64,000 nucleotides of DNA from Paucibacter sp. B2R-40 (lineage in GTDB: Bacteria > Pseudomonadota > Gammaproteobacteria > Burkholderiales > Burkholderiaceae_C), in NCBI RefSeq assembly GCF_025717555.1, contig NZ_JAJIRP010000015.1:1-64000 (forward strand). The letters are read 5' to 3'. The notes under the pieces were generated by a model that worked only from the letters and a program-made list of their open reading frames with translations, was not told the origin of the DNA and searched no databases. Numbering within the stretch: the stretch's first letter is position 1; each line of letters opens with the position of its first letter. Shown in pieces: positions 1-64,000 of the stretch. The position numbers and the translations under genes are program-made.

Positions 1-39
1 GGCAATCATTGTGGCGAATGCTTGCATTGGAGACGGCTA

Positions 40-65
40 TGCGCCCATAACTGAAAGTGGGCGCA
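40..65. other. Inverted repeat at the window edge
   Basis: TGCGCCC (40-46) is perfectly complementary to GGGCGCA (59-65) across a 12-base gap. No T-run follows on either side, so a terminator is unproven. It could equally be a recombination-site arm or chance. No gene is visible in the first 145 bases. Confidence 0.35.
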
Positions 66-145
66 GCAGATTCCTGCTTGGCGTCAAATTTCACAATCGT
101 GCGCGGCAAAGTCTTTTCTTGAAGAATAACTTGGCATCTCATAGA

Positions 146-161
146 CTGTATAAATAAACAG
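146..161 (+). promoter_or_regulatory. LexA-type SOS box upstream of the integrase
   Basis: CTGT (146-149), eight A/T-only bases, then ACAG (158-161) match the CTGT-N8-ACAG LexA operator of gammaproteobacteria and many betaproteobacteria. The box lies 24 bases before the chosen integrase start. Integron integrases are a known SOS-regulated family, so a LexA site in exactly this place agrees with the protein assignment. Binding is inferred. Confidence 0.75.
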
Positions 162-185
162 CTATTGAATTTGGCATGTAAGACC

Positions 186-1697
186 ATGTCTACCTCACCA
201 AGCCCGACATTTGGATTTTCCAAAGCAAAAGTCCGCCGTAGCCTGCCGCCGTTGCTATCTAGTCGTCTCATCGATCAGGTTCGTGAGCGAATCAGATATT
301 TGCACTACAGCGACCGAACGGAAGAGGCCTATGTCCATTGGATTCTAAGTTATGTCCGATTCCACCACAAACGACACCCGGCTGAGATGGGCCAAGCTGA
401 AGTCGTGGCCTATTTGACGTGGTTGTCCAATGAGCGAAAAGTAGCAACCAATACACACCGCTTGGCCCTGGCGGCCTTGCTATTCATGTACCGGAGCGTG
501 TTGGGACAGGAATTGCCATGGATGCTGGATCTTGATCGACCAAAGACCAATCGCCGCTTACCGGTGGTGCTGGACCGGGATGAAGTCGCAAGGATTCTTG
601 GCGCATTGCCAGCCGAGCATCGCCTCTTTGCTTGTTTGCTGTACGGAACGGGGCTTCGGCTCATGGAGGGCTTGACGCTACGCGTCAAGGATCTCGATTT
701 TTCGCGTCTGACGCTCTACATTCGCCATGGCAAGGGCGACAAGGATCGGGTCGTGATGCTTCCGCAAAAGCTTGTGCTGGAGCTTCGACTCCAGTTGCAG
801 AGGGCTCGCGGCTTGTGGGAGTTGGATCGTATGGAAAGTCAGAGCGCTTTGAAGGTGAAGGCGGAGCGCGAATTGGCTCAGCCTGCATCTTGCCGGCCCC
901 CTGTCCGGACCTGCTCATGGGCTGACTTTTGGGTGTTTCCTCAGGCGCAGAGGTCAGTGGATTCGCAAAGCGGCGAAGCATCCCGCCATCACGCCTTTGA
1001 CCAAGCTTTCCAGCGAGCGTTCAAGCGGGCTTTGGCGCAGGCCAAGATCGACAAGCCGGCAACACCCCACACTTTGCGCCACGCATTTGCGACTCACTTG
1101 CTGCAAGATGGGTATGACATCCGAATCGTTCAGACACTTCTTGGGCACTCCGATGTCGGCACCACAATGATTTACACCCACGGACTGGCGGTAGAACGGG
1201 GTGCCATAAGCAGCCCGCTGGATCAACTACGCGCGGCTGAGCGGAACATCTCCACCGGCCTGCGATTCGAAGACGGCTTCACCTGGCTCGGCTACCTGGC
1301 CGCGCAGGCGTATTTGGTCGATGCATGCATCCTCCGCGACTACCTTGCCGAGTTCTTCGTAGCGTTTGTGTGCCCAGAGCCGGACCGCCCGAAAGTGCAC
1401 ATCGCAACGATGGCCGGCGCCAAGAAGCACGTACTGGACAAAGTCAGGTCATCCGACCCGCTGTTCGCCGAGCTGGTCTTTGCCTCGTCAAAAGGAGGGT
1501 GGCTTTTCCAGCTTGGCGCCTATCGAGACCTTTGCGTGCCACTTCTTGAGGAGCGGCAGCTCAAAGAAGCCGAAGATGTGCGTGCCGGGCGCCGAACGGC
1601 ATGGATCCTTTTGGCTATCCAAAAGGGCAATTTGAAGGGTTATACCTTCACGCCCAATCAGTCTGCAGAGTTTGACAAAGCGGGAAGCGGCTGGTGA
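186..1697 (+). CDS. intI: Integron-type tyrosine recombinase with C-terminal fusion
   Basis: 503 residues from the ATG at 186; a TTG at 165 is an alternative. Residues 1 to about 348 read as an integron integrase: SAM-like N-terminus, then catalytic Arg158 ([10 protein letters not shown]), HTLRH (His295, Arg298), LLGH (His321) and Tyr330 in MIYTH. The integron-specific FP-x-S-x-D-x-SG-x-x-x-HH segment is present, but the preceding ARKYP patch is not recognisable. The family normally ends near SPLDQL at about 320-340 residues. Here the frame runs on for about 155 residues with no similarity I recognise, containing an aromatic, helical-looking stretch near residues 363-390. It appears to be a fusion left by deletion or recombination. 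SOS control is suggested by the LexA box, and the gene overlaps the next one by GTGA. Confidence 0.8.
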
Positions 1698-1948
1698 ACA
1701 AGGGACACTTGGCGAACGACAGCGTGCGGCTGGTGGGCAAGGCCCGGCTGGTTGGCCAAGTCCAGCAAATGGTGGCGGAATCAGGCGACCAAGAAGGGTT
1801 CGACGCTGCGGCTTGGGTCGAGCAATGGCTGGAAAGCCCGCTGCCAGCCCTGGGTGGAAGGAAACCCGCGACATTCATGGATACGACCGATGGCCAGGCC
1901 CTCGTGGCCACGTTGTTGGCCCGCATGCAGACGGGGGCCTACTCTTGA
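1694..1948 (+). CDS. MbcA/ParS/Xre-type antitoxin (short form, DUF2384)
   Basis: 84 residues from a GTG that overlaps the stop of the integrase fusion (GTGA), with GGGAAG upstream as a plausible ribosome site. The C-terminal half carries the typical toxin-binding signature: a Trp-rich helix, PALGGRKP, a D-T-x-x-G stretch and a final MQTGAY. Members of this family neutralise RES-type or related toxins. The N-terminal DNA-binding part seen in long members is missing, as in other short versions. No RES-like reading frame follows, so it is either an orphan antitoxin or its partner is the unusual tail of the upstream fusion. Family assignment is strong; partner and function are inferred. Confidence 0.75.
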
Positions 1949-2265
1949 TCGCCATCGAGGCCTTGCCTGTACACCTTTGCTAACTCGCCAGCCCGCAGAG
2001 CCACGCAAGCGCGAAGCGCTACACACCGCCGAAGCCAACATCAGCCAGCGCGCGCGCGAAAACAGCATCGATGCATTTAAGTCGATTCCAGCACACGCAT
2101 TTCGACGCGAATCGCGGCGGCGGTATCGCCCACGGTGGAATGAATGACCTAGGTGTGGCCTGGGCCGGCTAAGCCCTGCCAGCTACGAACTGTCATCGGA
2201 ATCAGTTTGCGCAATGCGATGCCCCCTCTGAGACCTACAAGGCAAAGAGTGAGGAGCAGCCTGAT
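1949..2265. other. Gene-free stretch inside the putative transposon
   Basis: No reading frame here resembles a known family in any of the six frames. I looked specifically for a RES toxin after the antitoxin and for integron attC sites, and found neither. An alternating GC tract lies near 2048-2058. The stretch leads directly into the repeat-bearing transposon end. Confidence 0.5.
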
Positions 2266-2383
2266 TGACAGTCTTTGTTTTTATTGGCCTTTGCCAATTT
2301 GCTGAAACAGGGCACTTTGACACTCTTTAGAAATCACGAGCCGCCTAGCCAAAACCTGACAGTCTTTGTTTATCGCATCAACA
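2266..2383 (-). mobile_element. Putative Tn7-like transposon end at the glmS site
   Basis: Read inward from glmS on the minus strand, the terminus is TGTTGATG (2383-2376). It starts with the TGT used by Tn7-family elements and equals the terminal octamer I recall for type I-F CAST transposons. Three direct repeats follow: TGACAGTCTTTGTTT at 2266-2280 and 2357-2371, and the related TGACACTCTTTAGAA at 2318-2332. They are spaced like the dispersed TnsB sites of a Tn7 left end. The terminus lies 20 bp past the glmS stop, where TnsD-directed insertion occurs. GCAGC (2384-2388) would be the 5-bp target duplication. No tns gene is in the window. Confidence 0.65.
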
Positions 2384-2403
2384 GCAGCACAAGAGCGTGC
2401 CGC

Positions 2404-4275
2404 TCATTCAACTGTCACGCTCTTTGCCAAGTTGCGTGGCTTGTCAACATCCGTCCCCCGTGCGCAGGCAGTGTGATAGGCCAGCAACTGCAGCGGAATG
2501 ACGTGCAGAATAGGGCTTAGCGCACCGTAATGCTCAGGCATGCGGATCACATGCAAACCCGGCTCCGACTCAATCTGCGTGTCGCCATCGGCAAACACAT
2601 AGAGTTGCCCGCCGCGCGCACGGACTTCCTGCATATTGCTCTTGAGCTTCTCCAGCAAGGTGTCGTTGGGCGCCACCGTGACCACGGGCATCTCGGCCGT
2701 CACCAGCGCCAGCGGGCCATGCTTCAACTCGCCTGCCGGATAGGCCTCAGCATGGATGTAGCTGATTTCCTTCAACTTCAAAGCACCTTCCAGCGCGATC
2801 GGATAATGCAGGCCGCGCCCTAGGAACAAGGCGTTTTCCTTGCGGGCAAACTCCTCGCTCCAGGCGATGACCTGTGGCTCAAGCGCCAAGACCGCCTGCA
2901 CCGCCACCGGCAAATGCCGCAGCGCTTTGACATGCTCGGCTTCTTGCGCTTCGCTCAGGTGGCCGCGCGTTTGTGCCAAGGCCAAGGTCAACAGGAACAG
3001 GCCGACCAACTGGGTCGTGAAGGCCTTGGTTGACGCGACGCCGATCTCGACCCCGGCTCGGGTGATATAGGCCAACTCGCATTCACGCACCATCGCACTG
3101 GTGGAGACATTGCAGATGGTCAGTGTGTGCTTCATGCCCTGCGCGCGGGCATGCTTGAGCGCGGCCAGCGTGTCCGCGGTCTCACCACTCTGGCTGATCG
3201 TAACGACCAGCGTGCGCGGGTTCGGAACGCTGTCACGGTAGCGGTATTCGCTGGCGATCTCGACGCTGGTGGGGATCTTGGCGATAGCCTCCAACCAGTA
3301 TTTGGCGGTTGAGCCAGAGTAGAAGCTGGTGCCGCAAGCCAGGATCAGCACCGAGTCGACTTCCTTGAAGATGCCGTAGGCGCCGTCACCGAACAGTTCC
3401 GGGCTGATGCTGGTGATGGCCTCGAGCGTGTTGGCAATCGCGGTGGGCTGCTCGAAAATTTCCTTCTGCATATAGTGGCGGTATGGGCCCAACTCGGCCG
3501 CGCCGCTGTGCGCGTGCACGGTGCGAACTTCGCGCTGCTGGGCCTCATAACGGCCAGTCTGAGCGCTCAGATTGCTGATCCAGTAACGACCCAACTGCAG
3601 GTCAACGACGTCACCCTCTTCCAGATAGACGATCTGGTCGGTGACGCCGGCCAGCGCCATAGCGTCCGAAGCGACGAAGTTCTCGCCCTGCGCAGCGTCC
3701 AGCCCTAAGCCTAGCACCAGCGGCGAGCCTTCGCGGGCGGCAATCACGCGGTGCGGTTCATCACGGCAGAACACCGCCACCGCGTAGGCGCCCTTCAAGC
3801 GCGGCAAGGCTTGCTGCACCGCTTCGAGCAGGTCGCCACTGTAAAGGTGATCAATCAGATGGGCGATCACCTCGGTGTCGGTCTGGCTGGTGAAGGCATA
3901 GCCGCGCGCCTTCAGCTCATTGCGCAGTTCTTCATGGTTTTCGATGATGCCGTTGTGCACCAGCGCGATCCTGCCAACCGCGTCCGCAGTCGCATTCGGG
4001 CCGCTTGAAAAATGCGGGTGGGCATTGTGAACGGCCGGCGCGCCATGGGTGGCCCAGCGGGTATGCGCAATGCCGGTGCCGGAGGCGATACCGTCTTCCT
4101 CGGCCAAGCCGGTCAACTCGGCCACCCGCGAGGTGCTGCGCGCACGCATGAGGCCGCCGTTTTGATGCACGGCCACGCCGCAAGAGTCATAGCCCCGGTA
4201 TTCAAGCCGCTTCAGGCCCTCGATCAGAACGGGGACGATATTGCGCTGACTGACGGCACCGACGATTCCACACAT
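2404..4275 (-). CDS. glmS: Glutamine-fructose-6-phosphate aminotransferase
   Basis: Makes glucosamine-6-phosphate from fructose-6-phosphate and glutamine, the first step to UDP-GlcNAc for peptidoglycan and lipid A. The start at 4275 gives MCGIVGAV, placing the catalytic Cys directly after the initiator Met; GGAG stands 9 bases upstream. The class II glutaminase domain fills about residues 1-240, followed by two SIS sugar-isomerase domains. The length of 623 residues is close to the usual 610, and the C-terminus ends KSVTVE. The gene diverges from an Lrp-family regulator. Its 3' end is the classical Tn7 attachment region, and a Tn7-like terminus lies immediately beyond it. Confidence 0.97.
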
Positions 4276-4330
4276 GATTGATTGCTCCGACGACAAGGGT
4301 TTAGGCTGGAACGCATCGTAGGCATTCAAA

Positions 4331-4347
4331 TGAAATCATTGCTTTCA
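4331..4347. promoter_or_regulatory. Palindrome between glmS and the Lrp-type regulator
   Basis: TGAAA (4331-4335) and TTTCA (4343-4347) form a dyad with a 7-base centre in the A/T-rich divergent promoter region. A further TGAAAT lies at about 4362. Lrp/AsnC proteins often bind such A/T-rich dyads beside their own gene, so it is a candidate operator. This is inference. Confidence 0.35.
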
Positions 4348-4441
4348 AAATTCACATAGAAATGAAATAATCAACCACACCATCAAATTCATGGGTCAAT
4401 ATTTCACGAAACACATGGATATGAATGAATCAATCACCACC

Positions 4442-4909
4442 ATGACTTTGGACTCCGCCGACCTGCGCATCCTCGATTGTCTGCAGGATGACGCCTCCTT
4501 GTCGAACCAAGACTTGGCGCGCCACGCTCATGTGTCGCCGGCGACCTGCTTGCGGCGGGTCAAGCGGCTGTTGGACGGCGGCATCATCGAGCGCCGCGTG
4601 GCTTTGCTGTCGGCGGAGAAATTGGGTGCAGGGCTGAGCGCCATTGTTGAGATCACGCTGGACCGCCAGGGCGCCGAGCATCTGATGGCCTTTGAGTCCA
4701 AGGTCTTGACGGAAGCGGCGGTGCAGCAGTGCTACCAAGTCTCGCCCGGGCCGGACTTTGTGCTGATCTTGCAGGTACCCGATATGGTGGCCTATCAAGC
4801 ACTGGTGATGCGCTTGTTCACGCAAGACGCCAATGTGCGCAATGTGAAGGCGTTTTTCAGCGTGCGGCGCGGCAAGTTCGAGCCGCGCATCGCCTTGCCG
4901 AGGGCCTGA
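4442..4909 (+). CDS. Lrp/AsnC family transcriptional regulator
   Basis: 155 residues from the ATG at 4442, chosen because the family typically opens M-x-LD-x-x-D-x-x-IL. In-frame ATGs at 4391, 4415 and 4421 are possible and none has a clear ribosome site. The N-terminal winged helix-turn-helix (about residues 1-60) contains a recognition helix around SPATCLRRVKRL. The C-terminal part is an effector-binding RAM (ACT-like) domain with the usual V-x-x-C-Y-x-V-x-G-x-x-D pattern (QQCYQVSPGPDF). It diverges from glmS and converges with a PEP-CTERM protease gene. The ligand cannot be told from sequence; amino acids are usual for the family. Confidence 0.88.
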   Translation: MTLDSADLRILDCLQDDASLSNQDLARHAHVSPATCLRRVKRLLDGGIIERRVALLSAEKLGAGLSAIVEITLDRQGAEHLMAFESKVLTEAAVQQCYQVSPGPDFVLILQVPDMVAYQALVMRLFTQDANVRNVKAFFSVRRGKFEPRIALPRA

Positions 4910-4914
4910 ACGCA

Positions 4915-4938
4915 AAAGCGGCCCAGTCGGGCCGCTTT
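4915..4938. terminator. Shared hairpin terminator
   Basis: AAAGCGGCCC (4915-4924) pairs perfectly with GGGCCGCTTT (4929-4938) over a 4-base loop. It lies between convergent genes and carries short A and T runs on the outside of the stem, so it could serve both strands. Confidence 0.8.
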
Positions 4939-4958
4939 GACTTTACTCAGAACAAAAC

Positions 4959-6074
4959 TCAGGCCTTGCGACGACGCACCATAGCACCCACGGCAAACAA
5001 GCCAAGCGCCATCATGGCGTAGCTCGATGGCTCAGGCACTGCGGTCACACCGAGGATCCAGGCCGTTTGGTCAAACACGGCGGTGGAGCCCGACAGATCG
5101 CCGTAGCTGGAGCCGTTGTTGAACTTGGTGTCGCACAGCGTCAACTTGAACACATCGCAAGCGCCATCGGTACCATTTGCGGCATTGCCCTGCCAGCCCC
5201 AGGAATGCACGGCGCTGAGTTGATATTCGCCGTTAACCAGCACGAAGTCACCGCCGCCCGAGTCGCCGCCGGCAATCAAGGCTTCTTTGGTACCCAGACC
5301 GGTGCTGCTGGTCCACTGGTTGCCCGTCACGCCGGCCAAACGACCCAGCGTGTTGTTGGCAACGCTGCCGCTGTCAAAGTCCGACATATAGGTCGTGCCG
5401 GTGTAATAGGCCTCGCTAAAGCCCCAGCCGGCGACGTTTTGGTCAATTGCCCTGTTGAAGGTCTTGCTGTCCACGTCGACCGTGTTGTAGCCATAGTGAC
5501 CATAGCTGCCATCGTTCCAGGACGGGCCACTGTTCGATGTCGCGGTGCCGCTGGTGCCATAACCGGCCATCAAAAACTGCTTGCCGACGTCATTGGTCGT
5601 GCTCAGCTGATAGCCCTTGATGGTGGTGACCGGCGCGCTCAACTTCAGGATCGCCATATCGGAGCCGGCGTCGGCCGAAGCATTGAAGCCCTTCCACAGC
5701 GGATGCAAGCTCGCATCGCTGACCGCCACCGTGCGGGTCTGCTGCGCGGCGCCACCGAAGGCACCGAACTCGACCTTCATCGAGGTGAAGTCGTCGGCGC
5801 AGTGTCCGGCCGTCAACACATATTGGCCGCCGGCCAGCAAGGAGCCCGAGCAACCGTAGCTACCGCCACCCGCCGTGGTGAAGCTCAGGCGCGCCACGCC
5901 GTCGAGGGCGCCGGCAACACCATCAAACACCTGGCCGGGCGCGAAACGCCAGTTGGACGGCGACGAGGTGTTGCCGGTATCCGGGGTCTGAGCCCCACCG
6001 GCTTGCGCGCCGCCGGCCAATGCCAGCAGGGCGGCAGCGGCCGCGATGGATGTGAATTTTGAGTGCTTCGCCAT
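4959..6074 (-). CDS. Trypsin-like serine protease with PEP-CTERM anchor
   Basis: 371 residues; the start at 6074 follows a strong GGAGGGAG ribosome site. A signal peptide covers about residues 1-26 (ends GGAQA). The S1 triad is visible: His in LTAGHC, Asp in GSDMAIL and Ser in GGDSGGGD. The C-terminus has the exosortase sorting signal VPEPSSYA, a short hydrophobic segment, then RRRK. It is therefore predicted to be exported, processed by an exosortase and retained or released at the envelope, often together with exopolysaccharide. The loops between the catalytic motifs are rich in Gly, Ser and Tyr. Substrate unknown. The gene stands alone between two terminating neighbours. Confidence 0.85.
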   Translation of the reverse strand: MAKHSKFTSIAAAAALLALAGGAQAGGAQTPDTGNTSSPSNWRFAPGQVFDGVAGALDGVARLSFTTAGGGSYGCSGSLLAGGQYVLTAGHCADDFTSMKVEFGAFGGAAQQTRTVAVSDASLHPLWKGFNASADAGSDMAILKLSAPVTTIKGYQLSTTNDVGKQFLMAGYGTSGTATSNSGPSWNDGSYGHYGYNTVDVDSKTFNRAIDQNVAGWGFSEAYYTGTTYMSDFDSGSVANNTLGRLAGVTGNQWTSSTGLGTKEALIAGGDSGGGDFVLVNGEYQLSAVHSWGWQGNAANGTDGACDVFKLTLCDTKFNNGSSYGDLSGSTAVFDQTAWILGVTAVPEPSSYAMMALGLFAVGAMVRRRKA

Positions 6075-6267
6075 GGTTCTAACTCCCTCCGTTTGCGGCG
6101 GCACATTTTTTGATGCCGCCGCCTCTACCTTTTGACACCCGCCGTTTTGCCACGGGGCCGCGCTTTTTTTCGACGTTCCCGCAACCATCGATGGCGTGAA
6201 TATGCCACGCCCTCAGCGTGCGACTCACTCCTGAAAAGCGCGTAGAGGTAAACCATGAGCCTAGCCA

Positions 6268-7449
6268 TCAACGCTTCAAAATCAACAGCCCTTTCAGGTA
6301 TTCGCCCTCGGGAAAACAAATGGTCTGCGGGTGGTCTGGCGTGGCGCCGACGCGGTCAATGATGAAGCCGTCACAGGGTGCGTCCAAGCCGGCACCGGCG
6401 ACTATTTTGTGGAATAGCTCGGGGCCCACGCCGCCTGAACAGGAGAAGGTGAACAGCAGACCGCCCGGCTTCAAAAGCATCAGGCCCAAACGGTTGATAT
6501 CTTTATAGGCCCGAGCGGCGCGCTCGGCATGTGCGGCGGTAGGGGCGAACTTGGGCGGGTCGAGCACGATGGCGTCAAACTGTCGACCTTCCTTGATGAA
6601 CGCACGCAAGGTCGCGTTGACGTCGGCATCCAGTGCCTGATGGCGGGCCGTGTCAAACCCGTTCAAGACCACATGAGCCTGGGCTCGTGCCAGCGCCGGC
6701 CCGGATGAGTCAATACTGATCACCTGCTCGGCCCCGCCGGCCAGCGCGGCGACCGAGAACCCCCCCGTGTAGCTGTAGCAATTCAGCACAGTCTTGCAGC
6801 CAAACTGTCGCACGCTTTCAGCAAATTTCTTGCGGTTGTCGCGCTGATCCAGGTAGTAACCCGTCTTGTGACCCTCGGCCACGTCGAGCGTCAGTTGCCA
6901 TTGATGTTCGCTGATCGCCACTTCTGTCGCGCCGCCGCCACGCAGCCAGCCGGTTTTTTGCGCCAAGCCTTCCAGGCCGCGAACCTGCGCGTCAGAGCGT
7001 TCGTACAAACGCGTCAGGCCGGTGGCGGCCAGCAGCTGATCGGCGATCAGCTCCTTCCAGCGCTCAACGCCGTTGGCCAAGAATTGCGCCACCAGGGTGT
7101 CACCGTAGCGATCCACGACCAGGCCGGGCAGGCCGTCAGCTTCACCATGGACCAGGCGCAGCGCGTCGGATTGAATCGCCAGCCTTGTTCGCATGGCCAA
7201 CGCTTGCGCAATGCGCTGCTCGAAGAAAGCCGCGTCGATGCGCTGGGCCTCGTCGAAGCTCCAGGCGCGCACGCGGATCTGCGAGGTCGGGCTGAATGCG
7301 CCCCAGCACAGAAAACTGCCGTCGGCCGCCTCGACCCGCACCGTTTCGCCGGCGTCGGCGCCGCCGCGCGCGATCGAGCTTTCAAATATCCAAGGATGGC
7401 GACGCTGCAGAGAACGCTCTTTGCCCGCACGTATGACGATTGTTTTCAT
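6268..7449 (-). CDS. rlmI: 23S rRNA cytosine-C5 methyltransferase, RlmI-type
   Basis: 393 residues from the ATG at 7449, preceded by AGAGG; E. coli RlmI has 396. A PUA-like RNA-binding domain opens the protein (RRHPWIFESSI). The SAM-binding Rossmann domain follows, with VLNCYSYTGGFSVAAL, and the DPPKFAP motif with the expected catalytic-region TFSCSG near the C-terminus. RlmI makes m5C1962 in 23S rRNA; paralogues modify other sites, so exact position is inferred from overall length and motif match. The gene lies 16 bp downstream of an outer-membrane-type protein gene on the same strand and may be cotranscribed with the dapF-xerC group. Bases 6075-6267 upstream of the protease contain no gene. 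Confidence 0.88.
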   Translation of the reverse strand: MKTIVIRAGKERSLQRRHPWIFESSIARGGADAGETVRVEAADGSFLCWGAFSPTSQIRVRAWSFDEAQRIDAAFFEQRIAQALAMRTRLAIQSDALRLVHGEADGLPGLVVDRYGDTLVAQFLANGVERWKELIADQLLAATGLTRLYERSDAQVRGLEGLAQKTGWLRGGGATEVAISEHQWQLTLDVAEGHKTGYYLDQRDNRKKFAESVRQFGCKTVLNCYSYTGGFSVAALAGGAEQVISIDSSGPALARAQAHVVLNGFDTARHQALDADVNATLRAFIKEGRQFDAIVLDPPKFAPTAAHAERAARAYKDINRLGLMLLKPGGLLFTFSCSGGVGPELFHKIVAGAGLDAPCDGFIIDRVGATPDHPQTICFPEGEYLKGLLILKR

Positions 7450-7465
7450 GGTTTCCTCTCGGCCC

Positions 7466-8998
7466 TCAGCGGGCCAGGCTGCCGAAGGCATAGCCGACCG
7501 ACAGATTGAAAATCTGGGCCGTCTGCGCGCCATTGCGCATGGTGCGCCACTGGCCCAGACCGGCCCGCACGCGCAGGTGCTCGCGCTCCCATTGGCCGTA
7601 GGCTTCGGCCTGCCACAGGGCACCGCTGCCAACATCCACCCCGCCGCCGCCAGCTACGCCCGCCAACAACTCGGCGCCAAAGCGCGCGCCGCCGAGCAAC
7701 TGCGGTGACTGCAGGCCCGCACCGAAGAGGCCAAAGGCATAGGCGCCGGCCTTGCCGGTGGCCGCACTGCCGGCCTGCGCAACACCGTACAGGCTTGGCG
7801 TCAGCTCGCGCGTCATCACAAACGCGATCTGGCCGATCGCGTCCTCGCTGCCGTCTTTGAAGCGAACCTTGGGCAGGTACTGGTAGCTGGCGAACATTTG
7901 CTGGGTGCGCACGATGCCGGACTGCTGCTCCAAACTGCTGCTGATCGAAGGCGTTTGATCCAAGGGCAGTGCCAGACCCAGACGCACAAAACGGGTCGAG
8001 AACTGACCATCCGGCGCGTAGCTGAAGCCGCCATCCAGCCGCACGGTGGCACCCCAGGGGCTGATCCAGCGCAGCGTCGGGCCGGCGCGCAGCAGCCAGC
8101 CATTGCCGGTATCGACATTGCCTCCGCCGGCCAAGCCAAGGCCTAGCTGCCCACCCAGACGCAGCTTGGGGCCGAACAGCGGCCAGTCTTGGCCGGCCGT
8201 GGCCAGCACCTCCATATAGCCATCAACGCCGCCTTGCGCCGCACCGGCGGCCTCCACACCCCACCAACTGCCGTCGGCAATGTATTGGCGCAGATCGGCG
8301 CCTGCAAAGCCGATGCGCCCGGTGTTGGGCTTGCCGCTGCGATCGCGTGTACCGGCGCGTGGGTAGGCAAAGCCGCCCTGCAAGGCGATCTCGTCAAAGC
8401 CCAAGCCGGTGCGTTGGCTGGTACGGCCGGGCTTGCCGGCATCACTGGGCGCAAAACTGACAAAGTCGCTCGCCCGCCCCAGCACCAGTCCAAGGCTGGT
8501 GTCGGACACATTGCCGCTGGGGAAGCGCACATGAGCAAGTGCTGCGCCGCCGTACCAGCTGCCCGATTCCACCCGCAGCGACAGCTCGGGGCGAAGCATC
8601 AAGCCGCCACCAAAGCGCACCTGATCCGACCCGACTCCGCCGCCCGCGCCGGCATACAAACCGGCCGCCAGATGGGTCGATGAACTCAAGCGCCAGCGCC
8701 GCTGGCCGGTGAAACCCATCGTGAACAGCCCGCCGTAATTGCCCTTGGCTGCGCCGTAGACGCTGGGGCCAAAGCCCCAATCTTCGTCCACCGCCATCAA
8801 ATAGCTCAAGCTCAGCAGAGCAATGCGGTCGCCATTGGGCAAGCGCACGGGCGTCCAACTGCTTTCAACGGTGGCCGGACGGACGGAGCCGGGTCGCACC
8901 AGCTCGGTGGATGAAGTTTGGGCCAGCACAGGCATTGCTGCGGCCATCGCAAGCGCGAGCACGCTGGCCGGGAAGATAGAAAAGTGTTTAACCGTCAT
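7466..8998 (-). CDS. Unknown outer-membrane beta-barrel-like protein
   Basis: 510 residues with a signal peptide of about 26 residues (ends PVLAQ). The rest is dominated by alternating hydrophobic and polar residues with many Gly and aromatic residues and repeated G-G-x-x-L-R or A-G-L-Y-A-G-like turns, the usual look of a long beta-barrel. No family is recognised with confidence. Its ATG overlaps the stop of xerC (ATGA), so translation is probably coupled. Coupling to a chromosome-dimer recombinase gene is unexpected for a surface protein and may only reflect operon accretion. It could be a porin-like or cellulose-synthase-operon-like barrel; this is unproven. Confidence 0.65.
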   Translation of the reverse strand: MTVKHFSIFPASVLALAMAAAMPVLAQTSSTELVRPGSVRPATVESSWTPVRLPNGDRIALLSLSYLMAVDEDWGFGPSVYGAAKGNYGGLFTMGFTGQRRWRLSSSTHLAAGLYAGAGGGVGSDQVRFGGGLMLRPELSLRVESGSWYGGAALAHVRFPSGNVSDTSLGLVLGRASDFVSFAPSDAGKPGRTSQRTGLGFDEIALQGGFAYPRAGTRDRSGKPNTGRIGFAGADLRQYIADGSWWGVEAAGAAQGGVDGYMEVLATAGQDWPLFGPKLRLGGQLGLGLAGGGNVDTGNGWLLRAGPTLRWISPWGATVRLDGGFSYAPDGQFSTRFVRLGLALPLDQTPSISSSLEQQSGIVRTQQMFASYQYLPKVRFKDGSEDAIGQIAFVMTRELTPSLYGVAQAGSAATGKAGAYAFGLFGAGLQSPQLLGGARFGAELLAGVAGGGGVDVGSGALWQAEAYGQWEREHLRVRAGLGQWRTMRNGAQTAQIFNLSVGYAFGSLAR

Positions 8999-9987
8999 TG
9001 TTTTTTCTTTGCCCGCGGATGGGCGGCGTCGTAAATTTTGGCCAAGTGTTGAAAATCCAGCTGCGTATAGATCTGCGTCGTGGTGATATGCGCATGGCCC
9101 AGCAACTCCTGGACCGCGCGCAAATCCCCACTGGACTGCAGGATGTGCGAGGCAAACGAGTGCCGCAACATATGCGGGTGCACATGGGTCGGCATGCCAG
9201 CCGCCAAGGCCCGTGCCTTCAAACTCGCACGGATCTGCACCGCCCCCAAACGGGCGCCGCGCTGGCCCACCAGCAGTGCGGGCTCATCACTGCGCGCCAG
9301 CTGCCCGCGCACCTGCAACCACTGCACCAAAGCGGCCATGGCGGCGGCACCGATCGGCACCGAGCGGCGCTTTGACCCCTTGCCCAAGACCGTCGCTTCG
9401 GCTGCCTGAAGGTCGATCCAACCCAGGGAAGCAGGTCCGGCCTGTGCGTCCAGCCCGACCAACTCGGACACCCGCAAGCCACAGCCATAGAGCAGCTCGA
9501 CCATGCAACGGTCGCGCGCTTCGAGCCTCGCGTCCACGGCCTGAGCGGCATCGGCTGAGCTGCTGCTGAAATTCGCCAGCTGCACCGCGTCATCCACGGC
9601 CAAGGCCTTGGGCAATGGCTTGGCCGCCTTGGGTGCGCGCAGGCCATCAAAGGGATTGATCTCGACCAAGCGCTCGGCGCCGAGCCAACGGTACAAGCCA
9701 CGCCAAACCGAGAGATGCAGCGCCATGCTGCGCGGGCCCAATTCAATCTCACCGTGCAACTTGGCCGCCAGGCTCCGCGCTTGATGGGGGCGCAGCGTCA
9801 GCAAGGCCATGCCGCTTTGCCCGGCCAGGTCTTGCAGGCGCAGCAAGGCGTCCGCGTAGATGACCAGGCTGCGCGGCGCCAAGCGCCGCTGCACCCGCGC
9901 ATAGTCTAGGTAAGCATTCAGAGGCGCCGCCAGGGGCTGCGGCTCCTCGCCTTGCGCGCCCTGCTCAGACCGGTGTGCTGGCTTCAC
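8995..9987 (-). CDS. xerC: Site-specific tyrosine recombinase XerC
   Basis: Partner of XerD in resolving chromosome dimers at dif. The start is uncertain: a GTG at 9987 (or 9990) overlapping the DUF484 gene gives 330 residues against about 300 for the family. The N-terminal core-binding domain begins near LNAYLDYARVQ. Catalytic residues are all present: Arg in YGCGLRVSE, Lys in GKGSKRR, HMLRH, LLGH and Tyr in QIYTQLD. The order dapF-DUF484-xerC is the classical proteobacterial arrangement. Together with the integron integrase at 186 the window holds two active-looking tyrosine recombinases, of which this is the housekeeping one. Confidence 0.93.
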   Translation of the reverse strand: MKPAHRSEQGAQGEEPQPLAAPLNAYLDYARVQRRLAPRSLVIYADALLRLQDLAGQSGMALLTLRPHQARSLAAKLHGEIELGPRSMALHLSVWRGLYRWLGAERLVEINPFDGLRAPKAAKPLPKALAVDDAVQLANFSSSSADAAQAVDARLEARDRCMVELLYGCGLRVSELVGLDAQAGPASLGWIDLQAAEATVLGKGSKRRSVPIGAAAMAALVQWLQVRGQLARSDEPALLVGQRGARLGAVQIRASLKARALAAGMPTHVHPHMLRHSFASHILQSSGDLRAVQELLGHAHITTTQIYTQLDFQHLAKIYDAAHPRAKKKQ

Positions 9988-10693
9988 CACTGGGCGCCAG
10001 CAATCTGGCCAAGGCGGCGCTGGCGATGTCTCCCACGCGGACCAGGAACTCGGTGCCCATCTCGGCCGTGTAGCGGGTCGGGTCGGGCGAGCCAAGCACC
10101 AGCAAGCCAAAGCTCTGGCTGGGTTTGCCATGAGTCAAAGGGATCAAGGCCAGCGAGGTCGCCGCGCCGTGACTGCCGCCCTCGTCCGCGCGCAACCACT
10201 GCGCCGCCTCGAAACCCGAGTTGATGCCGCAATAGGGCTGACTCAAACTGAGGGCGAAACTCCTTACATCGGCGCTGACGGTCTGCGCAAAGTCGGCCTG
10301 CGCATGTTCGGGTGCCACATTCCACAGACGCAGCCCGGCCTGCGGAATCATGAACTGGTGGCGCAACTCTTGCAGCAATACGGCCGGCAGCTGTGCAGCG
10401 TCGGCGGTCAGCATCAGGCTTTTGGTCCAGCGGTGCAGGCGATCGGCGATGCCGACGTTCTCCTGGCCGTTACGGATCATCTCGATGATCTTGGACTCCA
10501 GGCCCTTGATCTTGTCGCGCAGCATCTCGGCCTGGCGCTCCTGCAGCGACACCGCCCTGGCACCATGCGGATGGCTCAGCTGCACGGTGGCCAGCAACTC
10601 GGCATGGCGCTCGAAAAAGCCCGGCGTCTTGGCCAAAAAATCGGCGATATCTTGCTCGGTAATCACTTGCCTTGGCTCTTGTTGGTTGCTCAC
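9965..10693 (-). CDS. DUF484 family protein (GAF-like)
   Basis: 242 residues. It opens with the characteristic [17 protein letters not shown] and a coiled-coil-like segment rich in Glu, Lys and Arg (about residues 50-80), followed by a GAF-like domain. Function is unknown in the family; the constant position between dapF and xerC is its best-known property. The start overlaps the dapF stop by ATGA and the end overlaps the xerC start region, so the three genes are probably translated together. Confidence 0.9.
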
Positions 10694-11553
10694 AGCGCTA
10701 TCTCTCCTTCAAATACGGTTTGTGCCGGGCCGGTCATGAAGACCGACGCGGCCAAGCCGGCACTCAGGCCGGCCCATTCAATTTTCAAATCGCCGCCACG
10801 CGCGTGCACCTCCACGGCCTCGTCCAGCAGCCCCAAACGAATGCCTGCGACCGCTGCCGCGCAGGCCCCGGTGCCACAGGCCAGCGTTTCACCGGCATCG
10901 CGCTCGAACACGCGCAGGCGAACTTCGCTGCGCGACACGACTTGCATAAAGCCGGCATTGACCTTGCGCGGGAACCGGCGATGCGTCTCGACCAAAGGGC
11001 CCAGCGTCAACACCGGCGCCGCGTCCACATCGCCGGCCACCACCTGCACCGCGTGCGGATTACCCATCGACAGAACGGCCACCTCACAGTTCAGACCGTC
11101 CAGCGGCCAGAGCTCAAAGCCATTCAAAACCCTGGCACTCAGCCCGTTTGAATCGAAGGGCAGCAAGGCGTGCTCGAACAGCGGCGCGCCCATGTCCACA
11201 GTGACGCGGCCGTCATCGCGCAAATGCAAGTCCAGCACCGCATTGACCGTCTGCACACGGATGCTGCGCTTGCACGACAAGCCATGCTCGGACACGTAAC
11301 GCACAAAGCAGCGGGCCCCATTGCCGCAATGCTCAACCTCCTCGCCGCTACTTCCATTGAAGATGCGGTAGCGAAAATCCACGCCGGCTGTCTCGCTGGG
11401 CTCTATCACCAGGATCTGGTCGCAGCCGACGCCAAAACGGCGGTCGCCCAGGCGGCGAATCTGTTCGGGAGACAGGGTCAGCGGGTGTTGCAGCGCATTG
11501 ATGACCACAAAGTCATTGCCGGCGCCCTGCATTTTGGTGAAGCTCAGTTTCAT
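10690..11553 (-). CDS. dapF: Diaminopimelate epimerase
   Basis: Interconverts LL- and meso-diaminopimelate in the lysine and peptidoglycan pathway. The chosen start gives [15 protein letters not shown], as in homologues; ATGs at 11562 and 11589 are alternatives, the latter with AAGG upstream. The two catalytic cysteines are visible in EHCGNGARC and in LACGTGAC. Length is 287 residues from this start, normal for the family. It is the first gene of the minus-strand operon dapF-DUF484-xerC-barrel protein-rlmI. Its 5' side faces the three-gene module that begins at 11674. Confidence 0.94.
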
Positions 11554-11673
11554 CCCCGACATTATCAGGGCGTTGTTGCCCAGCAGCATTCCCAGCCTTG
11601 TCACGCATTGAGGGCTGCACTCATAATGCGCTGCACCAAAAAATCCTGCTCCGACTTCGTCGCAAGGAGATTT

Positions 11674-13428
11674 ATGGCCAATCTGGAACACGAGTGGCTG
11701 AGCTCGGGAAACAAGGGCTCAGGCGCAGTCTTGCTGGCAAGTTTGGATGCTCGTCATGTATTGACGCCCTTGCACGCTCAAACTGCTTGCCGGCAAGCCT
11801 CGGAGGCCTTGCTGAGTTGTTTGCCCAAACCCCCGCGTCGGCTCTTGCTGGACCTGCCGGGCGAGGGCTTTGCGCTCACCTCCTCCGACACGCAATCCCT
11901 GGTCGAGGCCGCGTCCCGCCTGATGCAAAAGCAGGCCGTTGCAGCCCCGGAACGAGCACTTCGCTTTCGCCTCGGTGTGCATGCGCTTGCCGATGCGCAG
12001 AGCCCACAAACCGATGAATTGATGGCCGCCAAACGCATTGCGGCCGGCGCGCAGTTCGGCGTTCTCAGCCTGAGTGCCGCTGCGGTGGACGGGCTGACTC
12101 AGCCCTGGCTGTTGCCCTTGCAAGACCAGATCCGGCCTCAGGACGGCACTGAACAAGGCCCCCATCTATTCAGCCTCAACGCCGACGCGCCCACGCATGC
12201 TCCAAGCTACTCGGATCTGGGAGCTACCTTGGCGGTGCTGCCGCCCGAATTCGGCGGCAGCAGCAACGCACGTCATGCGGCCGTCGCGGACATGGTGCTT
12301 GATGCGTTGATCGTGGCGTTGTCAAGATCTTCGCAATTGCATGTGCTGTCGGCACGGTCCAGCCAGGGCCTGCGCCATTCGCGCGAAATCCTCAGTGATG
12401 CCTTCAAACACCTGGGGGCGCAATACGTACTGCATTGCAGCGGCACCCTGGGCGTGAACGGACGCGTGTTCTTGCAATTGAGCTTGCACTCGCAACATCA
12501 GCAGCAAGTTGTCTGGCAGGAGCGCACAGAGTTTGAATTGGTGGACTTGCTGTATGCCGACGTCTTCCCTTTGTCGCAGGCATGCGAGGACATTCATACC
12601 GTCTTGCAAGCGAGCAGCATGCAGGCGGCTCGCCGGCATGCCTGGGAAAAGCTGGAGCATTTTCAACTGCTCAATGCTGCTACGCAAATGATGCACAAGC
12701 TGGTGCCGGCCTCGTTTGAGCAGAGTCGTGCCATGCTGGAATACCTGCGACAACAACTGCCCCGGCATCCCGAGCCCTTGGTTTGGCTGGCCCAATGGCA
12801 TTTGCTCGAGATTGCCCAGGGTGCGCGCGCGACAAAAGTCGCACCGACGATCTTGAATCTGTGCCAGCAGGCGCTGGAATTTGATCAACATCACTCGCTC
12901 GCGCATGCACTGACCGGCCATGCCCAGTCCATGCTGGCGCAGACATTAGGGCCGCAGTCCATGGACCTCAGCGCGGCTCACCATCAAAGCGCCTTGGCCG
13001 CCAATCCAAGCAATAGCTTGGCCTTGGTTTTCTTTGCCCTTCACCAGACCTACCGAGGGCAGACCCAGCAAGCCTGCGAGTCTGCCAAGCTGGCGCTTGC
13101 CTTGTCGCCACTCGACCCCTGGCGCCATTTCATCGATTCGGTCTGTGCCCACGCCTTGCTGGCCAATCGGCAAGCCGAGGCCGCCATCCTGCATGCCCAG
13201 AACGCCATGCGTTTGAACGCTGGCCATGCACCAACGCTGATCTATCTGGCCATCGCGCATGCTCGGCTGGGCCACGGCCCCCAGTCCAGGGAGGCGCTTG
13301 CGCGTTTGCTGGAGTTCTGGCCCGACTACACGGTGGGTGAGTTCCGGGCCAGCTATTGGGGGCGCGGCACTGCGCATGCCGAAGAGTTTGCCCTTGACTT
13401 GCAGCAAGCGGGCTTGGCCGAGGCTTGA
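11674..13428 (+). CDS. Degenerate nucleotide cyclase/TolB-N/TPR protein
   Basis: 584 residues; ATG at 11674 preceded by AAGGAGA. No signal peptide or membrane segment is visible. Residues 1 to about 150 follow the layout of a class III cyclase ([31 protein letters not shown]), but the metal-binding Asp motif is gone, so catalysis is unlikely. Residues about 175-310 resemble the TolB-N/FlgO-like domain that follows cyclase domains in long cyclase-TPR proteins (LAVLPPEF, then [13 protein letters not shown]). The remainder is TPR-like helical hairpins, ending [11 protein letters not shown] like cyclase-TPR homologues. It is probably a sensor or scaffold. It heads a plus-strand unit with a PAP2-fold enzyme and a subtilase inserted in an otherwise conserved block. 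Confidence 0.72.
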
Positions 13429-13500
13429 CTTGAGCGAACGCTTTTGCCGAGGGTGCGGGCAGTAACGCTGGCACGCCAACTTTGGACGTTAGGGAGCAGT

Positions 13501-14664
13501 ATGAAAAACTTGAATGCCTTAGACCCCCAAGGGGGGATTGGTCGCAACGGCGGCATTGGTCGAAATGGCGGCATCGGCCGCAATGGTGGCATCGGCAGGT
13601 CGAGCGACGCCTTGCCGCTGACCGCAGGCGGTGACCCGGAATTCAGCGCTTGTTTGGTTGCCATCCGCGGGTACCTGACGCTTGGGCTAGATTCGCCCGG
13701 CGCGCCGCCCGAATATGAACTCGGCCAAGCGCCTTGGCGAGACATGGGTGAGCGCTACCGGGCCGAGTCTTTGCTGGCCGAGGCCTTGAGCGGTTTGCGT
13801 GTCGAAGTTGATGCGCAGGCGCAAGTCGTCAGCTTGCGCTACCTGCAAGCTCTTGCGGCCGAACAGAACAACGCGCAACAGACTTCGCAAGCGAAAGCAG
13901 GCAAGTCGGCCCCTGCATCGACAGCTTGGGAGTGGGCCGATTTGATCAGCCTGCGGCGCCCGCCGCGCAAGTATTTCGAGGCTCAGGCCAATTTGGTCGA
14001 CGAGTTGCTGCCTTTGCGTGAAACGCGCTTGTTGGAAGTGCATGCGCAGGCTGACTCGGCCTTGGCATTTCTATTGACGGCGGCTCAACTGCCCGTTCAC
14101 CGCATGCCACGCACGCTGGAATTTCTGGGCTCGGCCCTTGCCTTGCAGATGTCGCTGCAGATGCGCATCAAGCAACAGTTGGCCTGCGCACGGCCGCAGT
14201 TGATCTCGCCACGGCTCATGCCCATGATCGATGTGCCCTCACATGGCAGCCTGCCGAGCGGGCATGCCGGCGAGTCTGCGTTGATTGCCGCCTTGTTGAG
14301 CCATCTACTCGCCAGCGCAGGCGCTGGCGCCGACATTCAATTGATGCTGCGCCGGATGGCTTTGCGCATTGCGGAGAACCGGGTGGTCGCCGGCGTTCAT
14401 TTTCCGGTCGACAGTCTGGCGGGCCGATTGCTGGGTGAAACCGTTGCCGACTACCTCTTGGCCGGGGTCAAGGCCATAGAAGCGCCGATTGCCGTGCGAC
14501 GCTTTGGCGCGGCTCCTTGGGGCGCACCGCAGCAGGGCATACCCAACGAAGCAGGCCCAGCCCATCAGAGTCCTGAATGCAGCGAGGACGGCTATTTGCG
14601 CATTGCTCCTTTGCAGGACCACAGCAAGCTGTGGTCGCTGGTAATGCAGGAGTGGCAGTCGTGA
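13501..14664 (+). CDS. PAP2-fold phosphatase or vanadium haloperoxidase-like
   Basis: 387 residues; ATG at 13501 with AGGGAG upstream. All three PAP2 signature motifs are intact: K-x6-RP (Lys224, Arg231, Pro232), PSGH (252-255) and R-x5-H-x3-D (Arg294, His300, Asp304). The fold covers acid and lipid phosphatases as well as vanadium haloperoxidases; the absence of long membrane helices fits a soluble member. Residues 11-33 are a GGIGRN tandem repeat with no obvious role, and no signal peptide precedes it. The gene follows the cyclase-like gene by 72 bp and overlaps the downstream subtilase (GTGA), so the three products probably work together. The substrate cannot be told from the sequence. Confidence 0.75.
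   Translation: MKNLNALDPQGGIGRNGGIGRNGGIGRNGGIGRSSDALPLTAGGDPEFSACLVAIRGYLTLGLDSPGAPPEYELGQAPWRDMGERYRAESLLAEALSGLRVEVDAQAQVVSLRYLQALAAEQNNAQQTSQAKAGKSAPASTAWEWADLISLRRPPRKYFEAQANLVDELLPLRETRLLEVHAQADSALAFLLTAAQLPVHRMPRTLEFLGSALALQMSLQMRIKQQLACARPQLISPRLMPMIDVPSHGSLPSGHAGESALIAALLSHLLASAGAGADIQLMLRRMALRIAENRVVAGVHFPVDSLAGRLLGETVADYLLAGVKAIEAPIAVRRFGAAPWGAPQQGIPNEAGPAHQSPECSEDGYLRIAPLQDHSKLWSLVMQEWQS
13531..13599 (+). repeat. 18-bp tandem repeat encoding GGIGRN
   Basis: Three GGIGRN units plus a final GGIGR are encoded at residues 11-33 of the PAP2-fold protein. The units differ at several third codon positions (for example ATT and ATC for Ile, CGA and CGC for Arg), so the peptide repeat is conserved beyond its DNA and is not a fresh slippage product. 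Confidence 0.85.
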
Positions 14665-16568
14665 AATTGCCTGTGGCCATGGGCGATTCGCCGGCCTGGC
14701 AAGCTCCGGTCAAGGGGCGGCCACGCGACCCCTATTTGGATTGGTCTTTGGCGACCGCATGGAAGGGCCAAGCCCGTGAGCAAGTGCCGGCCTGGGTGCC
14801 CATGCTTGCGCCCCGCGGCCCACGCTGGGATAGTCTGATGGCACGTCTGGGCCCAGCAAAGCGCCTTTGTGCAAGTCCTTGGAATCCTAGCGATACCGCC
14901 TGGGGCGTGTTGTGGGCGCATGTGTCGGTGCTGGACGATGTGGCTGCAGCCCTGCCGGAGTCCGAAATGTCTCAGCCTATGCCCTTCGACCCCAACAAGG
15001 TGGCGCGAAAACCCAAGTTGCCCGGTTCAGCGCGCAAGCGCCCCAAGCTGATACTTGCCGCCATTGACCGTGGCGGTGCTGTGCTGAATATGTGTTTTTC
15101 GGAGGTATCCAAGCCACGGCAAACGCGACTGCTTTCCTTCTGGGACCAAGCAGAAAACGCCCGCAGTTTATTGTGGGCCCCCGCACAGGGCGGGCATGGC
15201 AGAGAGTTGGACGCCAAGCGACTGAATCGTCTGCGGGCGATTGCCGCGCAAGGCCCTCATGAGGAATTGAGCATTTACAGGGATTTGGGGCTGGAAGAAT
15301 TGCTCCTCAACCATGCAATAGGTCGGCCTGACCACGCCACGCATGTCTTGGACACGCTGGCCGGCCGAACGGATGAACGATGTTTTGCTGCCGGGGCAAA
15401 GCCGCAAGTCGACGATGCTGCCGCTCATGCGCCTTTGCTGCTGGTGTCTATCCCTGCTGCTCCCGAGGGCCAAACCACAGGCACGGCCACTATCGCCCAA
15501 GTTCTTGACGGGCTGCACTACATCCTTGCCCATGCCGACACATATGCGCCCGGCACGCCCATCGTTGTCAATATCAGCATGGGCATGCTGGCCGGACCAC
15601 ATGACAGCAATTCCGCGCTGGAAAAGGCGATTGACGGCTTGATGCGTGCGCGCCGGCACCTGCTGGTAGTGCTGGCGGCCGGCAACAATGGCGCGGACAC
15701 CATGGTTGACCCGGGCAACGGCACCAACGCAGGCGGAACCATGCAGCCCAATTCAGTGGCAAGCCTGACTTGGCGCCTGCAGCCCCATGACCCTACCGAT
15801 TCATTTCTAGAGTTTTGGTGGGGCGAGGTTGACCAGCAAGTTGCAGACCTTCAGATCCGTGTTTGCTCGCCTTTTGAGAGTGATTGGGTCGCGGTCGGGG
15901 AGCAATGTGATTTGCGTTGCGCGGACCTCTTGTTGGGTCGCTTGATGCTGCAAGCGCGCAGCGAAGAAGGAAAAGGACGCGGCCAATTGTGCTTAGCGCC
16001 CGTGACCGGAAAACGAGGCGCCTTGCCCGCCGGACGCTGGCTGGTTGAGTTGCGGAATTCAGGCAAGCACACGCTGACGGTCGAAGCCCGCGTGCAAGGA
16101 GATTTGCCGCGCTGGAACGAGGCCGAGTCGGTGCAATCGGTGTTGGCAGACGCAAAGGGCCTGTGCCTCGGCGCCGCTGGCAGCCTGAATGGGTTGGCGA
16201 CCGGCAAACTGCCATTGGTGGTGGGCGCTGCCCGCCTGTCGGACGGCGCGGATGCGCTCTACTCCTCCAAATCCAATCCCATGAACTCTTCGGCTCGGAC
16301 CGAGCGAGTCAATGCTCGCGCAGTGGCCGATGAAGGGGCCTTCTCACCGGGCTTGGTGGCAAGCGGCGTACTGTCTGGGAGTTGGGTCCGGATGGGCGGC
16401 ACCAGTGTGGCTGCACCAATAGCTGCCCGCTGCTGGGCAAACCGTCTGGCACAGGGCGGTCTGCCAGCACAACCCGAACAATGGCTGAACTTTCTGAGTC
16501 CACAAGCACTGGCCCGTAGCGGCAGCCAGCAAGGGCAGCCAACATGGCCACTCAAGCCCGGTGACTGA
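14661..16568 (+). CDS. Cytoplasmic-looking S8 subtilisin-like peptidase
   Basis: 635 residues from the GTG at 14661, with GGAG 8 bases upstream; it overlaps the previous stop as GTGA. The subtilase machinery is present: Asp136 in AAIDRGG, His225 in DHATHV, oxyanion Asn342 in AAGNNG, and Ser582 in GGTSVAAP. No signal peptide or pro-domain is recognised; the first 130 residues are of unknown type. About 240 residues separate Asn342 and Ser582, more than in a minimal subtilase, and include a Trp-rich beta-looking insert (about 360-500). A non-secreted subtilase coupled to a cyclase-like TPR protein suggests regulated intracellular proteolysis, as in conflict or stress systems. That role is inference. 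Confidence 0.78.
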   Translation: MKLPVAMGDSPAWQAPVKGRPRDPYLDWSLATAWKGQAREQVPAWVPMLAPRGPRWDSLMARLGPAKRLCASPWNPSDTAWGVLWAHVSVLDDVAAALPESEMSQPMPFDPNKVARKPKLPGSARKRPKLILAAIDRGGAVLNMCFSEVSKPRQTRLLSFWDQAENARSLLWAPAQGGHGRELDAKRLNRLRAIAAQGPHEELSIYRDLGLEELLLNHAIGRPDHATHVLDTLAGRTDERCFAAGAKPQVDDAAAHAPLLLVSIPAAPEGQTTGTATIAQVLDGLHYILAHADTYAPGTPIVVNISMGMLAGPHDSNSALEKAIDGLMRARRHLLVVLAAGNNGADTMVDPGNGTNAGGTMQPNSVASLTWRLQPHDPTDSFLEFWWGEVDQQVADLQIRVCSPFESDWVAVGEQCDLRCADLLLGRLMLQARSEEGKGRGQLCLAPVTGKRGALPAGRWLVELRNSGKHTLTVEARVQGDLPRWNEAESVQSVLADAKGLCLGAAGSLNGLATGKLPLVVGAARLSDGADALYSSKSNPMNSSARTERVNARAVADEGAFSPGLVASGVLSGSWVRMGGTSVAAPIAARCWANRLAQGGLPAQPEQWLNFLSPQALARSGSQQGQPTWPLKPGD

Positions 16569-16650
16569 GGGCTATGCCGGCTTGACGCAAGGGATTGATG
16601 CCGAGCCCATGCCCAAAGCAGCCGGCCTTTGGGCGATCAAACTGATGCCC

Positions 16651-16672
16651 CCTCAGGCAAGCACGCCTGAGG
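16651..16672. terminator. Hairpin between convergent genes
   Basis: CCTCAGGC (16651-16658) pairs with GCCTGAGG (16665-16672) over 6 bases, ending exactly where the stop codon of the lipid A acyltransferase begins. No clear T-run, so termination strength is uncertain. Confidence 0.5.
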
Positions 16673-17560
16673 TCAATAGAAACCGGGCTCACCCTCGGGC
16701 CGCGTTTTGAAGCGCTTGTGCACCCACAGATACTGCGCCGGATTCTCGCGGATGCGCTGCTCCAGCCAGGCATTCATCTGCGCTGCATCGGCCTCCAGAT
16801 CGCCACTCGGGTAGCCGGGCGGCGCTGCCCAAACCTCCAGCACATAGCCTTGCCCGCCCGGCAACATGGTCGCCACCAGCGGCACCACCAACATGCCCAT
16901 GCTGTTGGCGATCTTGCCCGGCGCCAACAAAGTGCAGGTGGGAATGCCAAAGAAGGGCACGAAGGCCGAATCCTTGCGGCCGAAATCCATGTCCGGCAAA
17001 TTGAAGAAGGCATGCCCCTCGCGAATCAACCGCAACACGGGCCGAATACCTTCTTCGCGCATGACCGAGGTGGTGGCGCCAAAACGGCTGCGGCCGGCCA
17101 GCATCTGCGCGTCGAAGACCGGGTTGCTTTGGCGCTGATAGACAAACACGCCTGGCGTCTGCTGATTCAGCATCAAACCGTTGCCCACCACATCCAGCCC
17201 CGCGAAATGAGGCACCCACCACATCACCGGCGCCGCGCTCTTCTCGGCCACTTTGATGTCGCCCTTGATGCGGATGAGTCGGCGCAGGCGCTCGGGCGAG
17301 GCGAACCACAACAAGCCGCGCTCCAAGATGCTGCGGCCCATCCAGCCGAAATGCTCGCGCGCCAATTGATCCCGCTCTGCACTCGACTTTTCCGGAAAGC
17401 ACAAGGCCAGATTGCGCAGGGCAATGCGCCGACGCTTTTTTGCCAGCAGCCAGAGCAAAGCGCCCAGGCCCTGCCCGAGCGCGGCCAACACACTCAGCGG
17501 TAAAAAATGCAGCAGCCACAGCAGCCCGATGGCGAGGTGAGCTGCGATGCGAGCACCCAT
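16673..17560 (-). CDS. Lipid A biosynthesis acyltransferase (LpxL/HtrB family)
   Basis: 295 residues. The ATG at 17560 is chosen because AGGAGG lies 7 bases upstream; the ATG at 17566 is too close to it. An N-terminal membrane helix (about residues 8-38) is followed by the acyltransferase core with the HxxxxD motif (HFAGLD) and a family-typical NLPDMDFG segment. It transfers a secondary acyl chain to lipid A at the inner membrane. The upstream gene is a second member of the family and its stop lies only 2 bp before this start, so the two form an operon. Which chain or position each uses cannot be told. Confidence 0.88.
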   Translation of the reverse strand: MGARIAAHLAIGLLWLLHFLPLSVLAALGQGLGALLWLLAKKRRRIALRNLALCFPEKSSAERDQLAREHFGWMGRSILERGLLWFASPERLRRLIRIKGDIKVAEKSAAPVMWWVPHFAGLDVVGNGLMLNQQTPGVFVYQRQSNPVFDAQMLAGRSRFGATTSVMREEGIRPVLRLIREGHAFFNLPDMDFGRKDSAFVPFFGIPTCTLLAPGKIANSMGMLVVPLVATMLPGGQGYVLEVWAAPPGYPSGDLEADAAQMNAWLEQRIRENPAQYLWVHKRFKTRPEGEPGFY

Positions 17561-17562
17561 GC

Positions 17563-18447
17563 TCATGCCTCCTGTTTGGGCGCGGCAACCGGCGCAGCAC
17601 CGATGTCCAGGCCTCGCGGATGCTTGTAGCGGTTGTAGCCCCAAAGATACTGGTGAGGAGCGAGTCGGATCATTTCTTCCATGCCTTGATTGATGAGGAC
17701 AGCGGCGGATTCTGCAGGCAAATCGGCGGCGATCGGCGCTGCCGGCAGCACATGGACAACATAGCCCTGCCCCTTTGGCAAACGTTCACCCCAAATCAGC
17801 AAAGCCCTGGCGCCGGTTTGCTGCAATAAACGCGCGGCCAAGGTCATGGTGTAAGCCGGGCGACCAAAGAAAGGTGCCCACACACCCAGTCCATTTGGAG
17901 GCACTTGATCCGGCAAAAGGCCAACACATTGGCCTTTTCGCAAAGCCCGAATCATTTGCCGCACGCCCGCCAAACTGGCCGGCGCAGTTTCCAAGCCCGG
18001 TCGCCCGCGCGAAGCGTCAATCACCCAGCGCAACCAAGCCTGTTTGGCGGGCCGGAACAAGACCGTGACCGGGCCGGACTCGGCAAATCGCTCGGCAAAA
18101 GCTTGGGCACAAATTTCGAAACAGCCCAGATGCGGCGTTAAAAACACCAAGCCGCGCCCAGCCTCCAAGCCTTGCTCAATCAACTCGGCGCCGCGCCACT
18201 GCAGTTTGTCGCCCAAGGCCACGTCATGCGGGCGCATCCACAGCCAGGGCACTTCGGCAATCATGCGCCCGGCCTCTTTGATGCCGCCTCGCGCCGCAGC
18301 CCAGGGCAGACCGGCAATCTGCACATTGGCCCGATAACGCTGCCGATAGCTGCTTGATGCGGCATAGGCCAGCCAACCTGCGGCGGCCCCCAAGGCATGG
18401 AGTACCCGCAGGGGCAAACGGGACAGCATTCGAAACAACATCAACAT
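17563..18447 (-). CDS. Lipid A biosynthesis acyltransferase, second copy
   Basis: 294 residues from the ATG at 18447; an ATG at 18441 is equally possible, and upstream only GGA is seen. The hydrophobic N-terminus (about 10-30) fits a membrane anchor. The catalytic HxxxxE motif is HLGCFE and [12 protein letters not shown] corresponds to the LPDQ motif of LpxL-type enzymes. It lies upstream of, and almost touches, the other acyltransferase gene, and diverges from metK. The order metK, acyltransferase pair, dapF is familiar in Burkholderiales, but here the acyltransferases and dapF are separated by the three-gene module. Confidence 0.88.
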
Positions 18448-18623
18448 ATTTCTATAATCCAAACATCGCCGAGTTAAATTGGACAACTTGCGGGGCGATG
18501 CGGGCTTTATTCACAAGAATGAAACACCCGCCGGGCAGCGATGCTCAACAAATGCTGCTAAAGCGTTCGCCGCGTCTCCCGACAGCACGGCAACGCCGAT
18601 CAACTGTTAACTGGAGTGTAAAA

Positions 18624-19805
18624 GTGGCGAACAACGATTTCTTATTTACTTCTGAATCCGTTTCCGAGGGTCACCCGGATAAATGCGCGGACCAGATATC
18701 GGACGCGATTCTCGACGCAATTTTTGAGCAAGACCCGCGCTCCCGCGTTGCGGCCGAGACTCTTTGCAATACCGGCTTGGTGGTGTTGGCCGGTGAGATC
18801 ACCACCAACGCCCACGTGGACTACATCCAGGTCGCGCGCGACACGCTCAAGCGCATCGGCTACGACAACACCGAATACGGCATTGACTACAAAGGCTGCG
18901 CGGTACTGGTCGCCTATGACAAGCAGAGCAATGACATCGCCCAAGGCGTGGATCATGCGTCCGACGATCACCTCAATATCGGTGCCGGCGACCAGGGCCT
19001 GATGTTCGGCTACGCTTGTGACGAGACGCCCGAGTTGATGCCCGCGCCCATCTATTACGCGCATCGACTGGTCGAGCGCCAAGCGCAATTGCGCAAGGAC
19101 GGCCGCCTGCCCTTCTTGCGCCCGGACGCCAAGAGCCAGGTGACCATGCGTTATGTGGACGGCCGGCCTCATTCGATTGACACCGTGGTTTTGTCCAGTC
19201 AGCATAGCCCGGAGATGAGCGACGGCACGAAGATGAAGCCTGAGTTCATCGAGGCGGTGATTGAAGAGATCATCAAGCCGGTGCTTCCCAAAGAGTGGCT
19301 GAAGGAAACCAAATACCTGATCAACCCGACTGGCCGCTTCGTCATCGGCGGCCCGCAAGGTGACTGCGGACTGACCGGCCGCAAGATCATTGTTGACACT
19401 TACGGCGGCGCCTGCCCACATGGCGGCGGCGCCTTCTCAGGCAAAGACCCCAGCAAGGTTGACCGCTCGGCCGCTTATGCAGCACGTTATGTGGCGAAAA
19501 ACATCGTTGCCGCCGGCCTGGCGCGTCAATGCCAGATCCAAGTCGCTTATGCGATCGGCGTGGCCCGCCCTATGAACGTGACCGTCTACACCGAAGGCAC
19601 CGGCAAGATTCCCGATGACCAACTGGCCGCCTTGGTGCAAGAGCATTTCGACCTGCGCCCCAAGGGCATCATCCAGATGTTGGACCTGTTGCGCCCGATC
19701 TACACCAAGACGGCGGCCTATGGTCACTTCGGCCGCGAAGAGCCCGAGTTCACCTGGGAGAGAACCGACAAGGCTGCGGCGCTACGCGCGGCAGCTGGGC
19801 TATAA
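18624..19805 (+). CDS. metK: S-adenosylmethionine synthase
   Basis: Makes SAM from methionine and ATP. 393 residues from a GTG at 18624, with GGAG 7 bases upstream; the protein begins [26 protein letters not shown] and [16 protein letters not shown], two signatures of the family, are present, and the C-terminus is typical ([12 protein letters not shown]). Bases 18448-18623 upstream form a long leader facing the acyltransferase promoter; I could not match it to a known SAM riboswitch. Just after the stop there is a decayed copy of the 3' end of another metK, and then a strong terminator. The methyl-cycle partner genes ahcY and metF lie 7 to 10 kb downstream. Confidence 0.97.
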
Positions 19806-19840
19806 GCCCACTGCGCGAAGCGCAGCGCCGGTTCGCGGGC

Positions 19841-19924
19841 GATGCTCATTTCCGCCCAGCGGACGTGAGCAGAGACCAAAGGACGGACAAAGCGGCTGCT
19901 CTACGTGCAGCCGCTGGCCTGTAA
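19841..19924 (+). pseudogene. Remnant of a second metK 3' end
   Basis: The reading frame at 19880-19924 encodes [14 protein letters not shown] and a stop, identical to the last 14 residues of the intact MetK ending at 19805, but with different codons at about half of the positions. Weaker similarity to the upstream HFGRE region is seen from about 19841, with frame disruptions. It is therefore a diverged metK tail, not a recent duplication. It has no start of its own and no 5' part in the window. Confidence 0.8.
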
Positions 19925-19952
19925 AACCGCCAAGCCACGACCCGCCAAAACG

Positions 19953-19987
19953 AAAGGGCCGCACAGTGAGTTGTGCGGCCCTTTTTT
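19953..19987 (+). terminator. Strong intrinsic terminator after metK
   Basis: AAAGGGCCGCACA (19953-19965) pairs over a 6-base loop with TGTGCGGCCCTTT (19972-19984), and six T residues complete the tract. It follows the metK remnant, so it may originally have belonged to that second copy. Confidence 0.9.
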
Positions 19988-20001
19988 ACACTCGGAACCC
20001 A

Positions 20002-20373
20002 TCAACTCATCCCGCACAACTTCTTGAATGGCCCGAGCACTGCCTCACCCCGAAACGGCTTGACGATCCACCCGGTGACGCCAATGGCCTTGCCGCGCGC
20101 ACGCATCTGCGGATTGTCTTCGGTCGTCAGCATCACGATGCGTACCAATTGATTGCCCAGCTCGGTACGGATCTTCTCGGCCATGGTCAGCCCGTCCATA
20201 TGCGGCATATTGAAGTCACTGACCACCAGTTTGATCTCAGGATCGATGCGCAGTTGCGCCAGCCCATCGCGCCCATCGACGGCGACCGCCACCTCAAACC
20301 CGTTCTTGCTCAGGAAACTGGAGACGATCTCCCGCATCGTGCTGGAGTCGTCAACCACAAGAACATTCGCCAT
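20002..20373 (-). CDS. CheY-like single-domain response regulator
   Basis: 123 residues, a bare receiver domain. The acidic pocket (VDDSS), the phosphorylated Asp in VVSDFNMPHMDG, the switch Thr in MLTTED and the Lys in IVKPF are all present, so phosphorylation is expected. It lies downstream of a CheX-type protein on the same strand with 47 bp between them. Such single-domain regulators act on flagellar motors or as phosphate sinks; the neighbouring CheX domain could dephosphorylate it. No kinase gene is near. Confidence 0.92.
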   Translation of the reverse strand: MANVLVVDDSSTMREIVSSFLSKNGFEVAVAVDGRDGLAQLRIDPEIKLVVSDFNMPHMDGLTMAEKIRTELGNQLVRIVMLTTEDNPQMRARGKAIGVTGWIVKPFRGEAVLGPFKKLCGMS

Positions 20374-20420
20374 ATCTTCAATTCCTTGCTAAGTCGATCG
20401 GACAGCTTGCGTCACTCGTT

Positions 20421-21386
20421 TCAAAACAGATCCAACTCACCTGTCGGCCCGGCCTTCACCGCATGGGCCTCAAAGTCCGCAAACTCCTCGGGCGACCAAT
20501 GCAAATTGAAGATCACTCTTTGCACAATCACCAGCGGCGGCATGCCTGGCCGCGCCGGGTCAGACAACTGGTAGCGCAGACACAGCTGCGGGTCTTGCGA
20601 GCCGAAGGAAATGTATTTGTGCTGGTGGTTGATGACGATGGGGACTTGGGTTTGCTGCTTGCTCAGTTCCTGAGGGGGAATGTAGCGATTCTTGAACGCG
20701 CCCCAGATCAGATTGGTGGTTTCGCCCAACATATTGTTGAGTTCGCGGAAATTCAGATCCCCGCCCACGCCTTCATAGCTGAAACCCTGGATCAAGCCTT
20801 GGCGCAGCGCATTCTCCTCGGTCTGCAGCATCATGTAGCCGCGGCACCAGGTGCTTTCGATCGGGATCAAAGTTGAGACCTCACCATGAATGATGCGGTC
20901 GTGCACGACATAGGGCGACTCGGCCACCACCTGGGCGTTCGGGAACATCGCCACCAACGATGAGCAGGTCAGCTCGGCGATGCCTTGCACCAGGCTGCGC
21001 GGGTAGCTGAGGCTGAAGATCGCGTGATCGATGGCGGCACGCAGGGTGTCGGTGTCACCGGTGGTCCAGTGCTGGCACACCGCCAGCTCCTCGGCAGAAT
21101 TCAGCACGCGACCGCTGCTACGGCGCAGAAAGATCGGCAACTCGGGGCGCAGCTTGTGAATCGCACAGGCCAGTTGCAGCGCGTCGCCCTGGTCACAGGG
21201 CAGATTGTCTGCCAGCAGCACACCGCCCAGATCCTTGTGCTTGCCCAGCGTAGCCAAGGCGTCACTGGCCGAGCGCGGCAACGCAATCAGACCAATCGAC
21301 TGGCAGAAGTCGGTCAGGACTTGATACTGCTCTGGGTCATGTTCCAACAGCAGAACCTTGGCTTCGAGGAGGGTGGAATTGCTCAT
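20421..21386 (-). CDS. Degenerate receiver plus CheX-type phosphatase domain
   Basis: 321 residues from the ATG at 21386. The first 120 residues have the alpha-beta alternation of a receiver (VLLLEHDPEQYQVL), but the phosphorylation-site region reads GGVLLADNLPCDQGD and may be non-canonical. The C-terminal half (about 150-310) has the CheX/CheC signature ELNNMLGETTNLIWGAFK, with the E-x-x-N residues that attack phospho-CheY. It is therefore a candidate phosphatase for the CheY-like protein encoded directly downstream. It diverges from a diguanylate cyclase response regulator. The 239 bp between them contain no gene. Confidence 0.8.
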   Translation of the reverse strand: MSNSTLLEAKVLLLEHDPEQYQVLTDFCQSIGLIALPRSASDALATLGKHKDLGGVLLADNLPCDQGDALQLACAIHKLRPELPIFLRRSSGRVLNSAEELAVCQHWTTGDTDTLRAAIDHAIFSLSYPRSLVQGIAELTCSSLVAMFPNAQVVAESPYVVHDRIIHGEVSTLIPIESTWCRGYMMLQTEENALRQGLIQGFSYEGVGGDLNFRELNNMLGETTNLIWGAFKNRYIPPQELSKQQTQVPIVINHQHKYISFGSQDPQLCLRYQLSDPARPGMPPLVIVQRVIFNLHWSPEEFADFEAHAVKAGPTGELDLF

Positions 21387-21625
21387 GATTTTTCGCAGTG
21401 CGCCGCCGCCCTGCCCTGTGCCGATTAGCAAACAACGAATTCGCCTGACTCAAAAGCTAGGCGCTCTTCAGCGTTTTCGGCAAGCCTCCCGAATTCTGTA
21501 GCACTCGATGACATGGGCCAATGCCGCCCGCGCTTCTACTCGCAAACCCGCTGGACCTTGCTATCGCTCGCCGCATAATTGCGCTGCTCCAGCTCCCTCG
21601 AAGCCCGCCTAACTTACTGAAGCTC

Positions 21626-22639
21626 ATGTCAGAACTTCTACAAGCATCCTCCCTGCCCGCATTGCGGATCTTGGTGGTCGATGACCAAGCGACAGCTCGC
21701 CGCATTTTGGCGGCCCAACTGCAGGCCGCCGGCCACTTGGTACTGGAAGCTGACACGGGCGATCGTGCCTTGACCCTGTTCCAAACGGAGTCCCCCGATT
21801 TGGTGCTGCTGGACGTCGAAATGCCCGGCCACGACGGCTATTGGGTGGCCAGCCAGCTGCGCGCCTCTGAAGCAGGCGGCTGGACGCCCATTATTTTCCT
21901 TTCCAGCCGCGACACGGACCAAGACCTTTGGCAAGGTATTGAGTCAGGCGGCGACGACTATTTGATCAAACCCGTTTCCGCCACCGTACTGCAGGCCAAG
22001 CTGCGCGCCATGCAGCGCTTGCGCCGAATGCAAATGCGGCTGATCCAATTGTCTGATGACTTGCGCTTGGCCAACGAGCAATTGACCCGCCTCAGCCACG
22101 AGGACGCCCTCACCGGCCTGCCGAACCGGCGGGCCTTTGATGCGCGCTTGCAAGAGGAAATTTTGGCCGCGCAGCGCGACAAGCAAAGCCTGACCCTGGT
22201 GCTGTGTGACATTGACTATTTCAAAGGTTTCAACGACAAGCTGGGCCATGTCGAAGGCGATATCTGCCTGCAGCGCATCGCCCGCCTCTTGCAAGAAACC
22301 TGTCGGCGTCCACGCGACTGCGCAGCACGCTATGGCGGCGAGGAGTTCGCTCTGATCCTGCCGGGCACGCCGCGCTCCGGCGCGATGACTTTTGCGCGCG
22401 CCGTGTTGCGGACCTTGGCCTTGACGGCGATCCAGCACCCCGGCTCGGCTGTCGCTGATCACGTCACCTTGTCGGGCGGCATCACGACCTGCATTCCCGA
22501 CCCCGCCACCACCGTCGAGGGTCTGCTGCGGCGCGCCGACGACGCGCTCTACACCGCCAAATCGCGCGGACGCAATTGTTTCTTCAGTTTCGAAATGCAA
22601 ATGGATACCCATGAACAGCGCAGCGGCGCCAAACCTTGA
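21626..22639 (+). CDS. Response regulator with GGDEF domain (diguanylate cyclase)
   Basis: 337 residues from the ATG at 21626. A receiver domain with the phosphorylated Asp in LVLLDVEMPGHDG and Lys in LIKPVS occupies about residues 15-140. A coiled-coil-like linker leads to a GGDEF domain with active site RYGGEEF and an inhibitory RxxD site five residues before it (RPRD). It should make c-di-GMP when phosphorylated, with product feedback. The architecture is like WspR. It diverges from the CheX/CheY-like pair, suggesting a shared sensory input. Its 3' end overlaps the next gene by 29 bases. Confidence 0.9.
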   Translation: MSELLQASSLPALRILVVDDQATARRILAAQLQAAGHLVLEADTGDRALTLFQTESPDLVLLDVEMPGHDGYWVASQLRASEAGGWTPIIFLSSRDTDQDLWQGIESGGDDYLIKPVSATVLQAKLRAMQRLRRMQMRLIQLSDDLRLANEQLTRLSHEDALTGLPNRRAFDARLQEEILAAQRDKQSLTLVLCDIDYFKGFNDKLGHVEGDICLQRIARLLQETCRRPRDCAARYGGEEFALILPGTPRSGAMTFARAVLRTLALTAIQHPGSAVADHVTLSGGITTCIPDPATTVEGLLRRADDALYTAKSRGRNCFFSFEMQMDTHEQRSGAKP

Positions 22640-23711
22640 AGATCTGCGGCGCTACGCCGTGGCTCGCAGCTTATTCACCCCGACCACGCTGCCCGCCGCG
22701 ATCAAGCGCCTCGGCTTTGTGCAGGCCGACCCGATCCGAGCCCCGGCGCGTGCGCAAGACCTGACCTTGCGGCTGCGCGTCAAAGACTACCGTGCCGGTG
22801 ACCTCGAACGCCGCTACTGCAAGCTGGCGATTGAGGAAGATTGCCTGGTCAACTACGGTTTTTTGCCGCGTGAGCATTTGAAACTGATGCATCCGCGCGT
22901 GGCGCGGCGCGCCTGGGACGCCAAGACGCAAGCTCATGCGCAAACGCTGCACGGCTTCGTCAGCGCCCATGGCCCCAGCCACCCGCGCGACATCCAAGCC
23001 CATTTGGACCTCGGCAGCACCCGGAATGCCTGGGGTGGCAGCAGCAGCGCCACCACGCATTTGCTCGACGGCATGCATTACCGTGGCCTGCTGCGCGTGC
23101 AGCGGCGCGAGGCCGGCCAGCGCATCTATGCGGCGGTCACGCATCACGAAGACGAACGCAACCCGCAGGCCAAGGCCGATGCCTTGCTGCAGTTGGTATT
23201 GGCCAAATACGCGCCGCTGCCCTCTCGCAGCCTTGGGTCTTTGTGTAGCTTGTTGGGCTACGGATCCCCTCACCTTGGCGCCGAAATCAAGCGCTCACTG
23301 AACCAAGCACGGCAGACGCTGCCCAGCGCCGAGATCGACGGCATCCGATGGTTCTGGCTCGAGGGCGAGAACCCTGCGTCCAAACGCTGGCGCCTGGATG
23401 ATGAGCTGCGCCTGTTGGCGCCCTTCGACCCCATCGTTTGGGACCGCCTGCGTTTCGAGTTATTTTGGGGCTGGGCTTACCGGTTCGAGGCCTACACGCC
23501 GGCTGCCAAACGCAAGCTCGGCTATTACGCGCTGCCCATGTTGTGGCGTGGCAAGGTGTTGGGGTGGGCCAATTTGTCGGTTGAAAATTCCGAGTTGCGG
23601 GCGCAATTTGGCTTTGTCGAGGCTTCCGCTCCACAAGATGGTGAACTGCTATCGGCGCTGCGCAGCGAGTTGGCACGCATGTCCTCGTTCCTTGGTCTGC
23701 CTCCCGGTTGA
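22611..23711 (+). CDS. YcaQ-type winged-helix protein (interstrand crosslink glycosylase family)
   Basis: 366 residues. The HTH_42/YcaQ family signature appears near the N-terminus, including the QxD motif (QADPIRAPARAQDL) that is catalytic in characterised DNA glycosylases of the group. Three winged-helix-like segments are expected from the length. Members remove alkylated bases or unhook DNA crosslinks; I infer the same here without proof of substrate. The ATG lies inside the end of the diguanylate cyclase gene, an overlap that suggests cotranscription but no shared task. Confidence 0.82.
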   Translation: MNSAAAPNLEDLRRYAVARSLFTPTTLPAAIKRLGFVQADPIRAPARAQDLTLRLRVKDYRAGDLERRYCKLAIEEDCLVNYGFLPREHLKLMHPRVARRAWDAKTQAHAQTLHGFVSAHGPSHPRDIQAHLDLGSTRNAWGGSSSATTHLLDGMHYRGLLRVQRREAGQRIYAAVTHHEDERNPQAKADALLQLVLAKYAPLPSRSLGSLCSLLGYGSPHLGAEIKRSLNQARQTLPSAEIDGIRWFWLEGENPASKRWRLDDELRLLAPFDPIVWDRLRFELFWGWAYRFEAYTPAAKRKLGYYALPMLWRGKVLGWANLSVENSELRAQFGFVEASAPQDGELLSALRSELARMSSFLGLPPG

Positions 23712-23734
23712 CACAGGTCAAACGCCTCGTCATT

Positions 23735-23780
23735 GGGTAATATTTCCCACCCCTAGATCATGGGAAATAAGGGGTTACCC
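23735..23780 (+). promoter_or_regulatory. Interleaved complementary blocks upstream of a PEP-CTERM gene
   Basis: Three pairs of complementary blocks occur in order a-b-c-b'-c'-a'. They are GGGTAA (23735-23740) with TTACCC (23775-23780), TATTTCCCA (23741-23749) with TGGGAAATA (23761-23769), and CCCCT (23750-23754) with AGGGG (23770-23774). The b and c pairs interleave like an H-type pseudoknot. They lie 130 bp before the next start codon. As DNA this may instead be an operator. Confidence 0.5.
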
Positions 23781-23909
23781 GGTGACAAGCCGCTGACGCC
23801 AATGCTGTACTTGAGCCTCTGGCTCAGCGCCAGCTCTATACGGCCAACTGCCTCGCTCAGCTCATCCGGAGTTGTGAATTGTGGCGGGCCACCGACTTGG
23901 GAGTTCTCT

Positions 23910-24983
23910 ATGTTGTCCTCAGTAAAACTTCGACTTGTTCGCCCGAGCACCCTGAGTGCCACCCCCTTTGCCGTCAGCCTGTTGGCGCTGGCTGCCGCCT
24001 TGCCGGCAGCCGCCGACCCGCTCTATTTCTCCAGTTCCGCGCAGGTTCAAGGCAATATTCGCACCACCTACTCGAGCCCGCTGCTCGGTGACGTCAGCTT
24101 TACGCTGCAAGGGCCAAGCGATTGGAAATCATCCTGGAACAACCAGGGACAAGGTAGCGGCGTGGCCAGCGTCAACTACAAAATCGACGCAGGCCAAACA
24201 AGCAGTGACCCGATCTACAACATCGTCACCAACAATGGCCAATATGGCTTTGGCTACGTCGGTCAAGCCGAAGCCGATGGCCTGCTGTTGCGCACCAAGA
24301 CCACATCAACCACCGTCAATACCGCGGGGGAAGCGGTAACTTCACCTAACAGCCAGCTTTGGAGCTACGCCAGCGCCAACTGGAACCAGCAGTTCTTAAT
24401 CAACGAAACGCCAAACCGCCAGAAGGGCAGCTACGGTGCCATCCTGGTGGGCTTCACACTGGACGGCAGCACCAGCGCATCAGTCGGCAACAACTGGAAC
24501 GACGGATACGCCTACGGCGAGGGCCAACTGGGTTCCAGTTTTGTGGACTCTTTTGGCGTCAACTTTTCCAGCAGCTTTGGGATCAACACCAGTTCATCGG
24601 ATCCGACCTGGACAGGTAGCCGCACCACCTATAAGAAACTCCTCTTCCAATACGGCACCGCCTTCAACATCAACTTGAACCAATGGTCACAGGCTTACGT
24701 CAACGCCGAGTCGGACTTCTCCCACACCGGCTTTATAAGCTCGATCGAGTTGCCGTTTGAGTCCACGCTGCAGTCAGGTGCCGAGCAAGCGGGCCTGGGT
24801 GGCATCAGCCAGCTCTACGGCAATGTGACCCATTCCGCCACGGCCGACGACATCAACACCAACTGGGACTTTGGCAACGGAGGCGGCGGGTTCAACCCAC
24901 CGGTACCAGAGCCATCAAGCTATGCGCTGATGTTGGCAGGCTTGGCCGCGATGGGCTTTTTGATTCGGCGTCGCCGCAGCTAA
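23910..24983 (+). CDS. Exported PEP-CTERM protein of unknown function
   Basis: 357 residues from the ATG at 23910, preceded by GGGAG. The signal peptide covers about residues 1-36 (ends LPAAADP). The body is Ser-, Asn- and Tyr-rich with low charge, as in many secreted PEP-CTERM proteins, and shows no enzyme motif. The C-terminus carries VPEPSSYALM, a hydrophobic helix and RRRRS. An exosortase, not encoded here, should process it at the envelope. Frames upstream of 23910 stay open but lack protein-like features. The upstream region holds the interleaved palindrome. Confidence 0.85.
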   Translation: MLSSVKLRLVRPSTLSATPFAVSLLALAAALPAAADPLYFSSSAQVQGNIRTTYSSPLLGDVSFTLQGPSDWKSSWNNQGQGSGVASVNYKIDAGQTSSDPIYNIVTNNGQYGFGYVGQAEADGLLLRTKTTSTTVNTAGEAVTSPNSQLWSYASANWNQQFLINETPNRQKGSYGAILVGFTLDGSTSASVGNNWNDGYAYGEGQLGSSFVDSFGVNFSSSFGINTSSSDPTWTGSRTTYKKLLFQYGTAFNINLNQWSQAYVNAESDFSHTGFISSIELPFESTLQSGAEQAGLGGISQLYGNVTHSATADDINTNWDFGNGGGGFNPPVPEPSSYALMLAGLAAMGFLIRRRRS

Positions 24984-25000
24984 AGCCCCTGGCTGATCGA

Positions 25001-25795
25001 TCAGGAGTTGCCGGCGCGCGCGAGCAGTAGCGCGCGCGCCACTTCGGCAAAACCATCGCCCCGCGCGGCCTCCGTCACATAGACGGGCAGATGCTGCATA
25101 CGGGGCGCCCACTGCGCAATATTGGCCACACCGACCGACAGTGGCATGCGCTCGAACATCAGTTGGTCGTTGGCCGAGTCGCCGATATAGAGCCATCGCT
25201 GGGCGTCAAATTTTTCGCCCAGCAACGCCTGCACGGTCCAAGCTGCGGCCGTCCATTTGTTGTGCTCACCGATCCAACCATTGATATGGATGGAGCTGAC
25301 CGTGGCGACCAAGCCATGCTCGCACATCACGGCGCAGACCGCTGCGATCTGGGCGGCGTCGAGTTGCGCGAACTCGCGGTGATCAATGGCAATGTCTGTC
25401 AAGCGCCCGCCCGAATCAGTTGCCAAGCGTGTGCCCGGCACGCGCTTGAGCACATTGGCTGCGCAAGTCTGCAGGCGCAAAAAGTTGGCCCGCCGGGTCG
25501 GCGCGTCTTGGCTGAACTCGCGCCGCAACAAGCCCGCTTCATCACGGCGCAGCATCACGGCACCGTTCTCGGCCACGATGGCGAGCAGCGGCCAAGCCAG
25601 GGCGAAGGGCTCGCTCCAGCCGCTTGGCCGACCCGTTATGGCGATCACCGGTACGCTGGCGTCACGCAAGGCCTGCAAGGATGCCAATGCGGCCGGCGCA
25701 ATTTCGCCATGGGCCGTCAGCGTGTCATCGATATCGGTCAACACGCCGCGCAAATTGCGCAGACGCTCGGGTGGGCATAGGCTGAAAGGATGCAT
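25001..25795 (-). CDS. HAD-superfamily hydrolase (Cof/MPGP-like)
   Basis: 264 residues from the ATG at 25795. HAD motif I is LTDIDDTLT (nucleophile and acid/base Asp), motif II is AITGRP, and motif IV is IGDSANDQLMF. A cap domain lies between them (about residues 80-190), like sugar-phosphate phosphatases of the sucrose- or mannosylglycerate-phosphatase type. The substrate is unknown. No ribosome site precedes the ATG. The gene converges on the PEP-CTERM gene with 17 bp between stops and diverges from the ahcY leader. Confidence 0.83.
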   Translation of the reverse strand: MHPFSLCPPERLRNLRGVLTDIDDTLTAHGEIAPAALASLQALRDASVPVIAITGRPSGWSEPFALAWPLLAIVAENGAVMLRRDEAGLLRREFSQDAPTRRANFLRLQTCAANVLKRVPGTRLATDSGGRLTDIAIDHREFAQLDAAQIAAVCAVMCEHGLVATVSSIHINGWIGEHNKWTAAAWTVQALLGEKFDAQRWLYIGDSANDQLMFERMPLSVGVANIAQWAPRMQHLPVYVTEAARGDGFAEVARALLLARAGNS

Positions 25796-25852
25796 ACGCG
25801 GGATTGTCCGCAATCTTGGCCCTGTTCCGCGCATTGAAATTCCGCTTACGGC

Positions 25853-25858
25853 TAGAAT
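25853..25858 (+). promoter_or_regulatory. Candidate -10 box of the ahcY transcript
   Basis: TAGAAT lies 7 bases before the first conserved base of the SAH riboswitch, placing transcription start at the aptamer's 5' edge. The matching -35 (GCATTG, 25831-25836, 16 bp spacing) is weak. Confidence 0.4.
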
Positions 25859-25865
25859 TGCACCT

Positions 25866-25980
25866 GTTCCGAGGAGCGTTGCAACCTGAGTTCTTATCCC
25901 CTCAGGCCAGGCTCGGAAAAGTTTCGCAGCGTCGGCCGCTTTGGCCACCAAGACCCGCAAAACCTGCAACCGCGCTCACC
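25866..25980 (+). ncRNA. S-adenosylhomocysteine (SAH) riboswitch
   Basis: The hallmark blocks occur in order: CCGAGGAGCGTTGCAAC from 25869, CCAGGCTCGG (25907-25916) pairing with the CCGAG of the first block, and AACCGCGCTCA (25968-25978), whose GCGCTC pairs with GAGCG of the first block as the known pseudoknot. SAH riboswitches sit upstream of ahcY in many betaproteobacteria and raise expression when SAH accumulates. Between here and the ahcY start, GAGCC and GGCTC (about 26010-26031) can form an expression-platform hairpin. Confidence 0.88.
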
Positions 25981-26094
25981 CGCTGACGTTTTCGCGTGGG
26001 TGAACGCTGCGAGCCAAGTCCTTTGGCTCGCCATCAGATCCCCCATACGGCGACGGCAGCGGCTTCATAGATTGCATGAAGGAAAGAGCTCGCC

Positions 26095-27525
<1,431 letters not shown>

Positions 27526-27545
27526 TAGCCTTAGGGCTACTGCGC

Positions 27546-27635
27546 GGCGCTCAGGCGTCGTTGGGCGGTGCTCGGAATCCTCACGTACAGGAAGTACGTT
27601 CCGGTTCCTGTGCTCCGTCCGCCTAGCCTGAGCAC
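27546..27635. repeat. Intergenic palindromic repeat after ahcY
   Basis: Outer arms GGCGCTCAGGC (27546-27556) and GCCTGAGCACC (27625-27635) are nearly complementary. The centre contains the perfect dyad CGTAC (27584-27588) and GTACG (27594-27598). The form resembles dispersed intergenic elements I recall from Burkholderiales. It may act as a terminator or mRNA-stability element between ahcY and tlyA. Confidence 0.6.
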
Positions 27636-27667
27636 CGCTCGCTACGCCCCGTGAGAATCGAATATTT

Positions 27668-28444
27668 ATGCGCGCAGACCAACTGTTAGTTTCAAAAGGC
27701 CTGGCGCCGACCCGGTCGGCCGCCGCTCGCCTGATCACGGCGGGCGCTGCTGAATGGCAGGGCCCGGCGGGCTGGCAGGCGATCCGCAAGGCGGGTGAAG
27801 ACCTGAACGAGCATGGCGAGTTGCGCGTCAGCGATGACGCGGAACTGCGCTTTGTCTCGCGGGGCGGTCTCAAGCTCGAAGGCGCGCTGAAGCACAGCGG
27901 CCTGGACGTGAGCGGCTTGTGCGTAATGGACATGGGACAGAGCACCGGCGGCTTCAGCGACTGCCTGCTCAAGGCCGGCGCGGCCAAAGTGGTCGGCGTT
28001 GACGTTGGTCATAGCCAGTTGCATGAAACCCTGCGCCAGCACCCGCAGGTAGTGGCGCTGGAGCAACTGCACGTGCGCGAACTGGCTGACTCAGCGCTCA
28101 CCGAACATGCGCCCAAGGGCGGCTTTGCGCTGATCGTTGGCGATCTGAGCTTCATCTCGATGCTGGGGGCCCTGCCCCATCTGGCGCCATGGCTGGCATC
28201 CGAGGGTCAGGTCTTGCTGCTGGTCAAACCGCAGTTCGAGTTGGGGAAAAAGGCGCTGGCACGCGGTGGCTTGATCAAGGACGTCAAGCAATATCCGCTG
28301 CTGGAGACCCAGGCCCGCGATGCCGCCAAAGCCCTGGGCTGGAAGGTACTGGGCTATTTTGAGAGCGCCATCACCGGCGGTGATGGCAACAAGGAATTTT
28401 TTCTCTGGGCGCAAGCGCCGCAGACCAAGAAAGACAGCGCATGA
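27668..28444 (+). CDS. tlyA: TlyA-type rRNA 2'-O-methyltransferase
   Basis: 258 residues. An S4 RNA-binding domain at the N-terminus (MRADQLLVSKGLAPTRSAAA) is followed by an FtsJ-like SAM-binding domain with the MDMGQSTGGFSDCLL motif. TlyA enzymes methylate 16S and 23S rRNA riboses; some act as hemolysins only by historical name. The Lys-Asp-Lys-Glu tetrad of the fold appears compatible with VSRGGLKLEGAL and LVKPQFE. It overlaps metF by ATGA, linking an SAM-using enzyme to methyl-cycle genes. Confidence 0.9.
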   Translation: MRADQLLVSKGLAPTRSAAARLITAGAAEWQGPAGWQAIRKAGEDLNEHGELRVSDDAELRFVSRGGLKLEGALKHSGLDVSGLCVMDMGQSTGGFSDCLLKAGAAKVVGVDVGHSQLHETLRQHPQVVALEQLHVRELADSALTEHAPKGGFALIVGDLSFISMLGALPHLAPWLASEGQVLLLVKPQFELGKKALARGGLIKDVKQYPLLETQARDAAKALGWKVLGYFESAITGGDGNKEFFLWAQAPQTKKDSA

Positions 28445-29292
28445 GCAACACAAGATCAATTCCGGTCAGCTTCGAGTTCTTCCCGCCCAACACGCCGGTC
28501 GGGACAGAGAAGCTCAAGACCGTGGTGCAAGACCTCAGCGTCTTGCACCCGCATTACTTCAGCGTCACCTATGGCGCCGGCGGCTCGACCCGCGACAAAA
28601 CACTCAGCACGGTGATGGACATCGCCCGCGCGGGCTTCGAGGCCGCGCCGCATCTGTCTTGCGTGGGATCCACGCGCGAGAACATCGCCGAAATCCTGGC
28701 CACCTACCGCGCGCAAAATATTCGCCGCGTGGTCGCTTTGCGTGGCGATTTGCCCAGCGGCACGGCGACAGCCGGTGAATTCCGTTATGCGGCCGAGTTG
28801 GTGGCCTTTATCCGCGAGACGCAAGGCAGTGACTGGCAGATCGAAGTAGCGGCCTACCCCGAGTACCACCCGCAGCAACGCTATGCGGCCAAGGACTTGC
28901 AGCATTTCGCGGACAAGATGGCGGCTGGCGCCAGTTCGGCCATCACACAGTTCTTCTTCAACCCGGACGCTTACTTCAACTTCGTTGACGAAGCCCGCAA
29001 GCTGGGCGTTACGGCGCCCATCGTGCCCGGCATCATGCCCTTCCACAACTACGCTCGCATCGCCCAATTCGCGGCGCGCGACGGGATAGAGATTCCGCGC
29101 TGGGTGGCGCTGAAGATGGAAGGCTATATGGACGACGTTGCCTCGATCCGCGCCTTTGGGCTCGACGTGATGACACGGGTCTGCGAGCGCCTGATTGCCG
29201 GCGGCGCGCCCAGCATCCACTTCTATACGCTGAACCAATCGGGTCTGACGCTGGAGTTGTGTAAACGCCTCAAGCTAGGCGAAGTTTCTTGA
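28441..29292 (+). CDS. metF: 5,10-methylenetetrahydrofolate reductase
   Basis: 283 residues, normal for MetF. Supplies 5-methyl-THF for methionine synthesis using FAD. SFEFFPPNT, TYGAGGSTRD and VALRGDLP are conserved family segments, and the C-terminal FYTLNQSGL is typical. The start overlaps tlyA by ATGA; an intrinsic terminator follows at 29312. Together with metK and the riboswitch-led ahcY it forms a local methyl-cycle cluster. Confidence 0.96.
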   Translation: MSNTRSIPVSFEFFPPNTPVGTEKLKTVVQDLSVLHPHYFSVTYGAGGSTRDKTLSTVMDIARAGFEAAPHLSCVGSTRENIAEILATYRAQNIRRVVALRGDLPSGTATAGEFRYAAELVAFIRETQGSDWQIEVAAYPEYHPQQRYAAKDLQHFADKMAAGASSAITQFFFNPDAYFNFVDEARKLGVTAPIVPGIMPFHNYARIAQFAARDGIEIPRWVALKMEGYMDDVASIRAFGLDVMTRVCERLIAGGAPSIHFYTLNQSGLTLELCKRLKLGEVS

Positions 29293-29311
29293 GCCAAGTC
29301 AAAACCCTATG

Positions 29312-29334
29312 GCCCTCCCAGCGAGGGCTTTTTT
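29312..29334 (+). terminator. Intrinsic terminator after metF
   Basis: GCCCTC (29312-29317) pairs with GAGGGC (29323-29328) over 5 bases, followed by TTTTTT. Confidence 0.88.
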
Positions 29335-29338
29335 GACT

Positions 29339-29352
29339 TTGCGTTAGATCAA
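29339..29352 (+). promoter_or_regulatory. FNR-like box before ompW
   Basis: TTGCG-TTAG-ATCAA matches 8 of the 10 informative bases of the FNR consensus TTGAT-N4-ATCAA. ompW is under FNR/ArcA-type oxygen control in enterobacteria, which makes the match plausible. It lies 70 bp before the ATG. Confidence 0.35.
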
Positions 29353-29422
29353 GGGTTTACCCCCTCGGCAGCATTCAAATCTCTTTCATCGGGGCTATTC
29401 CCGGCTTTTTGAAAGTAGATCC

Positions 29423-30091
29423 ATGAACAAGAATTTTGCTGCAGCAATCGCTGGCGTCTGCACAACGGCTGCCCTGGGTTTGGCCAGCTTCTCGGCACAG
29501 GCCCAGAGCGCACAAGAAGGCCCTTGGCTGGTGCGCGTGCGCGCCGTGCATCTGCAATCGGCCAATGACAATAGCGACAAGTTGGCCGCCACGCTGACTA
29601 GCGTCGTCGGCAAGCCTGCCGAAGCATCGATCAATGACAAATGGCTGCCTGAGCTGGACATCAGCTACTTCATCACGCCCAATATTGCGGCCGAGTTGAT
29701 CCTGACTTACCCGCAAAAGCAAGACCTGTCGGTCACCGGCGTGGGCAAGATCGGCAGCTTCAAGCATCTGCCCCCTACGCTGAGTGCGCAATACCACTTC
29801 AGCCCCACCAGCATGTTCCGCCCCTATGTCGGCTTGGGCGTGAACTACACCAATATCTCGGACGTGCAGTTTGACGCCAATGTTGCCGCACTGAAGCTGG
29901 GCCTGAAGCACAACAGCTGGGGTCTGTCGGCACAGATTGGCGCCGACATCGAAGTCGCCAAAAATCTGTATCTGAACGTGGACATCAAGAAGGTTCAGAT
30001 CAAGACCACCGTTTACTCCAACGGTGCTGATATTGGCGAGTTCAAGGTTGATCCGCTGTTGGTCGGCGTTGGCCTGGGCATGCGCTTCTAA
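29423..30091 (+). CDS. ompW: OmpW family outer-membrane protein
   Basis: 222 residues. Signal peptide about 1-27 (ends ASFSAQAQ), then an eight-stranded barrel pattern. The start of the mature part (GPWLVRVRAVHL), the conserved LPPTLSAQYHF and the FRPYVGLGVNYT segments are hallmarks of OmpW, and the chain ends with GLGMRF, whose last Phe is the barrel-assembly signal. It forms a small hydrophobic channel in the outer membrane. It stands alone between two terminators, with a possible FNR box upstream. Confidence 0.93.
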   Translation: MNKNFAAAIAGVCTTAALGLASFSAQAQSAQEGPWLVRVRAVHLQSANDNSDKLAATLTSVVGKPAEASINDKWLPELDISYFITPNIAAELILTYPQKQDLSVTGVGKIGSFKHLPPTLSAQYHFSPTSMFRPYVGLGVNYTNISDVQFDANVAALKLGLKHNSWGLSAQIGADIEVAKNLYLNVDIKKVQIKTTVYSNGADIGEFKVDPLLVGVGLGMRF

Positions 30092-30107
30092 GCCTGCCTC
30101 ACCAAGC

Positions 30108-30144
30108 AAAGCCGCTGTGGCCCAAATTGGGCGCAGCGGCTTTT
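30108..30144. terminator. Terminator between ompW and the peptidase
   Basis: AAAGCCGCTG (30108-30117) pairs with CAGCGGCTTT (30134-30143); the loop also contains a GCCCAAATTGGGC stem. It can serve the convergent genes on both sides. Confidence 0.85.
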
Positions 30145-30151
30145 CGCTTTC

Positions 30152-31459
30152 TCAAAGCGCCGCGAACGCATCTCTCGTCATATTCTCCGGCCCACCTTCG
30201 GCCCGACACACCACATCATCCTCGATGCGAATGCCGCCAAATCGGCTCAGGTGCTCGACCAAAGGCCAATTGACCGCAGCTGCTGCAGGACTGGCACGCA
30301 GCTGGCGCAACAGCGTCGGGATGAAATACAGGCCCGGCTCAATCGTCACCACCATGCCGGCTTGCAGCTTGCGAGTCAGCCGCAGATAAGGGTGGCCCTC
30401 GGGCTTGGGCGCCACAGCGCCGCTCTCATCGGCCATGAAGCCGCCAATGTCATGTACTTGCAGGCCCAACAAATGGCCGATGCCGTGCGGCATGAAGATC
30501 GAGGTGACGCGCTGCTCCAGCATAGCCTCGGTGCTCATGTTGACAATGCCCTGCGATTGCAAGACCGCTGCCAAGTGGCGATGCGTGCTGAGGTGGATGT
30601 CCCGGTAATCCACGCCGTCGCGCACCTCATCCACCAGCGCCAGCTGAGCGACTTCCATTGCCGCCAGCAGCGCGTCGAAGTCGGCGTCGCCACCACGGCT
30701 CCAGGTGCGCGTGATGTCAGAGGCATAGCCATTGACCTGCGCTCCGGCATCAATCAGGAAGGAGCGGCTTTCGGCCGGGCGCTGCACATCCTGATACTGG
30801 TAGTGCAGCACGGCACAGTGTTCGTTCAGCGCCACGATATTGCCGTAAGGCAAGTCCCGATCGGTGTGACCGGCAGCGACCAAATAGGCCCGGTGAATTT
30901 CGGCCTCTGAGACGCCGGCCAGAAAGGCATCACGCGCGGCCAGGTGCGCGGGTGCGGCGCGGCGTGAGGCGCCTCGCATCTGGTCCAACTCATAGCCGTT
31001 CTTGCGTGCACGCTGGAAATGCAGCAGGTTCAGCAGGTCGGGCGGGTTATTCGGCAGCAGGCCATCCAAGCCTGCATCCGCCTCGCCGATGATGGCCAAG
31101 CGACCGGCCGCTTTCAGATGCGCGGCCGCATCTTCAGCCCGGCTGATGATGATCAACTCGACCAGATCGACCCATTCGCCGGTCGGGCTGCTTGGCGGCA
31201 CATGCCAGTAGTCGTCGGGTTGGTAGTAGACGACACGCGGTTTGTGGCCAGGCCGCACCAGCACCCAGCTGTTCGGGTGATTGGTCAAAGGAAGCCAATG
31301 TTTGAAATGCGGATTGGCTTGAAACAGATAGGGCCGGTCATCCATAAACGCGTATTTCTCGATGCCCGAGGCAATCAGCATCGCGTCGAAGCCCGTGCGT
31401 GCCAAGGCGCTTTCGGCCTGGGCCTGCAGCAAGGTCAGGTGTTGTGCGTAAGTATTCAT
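30152..31459 (-). CDS. pepQ: Xaa-Pro dipeptidase (M24 metallopeptidase)
   Basis: 435 residues from the ATG at 31459; an ATG at 31477 overlapping the upstream gene is an alternative. Pita-bread fold with the five metal ligands visible: Asp in FLIDAGAQ and in ASDITRT, His in MPHGIGHLLG, Glu in TIEPGLYF and Glu in GGIRIEDD. It cleaves dipeptides with C-terminal proline, and length and motifs fit the proteobacterial PepQ type. The gene follows a 5-formyl-THF cyclo-ligase gene on the same strand. Confidence 0.9.
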   Translation of the reverse strand: MNTYAQHLTLLQAQAESALARTGFDAMLIASGIEKYAFMDDRPYLFQANPHFKHWLPLTNHPNSWVLVRPGHKPRVVYYQPDDYWHVPPSSPTGEWVDLVELIIISRAEDAAAHLKAAGRLAIIGEADAGLDGLLPNNPPDLLNLLHFQRARKNGYELDQMRGASRRAAPAHLAARDAFLAGVSEAEIHRAYLVAAGHTDRDLPYGNIVALNEHCAVLHYQYQDVQRPAESRSFLIDAGAQVNGYASDITRTWSRGGDADFDALLAAMEVAQLALVDEVRDGVDYRDIHLSTHRHLAAVLQSQGIVNMSTEAMLEQRVTSIFMPHGIGHLLGLQVHDIGGFMADESGAVAPKPEGHPYLRLTRKLQAGMVVTIEPGLYFIPTLLRQLRASPAAAAVNWPLVEHLSRFGGIRIEDDVVCRAEGGPENMTRDAFAAL

Positions 31460-31469
31460 ACCCGCATTC

Positions 31470-32039
31470 TCAACCATTGCGGTCCCATACCACGCCTTCC
31501 TCGGTCAGCATCGCATCCAGAGGAACATCATGCGACTGCGCCTTCAGCATCGGCTGAAAGCCATGCGCATAACCAATGCCCGCCGTGGCCGGGCGCGGCT
31601 GCAGGGCCGCCAAGGTGCGGTCCATAAAGCCGCCGCCATAACCCAGCCGCAGGCCACAAGGGCCGAAGCCAATACAGGGCACCAGCAGCAGTTGAGGCTC
31701 AAACACCTCGGTGTCCTTGGGCTTGGGGATGCCATACGCGTCCTCCTCCATCGGGCAGCCCGGATACCAGACATGAAAGCGCAGCGTGCCTTGGGCCTTG
31801 TCCACCACCGGCAAACCTATCCTGCGCTCGGGATGGTCCTCGCCCCAGCGGTAGAGCGCCGGCAAGGGGTCGAACTCGCCCTTGATGGGCCAATAAGCGC
31901 CAATCGTGAGCTCGGCTCGCCGTAAGAGCCAGACGCGCAACACTTCCTGCAAATGCTCGGCCAGCTCTAGACGATTGGGCAAATCCAGGCGCGCCTGGAT
32001 CAGCTTGTGGCGCAAAACGCTGCGATCATTCATATCCAC
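31470..32039 (-). CDS. 5-formyltetrahydrofolate cyclo-ligase, copy 1
   Basis: 189 residues. The GTG at 32039 is chosen because GGAGG lies 8 bases upstream; an ATG two codons later is too far from it. Family signatures are the basic N-terminus (RHKLIQARLDL), GAYWPIKGEFD and LRLGYGGGFMDRTL. The enzyme converts 5-formyl-THF to 5,10-methenyl-THF with ATP. A second, clearly different member of the family lies 3 kb downstream at 34844-35509. The gene precedes pepQ on the same strand. Confidence 0.88.
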   Translation of the reverse strand: MDMNDRSVLRHKLIQARLDLPNRLELAEHLQEVLRVWLLRRAELTIGAYWPIKGEFDPLPALYRWGEDHPERRIGLPVVDKAQGTLRFHVWYPGCPMEEDAYGIPKPKDTEVFEPQLLLVPCIGFGPCGLRLGYGGGFMDRTLAALQPRPATAGIGYAHGFQPMLKAQSHDVPLDAMLTEEGVVWDRNG

Positions 32040-32163
32040 GGACAATTCCTCCCACAAGAAACTGCTGGCCAATATTGACTCAATGAAACCTGTCGGCCGC
32101 TGCCCCCGATTGTGTGGGCAGACCGGCGGCAACTACCGTCCGTTCAGACCCTATATTTGACCC

Positions 32164-32538
32164 ATGTCCAGTAAAGAACTGCTCCATCACAGCCTGGAAA
32201 TGCTGGCACCACTTGGGGCGCTGCGAAGCCGCCGCATGTTTGGGGGCTGGGGCATTTACGTAGACGACTATTTCATCGCCATCATCGCCTTCGATCAACT
32301 CTATTTGAAGGCCGACGCGCAAACCCGCCCGGAGTTCTTGGCGGCCGGCTGCGCGCCGTTTCAATACGAGCGCGAGGGTCAGCTCATGACTCTGGGCTAT
32401 TTCGTCGCACCCGAAGAAGCGATGGAGTCCCCGGCGCTGATGGAGGCCTGGGGCCGCTTGGCCCTCGGCGCGGCCTTGCGAGCCAAGACCGGCGCGGCGA
32501 AGCCAAAGGCGAGAATGAGGGCCAAGAACAAATCGTAG
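32164..32538 (+). CDS. TfoX N-terminal domain protein
   Basis: 124 residues consisting of one TfoX/Sxy N-terminal domain (MFGGWGIYVDDYFIAII, LYLKAD, MTLGYFVAPEE) and a basic tail rich in Lys, Ala and Arg. Full-length TfoX activates competence genes; single-domain versions such as this are widespread and mostly uncharacterised. Absence of the C-terminal domain makes a direct competence role uncertain. It diverges from the cyclo-ligase gene and is followed on the same strand by a methyltransferase. Confidence 0.85.
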   Translation: MSSKELLHHSLEMLAPLGALRSRRMFGGWGIYVDDYFIAIIAFDQLYLKADAQTRPEFLAAGCAPFQYEREGQLMTLGYFVAPEEAMESPALMEAWGRLALGAALRAKTGAAKPKARMRAKNKS

Positions 32539-32564
32539 CGCCACTCACGTTTGGCCTCGCCCCT

Positions 32565-33494
32565 ATGCACGCAATGCTGAACGCCATCGCCACGATGGCC
32601 CTGCCCGCTGACGCCCAGCGCATCTTTCATGGCCGGGGCGGACTCTTCCCGGGCTGCGAGCAATGGGCGCTGGACAGCTTCCCGCCAGTTTTTTTGTTGA
32701 CCAGCTTTCAGCCCGCGACGGGGCATGAATTGGGCCTCATTCAGGCAGCCCTGGCAGCCCGCTGGCAAGAACTGGCCCCCGATCAGCCGCTCAAGCTGGT
32801 CTTTCAATACCGCGACGAAGGCCGCAGCGAGACTCGGCTGCTGGCCGGCAGCGTGCCCGAGCCACATTCGGTATCCGAACAAAAAACGCGTTATCTGGTG
32901 CACTTGCTGAGGGGTCAAAACCACGGCCTCTTTCTCGACATGGCCGCTGGACGGCGCTGGGTCAGCGAGCATGTGCAGACGCGCCCCGGCGCCCAGGTGC
33001 TGAACCTTTTTGCCTACACCTGTGCCTTCTCGGTGGTGGCGCTGCAGGCCGGAGCCGGCAGCGTGGTCAACGTAGACATGAGCAGCGGCGCCCTCAATAT
33101 CGGGCGGCAAAACCACCGTCTGAACGGTTTGGAAGATTCGTCCAAACGAGCCAGCTTCCTGGCCCACGACATTTTCAATTCCTGGGGCAAGATCATGCGC
33201 AGCGGCCCCTATGACCTGATCATCCTTGATCCGCCCAGCTTCCAAAAAGGCAGCTTCGTCGCGACCAAGGATTACGCCCGCCTGCTGCGCCGCCTGCCCG
33301 CTCTCTTGGCGCCGGGCGGCCACGCAATGCTCTGCCTGAATACGCCCAAGCTGGGCCTTGCTTTTCTGCAAGATCAAATGCAAGAGTTGGCGCCCGAGCT
33401 CAAGTTCGTGCAGCGCGTGGCCAACCCGGCCGAGTTTGCCGATATTTCCGACGACCGCTCGCTCAAGGTGCTGATTTACAAGGCGGCCGATTAG
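32565..33494 (+). CDS. Class I SAM-dependent methyltransferase (RlmI/RlmK-like)
   Basis: 309 residues. The SAM-binding motif is LNLFAYTCAFSVVAL and the catalytic-region motif is ILDPPSFQKGSF, as in RNA methyltransferases related to RlmI and the RlmK half of RlmKL. A PUA domain is not evident, unlike in the RlmI at 6268, so the target may differ. A short insert near residues 45-75 precedes the core. Its last 32 bases overlap the end of the convergent DUF2917 gene. Confidence 0.84.
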   Translation: MHAMLNAIATMALPADAQRIFHGRGGLFPGCEQWALDSFPPVFLLTSFQPATGHELGLIQAALAARWQELAPDQPLKLVFQYRDEGRSETRLLAGSVPEPHSVSEQKTRYLVHLLRGQNHGLFLDMAAGRRWVSEHVQTRPGAQVLNLFAYTCAFSVVALQAGAGSVVNVDMSSGALNIGRQNHRLNGLEDSSKRASFLAHDIFNSWGKIMRSGPYDLIILDPPSFQKGSFVATKDYARLLRRLPALLAPGGHAMLCLNTPKLGLAFLQDQMQELAPELKFVQRVANPAEFADISDDRSLKVLIYKAAD

Positions 33495-33750
33495 TTAGGC
33501 AGCCGGCCGGCGGCACCAGCAATTGAAAGGCGGCCTGCGGCCAAGCCTCCAGCACGACCCGGCTGCCGCTGGCCAGCGCCACGCTTTGGCCGGCCTCCAG
33601 CCACACATCTTCGGCCGGCGCTTGCGCCCTGCCCTGGCGCGTCAACCAAACCCGCCCCTTGGCAACAGCCAACTCGCGCGCGCCCGGACCGATCTCCAGG
33701 CTCAAGGCCTCACCCTGCGACAGGGACCACAATGCTTGCGAATGGCTCAT
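33463..33750 (-). CDS. DUF2917 domain protein
   Basis: 95 residues from the ATG at 33750 with GGAG 8 bases upstream. It matches the DUF2917 pattern: a short beta-rich domain with GRVWLTRQG and DVWLEAGQSVAL. The fold is cupin-like in appearance; function unknown. It diverges from the LysR-type gene at 33864, an arrangement typical of a regulator and its target. The intergenic 113 bp should hold the operator. Confidence 0.82.
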   Translation of the reverse strand: MSHSQALWSLSQGEALSLEIGPGARELAVAKGRVWLTRQGRAQAPAEDVWLEAGQSVALASGSRVVLEAWPQAAFQLLVPPAGCLTNRPPCKSAP

Positions 33751-33863
33751 TATTTCAACTCCGGTTTTGGCGACCCACGGTTGCCGCCTCTGGAGATGAA
33801 TACTAGGGATTGCCCGCGCCGGCGTCCAATGAGATGGGCGCACAGCATTGATACCATTCACGC

Positions 33864-34847
33864 ATGAATCAAGCCACGTCGCCGCCAAAGCCAACTCGCC
33901 AACGCCCACTCTCGGTCGGTCCACTACGCGCCTTCGAGGCGGTGGCGCGGCTTTTGAGCTTTCGCGGCGCGGCGGATGAGTTGTTCTTGACTCAGTCAGC
34001 GATCAGCCGGCAGATCCGCTCGCTCGAAGAGGAACTCGGCTTCAGTTTGTTTTTGCGCGGAACCCGCCATGTCGAATTGACCAGCGACGGTGCGGCGCTG
34101 CAAACAACCACGATCGCCGCGCTGGAACGGCTTGACCAAACGGTGCGCCAGTTGCGCCAGGCGCGCGGCCGCCGAGTCGTCAATGTGACCACTTTTGCAT
34201 CCTTCGCCTCGCTCTGGTTAATTCCGAGGTTAGAGGCCTTTCAACGCGAGCATCCGGACATCGACATCCGCGTCTCGGCCAACGATCAGGTGATAGACCT
34301 GGACGACAGCGAGTTCGACATCGCCTTGCGCTACACGGCGGCTGGCAATACTCCGCCAGGGGCGGAGCGCCTGTTCGGGGAGACGCTGACGCCGGCCGTG
34401 AGCCGCTGGTTGTCGTCCCAAGGCGAGCAGGGCGAGCGCCCGCCACTGCGCCAGCCGGCCGACTTGGCCCACTACACCTTGGCAGAGGAAGACGATCAGC
34501 GCCCGACGGCGGAGTTTCTGGGTTGGCGTCGCTGGTTGCGCGAACACGGGGTGGCCGATTTGCAGCCGCGCCGCTGGATGTATCTGAACTTCACCTACCA
34601 GCAGGTTCAAGCGGCCCTGGGCGGACAAGCGGTGGCGCTGGCCCGGGTCGCCTTGGTCAGCGAGCAGCTGCAGCGTGGCGACCTGATCGAACCCTTCGGC
34701 CCGGCCGGCCGCATGAGCAGCCCGATTGCTTACTGGCTGCTGCTGTCGCGGCACAGCAAAAATCGGCCCGAAATCGTGTTGTTCAATGACTGGCTGCTGG
34801 CACAAGCGGCGCAAGCGCGCATCGATATCGGCGAGACAAGGCCCTAA
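33864..34847 (+). CDS. LysR-type transcriptional regulator (GcvA-like)
   Basis: 327 residues. The N-terminal HTH (PLRAFEAVARLLSFRGAA, then TQSAISRQIRSLE) and the GcvA-subgroup effector domain (FASFASLWLIPRL) are clear. It diverges from the DUF2917 gene, its likely target and partner. Its last bases overlap the end of the second cyclo-ligase gene, which runs the other way. No ligand can be inferred. Confidence 0.92.
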   Translation: MNQATSPPKPTRQRPLSVGPLRAFEAVARLLSFRGAADELFLTQSAISRQIRSLEEELGFSLFLRGTRHVELTSDGAALQTTTIAALERLDQTVRQLRQARGRRVVNVTTFASFASLWLIPRLEAFQREHPDIDIRVSANDQVIDLDDSEFDIALRYTAAGNTPPGAERLFGETLTPAVSRWLSSQGEQGERPPLRQPADLAHYTLAEEDDQRPTAEFLGWRRWLREHGVADLQPRRWMYLNFTYQQVQAALGGQAVALARVALVSEQLQRGDLIEPFGPAGRMSSPIAYWLLLSRHSKNRPEIVLFNDWLLAQAAQARIDIGETRP

Positions 34848-35509
34848 GGTGAGATGACTTCGCGCTCGGTCAACACCAAGGTCAGCGGCTGGTCATGCGG
34901 CTCGGCCGCGAAGTGACACTCTGCAAAGGACCAAGCCAAGCCAATGCTGGTGACGCCCGGATGCGCCGCCAGCCAGCGGTCGAAATAGCCGCCGCCATAG
35001 CCAAGGCGGTAGCCTTCGCGCGTGAACCCCACGCAGGGCACCAGCACCACGTCCGGCACCACCACCGCGCCCTTGCTGCTGCCGATGCCGCATTCATCTT
35101 GCGCGCTCGGCGTTTGCCCATCCCAACGCCGATAGTCCATGCGGCGCGGCGACTTGTAGGCAAAGGGCAGCGCCCATTGCATGGGCTCGGGCGGCGCGGT
35201 TTCGGAGTCCGCCCAGTCCTCCTCAAGGGCCGGATTCGATGGTGAACCTTCATGGGCCCCAAGGTTTACTGGCGCCAATAGTGCCAACAAGTGCTCGGCT
35301 GCGTTAAATTCCCCCTCAAGCGGCCAAAACAGGCCCAGGCATTGCGGCTCCAGCTGTTCCAGCAAGTGGCGCAAATGCTGCCCCAGACTGCCGGCAGCGG
35401 CATGCGCTGCGGGGGTGGCGGCCCAGGCAGCTCGCTGGGTCAGCAAATGGGTCCGCAAAGCCGGGCGCTCGTGCGGAAGCGATGGAGATGTTGATTGAAA
35501 ACTGGACAC
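34844..35509 (-). CDS. 5-formyltetrahydrofolate cyclo-ligase, copy 2
   Basis: 221 residues from a GTG at 35509 preceded by AAGGG. GLFWPLEGEFN, LVPCVGFTREG and RLGYGGGYFDRWL are the family signatures. Compared with copy 1 it has an extra segment (about residues 85-125) and differs throughout, so the two are old paralogues and not a recent duplication. It begins just 11 bp from the divergent lytic transglycosylase gene. Having two members in one 4 kb interval is unusual; one may have another substrate. Confidence 0.85.
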   Translation of the reverse strand: MSSFQSTSPSLPHERPALRTHLLTQRAAWAATPAAHAAAGSLGQHLRHLLEQLEPQCLGLFWPLEGEFNAAEHLLALLAPVNLGAHEGSPSNPALEEDWADSETAPPEPMQWALPFAYKSPRRMDYRRWDGQTPSAQDECGIGSSKGAVVVPDVVLVPCVGFTREGYRLGYGGGYFDRWLAAHPGVTSIGLAWSFAECHFAAEPHDQPLTLVLTEREVISP

Positions 35510-35520
35510 GGTACCCTTTG

Positions 35521-37557
35521 ATGCGCAAGCGGAATTTTTTAGCAGTATATGGAGCGCTAGGCGCAATGGCACTGACCTTGAGCCTGTCGCTTGGAACTCA
35601 TGACCGCGCCCAGGCGCAAACCACCGCTGCACTGACCCAGCCTGATCTCGTCCTGGAGGCCCACGACGCCCAGCGCCGCAAAGATCGCAAACGCTTGAGT
35701 GCCATCAACGAGCTCGCGCAAGCGCAGCGCCACCCGCTGGCACCTTGGATCGCCTATTGGGAGTTGGGCCTGCGCCTGGGCGAAGTCAGCCAAGCCGAGG
35801 TGACGGCTTTTTATGCCCGCTGGCCGGGCACATATGTCGAGGACAGGCTGCGCAATGACTGGCTGCTGGAGTTGGGGCGCAGGCGTGACTGGAAGAACTT
35901 CGCCATTGATCATCCGCGTTTCCAGATGCGCGATGACCGCGAGGTGGCCTGCTATGCCTTGCTGATCGAACACCTGAACGGGCGCAATGTGATCGAGCAG
36001 GCGCGTTCAAACTGGCTGGCTCAGCGCGACGGCGACGACGGCTGCCAGTTGCTGGCCGCTACCCTGCTCGACGCCAAACAGCTTGGCCAAGCCGATGCTT
36101 GGCTGAAGTTGCGCCTGAGCGTCGAGGCGCAGCGTCCGCGCGCCGCCAAACAAGCGGCCAGCCTGCTCGGCAAACCGGTCGAGCTGGCCTTGGCCGAGCT
36201 ACAAGACAATCCCGCGCGCTACATCAACCGCAAGGCCAAAGGCGGCCCACGCACCCACACCGAATTGGCGAGCTTGGCACTGATGCGCGTCGCGGCCAGT
36301 GATCCGGCCCAGGCGGCGGAACTGATGTTCAAGCGCTGGGAGGCCGAATTGCCGCATGATTTGGCCGCCTGGACCTGGGCGCAAATCGGTCGCCAGGCTG
36401 CATTCAAACTGCAACCCGAAGCTAACGACTATTTCGAGCGCGCATTCAAGCAGCAGGCCAAACACCAGCAGCAACAGCCGCCCGAATGGAGCAGCGAGAC
36501 CTGGGCCTGGGCCGCCCGCGCCGCCATGCGCGCCGGCGATTGGCCACAAGTGCTGCGCGTCTTGGGCAAAATGAGCCCGGCCGATCAAGCCGATCCCACC
36601 TGGCAGTTCTGGCGGGCGCGGGCGCTGCTGGCAAGTGCTGCCGACGGTGCGCCTGGGGAGGCGATCCGCGCCGAAGCGCGCAGCCTGCTGCAAGCCACCG
36701 TTTCACCGCTGACTTTTTATGGCCGCTTGGCCGGCGAGGAACTCGGCCTGACCCTGCAGATGCCCGCCACGCCAAGTCCCTTGACGGCGGCCGAGCGCAA
36801 ACAAGCTCAAACCCATGCCGGCTTGAACAGCGCGCTGCTGCTGATCGATATCGGCCTGCGCAATGAAGGCGTTAGAGAATGGAACTTCAGCCTTATGCGC
36901 ATGAGCGACCGCGAGTTGCGCGCCGCAGCCCAAGAGGCCTGCGATCGCGAAATCTGGGATCGCTGCATCAACACCAGCGAGCGCAGCCGCGTTGAGATCG
37001 ATATGAACCAACGCTTCCCGACGCCGCATCGCCAGCAATTGCTGGCCAAGTCGCGCGAGGTCGGAGTTGACCCGGCCTATGTCTACGGCTTGGTCAGGCA
37101 GGAATCGCGTTTTGTGATGGATGCGCGTTCGCATGTCGGCGCCTCGGGTTTGATGCAGGTGATGCCGGCCACCGCGCGCTGGACGGCCAAGAAAATTGGC
37201 GCCGAGTTTCGGCCCGAATACATGCTGGAGCGCGACTTCAACATCAAGATTGGCGCCAGCTACTTGAAGCTGGTGCTGGATGACTTTGGCGGTTCGATGG
37301 CGATGGCGGCTGCGGCCTATAACGCAGGTCCTGGACGCCCCCGGCGCTGGCGCGAAGGCGCCGTTTTGGAGGCCGCAGTCTGGGCCGAGAACATCCCCTT
37401 CAACGAGACCCGTGACTATGTCAAAAAAGTGCTGACCAATTCGGCCCTCTATGCCCAAGTTTTGGGCCTGGACAACACCAGCGTGCGCAAGCGACTGGGT
37501 CCGCCAATCGGTCCGCGCGAGAGCAGCCCCAACATCACACCGGAGGAGCAACAATGA
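35521..37557 (+). CDS. slt: Soluble lytic murein transglycosylase
   Basis: 678 residues from the ATG at 35521. Signal peptide about 1-32 (ends DRAQA). A long alpha-helical superhelix (about 40-510) is followed by the goose-type lysozyme domain with catalytic Glu in VRQESRF, SGLMQVMPATA and AAAAYNAGPGR. It cleaves peptidoglycan to 1,6-anhydro products in the periplasm. The stop overlaps the next gene by ATGA. Confidence 0.94.
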   Translation: MRKRNFLAVYGALGAMALTLSLSLGTHDRAQAQTTAALTQPDLVLEAHDAQRRKDRKRLSAINELAQAQRHPLAPWIAYWELGLRLGEVSQAEVTAFYARWPGTYVEDRLRNDWLLELGRRRDWKNFAIDHPRFQMRDDREVACYALLIEHLNGRNVIEQARSNWLAQRDGDDGCQLLAATLLDAKQLGQADAWLKLRLSVEAQRPRAAKQAASLLGKPVELALAELQDNPARYINRKAKGGPRTHTELASLALMRVAASDPAQAAELMFKRWEAELPHDLAAWTWAQIGRQAAFKLQPEANDYFERAFKQQAKHQQQQPPEWSSETWAWAARAAMRAGDWPQVLRVLGKMSPADQADPTWQFWRARALLASAADGAPGEAIRAEARSLLQATVSPLTFYGRLAGEELGLTLQMPATPSPLTAAERKQAQTHAGLNSALLLIDIGLRNEGVREWNFSLMRMSDRELRAAAQEACDREIWDRCINTSERSRVEIDMNQRFPTPHRQQLLAKSREVGVDPAYVYGLVRQESRFVMDARSHVGASGLMQVMPATARWTAKKIGAEFRPEYMLERDFNIKIGASYLKLVLDDFGGSMAMAAAAYNAGPGRPRRWREGAVLEAAVWAENIPFNETRDYVKKVLTNSALYAQVLGLDNTSVRKRLGPPIGPRESSPNITPEEQQ

Positions 37558-38528
37558 TGGTGAGCATGACAAATCCGAATATCCTGATTTTGGGCGGCAG
37601 TGGTTTCATCGGGCGCAGCCTGTGTGAGCAGCTCATTCGGGCTTACGGCGGGCGCGCTCGCATCACCGTGCCGACGCGTCGCTTGAGCCATGCGCAAGCA
37701 ATCCAAGGTCTGCCAGGGCTGACCGTGTTGCAGGCCGATGTGCATCAAGCCGGTCAGCTGGAAAGCCTGCTGACCGGCCATGATTTGGTGATCAATCTGA
37801 TCGCTATTTTGCAAGGCAGCGAGGCCCAGTTTGAGCGCGCGCATGTGGCTTTGCCGCGCCACTTGGCCAAGGTTTGTGCGGCGACTGGCTTGCGCCGCTT
37901 GATCCATGTCAGCGCCCTTGGCGTCGCTGACGATGGCCAGCCTGCACCATCGCGCTACTTGCGCTCCAAGGCTGCGGGCGAGGCCGTGTTGCGCGGGGCG
38001 AATTTGGACCTGACATTGCTGCGCCCCTCGGTGGTGTTCGGCGCCGGCGACCACTTTGTCAATCTGTTTGCCAAGTTGCAAGCGGTCTTCCCGGTCTTGC
38101 CGCTGGCAGGGGCGCACGTCAAATTCCAGCCGGTCTGGGTGGAGGATGTGGCCGCCGCCATCGTCGCCTGCGTGCTTGACGGCAGCACGGCCGGCCAGAC
38201 CTTCGAGCTGGCCGGGCCACAAGTACTGAGTCTGGCAGACATTGCGCACCTTGCCGGGCAGATCAGCGGCCATGCGCGGCCCATCTTTGCGCTGCCCGCG
38301 CCTTTGGCCTGGGCGCAGGCGGTGGCGATGGAATTGATGCCGGGCGAGCCGTTGATGTCACGCGACAATCTTGCATCCATGCGGGTTGCCAATGTCGCCA
38401 GCGGCTTGTTGCCGGGGCTTGAAACCTTGGGGCTAAGCCCTCAATCGATTGCCGCCGTCGTACCCAGTTACCTGAGCGCAGGCCAAGGATGTGCTCGCCT
38501 GGAGGCTTGGCGGGCGGCAAGGCATTGA
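37554..38528 (+). CDS. NAD(P)-binding reductase, NDUFA9-like
   Basis: 324 residues. The Rossmann motif ILGGSGFIGRSL opens the chain; the short-chain-type core follows, with LRPSVVFGAGD as in the atypical SDR a5 group related to complex I subunit NDUFA9. The active-site Tyr-x-x-x-Lys appears as YLRSK. Function is not defined; relatives are linked to NADH dehydrogenase or to ubiquinone and hopanoid chemistry. It is coupled to slt by a 4-base overlap. Confidence 0.85.
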   Translation: MMVSMTNPNILILGGSGFIGRSLCEQLIRAYGGRARITVPTRRLSHAQAIQGLPGLTVLQADVHQAGQLESLLTGHDLVINLIAILQGSEAQFERAHVALPRHLAKVCAATGLRRLIHVSALGVADDGQPAPSRYLRSKAAGEAVLRGANLDLTLLRPSVVFGAGDHFVNLFAKLQAVFPVLPLAGAHVKFQPVWVEDVAAAIVACVLDGSTAGQTFELAGPQVLSLADIAHLAGQISGHARPIFALPAPLAWAQAVAMELMPGEPLMSRDNLASMRVANVASGLLPGLETLGLSPQSIAAVVPSYLSAGQGCARLEAWRAARH

Positions 38529-38551
38529 TGCTCTTGCGACATCAATGCCTT
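38519..38551 (+). terminator. Perfect 12-bp hairpin overlapping a stop codon
   Basis: AAGGCATTGATG (38519-38530) pairs perfectly with CATCAATGCCTT (38540-38551) over 9 bases and contains the stop codon of the reductase gene. No T-run follows, so it may protect the 3' end instead of terminating. Confidence 0.55.
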
Positions 38552-38623
38552 GCATAAACCTCACCCATCAGAGGTCGCCACTTGACTATGCTCAGCCTTC
38601 TATTTTTTGAGAGGTGACGGGAC

Positions 38624-39304
38624 ATGAAACTCTATATCGGCAACAAAAATTACTCGTCCTGGTCGATGCGGCCCTGGGTGCTGCTGAAGGCCTTCGGCAT
38701 CCCCTTTGAGGAGGTCAAGCTGCGCTTTGACTTCACGCCGGGTTCGGCTTTTTACCAAGCGCTGAACCCGGTCACACCGACGGCCAAGGTGCCGGTCCTG
38801 GTCGAAGACGACGGTTTTGCGGTCTGGGACACCTTGGCGATCACCGAAGCGATCGCCGAGCTGCACCCCGAGCATGCGATCTGGCCGCAAGACGCCCGCC
38901 AGCGCGCCCGTGCCCGCAGTCTGTGCGCCGAAATGCATTGCGGTTTTGGCAAGCTGCGCGGTCTGTGTCCGATGAATATCGACGCCGATCTGCGCGAAGT
39001 CGGCGCCAAACTGCTGAGCACCGAGCCGGGGCTGCACAGCGACCTGGCGCGCATGGAAGCAATCTGGAGCGAGGCGCTGGCCGCCAGCGGCGGACCCTAT
39101 CTGTTTGGCGCCTTTGGGGCCACCGACGCCTACTTCGCCCCGGTCGTGATGCGCATCACGCGCTACGGCCTGCCGCTGAGTGCTACGGGCGCGGCCTATG
39201 CAAAGGCTGTCGAGCAGCATCCGGCCGTCGCTGCCTGGGTCCAGGATGCCCTCGCCGAGCAGGATTTCCTGGACTTCGAAGAGCCCTATCGGCAACAGGC
39301 CTGA
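38624..39304 (+). CDS. Glutathione S-transferase family protein
   Basis: 226 residues. The thioredoxin-like N-terminal domain begins MKLYIGNKNYSSWSMRPW, in which the Ser residues of YSSWSMR are the likely glutathione-activating site, and continues to the conserved AKVPVLVED and DTLAITEAIAE. The C-terminal helical domain follows. It resembles the YfcF/YibF-related bacterial GSTs. GAGAGG stands 10 bases upstream. It is monocistronic, closed by a hairpin at 39328. Confidence 0.9.
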   Translation: MKLYIGNKNYSSWSMRPWVLLKAFGIPFEEVKLRFDFTPGSAFYQALNPVTPTAKVPVLVEDDGFAVWDTLAITEAIAELHPEHAIWPQDARQRARARSLCAEMHCGFGKLRGLCPMNIDADLREVGAKLLSTEPGLHSDLARMEAIWSEALAASGGPYLFGAFGATDAYFAPVVMRITRYGLPLSATGAAYAKAVEQHPAVAAWVQDALAEQDFLDFEEPYRQQA

Positions 39305-39327
39305 CCCCATTTCTATCCGCCAAAGAC

Positions 39328-39352
39328 AAAGAGCGCCTCTAGGGCGCTCTTT
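39328..39352. terminator. Terminator after the GST gene
   Basis: AAAGAGCGCC (39328-39337) pairs with GGCGCTCTTT (39343-39352), with A and T runs on both sides; it serves the GST gene and the convergent PEP-CTERM gene. Confidence 0.88.
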
Positions 39353-39401
39353 ATTTCACATCCATCGAGCCTTGCGGCCCGATATCTGTTTTATCTAATG
39401 C

Positions 39402-39905
39402 TTAGTCAGCCTTGCGACGGCGGGCCACGAAACCAACAACACCCAGGCCACCCAACAGCAGGGCGTAGGTGGTTGGCTCAGGAACGGCCGTCACGGCGAT
39501 CGAGCCTGTGAACCCAACGGTAGAGCCGCCAATGGCTTTGCCGGTAACAACAATGGTGTGAACCGTGTTGGTCACGGTTGGCACCAGGTATTGCCAGACG
39601 TCAACGCCGAAACCCGGTACGGAGAAATCGATCACCGGAGTGAACAGATTGCCATCAAAGGTCACGCCGGTCACATCGTAACCAGCTCCGGAGAAGTTGG
39701 CGGTAACGAAGCTATTCAGCTGAGTGATTGGGCCCAGACCGGTCAGGTCCAAAGTGAAGGTATTGATGGCTTGGTTGCCGCCAAAGCTGCCAGCAAAAGT
39801 CGTTGCGTCAATAGGCGACAAGACGATAGGAGTGGCGGCCTGCGCTGCTGCAGCACCGATCACAAACAGAGCCGCAACAGCGGACTTAGCAAAATTCAGT
39901 GTCAT
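39402..39905 (-). CDS. Small exported FxDxF-like PEP-CTERM protein
   Basis: 167 residues from the ATG at 39905, with AAGGG 7 bases upstream. Signal peptide about 1-23 (ends AAAAQAA). The mature part is a Thr-, Gly- and Phe-rich beta-looking domain (FTLDLTGLGPI, VTGVTFDG). The C-terminal exosortase signal is VPEPTTYALL, a hydrophobic stretch and RRRKAD. No enzymatic motif. Its promoter region carries tandem CCTAGTT-type repeats 80-110 bp upstream. Confidence 0.85.
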   Translation of the reverse strand: MTLNFAKSAVAALFVIGAAAAQAATPIVLSPIDATTFAGSFGGNQAINTFTLDLTGLGPITQLNSFVTANFSGAGYDVTGVTFDGNLFTPVIDFSVPGFGVDVWQYLVPTVTNTVHTIVVTGKAIGGSTVGFTGSIAVTAVPEPTTYALLLGGLGVVGFVARRRKAD

Positions 39906-39985
39906 ATTATTTCCCTTGAAGTAGCCGCACCTCAAGTGGAGGCACGAAACTGTTAAAACGCTCAGGTCACAATGTAGCCGCTGCG

Positions 39986-40015
39986 CCTAGTTCGGGCACC
40001 CCCTAGTTGGGGGGG
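39986..40015. promoter_or_regulatory. Tandem CCTAGTT repeats before a PEP-CTERM gene
   Basis: CCTAGTTCGGG (39986-39996) and CCTAGTTGGGG (40002-40012) are direct repeats 16 bp apart, about 1.5 helical turns, in the gap between the divergent PEP-CTERM and cca genes. A related CACCCCTAG...TGGG sequence lies upstream of the other plus-strand PEP-CTERM gene (about 23748-23764). Likely a regulator site; the regulator is unknown. Confidence 0.4.
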
Positions 40016-40076
40016 ATTCGGCTTATAAATCACTTTAGCGCTTGAATATGACAATATTCCCACTACCGGAGTCTCC

Positions 40077-41315
40077 GTGAATCAATATTTGGTCGGCGGT
40101 GCGGTGCGCGACCGCTTGATGGGCCTGGCCGCCAAAGATCACGACTGGGTCGTCGTCGGAGCCGATCCGCAAGCGATGCTGCGAGCCGGCTATCTACCGG
40201 TAGGCCGTGATTTCCCGGTTTTTCTGCATCCGCAGACGCATGAGGAATACGCCTTGGCGCGCACCGAGCGCAAGACCGCCCCCGGTTACCACGGCTTTGA
40301 CTTTCAGGCTTCACCCGAGGTGACGCTGGAGCAAGACCTGGCGCGGCGTGACCTGACGATCAATGCGATGGCGCAGGACGACGCCGGCACCGTCATCGAC
40401 CCTTATGGTGGTCAGCAGGATTTGATCGACAAGGTTTTGCGCCATGTTTCGCCGGCCTTTGCCGAGGATCCGGTGCGCATCTTGCGCCTGGCACGCTTCG
40501 CGGCACGCTTTGCCGACTTCAGCGTCGCACCCGAAACCCTGGCCTTGATGCGGCAGATGGTGGTGGATGGCGAGGTCGATGCCTTGGTGGCCGAGCGGGT
40601 ATGGCAGGAATTTGCGCGCGGACTGATGGAGGCCAGGCCATCGAGAATGCTGGAGGTCTTGCGTGACTGCGGCGCGCTGGCGCGACTCAGCCCCGAAGTG
40701 GACGCTTTGTTCGGCGTGCCGCAGCCCGAGGCGCATCACCCTGAGATCGACACCGGCGCCCATGTGCTGCTGGTACTGAACCAATGCGCCACCCAGGCCG
40801 CGCCGCTGACCGTGCGCTACGCCTGCCTCTGCCACGACCTGGGCAAGGCGCTGACGCCTGCAGAGCTGTTGCCGCGCCACATCGGCCATGAGGGCCGCAG
40901 CGTGCCGCTGCTCAAGCGCCTGAGCGAGCGCTGGCGTGTGCCGACCGATTGCCGCGAACTGGCCGAGTTGGTCGCACGCGAGCACACCCATGTCCATCAG
41001 AGCGAGGGCTTCAGCGCTGAGGCGCGGCTGCGGCTGCTGGAGCGCTGCGACGCTTGGCGTCGGCCGGAGCGCTTCGAGCAAATGCTCTGGGCCTGCGAAT
41101 GCGATGCCCGGGGCCGACTGGGCCTGGAGCAGCGCCCTTATCCGCAACGTGAGCGTTTGCAGCGGGACTTGCAGGCGACGCTGGCCGTTGACCTGAGCGC
41201 AGTCAGTGCCGCCGCTTTGGCCGAAGGCAAGCGCGGGCCGGCGATTGGGCGGGCCGTGCAGACGGCGCGCCTGAACGCCCTGCTGGCCCTACCAGCCGAA
41301 CTACAGGCTGTGTGA
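40077..41315 (+). CDS. cca: Multifunctional CCA tRNA nucleotidyltransferase
   Basis: 412 residues, the same length as the E. coli enzyme, from a GTG at 40077 with CGGAG 5 bases upstream. It adds or repairs the 3' CCA of tRNAs. The nucleotidyltransferase motif is [13 protein letters not shown] followed by DHDWVVVG; the [10 protein letters not shown] segment is typical. A C-terminal HD domain is shown by CHDLGKA, as in the gammaproteobacterial type with phosphatase activity. Its end overlaps the convergent methyltransferase gene by 15 bases. Confidence 0.95.
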
Positions 41316-42419
41316 GCGGTCACCGGCGCTGAAGCCCATAGCGTCAAAACCGTCACCGGTCGCAAAGCCTATGACCTTGAACAACTCGCCCATCTCGTGC
41401 TCGGCGATCAATTTGTGCGCCATCACGCGCTCGGCCAAGCTGGCTGTTTCCAATAAAGCCGCCAGGCCGCAGTTGAACAAGAAGTGAGCCTGATTGGTGT
41501 AGCCAAGCACAGTCAAACCGGCATCTTGGCCGGCCAGCGCAATGCCACTGAAATTGACATGGGCGGTGATATCTTTTTGCCCCAGCAAGACCAAAGGGTC
41601 CGCATCGGCGCGGTGTTCGTGGTGGCACATCAAGGTGCCGCCTGAGCGTTGCGGGTGGTAATACTCGGCCTCGGGGAAACCGTAGTCGATCAGGAACACC
41701 GCGCCACGCCGCAAGCTGGCCGCCAATGTACGAACAAAAGCTTCCGCCTGGGCGTGAATTTCGGTCACGGTGCCAGGCGCGAAGTGCAGGACATCCGCCA
41801 CCGGAGGCAGCGCCGCGCCCGGTCTGTCTGCAAAAGCGAGGGCGCCAGTTTGCTCATCGACGACAACGCCGCGCTCGGCCCAAGCCCGCCCATCAAAAGC
41901 CAAGAGCTGCACCGGCATGGCGTCCAGGACTTCGTTGCCCAGCACCACGCCCTCGAAGGCCTCGGGCAGTTGGTCCAGCCAGCGCACCTTGCCGCTCCAG
42001 GCGCTCAGGCGCTCGGCTTGGCGCTGGCGCAGGCTGCCGGACAGATCGACGATGTTGTAACTGCTAATTTGCTGGCCTTGCTCGTCAAGTGCCTGCAGCA
42101 CTTGCGCGGCCAGCGCGCCGGTGCCGGCCCCGAATTCCCACACCTCGTCAGTGGCGGTGGCCGCCAAGGCCTGGCCGACCTGAGCGGCCAGTGCGCGGCC
42201 AAACAGGGGTGACATTTCGGGCGCGGTGACAAAGTCGGAGCCCCCCTCTTTGGCGCTGGGCATGAGCCCGAACTTGCGCCGCTGGTTGCTGTAGTAACCC
42301 AGACCAGGCGCATACAGCGCCAGCGCCATGAACTGATCAAAGCCCAGCCAACCGCCAGCCTCATTGATGGCCTGGCGTATCTTTTGATCCAGCAGACTGT
42401 CGGATTTGCTGACGGTCAT
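41301..42419 (-). CDS. MidA/NDUFAF7-type SAM-dependent methyltransferase
   Basis: 372 residues from the ATG at 42419, which overlaps the upstream stop (ATGA). [12 protein letters not shown] and [13 protein letters not shown] are signatures of the family, and the SAM site is [14 protein letters not shown]. The eukaryotic relative methylates an Arg of complex I; bacterial targets are unknown. Last gene of the tsaB-rimI-UDG-EAL operon. Confidence 0.87.
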
Positions 42420-44473
42420 GAGCGCTGCACCAACCAATGTTCAAAGGCCTGCGCCGACATCGGCTCGCCGATCATTTCGCCCTGCAGGCCATCGCAACCC
42501 CACTCAAGCAACAAGTCGCGTTGCGCGACGCTCCTGACACCCTCGGCACTGACCTGCAGCCCCAGGCCCGAGGCCATCTGAATCACGGCCCGCACAATGG
42601 CCGCCGCGCCTTTGTCCGCCGGCAAGGGGGCCACAAAGCTCTGATCGATCTTGAGCTTGTCCAGCGGCAGCCGGGTCAGGTGCGCCAAAGAGGTGTAGCC
42701 GGTGCCGAAGTCATCGACCGACACCGTCAGGCCCAAGGCCCGCAAGGCCGCCAGCGTTGCCGGCGCACTGGCAATTTCATCCATCAACATGCGCTCGGTC
42801 AGCTCCAGCTCCAGCCAAGCGCCGGGCACACCCACGTCACTCAAGATCTTGGCCACCAACTCGGCGAAACCATCTAGGCGGAACTCCATGCGGGAGAGGT
42901 TGACGGCGATGCGCACCGGGGCGATGCCGCTTTGATGCCAGGCACGCGCCTGCTCGGCTGCCGCACGCATCACCCAAGCCCCCAGATCCAACATCAGCCG
43001 ATGCCGCTCGGCCACGTCGATGAAAGCATCGGGGCCGAGCAGGCCGCGCTGCGGATGCCGCCAGCGCAGCAAAGCCTCGGCCCCAACCAGCGCGCCGGTG
43101 GCCGCAGCCACCTGCGGCTGAAAGTACAGCACGAACTCATTGCGTTCGATCGCCTGCACCAATTGACTCTCCAGCACCAACTCCGCATAGGCGCTGTCGG
43201 CTTGGCTGGGCTCATAAAAACAATAGCTGGCGCGCCCCTTGGCCTTGGCCAGATACATGGCCATATCGGCATGTTGAATCAGGTCCTCGGCCCTGGCGCC
43301 ATGGGCCGGATACATCGCCACGCCGATCGACGGCGTGACGGTCAGCACGCAGCCGTCGGCGGTGACCGGCACTTCGACCACGGCCAGCAGCGCCATCAGC
43401 ACCACCAGCACATCGGAGCGCGACTGCACATCGCCCAGCAGAATGACAAATTCATCGCCACCAAAACGCGCCACCAGATCGGTCGCGCGCAGGCATTCAC
43501 TGATGCGCTCGGCCACCGTTTTCAAGACCTTGTCGCCTTCCAGATGCCCAAGCGAATCATTGACACGCTTGAAGTTATCCAGGTCGATGAAGAGCAGCGC
43601 CAGCTGATGCGGCGCCTGCGCTGCCGCGTAGATCAAGGCCTGCACCTGCTCCATAAAGGCACTACGGTTCAACAAGCCGGTCAGATCATCGTGATGGGCA
43701 AGATAATGGATGCGGGCCTGTGCGGCCAGACGCTCGCTGATGTCGCGCACGATCGTCATGCGCAGGCGCTCGCCCTTGCGCACCAAGGTGCGAACGATGA
43801 ATTCGACCGCAATCCTATGCCCATCCCGGTGCAGCATCGCGGACTCATAGCTGAGCTCATGGCCTGCGCTCATCACCGCGCTGACTTTGGCTCGCTCCTC
43901 CGGGCTGACGAAATCCAGCGCGGTTCGCCCGATCAATTCCTGCAGACCGTAGCCCAGCAACTGGCACAGCGGCGGGTTGACGTCAGTAATCAAACCGGCA
44001 CGGTGAAAGACGATGCCTTCGACCGAGGCCCGCATGAACTTCTCCAGCCGGGCTTCGGACTCAAGCGCCGCGATATCGGACAGATCGCGCGGCGAACTGT
44101 CCGATAGCTGCACCAGACATAGGGCCACTTCGCCGTCCGCATCTAACTGAGGAATCAAACTGACCCAAGTCCAACGCCGGGCAGCATCGACAGGCAACAA
44201 CTCCCGCTCATAGTGGACCGGCAGCCGCTCGTGCAACAGGCGCTCGACATAGGGCTGAATCAACTGCGCTGCCGCCGCACCTATGACCTCGGCAAAGCTC
44301 AGGCCCAGCACCGATTGTTCATCGAAGCCAAAAGCCTTCGCATAGGCTTGATTGGCAAACAAACAGCGCAAACTCTTGGCGTCGTACAGCGCCAACAGCA
44401 TGCCGGCATTGTCGGCGATGAGCCGCAGCCAATGCCCGGCTTGGGCAGGCTGAGGCACGAGCGCTGCGCTCAT
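42416..44473 (-). CDS. PAS-PAS-GGDEF-EAL c-di-GMP enzyme
   Basis: 685 residues from the ATG at 44473. Two PAS domains (about residues 10-130 and 145-260), a GGDEF domain with intact ARFGGDEF and an RxxD inhibitory site (RATD), and an EAL domain with EALLRW, NLSRMEF, ELTE, DDFGTGY and KIDQSF. Both catalytic sites look complete, so it may be bifunctional, but such tandem proteins usually act as phosphodiesterases with a GTP-sensing GGDEF. No membrane segment is seen, so the PAS domains sense an internal cue. Overlapping starts couple it to the uracil-DNA glycosylase upstream. Confidence 0.9.
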   Translation of the reverse strand: MSAALVPQPAQAGHWLRLIADNAGMLLALYDAKSLRCLFANQAYAKAFGFDEQSVLGLSFAEVIGAAAAQLIQPYVERLLHERLPVHYERELLPVDAARRWTWVSLIPQLDADGEVALCLVQLSDSSPRDLSDIAALESEARLEKFMRASVEGIVFHRAGLITDVNPPLCQLLGYGLQELIGRTALDFVSPEERAKVSAVMSAGHELSYESAMLHRDGHRIAVEFIVRTLVRKGERLRMTIVRDISERLAAQARIHYLAHHDDLTGLLNRSAFMEQVQALIYAAAQAPHQLALLFIDLDNFKRVNDSLGHLEGDKVLKTVAERISECLRATDLVARFGGDEFVILLGDVQSRSDVLVVLMALLAVVEVPVTADGCVLTVTPSIGVAMYPAHGARAEDLIQHADMAMYLAKAKGRASYCFYEPSQADSAYAELVLESQLVQAIERNEFVLYFQPQVAAATGALVGAEALLRWRHPQRGLLGPDAFIDVAERHRLMLDLGAWVMRAAAEQARAWHQSGIAPVRIAVNLSRMEFRLDGFAELVAKILSDVGVPGAWLELELTERMLMDEIASAPATLAALRALGLTVSVDDFGTGYTSLAHLTRLPLDKLKIDQSFVAPLPADKGAAAIVRAVIQMASGLGLQVSAEGVRSVAQRDLLLEWGCDGLQGEMIGEPMSAQAFEHWLVQRS

Positions 44474-45288
44474 GGTGGACCCAGCCCTTGCAGCGTCGCC
44501 CGCGCCAGGCACAGATCCTCCCAAGCGCGCGCCTTTTCGCCCAGATTTCGCAGCAAATAGCTGGGGGCCAGCGTGACGATCACCGGCGTGCCTTGGTAGT
44601 CATGTACACGCCCGCGCAGCCGGCCCAGCGGCTCGCTGCTGCCCAGCAGGGTCTGCACAGCCATACGCCCCATGGCCAAAATGATGCGCGGCTTCAACAA
44701 TTCGATTTGCCGCGCCAAGAAGGGGTGGCATTGCTGCAACTCCGTCGCACCGGGCGTGCTGCCGGGCGGCGGTCGGCACTTCAAGGCCGAGCTCAGATAC
44801 ACCTGCCGCTCAGGGGGTAAATCGGCATCCGGGCCTGCGTCAATGGACAGATTGATCGCGCGCAACATATTGCCCAGCAACTGGGCGGCCTGGCCGGCAA
44901 AGGGCTGGCCTTGCGCATCTTCTTGCTCACCCGGCGCCTCGCCCACGACCAGCCAATGTGCGCTGCTCGGCCCGGCACCAAACACGCTATTGCTGCGCCC
45001 AGCGCACAAGCCGCAGGCTCGGCATGCGGCCGCGCTGCTGCGCAACTCGTCCCAGTCCATGTGCGCGATGGCGGGCAAACGCGTCGTCTGAGCGGCAACA
45101 GGCGGCTGCACTTCAAGCACCGCAGGTGGCCGCAAAGTCGCCGGCAAGGCCTGCACTGCCGCGACGGCTGGGGGCGCCTCGGCGGGGGCCAACACCGGCT
45201 CCGGCTCAGCTGGCAGCGTCGCGACTGGCGACCACACCCGCAAGCCCATCTCGGCCAACATCGCGCGTTGCCGCTCGTCCCAGCTCAC
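44470..45288 (-). CDS. Family 4 uracil-DNA glycosylase (Fe-S)
   Basis: 272 residues. A Pro- and Ala-rich linker (about 20-75) precedes the catalytic domain. The iron-sulfur Cys cluster begins CRACGLC; the uracil-recognition motif is GEAPGEQED and the distal motif is APSYLLRN, in place of the more usual HPAALLR. SALKCRPPPG is another conserved segment. It removes uracil from DNA. It overlaps rimI upstream (ATGA) and the EAL gene downstream. Confidence 0.9.
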   Translation of the reverse strand: MSWDERQRAMLAEMGLRVWSPVATLPAEPEPVLAPAEAPPAVAAVQALPATLRPPAVLEVQPPVAAQTTRLPAIAHMDWDELRSSAAACRACGLCAGRSNSVFGAGPSSAHWLVVGEAPGEQEDAQGQPFAGQAAQLLGNMLRAINLSIDAGPDADLPPERQVYLSSALKCRPPPGSTPGATELQQCHPFLARQIELLKPRIILAMGRMAVQTLLGSSEPLGRLRGRVHDYQGTPVIVTLAPSYLLRNLGEKARAWEDLCLARATLQGLGPP

Positions 45289-45779
45289 GGCGCCACCGCC
45301 AAGCTCATCAGCAGCGCATCTTCACGCGGACCCTGCAAGACCGGGTAGTAGGCACGCCGCAGGCCCATCTCAACAAAGCCATAGCGACGATAAACCTCGC
45401 GCGCACGCAGGTTGCTGACGCGCACCTCCAACCACAGCTGCGGGCAAGCTTGCTCGCGGCAACTGGCACACAGCGCGTCCAGCATCAAGCGCGCCAAACC
45501 CCTGCCCTGCTGCTCCGGCACCACCGAGAGATTGAGCAGATGCATCTCGTCCACGCCCTTCATGGCGAGAAAATAGCCGAGCAAATGAGTCTGTGAATCG
45601 CGCAGGGCCGGCACATTGCGCAGCACAAAGGCTTCATAGCCCGCTGCCAGCGAATCTATGAAATTGCCCTCGGTCCAGGGCATTTCATAGACCCGGCGCT
45701 CAACTGAAAGTACTTCGGCCACATCCGCGACGCGCATGCGGCTCAAGCGCGAGACTGCGTCCGCCAGCTGGGCGCTCAT
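45285..45779 (-). CDS. rimI: Ribosomal protein S18 alanine N-acetyltransferase
   Basis: 164 residues, a GNAT fold. The acetyl-CoA site is QGRGLARLML, and the family ending (LRAREVYRRYGFVEMGLRR) is typical of RimI. It follows tsaB with a 4-base overlap, the usual neighbour of RimI in bacteria, and precedes the uracil-DNA glycosylase gene. Confidence 0.93.
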   Translation of the reverse strand: MSAQLADAVSRLSRMRVADVAEVLSVERRVYEMPWTEGNFIDSLAAGYEAFVLRNVPALRDSQTHLLGYFLAMKGVDEMHLLNLSVVPEQQGRGLARLMLDALCASCREQACPQLWLEVRVSNLRAREVYRRYGFVEMGLRRAYYPVLQGPREDALLMSLAVAP

Positions 45780-46504
45780 GGGCTCACGCGCGCCGCCAGA
45801 CGCTCCGCCGTGGTTTGCGCGACTTTGTCGCGGACATAGACCGGCATCGCTTCAGCTGCATCGACTTGCGCGCCGGCAGCCCAAGCCTGCGCCGCCAAGG
45901 TGGCCAAGGCCGCTGCGCGGGATTGGCTGCGGGGCCACAAACGGCAGCTGGGCTGTTCGGCCAGCGCAAGCTGATCGGCAAACACCGCCAGGGCCGAGCC
46001 CGCCACGGCCACCGGGGGCTGAACCAGCCACGCGTCGCAAAGACGGGCCGGCGTGTAAAGCGCCGGTTCTACTTCAGTCGACCAAACGCCTAGCCTCCAC
46101 GCATAGCATGCCGCATAAATTTCGCCCATGCGCGCATCCATGGCCACCCAGACCGAGCCCGTCAGGGCTTGCCCAGCAGTTTCGGCCTGCTGGCGCGCAT
46201 CTTCGGCAACCAGCATCAAACTATCGATCGCCAGCACCGGCTTCACCGCGCCAAACGCCAAGCCCTGCACCACCGCGCAGGCCGCACGCAAGCCGGTGAA
46301 CGCGCCGGGACCACGGCCGAACGCAATCGCGTCCACAGCCGCCAAACTCAGACCCGCAGCGGCCAGCAAGGCCAATGCTTCAGGGACCAAACGGGCCGAG
46401 GCCTGTGCGCCGCCTTCAGCCTCAAACAGCCAGCGCCCCTCCGGGCTTGTCAGCGCCAGGGCCATTGTTTCGGTCGAACTATCCAGGGCCAGCAATATGC
46501 TCAT
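45776..46504 (-). CDS. tsaB: tRNA t6A37 biosynthesis protein TsaB
   Basis: 242 residues from the ATG at 46504. An ASKHA-like fold with LALDSSTETMALAL and the family motif FGRGPGAFTGLR. TsaB is the partner of TsaD and TsaE in making threonylcarbamoyl-adenosine on tRNA; the substrate-forming enzyme Sua5 is encoded 1 kb away at 47589. First gene of the overlapping five-gene operon that ends with the MidA-type methyltransferase. Confidence 0.93.
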   Translation of the reverse strand: MSILLALDSSTETMALALTSPEGRWLFEAEGGAQASARLVPEALALLAAAGLSLAAVDAIAFGRGPGAFTGLRAACAVVQGLAFGAVKPVLAIDSLMLVAEDARQQAETAGQALTGSVWVAMDARMGEIYAACYAWRLGVWSTEVEPALYTPARLCDAWLVQPPVAVAGSALAVFADQLALAEQPSCRLWPRSQSRAAALATLAAQAWAAGAQVDAAEAMPVYVRDKVAQTTAERLAARVSP

Positions 46505-46534
46505 GTCGGCAGTGTAAATGGGGGGCATCCAGAA

Positions 46535-46573
46535 CGAAAAAACCCGGCCGATTTAGCGCGGCCGGGTTCGTTT
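46535..46573. terminator. Terminator between the lipoprotein gene and tsaB
   Basis: AACCCGGCCG (46541-46550) pairs with CGGCCGGGTT (46559-46568) over 8 bases, with AAAA on one side and TTTT on the other. On the minus strand the A-run reads as a T-run, so it ends the lipoprotein transcript. Confidence 0.85.
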
Positions 46574-46586
46574 TCCTTGCAAAGAA

Positions 46587-47555
46587 TCAGAACGGATTGT
46601 TGCGGGCGCGGGTGGCCGCCATCCGGCCTATCTGTGAATGCCCGGCTGGCGCATACAAGCGGTCGGTCGCCCATAAATAACTGTTCCAGCTATTGTCTTT
46701 GGTGGCCTCAGGCGTCAGAGTCTTGACCGTGCAATCCGGCAAGGCAGGGGTCGTCAGACAGGCCGCATCGGTGAAATTGGAAATACCAAAACTGCTCGGA
46801 TAGCGTGCAATCACTTGGGTGTTTTCATCGGTCAATACCAAGCCGATCAAGCGGCCATCATTGATGATTTCGACGCGCATTTCGAGATTGAACTCACGCG
46901 TCAACTCACTCAAAAAAGCGGGGCGGGTCGAATCCAGCTTGGCGTCCGCAAAAGCCAGCGGCGAGAAACCCATATCCGGCAGCGTCGACAAAATAATCCG
47001 CCCATTGGCGTCGGCGAGACGATTGACCTGTGCGCCCAAGGACTTGCCGCGAGCGCGGGCCTCGGCGAGCAAAGCATCCTTGCTTTGTGCCGGGTATCTG
47101 GCGTACAGCTCCAAGACGTCATTGACGCCGACCAGCACCGTGATCAGATCACGCGGGCCGATGCCTGAGGCCAGTAAGCTGTCGATCTGCAACTTAACCT
47201 CGGCCACCTTGGCACCCGCCTGCGCACGTATCAGCCCTTGCGGCGCGGCCACCTTGTTCGGGTTGCATTCGGCAAATACCAGGCCGAAGGACGAAGCCAA
47301 TGTCTGCACCCAAATCGGGTTGTTCTCGCATTCCAACGCGCCGGTCGTGGCATTCAGAAAATTGACTGTGTGCTTCTTGCCCTCGGGCGTGATCAAGCTC
47401 GACTCGTCACCAAGCGCAATGATGCGGGCAGGGTTGAAGGGCTCGATCTGTTCGGTGCCGCCGCCACAGGCTGCCAGTACGCCCAAGGTGGACAAGGCGG
47501 CCAAGGCCAACAAGGCACGACCGTAGCGGCTTGCGCTACGCTGAATACTCTTCAT
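46587..47555 (-). CDS. SGNH/GDSL-type lipoprotein
   Basis: 322 residues from the ATG at 47555, with GGAG upstream. Lipoprotein signal with lipobox LAAC (ends VLAACGGG). An SGNH-like pattern follows: block I IALGDESS, block III VLVGVND and a C-terminal APAGHSQIG that could supply the catalytic His. It is therefore a candidate esterase anchored at the envelope. Substrate unknown. Confidence 0.72.
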   Translation of the reverse strand: MKSIQRSASRYGRALLALAALSTLGVLAACGGGTEQIEPFNPARIIALGDESSLITPEGKKHTVNFLNATTGALECENNPIWVQTLASSFGLVFAECNPNKVAAPQGLIRAQAGAKVAEVKLQIDSLLASGIGPRDLITVLVGVNDVLELYARYPAQSKDALLAEARARGKSLGAQVNRLADANGRIILSTLPDMGFSPLAFADAKLDSTRPAFLSELTREFNLEMRVEIINDGRLIGLVLTDENTQVIARYPSSFGISNFTDAACLTTPALPDCTVKTLTPEATKDNSWNSYLWATDRLYAPAGHSQIGRMAATRARNNPF

Positions 47556-47588
47556 GAAAACTCCGTCCAATAATTCCAAAACTCAAGC

Positions 47589-48566
47589 CTAGGCTTCAAA
47601 CGCCGCTGCAGCACGGGTCAGCCGATCCCTGACCCCATCCCACTCATTGCCAGGCGGCGGCAATTCAATCCAAATTTCTTGTGCGCCGGCCGAGTCCAAG
47701 TCGCGCAGCGCGGCAAACAACTGTTGCGCAGCCGCAAGCGCATCCGCCGGCATCTGCCGCCTCAGACTCACCTTGGCAGCATCCACCGTACGGGAATATA
47801 CCGCCAGGCCCAAAGGGAGCGGCCGCGCCAACAGCGCCGCCAAGTCTTGCGTACTGTGCAGGCGCACTGTGGCGCGCGGCGCGTAATGGGCGACCAAGGT
47901 CCCGGAGGCTCGCGGCGCTTGAGCGTCGGCGGACTGCAAGCCTTGGCCCAGGGCCGCCTCGATCTGCGCCAGCGTCAACACGCCTGGACGCAACAAAACC
48001 GCGCCTCCCCGGCTGCAATCGACGATGCTGGACTCGATGCCGACGGTGCATTCGCCGCCATCCAAGACCAGCAAATCGGACTCAAATTCGCTCACGACAT
48101 GCTGCGCCTGGGTCGGGCTGACACGACCAAAGCGGTTCGCACTGGGCGCCGCCACGCCGAGCACGCCCTGTGCTCGCGCTGCCGCCAGCAAGGCGCGGGC
48201 CACCGGGTGTGCGGGGCAACGCAGGCCGATGCTGTTTTGTCCGCCGGCTGCAGCTGCAGCCATCAAGGGTGCTCGCGGCACGATCACCGTCAGCGGACCG
48301 GGCCAGAACGCATCCATCAAACGCTTGGCCAAAGCTGGCATCTCAGAGCTGAAGGCGGCAGCATCGGCTGCGTCCAGCACATGCACGATCAGTGGGTGAT
48401 CGGAAGGCCGGCCCTTGGCGGCAAAAATCTTCGCCACTGCGGCGTCGTCATCGGCGCGCGCGCCCAAGCCGTAGACCGTTTCGGTCGGCAAGGCAACCAA
48501 TTCACCGACCGCCAAGCGAGTAGCAGCCAAGGCAATGGCTTGAGGATCAGCGCCGTTCAGCAACAT
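47589..48566 (-). CDS. sua5: Threonylcarbamoyl-AMP synthase (Sua5 type)
   Basis: 325 residues, the long Sua5 form with a C-terminal domain, unlike the short TsaC. The YrdC motifs are present: LPTETVYGLG, KGRPSDHPLIVHV, APSANRFGRVSPT and GIESSIVD. It makes threonylcarbamoyl-AMP, used with TsaB, TsaD and TsaE for t6A in tRNA. Same strand as purK, 18 bp apart. Confidence 0.93.
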   Translation of the reverse strand: MLLNGADPQAIALAATRLAVGELVALPTETVYGLGARADDDAAVAKIFAAKGRPSDHPLIVHVLDAADAAAFSSEMPALAKRLMDAFWPGPLTVIVPRAPLMAAAAAGGQNSIGLRCPAHPVARALLAAARAQGVLGVAAPSANRFGRVSPTQAQHVVSEFESDLLVLDGGECTVGIESSIVDCSRGGAVLLRPGVLTLAQIEAALGQGLQSADAQAPRASGTLVAHYAPRATVRLHSTQDLAALLARPLPLGLAVYSRTVDAAKVSLRRQMPADALAAAQQLFAALRDLDSAGAQEIWIELPPPGNEWDGVRDRLTRAAAAFEA

Positions 48567-48584
48567 TTCAACAGACTCAAAAAA

Positions 48585-49835
48585 TCACCACGCAATCGAC
48601 AAACCCAGCAAAGCGGCGGCTCGCCGCGCGGTGCTTTCGGCTTGCTCAGGCGTGCCTGCAGTGATGTTCAGATGGCCCATCTTGCGACCAGGCCTGGCAT
48701 TGGCCTTGCCATAGAGATGCAGATGCGTACCGGGCAAGGCCAGCACTTGGTCCCACGCCGGTGTGCGCTCGACACCGGGAGCGGCGCCCTGCGCCGGGCC
48801 GCCCCCAAGCAGGGCTGCGCCCCCTCGGGGGGCAGGCTGCGTACCCGCAGCCGTTGGGGCTTGCTCCATAAACCACAAATCACCGAGCAGATTCAGCATC
48901 ACCGTCGGCGAATGCAAGCGCGGCTGCGTCAGCGGCAGGCCAGCCATCGCGCGCACCTGCAAGTCAAACTGCGACAGATCGCAGGCATTCATCGTGTAGT
49001 GCCCCGAGTTGTGCGGGCGTGGCGCCATCTCGTTGACGATCAGGCGGCCGTCTTGCAGCACAAAGAACTCCACACAGAGCACGCCGACATAGTTCATTGA
49101 CGCCGCAATGCGTGCGGCCGAGGCCAAGGCTTGAGCCTGCAATTCCTGGCTGACATCTGGAGCCGGCACTTGCGTGACGGCCAGGATGCCGTCGATATGC
49201 AGATTCTGCTGAACCGGGAACTGGACGATGTCGCCTCGGTCGCTGCGGGCGCTGATGACCGAGATCTCCAGCGCCAGCGGCAGCATCTGTTCCAACACAC
49301 AGCGGACCTGTTTGAGCTCGGCCCAGGCGGCAGCCAAGTCGGAGCGGCTGCGCACCCGCACCTGGCCCTTGCCGTCGTAGCCCATGGTGGCGGTCTTCAG
49401 GATGCCCGGCAGCAAGTCATCGCCGACGGCCAGCAAATCGGCCTCGGTGGTGATCACCGCATAAGGCGCGCAAGCGACTGCACTGGCCGCAAAATGGGCT
49501 TTCTCGGCGGCGCGGTCCTGGCAAATCGCGACCGACGCGCCGGCCGGCGCCACAAACCTTGTCTGCGCCAATTGCTCCAAGGCCTCGGCCGGCACGTTCT
49601 CGAATTCGGTCGTGATGGCCGCGCATTGCTGCGCCAATTGATTCAGCCCGTTTGGGTCCAGATAGTCGGCGCGGATATGTTGGTGGGCAACCAGCCCGGC
49701 CGGGCTGTCGGTATCCGGGTCCAAGACCACGGTGCGAAAGCCCAGGCTTTGCGCGGCGTGCACGAACATGCGGCCCAACTGGCCGCCGCCCATCACGCCC
49801 AGGCTCGATTCACCCGGCAGCAAGGTCGCCCGCAT
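48585..49835 (-). CDS. purK: N5-carboxyaminoimidazole ribonucleotide synthase
   Basis: 416 residues, longer than most PurK. An ATP-grasp enzyme of purine synthesis. GVMGGGQLGRMF, TEFENVP, MGYDGKGQ and NEMAPRPHNSGH are typical. Between LLGDLWF and the final VLALPG region it has about 25 additional residues (APRGGAALLGGGPAQGAAPG); the DNA of this insert resembles a GC-rich REP-like palindrome read in frame. Its ATG overlaps the purE stop (TGATG). Activity is probably kept, since the insert falls in a surface loop before the C-terminal domain; this is inference. Confidence 0.93.
   Translation of the reverse strand: MRATLLPGESSLGVMGGGQLGRMFVHAAQSLGFRTVVLDPDTDSPAGLVAHQHIRADYLDPNGLNQLAQQCAAITTEFENVPAEALEQLAQTRFVAPAGASVAICQDRAAEKAHFAASAVACAPYAVITTEADLLAVGDDLLPGILKTATMGYDGKGQVRVRSRSDLAAAWAELKQVRCVLEQMLPLALEISVISARSDRGDIVQFPVQQNLHIDGILAVTQVPAPDVSQELQAQALASAARIAASMNYVGVLCVEFFVLQDGRLIVNEMAPRPHNSGHYTMNACDLSQFDLQVRAMAGLPLTQPRLHSPTVMLNLLGDLWFMEQAPTAAGTQPAPRGGAALLGGGPAQGAAPGVERTPAWDQVLALPGTHLHLYGKANARPGRKMGHLNITAGTPEQAESTARRAAALLGLSIAW
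48781..48837. repeat. REP-like palindrome inserted in purK
   Basis: GCCCCCTCGGGGGGC (48819-48833) is an almost perfect dyad, and with CGGGCCGCCCCCAAGC just before it (48795-48810) it matches a GC-rich repeat that is dispersed between genes in Comamonadaceae-like genomes as I recall. Here it lies inside the coding sequence and keeps the frame. Confidence 0.65.
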
Positions 49836-50338
49836 CAGATCAATTCCTGCGTCATGGCGCGGGCCGCCTCGGTCTGGCGAGCCCGGTAAGCGGTCAATCG
49901 CGCGCGCAAATCGGCGTCGTGATTGGCCAGCATCGCGACGGCAAACAATGCCGCATTGCCCGCGCCGGCATTGCCGATTGCAAAGGTCGCCACCGGAATG
50001 CCCTTGGGCATCTGCACAATCGAGTGCAAGGAATCAACCCCTTGCAGATGGCGGCTGGCAACCGGCACGCCCAGCACCGGCACCTCGGTCTTGGCAGCCA
50101 ACATGCCCGGCAAATGCGCGGCACCGCCGGCGCCGGCGATGATGGCCTGCAGGCCACGCGCGGCCGCAGCCTCGGCGTAGGCGAACATATCGTCGGGCAT
50201 GCGGTGGGCTGACACCACCCGCGCCTCAAAGGCGATACCGAACTCGGCGAGAATATCGGTCGCATGCTTCATGGTGTCCCAGTCACTGCTGGAACCCATC
50301 ACCACGCCGACCAAAGGAGTTGCTGCTGCTATGTTCAT
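49835..50338 (-). CDS. purE: N5-carboxyaminoimidazole ribonucleotide mutase
   Basis: 167 residues from the ATG at 50338. Phosphate-binding GSSSDW, the catalytic-site SAHRMPD and the conserved [11 protein letters not shown] are present. Together with PurK it turns AIR into CAIR. The stop overlaps the purK start, so the pair is coupled. It diverges from the thioredoxin-like gene. Confidence 0.96.
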
Positions 50339-50476
50339 TGAGACGCTCGGCAAGTCCTATACGCTTGTATGGCTCGCTTGCAAGACTAGAAAGCCTTGAA
50401 TTGTAGGCGGCGAGCGCCATTTGCTCGCCATTCCCCCGTTTGCTCGGACACCGACCCGCCAAAAGTACCCGCCGCC

Positions 50477-51430
50477 ATGATCGACATCACGCTACAAAAC
50501 TTCGAAACCGAACTGATCAACGGCTCCATGCAGCAGCCGATGCTGTTGGACATTTGGGCCCCCTGGTGCGGCCCCTGCCGCACACTCGGCCCGCTGCTGG
50601 AGAAGCTGGAAGTCGCCTATGCGGGCCGCTTCAAGCTGGCCAAGGTGAATGCCGATGAGGTGCCCGAAATCTCCACCCAGCTGAGCCAGATGTTCGGCGT
50701 GCGCAGCATTCCGTTTTGCGTGATGTTTGTCGGCGGCCAACCGGTCGACGGCTTCGTCGGCGCGGTGCCCGAGGCGCAAATCCGCGAATTCCTCGACAAG
50801 CATGTGCCCGCCGGTGAGGTCTTGGAGGCACAAGAAGAAGTCGCCGAGGCCGAGGACTTGATGGCAGAGGGTGACCTCGAAGCCGCGCTGAGCAAGCTGC
50901 AAAGCGCCTTGGAAACCGATCCTGCCAATGAATTGGCGCGATTTGACTATGTGAGGGCCTTGCTGGAGTTGGGTCTGTTGGCGGACGCCAAGGCTGCTTT
51001 TGAGCCGGTGGCAGCCAAAGCCGTGGACAGCATCACGCCGCACGCCCGCTTCGCCGCGCTGGGTCATTGGCTGGCCGCTTGCGAGCGCGCCGCTGCCGGC
51101 TTGAATGGCGCCGAATTGCAAGCGGCCATCGCGACCAATAAGCGCGACTTCGATGCCCGCTTTGCACTCGCGCAGGGCCTGTTTGCCCGCCAGAACTTCA
51201 CCGAAGCGATGGACGAATTGCTGGAAATCATCATGCGCGACAAGGCCTGGAACAACGGCTTGGCGCGCAAGACCTATGTCGCCATCCTGGAGCTGTTGAG
51301 CAAACCGGCGCCTAAAGCGGCGGCCACCGAGCCCAAGGGCACCCTGGAGCTAGCCGGTCAAGCGGCGGTGGTTGCACGCGACCCGCTGCTGGATCAGTAC
51401 CGCCGCAAGCTGAGCATGGCGCTCAACTGA
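50477..51430 (+). CDS. cnoX: Thioredoxin-TPR co-chaperone, CnoX/YbbN type
   Basis: 317 residues from the ATG at 50477. Thioredoxin domain with active-site WCGPC (about residues 30-34), unlike E. coli CnoX where it is SQHC, so it may keep redox activity. A TPR-like C-terminal half (about 115-260) includes DLEAALSKLQSALETDPAN. CnoX protects and hands clients to GroEL/DnaK under oxidative stress. Diverges from purE. Confidence 0.88.
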   Translation: MIDITLQNFETELINGSMQQPMLLDIWAPWCGPCRTLGPLLEKLEVAYAGRFKLAKVNADEVPEISTQLSQMFGVRSIPFCVMFVGGQPVDGFVGAVPEAQIREFLDKHVPAGEVLEAQEEVAEAEDLMAEGDLEAALSKLQSALETDPANELARFDYVRALLELGLLADAKAAFEPVAAKAVDSITPHARFAALGHWLAACERAAAGLNGAELQAAIATNKRDFDARFALAQGLFARQNFTEAMDELLEIIMRDKAWNNGLARKTYVAILELLSKPAPKAAATEPKGTLELAGQAAVVARDPLLDQYRRKLSMALN

Positions 51431-51433
51431 ATT

Positions 51434-52534
51434 TCAGCGCGGCCGCAAGCCGGACTGACTCAAGGCTTGAGCCCAGACTCGCTGCTGCTCAGCGAACTCA
51501 AGCCAGCAGTTCGTGGCTTGATCTTCATGCTTGGCCGCCGCCGTCGTTTCACCCAGCGCAGCAAAGACCTGCGCCAAACGGCTGTGGGTGGCGGCTCTGT
51601 CGTCCATATCGCTGAGCCCATCCAACTCAGACTCGGCCTCGCGGGCCTGTTGCAAGCCCAACTCCAACTGCCCAAGTTGGACCCTGCACCAGGCCAGATC
51701 GGCCAACAAGCTACTACCCCAGCGGGCCAGGCCGGTCACCATGGTCTGCGGTAAATGAGCTTCAAACAGGCTGCGGGCTTGGCTGTAGTCACCCTCCACG
51801 GTCAGAATTTGTGCACGCAAGACGGGCGTCAGTTCCGACAGCACCGCCCCCCCCACTGCGGCGTCGTAATGCCTGATCGAGTCGGCCCCGAGCAAAAGCC
51901 CCAAGCCCTGCACCAAGCCTTGGGACAGAGCGTCGCGGCGCACCTGCGCCGTGCGAGTCGCGGCCATGTTGTACATCAGCGCCGACAGCGACGCGTCATC
52001 GCCCTCGGCCTGCGCATGAGCGCGGGCCTTGGCATACCAATCGCGCGACAAGTCTGCACGGCCGGTCAGATCATGTGCCAACGCCAGCACGGTGCAAAGC
52101 CGAAACCGTGCATCATGATCGTCAGGCCTGGCCCTTGCATCGCAATCTGCCGCCTGCGCCAGCATCTCTGGCAGATCGTGGCGCAGATAGGCAAACTGCG
52201 CCAACCAAGCCGAACACAAAGACTCCAACTCGTTCAACGCTGCAGCCTTGGCCATCGCTTGCGCGCGCGCGACCTTCTCCTGCGCAGCGCTGCTGAAGTC
52301 GGTGTAATAGCTCATCAGCCCCTCGGCGTAATGCAGCCAGGCCGCAATCTCGGGGTGAGGATGTTGAAAGGCCAGCAGATGCAAAGCCGTCAATTCCTCG
52401 CGGCCTTGGCTCATATGCCCATGCCGCACCCGCAGCACGGCGCGCTGTACTTGCAAGCTCGCGCTCTGGGTGGCGCCAGCCGCCGCCGCGATTTCGGCAT
52501 CTAACCGTTTCAGCAGGCGGCTTTTGATACTCAT
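51434..52534 (-). CDS. TPR-like helical protein of unknown function
   Basis: 366 residues of predicted helix pairs; repeated A-x-x-H/D-x-x-G and RA-x-A-x-A patterns suggest TPR-type repeats. No signal peptide and no enzyme motif. The start overlaps the stop of purC (ATGA), so it is in that operon. It resembles the helical regulatory parts of LuxR- or cyclase-type proteins but has no DNA-binding part. Confidence 0.7.
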
Positions 52535-53433
52535 GCCTGGGTCAAGCGCTGCAGAGCTTCTAGGTATTTGGCTGCCGTGTTGGCGATCACCGCGTCCGGC
52601 AAGGCTGGCGCCGGCGCGGTCTTGCCCCAGGGCTTGCCGTCCACTTCGGCCTGCTCCAGCCAGTCGCGCACAAACTGCTTGTCATAGCTGGGCGGATTGA
52701 TGCCGACCTGGTAGCTTTCGACCGGCCAGTAGCGCGAGGAGTCGGGCGTCAAGACCTCGTCCATCAGCGTCAGCGTGCCGTCGGCATCCAGGCCAAACTC
52801 GAACTTGGTGTCGGCAATGATGATGCCTTTGGTCAATGCAAAGTCGGCGGCACGTTTGTAGAGCTGGATCGAGATGTCGCGCACGCGGGTGGCCAGATCC
52901 TGGCCGATGATGCCGACCATCACGTCAAAGGATATGTTCTCGTCATGGTCGCCCATCTCGGCCTTGGTGGCGGGCGTGAAGATCGGCTCGGGCAGTTTGG
53001 AGGCGTTTTGCAAACCGGCCGGCAGTTTGACGCCGCAGACTTCGCCCTTGTCCTTGTACTCGGCCCAGCCGCTGCCAGCCAGATAGCCACGCACCACCGC
53101 CTCGACCGGCAGCGGCTTCAGGCGCTTGACCAGCATGGCCCGGTCTTTAACCTGAGCTTTTTCGGCCTCGCTGCTGACCGCCGACATGGGATCATCTCCA
53201 GTCAGATGGTTAGGCACGATGCCGTCCAGCTTGGCAAACCAGAACAGCGCCATCTGCGTCAGCAAAGCACCCTTACCTGGAATCGGCTCGCCCATGATGA
53301 CGTCAAAGGCTGACAAGCGGTCGCTGGCGATCATCAGGATGCGGTCTTCGCCAACGGCGTAGTTCTCGCGCACCTTGCCGCGGGCAATCAGGGGCAAGGA
53401 GGTGATCGTGGAGTTCAATAAGGCTGCGGTCAT
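52531..53433 (-). CDS. purC: SAICAR synthase
   Basis: 300 residues from the ATG at 53433 (53442 possible). [22 protein letters not shown] and [11 protein letters not shown] are signatures. It joins CAIR with aspartate in purine synthesis. The fructose-bisphosphate aldolase gene lies upstream on the same strand, but a terminator stands between the two, and the TPR-like gene is coupled downstream. Confidence 0.96.
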
Positions 53434-53482
53434 GACGGTCATCCGTTGGGTAGGGCGCGATTTTAGGCGGCAATCCACGCAT

Positions 53483-53515
53483 AAAAAAACCCGCCGGGCA
53501 CAAACCGAGCGGGTT
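53483..53515 (-). terminator. Terminator after fba
   Basis: On the minus strand AACCCGC pairs with GCGGGTT (arms at 53509-53515 and 53488-53494), followed by a T-run (53488-53483). Confidence 0.85.
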
Positions 53516-53536
53516 GAAACCGAAAGTTTCGCGCGA

Positions 53537-54601
53537 TTACTTGATCATTTGATTCAGCTCACCCCGCGCATAGGCCGCGGCCACATCGACCAGGCTGCGC
53601 GCCTTGATCTTGCCGGCCTGGCCCTCGCAGCCGAACTCCTGAAAGCGCTGGCGCACGATGGACTTGGCCGCATCGCGGGCTGGCTTCAGGAACTCGCGCG
53701 GATCGAACTTGCTCGGGTTCTTGACGAAGAATTCGCGCACCGCCGCCGTCATCGCCAGGCGAATATCGGTGTCGATATTGATCTTGCGCACGCCGTGCTT
53801 GATCGCTTCCTGGATCTCTTCGACCGGCACGCCGAAGGTCTGGCCCATATCGCCGCCGAACTCGCGGATTTTGGCCAGCAGATCCTGCGGCACGCTGGAC
53901 GAGCCATGCATCACCAGGTGGGTATTGGGCAGGCGGGCGTGGATTTCCTTGACCCGGCCGATCGCCAAGATGTCGCCGGTGGGCTTGCGGGTGAATTTGT
54001 AGGCGCCGTGGCTGGTGCCGATGGCAATGGCCAGCGCGTCGAGCTGGGTGCGCTGCACAAAGTCGGCCGCCTGCTCGGGGTCGGTCAGCAACTCGGCGTG
54101 CGTCATCACCGCGTCGGTGCCGTGGCCGTCTTCCTTGTCGCCTTGCATGGTCTCTAGCGAACCCAGGCAGCCCAACTCGCCCTCGACCGTCACGCCCAAG
54201 GCATGCGCCATGTCGACGACCTTGCGGGTCACGTCGACGTTGTACTCATAACTGGCGATGGTCTTGCCGTCGGCTTCCAGCGAGCCGTCCATCATCACCG
54301 AGGAGAAGCCCAGGTCGATCGCGCCCTGGCACACGGCGGGGCTTTGGCCATGGTCCTGGTGCATCACGACGGGGATATGGGGGTAGCTTTCCACCGCTGC
54401 CTGGATCAGGTGCTTGAGGAAATGCTCACCGGCGTATTTGCGCGCACCGGCGCTGGCCTGCATGATCACCGGCGCATTGAGTTCGTCGGCCGCCATCATG
54501 ATGGCTTGCACTTGCTCGAGATTGTTGACATTGAAAGCCGGGATGCCATAGCCATTGACGGCGGCATGGTCCAGCAGTTGGCGCATTGAAACGAGAGCCA
54601 T
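53537..54601 (-). CDS. fba: Class II fructose-bisphosphate aldolase
   Basis: 354 residues from the ATG at 54601, the Calvin-cycle-type subgroup. Zinc ligands appear in MHQDHGQ and in [16 protein letters not shown] and NIDTDIRLA are typical. It acts in glycolysis and gluconeogenesis. The long upstream gap (54602-54857) contains two TGTAAC repeats 11 bp apart near 54692-54708, a possible operator. Confidence 0.96.
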
Positions 54602-54857
54602 GAGAGAGTCCCTTGGGAAGTTAAAAAATCTTGCGAATCCTTGCTGATCCCTGCGAACGCAGCCTAGCGCCAAAATCAAGTTTTGGGTGATGTAACCGCG
54701 TTGTAACTGGCGGCGATTCTAGCGGCGGCTTTGCGTTGGCAAAGCAAGGGCTGCCTCGCTTGTGCACCTGGCCCTGAGCATTTAGGCTCGCAGTGCCCCA
54801 TTTTTCACGGCTTAGCGAACTTTGAAGCCATGGACACTGCGGTCAAGGGAGCCTTGC

Positions 54858-55877
54858 ATGACACGTTTAGCCATTGATCAGTTGACACTCTGGATCACCG
54901 CCGCCGCGCGCGAACACTCGCACGATCTGGCCAGCCATCTGGAGGAACGCACCGGAGCCAGCCGCCGCGCATCGCTGGCAGCGCTGCGCAGGCTGGTCGA
55001 CGCCAACTGGCTCAGCCGCAGCGGCAGCGAACGCCGGCCGATTTATGGCCCGGGCCTACTGCGCCAAGTGGCGCGCAGCTATACGCTGCACGGGCTGCAA
55101 GAAGACATCCCCTGGCAGCGCGACTTTGCGCCGAACTTCGATCTGCCGCCCCATGTGGCGCGCATGATTCAGCATGGCTTCACCGAGTTGGTCAATAACG
55201 CCGCCGACCACAGTGGCGGCAGCAGTGTCACCGTGTCGCTGCGCCAAACCCCCAGCCACGCACAGCTCTTGGTGTCCGACGACGGCTGCGGCGTGTTCGA
55301 CAAGATCTGCTCGGCCTTTGACATCGCCAACGCCCAGCACGCGATGCTGGAGTTGAGCAAAGGGCGGCTGACCAGCCAGCCCGAGATGCACACCGGTCGC
55401 GGCCTGTTCTTCAGCTCGCAGCTGGCCGATGTGTTCGACATTCACGCCAATGGCACCGCCTTTCAGCGCCGCGCCTGGGAGAGTGGCGGCTGGCAACCGG
55501 GCCGGCCGATGCCGCGCCAAGGCAGCTCGATCTATATGTCAATCTCGCTCGACACCAAGCGCACGCTGGATCAGGTCTTGGAGGCCTGGAGCCTGGACGG
55601 CAGCGGCATCGAGTTTGACCACACCACCATCGCCCTGAGCCTGCTGGCCGGGCCGGGCCAGCCGCTGGATTCGCGCGCGCAAGCCCGCCGGGTGGCTGCA
55701 CGCCTGCCCATGTTCAAGCGCGCAGAAATCAATTTCGACGGCGTGGTCGATGTGGGGCACGGTTTCACCGATGAGCTGTTCCGCGTCTTCGCCAAGGCCC
55801 ACCAGGAAGTCGAGTTGCTGCCCACGCACATGACGCCGCGTATCGCGGCGCTGGTAAAGAGCGCGCAAAACGCTTGA
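54858..55877 (+). CDS. HATPase plus DUF4325 (STAS-like) regulatory protein
   Basis: 339 residues from the ATG at 54858, with AAGGGAG upstream. A helix-turn-helix-like N-terminus (residues 1-75, RRASLAALRRL) is followed by a GHKL ATPase domain: N-box ELVNNAADHSGG and G1-box SDDGCGVFD, with GRGLFF as a G2-like motif. The C-terminal 65 residues (INFDGVVDVGHGFTDELF) fit DUF4325. GHKL-DUF4325 fusions resemble anti-sigma-factor kinases with their own STAS-like partner. Output unknown. Confidence 0.82.
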   Translation: MTRLAIDQLTLWITAAAREHSHDLASHLEERTGASRRASLAALRRLVDANWLSRSGSERRPIYGPGLLRQVARSYTLHGLQEDIPWQRDFAPNFDLPPHVARMIQHGFTELVNNAADHSGGSSVTVSLRQTPSHAQLLVSDDGCGVFDKICSAFDIANAQHAMLELSKGRLTSQPEMHTGRGLFFSSQLADVFDIHANGTAFQRRAWESGGWQPGRPMPRQGSSIYMSISLDTKRTLDQVLEAWSLDGSGIEFDHTTIALSLLAGPGQPLDSRAQARRVAARLPMFKRAEINFDGVVDVGHGFTDELFRVFAKAHQEVELLPTHMTPRIAALVKSAQNA

Positions 55878-55888
55878 GTCAGCGGGCG

Positions 55889-56665
55889 TCAAAGCTCACT
55901 GCTGATCAGCGCCTTGATGGCCTCGGATTGAGCCCGCATGGCGGCGTTCAAGCGCGGCAAGGCCTGCGCGAGCTGATGGCCGCGCGCGGCCACAAAATGC
56001 ACCGGATCGACCTGCATGGGCGCCGGCAAAACGGCAATGCCGGCCGCGAAGCCCGATTCCTGGCGCAAGACCTTTTCCACCCCCCAAGGCTGCGGATTGC
56101 GATGAGAGGTCAGCATCACATCGCAGCGCCCGGCCATCAACATGCGCGTGCGCGCCGCCAGATCACCGTCCACTTGCTCGACCCTGAATAGCGAACTCTG
56201 TTTCGCTGCCTCAAAGGCCGAGCCATAACTGATGCCCCGGGTGACACACAGGGTACGGCCGCCCAAGTCGGCCAAGCCACGGTACACCAGCGCTTGATCG
56301 CGCCGCACCACCATCCAGACATGGTTATCGAACACCGGCTGGCTGAACTCGAACTGCTGCTCTCGACTGGCGCTGCGCGACACCCCAAATGCCAGCGCCT
56401 GTCCGCGCTCGGCCATCAAGAGCAAACGCGCCCAGGGCACCGACTGGATCTGCCATTCAATACGCGCCGCCTGGCCAATCAGCTTGAGCATCTGCGCCAC
56501 AAAAGGCCGTCGACTGGCGTCGCTGACAGCGATTGGCAGGTGCAGCCAAGCCTGGGCCGATGCACTCTCCACCCCATTCGCGCCCGCCGGGATTGGCATC
56601 GCCAGCGACAACGGCGCCAGCAAGGCGCAGCGTCGCCGCAGCAACAAGACATCAGGCCCGGACAT
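55889..56665 (-). CDS. Periplasmic solute-binding-like protein
   Basis: 258 residues from the ATG at 56665. An N-terminal hydrophobic signal (about 8-28) and the SBP_bac_3 layout (PFVAQMLKLIG, GVSRSASRE, FSQPVFDNH) are visible. Such proteins bind amino acids for ABC transport, but no permease or ATPase is near, so a sensory or orphan role is likely. Follows a distantly related gene on the same strand by 37 bp. Confidence 0.72.
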   Translation of the reverse strand: MSGPDVLLLRRRCALLAPLSLAMPIPAGANGVESASAQAWLHLPIAVSDASRRPFVAQMLKLIGQAARIEWQIQSVPWARLLLMAERGQALAFGVSRSASREQQFEFSQPVFDNHVWMVVRRDQALVYRGLADLGGRTLCVTRGISYGSAFEAAKQSSLFRVEQVDGDLAARTRMLMAGRCDVMLTSHRNPQPWGVEKVLRQESGFAAGIAVLPAPMQVDPVHFVAARGHQLAQALPRLNAAMRAQSEAIKALISSEL

Positions 56666-56702
56666 CGCGGCGCCCGTCACGACCAGGGTTTTCGTCAAAC
56701 AA

Positions 56703-57674
56703 TCAGCGCGCCCCTGACTTGGCTTGCTCCGCAGAGATTGCCGCAGCTGGCGACTGCTGCGCGGCTGCACTCGCAGTCAAAGCGGCCATACGCGCCCGGT
56801 AAATCTGCCGCTCGCCAGCCGGCAGCAGCGCCTCGTAGCGTTCCCGCAAGAGTGCCCGTTCAGCCTCCATGCCCGGCAATTGATCAATCGTCTGTATCAC
56901 CTGCTTGCCCCAAGCCGTGCGACTGCAAGACGGATAGGTGATGATCAAGCCCGGCGCCTCGATCAGCGGCAAGTACTCAAACTCACCCAAATCGGGCTGG
57001 GTTTTGCGCAGCTGCTCTACCTCGATCGCATAACCCAAGGTCACATCAAAACGCTTGCGCCCCAAGGTGTGCAAAAGCCCGGACAACAGCCCGTACTCGC
57101 TGAAGTCGAGCACCTGATCCGGCCGACTGGCGCGCGCTTGCTTCAAGGCCTCGTCAATGCCAAGGCCAAACCGCCGCTTGGGCAGCGTACCGACGCGCAC
57201 TTCAGGCGACTGCTGCAGCAATTCGGCCAATGAAATTTCACCCCGTGCGCGTTTTTTCCAGCCGCCCGGCGGGGCATAGCCACGCCGCACGATCAGCACC
57301 GGCGGCAACTGGATGAAGAAGGCTTCGCTGCCAAAGACCGTGTAAACCTCGCGCTCGGGCACCTTCAAGCTCGACAAGGTGCACACCGGCTGCCCGCTCT
57401 GCATGTATTGAAAAATGCGCTCGGTGCTGCTGACCTCAAGCACGTGGCGGTACTCGGGCATGCGTTTGATCAGCGCGCTGAGGTACTGGTCTCTCAAGCC
57501 CGTGCCTTTGAGCGGGCCGTCCACGATGTGATAGGGCACGAAGTCCAGCAAAAGCCAGCGAATTACCGGCGGCTCCGGCTGAGTTTCAGACCGGGCCGGG
57601 TTCGCATACAAGCCCGCCAAAGCCAGGCCGGCCGAAAACACGGCGCTCCAAAACGGACGTAGGCGCAAGTTCAT
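56703..57674 (-). CDS. Periplasmic solute-binding-like protein (TIGR02285-like)
   Basis: 323 residues from the ATG at 57674. Signal peptide about 1-28 (ends ANPARSE). The core resembles the SBP_bac_3 fold in the TIGR02285 style (GLRDQYLSALIKRMPEY, RVGTLPKRRFG). No transporter genes nearby. The Ala-, Gln- and Ser-rich tail is probably disordered. With the next gene it makes a pair of orphan binding proteins. Confidence 0.7.
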   Translation of the reverse strand: MNLRLRPFWSAVFSAGLALAGLYANPARSETQPEPPVIRWLLLDFVPYHIVDGPLKGTGLRDQYLSALIKRMPEYRHVLEVSSTERIFQYMQSGQPVCTLSSLKVPEREVYTVFGSEAFFIQLPPVLIVRRGYAPPGGWKKRARGEISLAELLQQSPEVRVGTLPKRRFGLGIDEALKQARASRPDQVLDFSEYGLLSGLLHTLGRKRFDVTLGYAIEVEQLRKTQPDLGEFEYLPLIEAPGLIITYPSCSRTAWGKQVIQTIDQLPGMEAERALLRERYEALLPAGERQIYRARMAALTASAAAQQSPAAAISAEQAKSGAR

Positions 57675-57727
57675 GCGCCGACTATAGCGGTCCGTATGCC
57701 CGATCGGCTTGAAAGGATCGGGGCCGA

Positions 57728-59161
57728 CTAACCGCCGACGCGGCAGACCTTCAGCATATTGGTGCCGCCTGGGTAGCCCATGGGCTCGCCGCAGGTGATC
57801 GCGTAGGTGTCGCCCGGCATCAGCACGCCCTTGTCGACCAGAATCTTCTCGGCCGCCTTCAGCGCAGTGTCGCGGTCTTCGAACTTGGGCATCAGCAAAG
57901 GCCGTACATTGCGGTACAGCGTCATCTTGCGCTGGCTGATTTCCTGCGTGGTCAAGGCATAGATCGGCACTTGAATGCGATGGCGGCTCATCCACAAAGC
58001 GGTGGAGCCGGATTCGGTCAAAGCCAGGATGGCCTTGCAGCCCAGGTGATGCGCGGTGAACAGCGCGCCCATCGCGATCGACTGGTCGATACGGCCGAAC
58101 TGGCGGCCAGCGAAATCGGTGTCCAGCGTGACGAACTCGGCGCGTTCGGCCTCTTGCGCAATCGCCGCCATCTGCTCGATGGTTTCGACCGGGAACTTGC
58201 CAGCGGCCGTCTCAGCGCTCAACATCACCGCGTCGGTGCCATCAAGCACGGCGTTAGCCACATCGCTGACCTCGGCACGCGTGGGCACCGGGTTGACGAT
58301 CATCGACTCCATCATCTGCGTGGCGGTAATGGCGACCTTGTCCAGCGCCAGCGCCATCTTGATCATGCGCTTTTGCAAGGCCGGCACCGCCGCATTGCCG
58401 ACTTCAACCGCCAAGTCGCCGCGCGCCACCATGATGCCGTCGCTGGCCTTCAGAATCGCCTCGAGGTGCGGAATCGCTTCCGAGCGCTCGATCTTGGCGA
58501 TCATGCTGGGCTTGTGGTTATAGGGTTCGCCGGCCATATTGGCGAGTTGGCGGGCCATTTCCATATCGGTGGCGTTCTTGGGGAAGCTGATCGCCAGATA
58601 TTCACAGCGGAAGCTCATCGCGGTCTTGATGTCTTCCATGTCCTTGGCGGTCAGCGCCGGCGCGGTCAGCCCGCCACCCTGCTTGTTGATGCCTTTGTTA
58701 TTGGACAGCTCGCCGCCGAGCTTGACGATGGTGTGCACCGCAGCACCCCGCACTGCTTCGACCGTCAGCACCAAGAGGCCGTCGTTGAGCAGCAGCGTGT
58801 CCCCGGGTTTCACGTCGCGCGGCAGTTCTTTGTAATCAAGGCCGACGGCTTCTTCGTTGCCCAACTCGGTGCGGTCGGCATCCAGGATGAAGCGCTCGCC
58901 ATTGATCAGCTCGATCTTGCCGTTCTCGAACTTGCCGACGCGGATCTTCGGGCCTTGCATATCGGCCATGATGGCGACCGCCTTGCCGGCGGCCATCGCA
59001 GCTTCCCGCACCATGCGTGCGCGGTCGATGTGGTCTTGCGCCTTGCCATGCGAGAAGTTCAGCCGCACCACATCAACGCCGGCCCGGATCATGCGCTCCA
59101 GGATCTCCGGGGATGAAGAGGCTGGGCCGAGGGTGGCAACGATCTTGGTGGCACGGGTCAT
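57728..59161 (-). CDS. pyk: Pyruvate kinase
   Basis: 477 residues. Phosphoenolpyruvate to pyruvate, making ATP. ATLGPASSSPEIL opens the chain; MVARGDLAVEVG and MSAETAAGKFPVE are diagnostic; the C-terminal effector domain is present. The upstream region (59162-59245) carries a HexR-like dyad; the next gene upstream on the same strand is maeB. Confidence 0.97.
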   Translation of the reverse strand: MTRATKIVATLGPASSSPEILERMIRAGVDVVRLNFSHGKAQDHIDRARMVREAAMAAGKAVAIMADMQGPKIRVGKFENGKIELINGERFILDADRTELGNEEAVGLDYKELPRDVKPGDTLLLNDGLLVLTVEAVRGAAVHTIVKLGGELSNNKGINKQGGGLTAPALTAKDMEDIKTAMSFRCEYLAISFPKNATDMEMARQLANMAGEPYNHKPSMIAKIERSEAIPHLEAILKASDGIMVARGDLAVEVGNAAVPALQKRMIKMALALDKVAITATQMMESMIVNPVPTRAEVSDVANAVLDGTDAVMLSAETAAGKFPVETIEQMAAIAQEAERAEFVTLDTDFAGRQFGRIDQSIAMGALFTAHHLGCKAILALTESGSTALWMSRHRIQVPIYALTTQEISQRKMTLYRNVRPLLMPKFEDRDTALKAAEKILVDKGVLMPGDTYAITCGEPMGYPGGTNMLKVCRVGG

Positions 59162-59174
59162 GACGGGCTCTCGC

Positions 59175-59189
59175 TGAAATAAAGTTACA
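59175..59189. promoter_or_regulatory. HexR-like dyad before pyk
   Basis: TGAAATAAAGTTACA is a near match to the HexR consensus TGTAA-N5-TTACA (9 of 10 informative bases). HexR controls central carbon genes including pyk in some proteobacteria. It lies 14 bp from the ATG. Whether this organism has HexR is unknown. Confidence 0.3.
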
Positions 59190-59245
59190 AGCGGCGATTA
59201 TGAGCCGCTTTCAAGACGCCAAACCGGTTTCACGCGGTTACAGCA

Positions 59246-61564
59246 TCAGCTCTTGGCCGCCAACACATCGGCTACCGCCAAGGCCGTCATATTGACGATC
59301 CGACGTACCGTTGCCGATGGCGTCAAGATATGCACCGGCGCCGCCGCACCAAGCAGGATGGGGCCGACCGTCACGCCGTGGCCGCAGGTCACCTTGAGCA
59401 CATTGAATAAGATGTTGGCGGCGTCCAGCGAAGGCAGCACCATCAGATTGGCCGAGCCCTTGAGCGTGCTGCCGGGCAGGAAGGCGGCGCGCACCGACTC
59501 GGACAGCGCCGCGTCGCCATGCATCTCGCCGTCGCACTCAACGTCAGGCGCATGCTGCGTAAATAACTCGCGAGCCCGGCGCATCTTGACGGCCGAGGGC
59601 CGCTTGCTGGAGCCGAACATCGAATGCGACACAAAGGCCAGCTTGGGCGGCAGGCCGAAACGCTTGACCTCCTCGGCCGCCATCGCGGCGATCTCGGCCA
59701 ATTGCTCGGCATCGGGCTGGTCGTTGACGAAGGTGTCGGTGATGAAGAGCGTGTGCTGCTCCAACATCAGCGCATTCATGGTGGCGAAGTTGCGCGCGCC
59801 GGGCTTCAAGCCAATCAAGTCGGAGACATGCTCCAGATGATTGTCAAAGCGCCCGACCAGGCCGCAGATCATCGCGTCGGCGTCGCCGAGCTTGATCGCC
59901 AGCGCGCCAATGGTGGTGGCCGAGCGGCGTACTGCCGCCTTGGCCATATCGGGTGTCACGCCGCGTCGGCCCAGGACCTCGTGGTAAGCCTCCCAATACA
60001 GACGAAAGCGCGCGTCGTTGTCCGGGTCGATGACAGCCACATCGGCGCCCAGCTTCATCCGCAAGCCAGCCCGATCAAGCCGCGCGGCAATCACCTCGGG
60101 CCGACCGATCAGTGTGGGCTTGACGATGCCCTCGTCCAGCGCCACTTGCACCGCGCGCAAGACTCGTTCGTCCTCGCCTTCGGCATAAATCACCCGTGCA
60201 GGATTGGCTTTAGCAGCGGTGAACACCGGCCGCATAAACATGCCGGTCTGATAAACATAGCGCTCGAGCGACTGGCGATAGGCCTCCAGATCAGCGATCG
60301 GGCGCAAGGCCACGCCAGACTCGGCCGCGGCTTTGGCGACCGCCGGCGCGATGCGCAAAATCAGCCGCGCATCGAAGGGCTTGGGAATCAGGTACTCAGG
60401 GCCGAAATGCAGCTCCTCGCCGGCATAGGCGGCCGCGACCTCGTCGCTGGTCTCGGCCTTGGCAAGTGCGGCGATTTCACGCACACAGGCCAGCTTCATC
60501 TCTTCCGTGATCTTGGATGCGCCGCAGTCCAGCGCGCCGCGGAAGATATAAGGGAAGCAAAGCACATTGTTGACCTGGTTCGGATAGTCCGAACGGCCGG
60601 TGGCGATGATGCAGTCAGGCCGCACGGCCTTGGCCAGTTCCGGGCGAATTTCAGGCTCCGGGTTGGCCAGCGCCAGGATGATGGGCTTGACGGCCATCTT
60701 GATGATCATCTCCTGCGTCAAGACGCCGGCGGCCGAGCAACCCAGGAAGACATCGGCGCCGTCGACCACATCGGCCAGCGTGCGCGCGGAATTAACTTGG
60801 CAGTAGCGCTGCTTCGATTCATCCAACTTGCCGGCCTTGGCGTCCTCGCGCTGATCCTGGATCACGCCTTTGGAGTCGCAGACAAAGATGTTCTCGCGCC
60901 GCACGCCCAGACCCACCATCACGTCCAGGCAGGCAATCGCCGCAGCACCCGCGCCCGACACCGCGAGCTTGACCGTCGCGATGTCCTTGCCTACGAGTTC
61001 AAGACCATTCAGCAAAGCGGCGCTGGAGATGATGGCCGTGCCATGCTGGTCATCATGGAAGACGGGGATGTTCATCCGCTCCTTGAGCTTCTTCTCGATG
61101 TAGAAGCATTCGGGCGCCTTGATGTCTTCCAGATTGACGCCGCCCAGCGTGGGCTCCATCGCGGCAATCATGTCGACCAGCTTGTCCGGATCGCGCTCGG
61201 CCAGCTCGATGTCGAACACATCGATGCCGGCGAATTTCTTGAACAAGCAGCCCTTGCCCTCCATCACCGGCTTGGAGGCCAGCGGGCCGATATCGCCCAG
61301 GCCCAGCACCGCCGTGCCATTGGTGATCACGCCGACCAGATTGGCGCGCGAGGTGTATTCGGCCGCCAGCGCCGGGTCTTGCTCAATCGCCAAACAGGCA
61401 TAGGCCACACCGGGCGAATAGGCCAGCGACAGGTCACGCTGGTTGGACAGCGCCTTGGTAGGAGTGACCGCGATCTTGCCGCGCGTCGGTGCGCGGTGGT
61501 ATTCGAGCGCGGCTTCGCGCAAGGCGGCTTCGGCCGGGGACAAGGTATCCGAATTGTTATTCAT
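59246..61564 (-). CDS. maeB: NADP-dependent malic enzyme with PTA-like domain
   Basis: 772 residues; the ATG at 61564 is chosen for its AGGAG 6 bases upstream. The malic enzyme half holds [24 protein letters not shown] and the NAD(P)-binding [12 protein letters not shown]. The C-terminal third resembles phosphotransacetylase ([15 protein letters not shown]), which is regulatory in MaeB and binds acetyl-CoA. It decarboxylates malate to pyruvate with NADPH. Lies between a diguanylate cyclase gene and pyk. Confidence 0.95.
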
Positions 61565-61662
61565 CGCAGTCTCCTGATTATTCATACTGGCCGCAGCTTA
61601 GCCTGCAGCTTTCACTTAATCGATGCCGAGTGCTTTAGGCGTCATGCAAAGATGGCAATACC

Positions 61663-62979
61663 CTATTCAGCTGCTGCACCGATGTTTGATGCGCCGAATT
61701 CAACTCGGTTGCGCCCCAGGCGTTTGGCACGGTACATCGCTTGATCTGCCGCGCTCACGGCGGCCTCCACGCCCGCCTCGCTGTCGGCCTGGGCGACGCC
61801 AAAACTGCTGGTGACTTGCAGGCCGGCCGGCCAAGCCAGACTGCTCAGATGCTGACGCAGGCGCTCGGCCACCGCAACCGCCTCACGCTCGGTCGTCTGC
61901 GGCATCATTAGTACGAATTCCTCGCCGCCCCAACGAGCCAGCAAATCCTCGCGCTGGATATTGGCCTTCAGATTGACGGCAAAAAACTTCAAGACCTCGT
62001 CGCCGGCGTCATGTCCCAGGCTGTCATTGATACGTTTGAAATGGTCAATGTCCACAAACACGATCGCCAGCGGGAACAGCAGCTCTTCCTGCGCCCGAAT
62101 CAGCAGCTTCAAATCATGCTGTAGGCCAATGCGGTTAGACAAACCGGTCAGACCGTCGTGGTGGGCCTTGGCCTCGTATTCTTCGGACCGCATCACCAAG
62201 CGCGCATTGGCTTTTTGCAGCTCCCGTTTGCGCTGCAGGGTCTGCCCCAAGCGACGGCGGGAACGGCGCCAGTCCCACAGCAGATAGAGGGCCATGCTGA
62301 GCAACCAAACCGCAATCAGGCCCAGTCGAAACACCGCCGGCTGCACCCACAGGCCGACAAACTCGGCCCTGTCCAGATAGATTTTGTGCTCACCCGGCTG
62401 CACGCTCCCGCCAGTCGTCAAACTCAAGAGCTTGACCTGGTCGAGTTGCGGCCCTTGCAAGCGCACCGGCAATGGGTGCTCTTGCACCCACCAGGAGGCC
62501 ACCATGAATTGCGACAACTTCAGCTCCAGCGGCATGGTCTCAGCGCTGGGATCAAAAACCAACTCATGCGGTTTGAGGTCGGCGACACTTTTTGAGCTGG
62601 CATAGGCCGGGTCAAAGTTGCGAAGAAACACCCGCAACTGCTGATGCGGCTCGGGTCCGCTCGCGCGCACCCATAGGCGCAGGCTGTCGAATTGCGTCAG
62701 GTCCAGCCCTTGCCCTGCTTGGCCAAGCCGGATCTGCATATCGCAGAACGGCCATTCGTAGCCGCGCTGAATATTGCAATGCAAGACCCAACCGGAGCCC
62801 TGCTGCTCGACTCGGGCGACACTGCGACCGCCCTCCTCTTGGTCGTTGACGGCGACGACTTGCGTCAATTTGAGCGTGCTGGCATCGAGGCGCAAGATGC
62901 GCGTCATCCAGTTCGCATTGGCATACAGGGCCAGCAGGGTTGACAGCAACAAACCCAGCAAGATGCGGCGTGCAATCAT
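61663..62979 (-). CDS. Membrane diguanylate cyclase with periplasmic CIA30/CBM11-like domain
   Basis: 438 residues. Transmembrane segment about 5-22, a periplasmic beta-rich domain (about 30-210), a second transmembrane segment (about 215-235), a coiled coil and a GGDEF domain with WGGEEF. The RxxD inhibitory site is not canonical (QRED). The periplasmic part resembles CIA30/CBM11-like galactose-binding folds, which could bind a sugar or another small ligand. It lies between pgk, 40 bp upstream, and maeB, amid central-carbon genes. The ligand is unknown. Confidence 0.82.
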   Translation of the reverse strand: MIARRILLGLLLSTLLALYANANWMTRILRLDASTLKLTQVVAVNDQEEGGRSVARVEQQGSGWVLHCNIQRGYEWPFCDMQIRLGQAGQGLDLTQFDSLRLWVRASGPEPHQQLRVFLRNFDPAYASSKSVADLKPHELVFDPSAETMPLELKLSQFMVASWWVQEHPLPVRLQGPQLDQVKLLSLTTGGSVQPGEHKIYLDRAEFVGLWVQPAVFRLGLIAVWLLSMALYLLWDWRRSRRRLGQTLQRKRELQKANARLVMRSEEYEAKAHHDGLTGLSNRIGLQHDLKLLIRAQEELLFPLAIVFVDIDHFKRINDSLGHDAGDEVLKFFAVNLKANIQREDLLARWGGEEFVLMMPQTTEREAVAVAERLRQHLSSLAWPAGLQVTSSFGVAQADSEAGVEAAVSAADQAMYRAKRLGRNRVEFGASNIGAAAE

Positions 62980-63019
62980 CGGCTTGGCTGGGTTGTTGAG
63001 TCCGCCGGGCTTGCCTTGA

Positions 63020-64000
63020 TCAGGCCTCCTGAGCGCGCTGGGTCAAAATCTCGAAGGCGGGCAAGGTCTTGCCCTCAAGGATTTCCAGGAAAGCGCCGCC
63101 GCCCGTCGAGATATAGCCGATATCTTTCTCGATACCGTATTTGGCGATCGCCGCCAAGGTGTCGCCGCCACCGGCGATGCTGAAGGCGCTGGACGCGGCT
63201 ATGGCGCGCGCAATCGTCTCGGTCCCATGTGAAAAGGCGTCGAACTCGAACACGCCGACCGGACCGTTCCAGACAATAGTGCCGGCGGCCTTGAGTTGCT
63301 CGGCCAGCATGGCGGCGGTCTGCGGGCCGATGTCCAGAATCAAGTCATCCTCGGCCACATCGGCCGCGGCCTTCACCGTCGCTTCGGCATCGGCCGCAAA
63401 GCGCTTGGCCACCACCACATCAACGGGAATTGGCACTGCCGCTCCGCGCGCCTTCATTGCCGCGATCACCGCCTGAGCTTCAGGCACCAGATCGGGCTCA
63501 GCCAAAGACTTGCCGATCTTCAGACCCGCCGCCAGCATGAAAGTGTTGGCGATACCGCCGCCAACAATCAGGCCATCAACCTTGTCGGACAGCGCCTTCA
63601 GAATGGTCAATTTCGTGGACACCTTGGAGCCCGCCACGATGGCGACCAATGGCCGCTTCGGTGTGGCCAGCGCCTGGGTGATGGCGTCGATCTCGGCCGC
63701 CAGCAAGGGACCCGCGCAGGCAATCTTGGCGTACTGCGCGATGCCGTAGGTGGTGCCTTCGGCGCGGTGGGCGGTGCCAAAGGCGTCATTGACAAAGATA
63801 TCGCACAGCGCGGCCAGCTTCTTGGCCAAGGCCGGGTCGTTTTTCTTTTCGCCCTTGTTGACGCGGCAGTTTTCCAGCAACACCAACTCACCGGGTGCGA
63901 CCTCGACCCCGTCGACCCAGTTGGCGACCAGCTTGACCTCGCGGCCCATCAACTCGCCCAGGCGCTTGGCCACGGGTGCGAGCGAATCTTCGGGCTTGAA
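63020..64000 (-). CDS. pgk: Phosphoglycerate kinase, N-terminus beyond the window
   Basis: The frame stays open to base 64000, so about 70 N-terminal residues lie outside. [39 protein letters not shown] and the C-terminal [15 protein letters not shown] are unmistakable. ATP-forming step of glycolysis. The diguanylate cyclase gene follows 40 bp downstream. Confidence 0.97.

Follow-up and report, generated by a model that had tools for sequence, protein, structure and literature searches.

The three genes that separate a dapF-like gene from a lipid A acyltransferase-like gene in Paucibacter sp. B2R-40 raise the question of what a regulator, a PAP2-superfamily protein, and a subtilase do together. 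In the window (i.e., the whole 64,000-nucleotide stretch analyzed), they form three adjacent plus-strand open reading frames at 11674–13428, 13501–14664, and 14661–16568, the last two overlapping by GTGA, in agreement with the initial annotation. The flanks are the dapF-like gene (10690–11544, minus strand; named from its sequence and the initial annotation) and the acyltransferase-like gene (lpxL/htrB; 16673–17566, minus strand; named from its sequence). The proposal that the module is inserted between them is supported by a comparison of 17 genomes of the genus with both flanks identified (an eighteenth gave no dapF match): the lpxL–dapF gap is merely 28–114 bp in 15 of them and approximately 5.1 kb in two, the window and one other, each holding the trio. 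Because the site is empty in 15 of 17 relatives, a core-gene status of the trio is rejected.

The set of sensor, hydrolase, and protease, initially proposed from the window, also co-occurs elsewhere and at different loci; Paucibacter sp. Y2R2-4 and Inhella crocodyli are other environmental members. A contig scan of relatives, run with catalytic-motif patterns and not with the array described below, kept the best 80 of 305 relatives. Regulator, PAP2, and subtilase follow in this order on one strand in 72 of 80 loci; five of the other eight are cut by contig ends and three have a divergent regulator. The arrangement is looser in some loci, with the regulator divergent in L063, L067, L096, and L147, and the PAP2 gene opposite in strand to both partners in L149. 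The commonest families among 697 called neighbors are LuxR-type and Crp-type regulators and response-regulator/kinase genes, and syntenic neighbor genes also recur within groups of related loci (families judged by eye, flanks of approximately 5 kb).

The most distinctive part of the trio is the N-terminal tail of gene 2 (13501–14664, plus strand; 387 aa), which carries three GGIGRN units followed by GGIGR (residues 11–33; 18-bp units, 13531–13599, plus strand). This array had been overlooked in the initial annotation. In the window, 17 of 17 neighboring residues are identical, and the codons differ at 9 of these 17. A short tandem repeat opens the PAP2 protein in 78 of 80 loci, the two exceptions beginning at a contig edge, and in 20 of 20 loci of the phylum sample (its 21 non-window PAP2 loci minus one interrupted by an internal stop). 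The same holds for five of five additional loci among the 11 high-scoring PAP2 loci of a further search, the other six being already in the phylum sample. None of these 25 later PAP2 proteins exceeds 90.8% identity to any of the first 80, and the array is found in every complete member examined. No N-terminal array was present among 10 ordinary PAP2 proteins (10 of the 15 low-scoring PAP2 loci of that further search), and only 9 of the 697 neighbor genes have a comparable array anywhere in the gene.

The repeated unit is highly diverse. The 80 arrays comprise 48 different units (distinguished by the first unit, rotation ignored), e.g., GGV, SGGT, WEG, and TTG, with GGV, GGA, and GGI among the commonest, and the phylum sample brings more, such as NAE, DAR, and QTQ. 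Since these three, as well as SAT and AYN, are wholly devoid of glycine, a collagen-, elastin-, or silk-like tail is rejected as a general rule. The weakest array is NKNKNKNKNKN (L154). The 80-array statistics (units, residue and codon differences, neutral control) drop eight loci included in the first counts, i.e., four duplicates (L010–L013, equal to L018, L023, L022, and L021) and four that were truncated or wrongly scored. Neighboring copies differ at 14 of 2023 residues, a value that is low partly because the array finder (match +1, mismatch −2) stops wherever residues mismatch, and same-residue codons, which play no part in the finder, differ between copies in 70% of cases. The finder bias was addressed by a neutral control, in which mutated copies of the 80 arrays were passed through the same finder: 2 of 80 arrays were left at 35% codon difference, and none of 80 at 53% and 73%. 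Because the protein repeats are near-perfect, the codons scrambled, and the neutral control fails to yield arrays, we conclude that selection acts on repetition and not on one particular sequence; repetition is kept, whereas the identity of the repeated peptide is almost free to change. Selection ordinarily conserves a sequence or lets drift act. Here, what is conserved is that neighboring units are alike, whereas the unit itself is barely constrained. The tail, part of a recurrent operon, is thus a clean and testable example of selection for self-similarity, and it provides a simple search rule for further members. After the array, a 47-sequence alignment has the consensus segment RDGxxG, possibly a hinge.

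Behind its tail, gene 2 belongs to the PAP2 superfamily (PF01569, E 2.3e-12, 47.2 bits, cut-off 27.2), and all three motifs are intact, as first described. Residues K224, R231, P232, G254, H255, R294, H300, and D304 do not vary across the 84 aligned PAP2 proteins, an invariance that is partly by construction because two motifs served as patterns in the locus scan. Profile searching recovered two distant members in which PSGH reads PSAH (L152) and PSNH (L154), and in an alignment of seven rows including distant members, K, RP, H, NR, H, and D are invariant. The AF2 model has a mean pLDDT of 85.5, with residues 1–39 under 50. By sequence profile, the nearest solved structure is an acid phosphatase (7f17, E 4e-18), with further matches to a V-bromoperoxidase (1qi9, E 3e-9) and LpxE (6ebu, E 8e-8), so the profile matches the phosphatase group as well as the vanadium haloperoxidase group.

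Gene 3 (14661–16568, plus strand) is a family S8 subtilase (PF00082, E 1.5e-7, 31.5 bits, cut-off 21.8) with its triad kept, a prodomain-like part at approximately residues 45–110, and a beta-rich insert between N342 and S582. The description of an active-looking enzyme agrees with the conservation of D136 and H225 in 83 of 83 aligned sequences, N342 in 81 (one D, one gap), and S582 in 80 (three gaps); likewise, inspection by eye revealed no signal peptide. The N342–S582 span has a median of 264 in 80 sequences. The best structural matches are the Csp germination proteases (CspB, CspA, CspC), with CspC-CspA aligned over 472 residues (45–624), compared with 24.7 and 295 residues for the best non-Csp match and 24.5 and 323 residues for Tk-SP; the correspondence to the Csp prodomain and jelly-roll insert thus lies at the level of aligned coverage. 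The NCBIfam CspBA/CspC models stay below cut-off for the window subtilase (14.2 of 1250 bits) and for that of a relative (27.8 of 1250 and 16.2 of 675). We therefore regard gene 3 as working like Csp and do not file it as a Csp family member.

The protease itself is replaceable. An unrelated glutamic peptidase (Peptidase_A4/G1) occupies the place of the subtilase in five loci (PF01828, 97.0 and 82.7 bits, cut-off 22.3, in two; the other three by blastp only), and a different S8 protease substitutes for it in one locus. Since the protease varies in family at the same place, having a protease is what is kept. Locus L152 (the same as L199; array DAR) has a regulator and PAP2 and no recognizable protease in the stretch examined. 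A search of plasmids for the Peptidase_A4 of L153 gave none. On plasmids of Paenibacillus, Streptomyces, Acaryochloris, and Rhizobium, other subtilases lay in stretches without an annotated PAP2, and the genes checked there contained no arrays of this type.

Gene 1 (11674–13428, plus strand; 584 aa) combines a degenerate class III cyclase-like N-terminus, a TolB-N/FlgO-like middle, and C-terminal TPRs, although its profile search gave TPR matches only, all under the curated cut-off. In its relatives, Guanylate_cyc (PF00211) or Trans_reg_C (PF00486) forms the head, followed by FlgO and TPR (some matches below cut-off). Class III nucleotide cyclases are marked by a metal-binding Asp pair and a catalytic Asn/Arg. 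These residues are lost in window gene 1, and neither the first metal aspartate nor the GDG motif is present in the cyclase-like domain of its clade. Hence, the initial description of a catalytically dead cyclase holds for this clade but not for the system at large, as both motif patterns are present in 53 of 81 regulators (85 non-duplicate loci minus four without regulator sequence), with the first Asp kept in 53, the GDG Asp in 60, Asn in 47, and Arg in 66. A Crp/Fnr-type gene adjoins 22 of the 85 loci, 19 of which have both cyclase motifs, one a split regulator, and two no regulator sequence; none of the 85 combines such a neighbor with a CadC-like or SARP-like head. About half of these Crp/Fnr loci are Hydrogenophaga-like with synteny in common and thus not independent. 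A plasmid copy of Microvirga VF16 (L107, outside the 85) has an upstream Crp/Fnr gene yet a SARP-like head. The system thus uses different sensor heads, the one in the window's clade being degenerate, and the repeat-PAP2 protein remains as head and protease change.

For this three-gene set, with its intact catalytic residues, an array selected at the level of its protein sequence, and exchange of sensor heads and proteases, the reading we prefer, at somewhat less than even confidence, is a regulated intracellular protease–hydrolase system, in which a sensor controls the protease and the tail of the PAP2 enzyme associates with itself. Gene 1 would use its TPR/TolB-N part to sense a condition and would signal through the exchangeable head, either a cyclase (often with an adjoining Crp/Fnr-type gene) or a DNA-binding domain, and gene 3 would be a latent protease of Csp build. 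The disordered exact-repeat tail would hold the PAP2 hydrolase silent or localized, probably by binding copies of itself, and therefore the sameness of the units would matter and not their identity. The protease may then cut the tail or hinge and free the PAP2 enzyme, which would probably be activated, by analogy with the supposed action of CspB on pro-SleC. The role of the system may lie in conflict with phages or rivals or in stress. Charged or polar units (DAR, NAE, NK, QTQ) are unlike an ordinary self-assembling peptide and speak against self-association. The protease-less L152, the looser gene arrangement of some loci, the limited independence of the Crp/Fnr loci, and the Microvirga copy with its SARP-like head also speak against this reading.

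A second reading, to which we give about one chance in three, is a conflict system directed against phages or other strains, whose freely changing unit would be an identity tag or a target forced to keep changing. It is favored by the patchy occurrence of the trio (9 of 119 relatives, 3 of 369 class genomes, and 20 of 398 phylum genomes, window counted in; the query alignment of the class and phylum searches included array columns), by copies on plasmids, including conjugative ones, and by a decayed copy in one strain. The unit is shared by only 3 of 23 pairs at 85–90% core identity (pairs not independent, mostly Hydrogenophaga-like and Microvirga). Turnover is uneven, however, as 25 of 53 pairs at 70–80%, mostly of the GAF group of Rhodobacteraceae, and three of four at 90–95% keep the unit. 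Known defense systems also argue against this reading. A random draw from the 127 nearest neighbors gave four sets totaling 40, and the scan covered 20 of these (the whole first set, nine members of the second, and one from the third, which replaced L022:3-398, a gene at a contig end). These 20 included no convincing defense gene, the matches being to the cNMP-binding domain of Crp-like proteins (L036, L097), a GlgB-like model (L062), and a weak CasR model (L024), and a defense island is rejected. The PADLOC models (2023 library of known anti-phage systems, including Pycsar) matched neither the trio nor nine related proteins. No trio was found in phages and viral contigs gave one weak match, so phage carriage is rejected. 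Of the regulated intracellular response first suggested, the recurrent, non-core set of sensor, hydrolase, and protease stands, and the possible link to known defense genes is not supported.

Slightly more doubtful is a further reading, in which the tail would be a new protein element selected for the exact tandem repetition of a short, almost arbitrary peptide. From time to time, DNA-level expansion of a new unit would start the tail afresh, after which its codons would be scrambled with the protein kept perfect. The element might serve as a lineage-specific self-recognition code gating a protease-activated PAP2 in a modular system of immunity or kin discrimination.

It is unlikely that the array is instead a multi-copy precursor of a peptide natural product, fused to a modifying enzyme (PAP2/vanadium-haloperoxidase-like) and released by the protease. 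Multi-core precursors have identical copies within a genome and vary freely between genomes, which the tail resembles; besides, the subtilase has a weak likeness to the PatA/PatG cyanobactin proteases, and the bromoperoxidase match of PAP2 fits a modifying enzyme. Nevertheless, no spacer or cleavage sequence was seen between the units, the commonest units include the glycine-rich ones named above, which are poor in modifiable side chains, and no obvious exporter–modifier set occurs among the 697 neighbors, within the same by-eye, 5-kb scope. Finally, a neutral minisatellite, i.e., repeated DNA drifting in frame without meaning, is highly improbable. In its favor, young arrays with identical DNA units (L056, 1 of 20 codons differing) and copy-number differences among Phaeobacter species (5, 6, and 7 NSF units) do exist. 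Against it, most arrays are scrambled in DNA and near-perfect in protein, non-synonymous differences between units proved not as frequent as synonymous ones, every complete member examined has the array, and mutated copies in the neutral control gave few or no arrays; neutral slippage or drift is therefore rejected.

Returning to the protease–hydrolase system that we prefer, the literature searched, mainly open-access and with preprints outside its scope, gave no published description of the trio or its repeat tail. NTP-dependent conflict systems (PMC7159879) show a similar modular mixing of cNMP cyclases and peptidases but are NTPase-centered; the text describing them has no occurrence of "haloperoxidase" or "tandem repeat", and PAP2 has none in the literature listing. 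Multi-core RiPP precursors and collagen-like repeat proteins also have short identical tandem units, and some units of the trio are Gly-X-Y, whereas the tail can be glycine-free and has no spacer between units. Adenylate cyclase–TolB-N–TPR and CadC-type TPR regulators share the head, FlgO/TolB-N-like middle, and TPR tail of gene 1, which differs in standing with a PAP2–protease pair and in its exchangeable head, degenerate in the window's clade. Acid phosphatases, LpxE, and vanadium haloperoxidases have the K-RP, PSGH, and NR-H-D motifs in common with gene 2; ordinary PAP2 proteins (10 of 10 examined) lack tail and partners, whereas gene 2 carries an exact-repeat tail within a protease operon.

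In the window, three consecutive plus-strand genes encode a regulator (gene 1, 11674-13428, with only sub-threshold TPR matches in Pfam), a PAP2-superfamily protein (gene 2, 13501-14664, with a Pfam PAP2 match) and a subtilase (gene 3, 14661-16568, with a Pfam subtilase match). A GTGA overlap joins genes 2 and 3, and the genome contains a single match each for the subtilase and the PAP2 protein. Judged against the codon usage of the window itself, gene 1 had a poor score, and a simple gene caller favoured antisense ORFs there. Minus-strand genes flank the trio on either side, one being dapF and the other of lpxL/htrB type. The initial annotation had proposed an insertion between dapF and the acyltransferase gene, and this is borne out within the genus: both genes were found in 17 genomes of the genus, of which 15 have an empty site of 28-114 bp and two hold a trio in the gap (5131 bp in the window and 5097 bp in G008, locus L014). 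Identity between the two trios is just 26-34%, against 74-77% for their dapF and lpxL, so two separate fillings of the site are probable. With differing trios in two species of one genus, the lpxL-dapF gap (11545-16675 in the window) is a possible insertion hot spot. In three other same-genus genomes, the trio adjoins panB-like genes (a name given from the sequence rather than a search).

The three genes form a system that recurs elsewhere. The subtilase was present in 9 of 119 relatives, including the window, and seven of the other eight carried the complete ordered trio, the eighth lying on a 3738-bp contig. In a PAP2-alignment scan with one genome per species, regulator, PAP2 protein and subtilase were consecutive on one strand in 72 of the best 80 of 305 relatives; among the remaining eight, five were cut by contig ends and three had a divergent regulator. 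Plasmid copies were detected in Phaeobacter, Bosea and Microvirga, and also in Paracoccus, with differing gene orientation; five of the fetched Phaeobacter plasmids carrying the trio were typed as conjugative. The copy on the Phaeobacter inhibens M647 plasmid (2495-6939) is decaying, with the regulator annotated as two pieces and the PAP2 and next genes annotated shorter than in other strains. On a Paracoccus zhejiangensis plasmid (1-11546), the PAP2 protein has an SGH-type array, the regulator and subtilase are both on the opposite strand, and a caspase-family protein and a T6SS ATPase lie in the vicinity. On a Rhizobium indicum plasmid (359-12006), genes for a tyrosinase and an MBL-fold hydrolase adjoin that of a distant S8 peptidase, and the surroundings include kinases, PP2C and a Shedu-domain gene.

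A short tandem peptide repeat opens each of the complete trio-family PAP2 proteins examined (GGIGRN in the window, where AlphaFold gives the tail no confident structure). This array occurred in 78 of the best 80 of 305 loci, the two exceptions starting at a contig edge, in every one of 20 loci taken from 19 genomes in a tool-drawn phylum sample, and in all five loci that were new among the higher-scoring ones of a sample of 289 genomes; the ten lower-scoring PAP2 loci fetched from the latter (of 15) had neither array nor partners. A comparable array was present anywhere in 9 of 697 neighbouring genes, six of them AAPAKK-type. Among 80 arrays, the period was 3 in 56, 4 in 11, 6 in 11, 5 in one and 2 in one, with 48 different units and 48% glycine overall, although NAE, DAR, QTQ, SAT, AYN and NK are glycine-free. 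One DAR-array protein with a cyclase regulator (L152, 3901-4992) has PSAH in place of the catalytic PSGH.

Strong purifying selection acts on the repeat at the amino-acid level. Across 80 arrays free of duplicates, 14 of 2023 residues differed between neighbouring units, while the codon differed in 70% of same-residue positions having several codons; the values were 18/2145 and 1432/2077 for all 89 ORFs, and 2/513 and 384/507 in a second sample. Free drift would have altered the residues, and recent slippage or gene conversion would have left the DNA alike. Because our array finder stops at mismatches, the same 80 arrays were made identical and mutated without selection; the finder then recovered 2 of 80 when 35% of codons differed and none when 53% or 73% did. 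Adjacent units exceeded phase-matched shuffles in codon differences (1369 vs 1264, sd 17) and units two apart fell below them (z -3.4), a pattern that two-unit duplications plus loss of unstable identical neighbours could explain.

The unit itself turns over. It was common to only 3 of 23 pairs at 85-90% core identity and to 25 of 53 at 70-80%, mostly from one GAF group. In Hydrogenophaga, nearly all units of an array switch together (SGGI, SGGM, SGGV, SGGT, SGGA). Loci L056 and L088 share 88.6% identity across 8 kb, with 92.6% for the PAP2 core; in L056, SGGM is encoded by seven or more DNA units that are nearly identical (1 of 20 codons differing), and L088 has four SGGA units, a step suggesting that new units are born by expansion and scrambled afterwards. 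Seven Phaeobacter plasmid copies, one decayed, share NSF, repeated 5 times in P. piscinae, 6 times in five P. inhibens and 7 times in P. gallaeciensis.

The partners are also exchanged. By motif pattern, with Pfam for examples, the regulator heads of 89 entries were cyclase-type (53), CadC-like wHTH (9), SARP-like (1) or other/degenerate (22), four lacking a regulator sequence; by eye, the plasmid trios of Paracoccus, Bosea and Microvirga have SARP-like heads as well. Near the trio, a Crp/Fnr-type gene was found in 22 of 85 loci (cNMP_binding in the one example scanned) and in 23 a LuxR-type gene that looks PAS-like by eye (GerE in the one scanned), about half of these loci being Hydrogenophaga-like. 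The protease is Peptidase_A4/G1 in L151 and L153 (97.0 and 82.7 bits against a cut-off of 22.3), its blastp relatives occupy the equivalent place in L184, L185 and L187, and L154 has another S8; no protease was seen in one member fetched twice (L152, L199). That an unrelated protease fills the same slot, with the kinds of regulator and tail kept, suggests proteolysis as the required function.

The patchy distribution, the plasmid copies and the turnover of units are compatible with a conflict system. This reading is not helped by the neighbours, as no convincing defence gene was found among 20 sampled, nor by PADLOC, which had no model match for the trio or nine related proteins, and a link to known defence genes is not supported. 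Full-text searching in one open-access library returned no description of an exact-repeat, free-unit tail tied to an exchangeable sensor and protease; the domain families of the trio are each already known.
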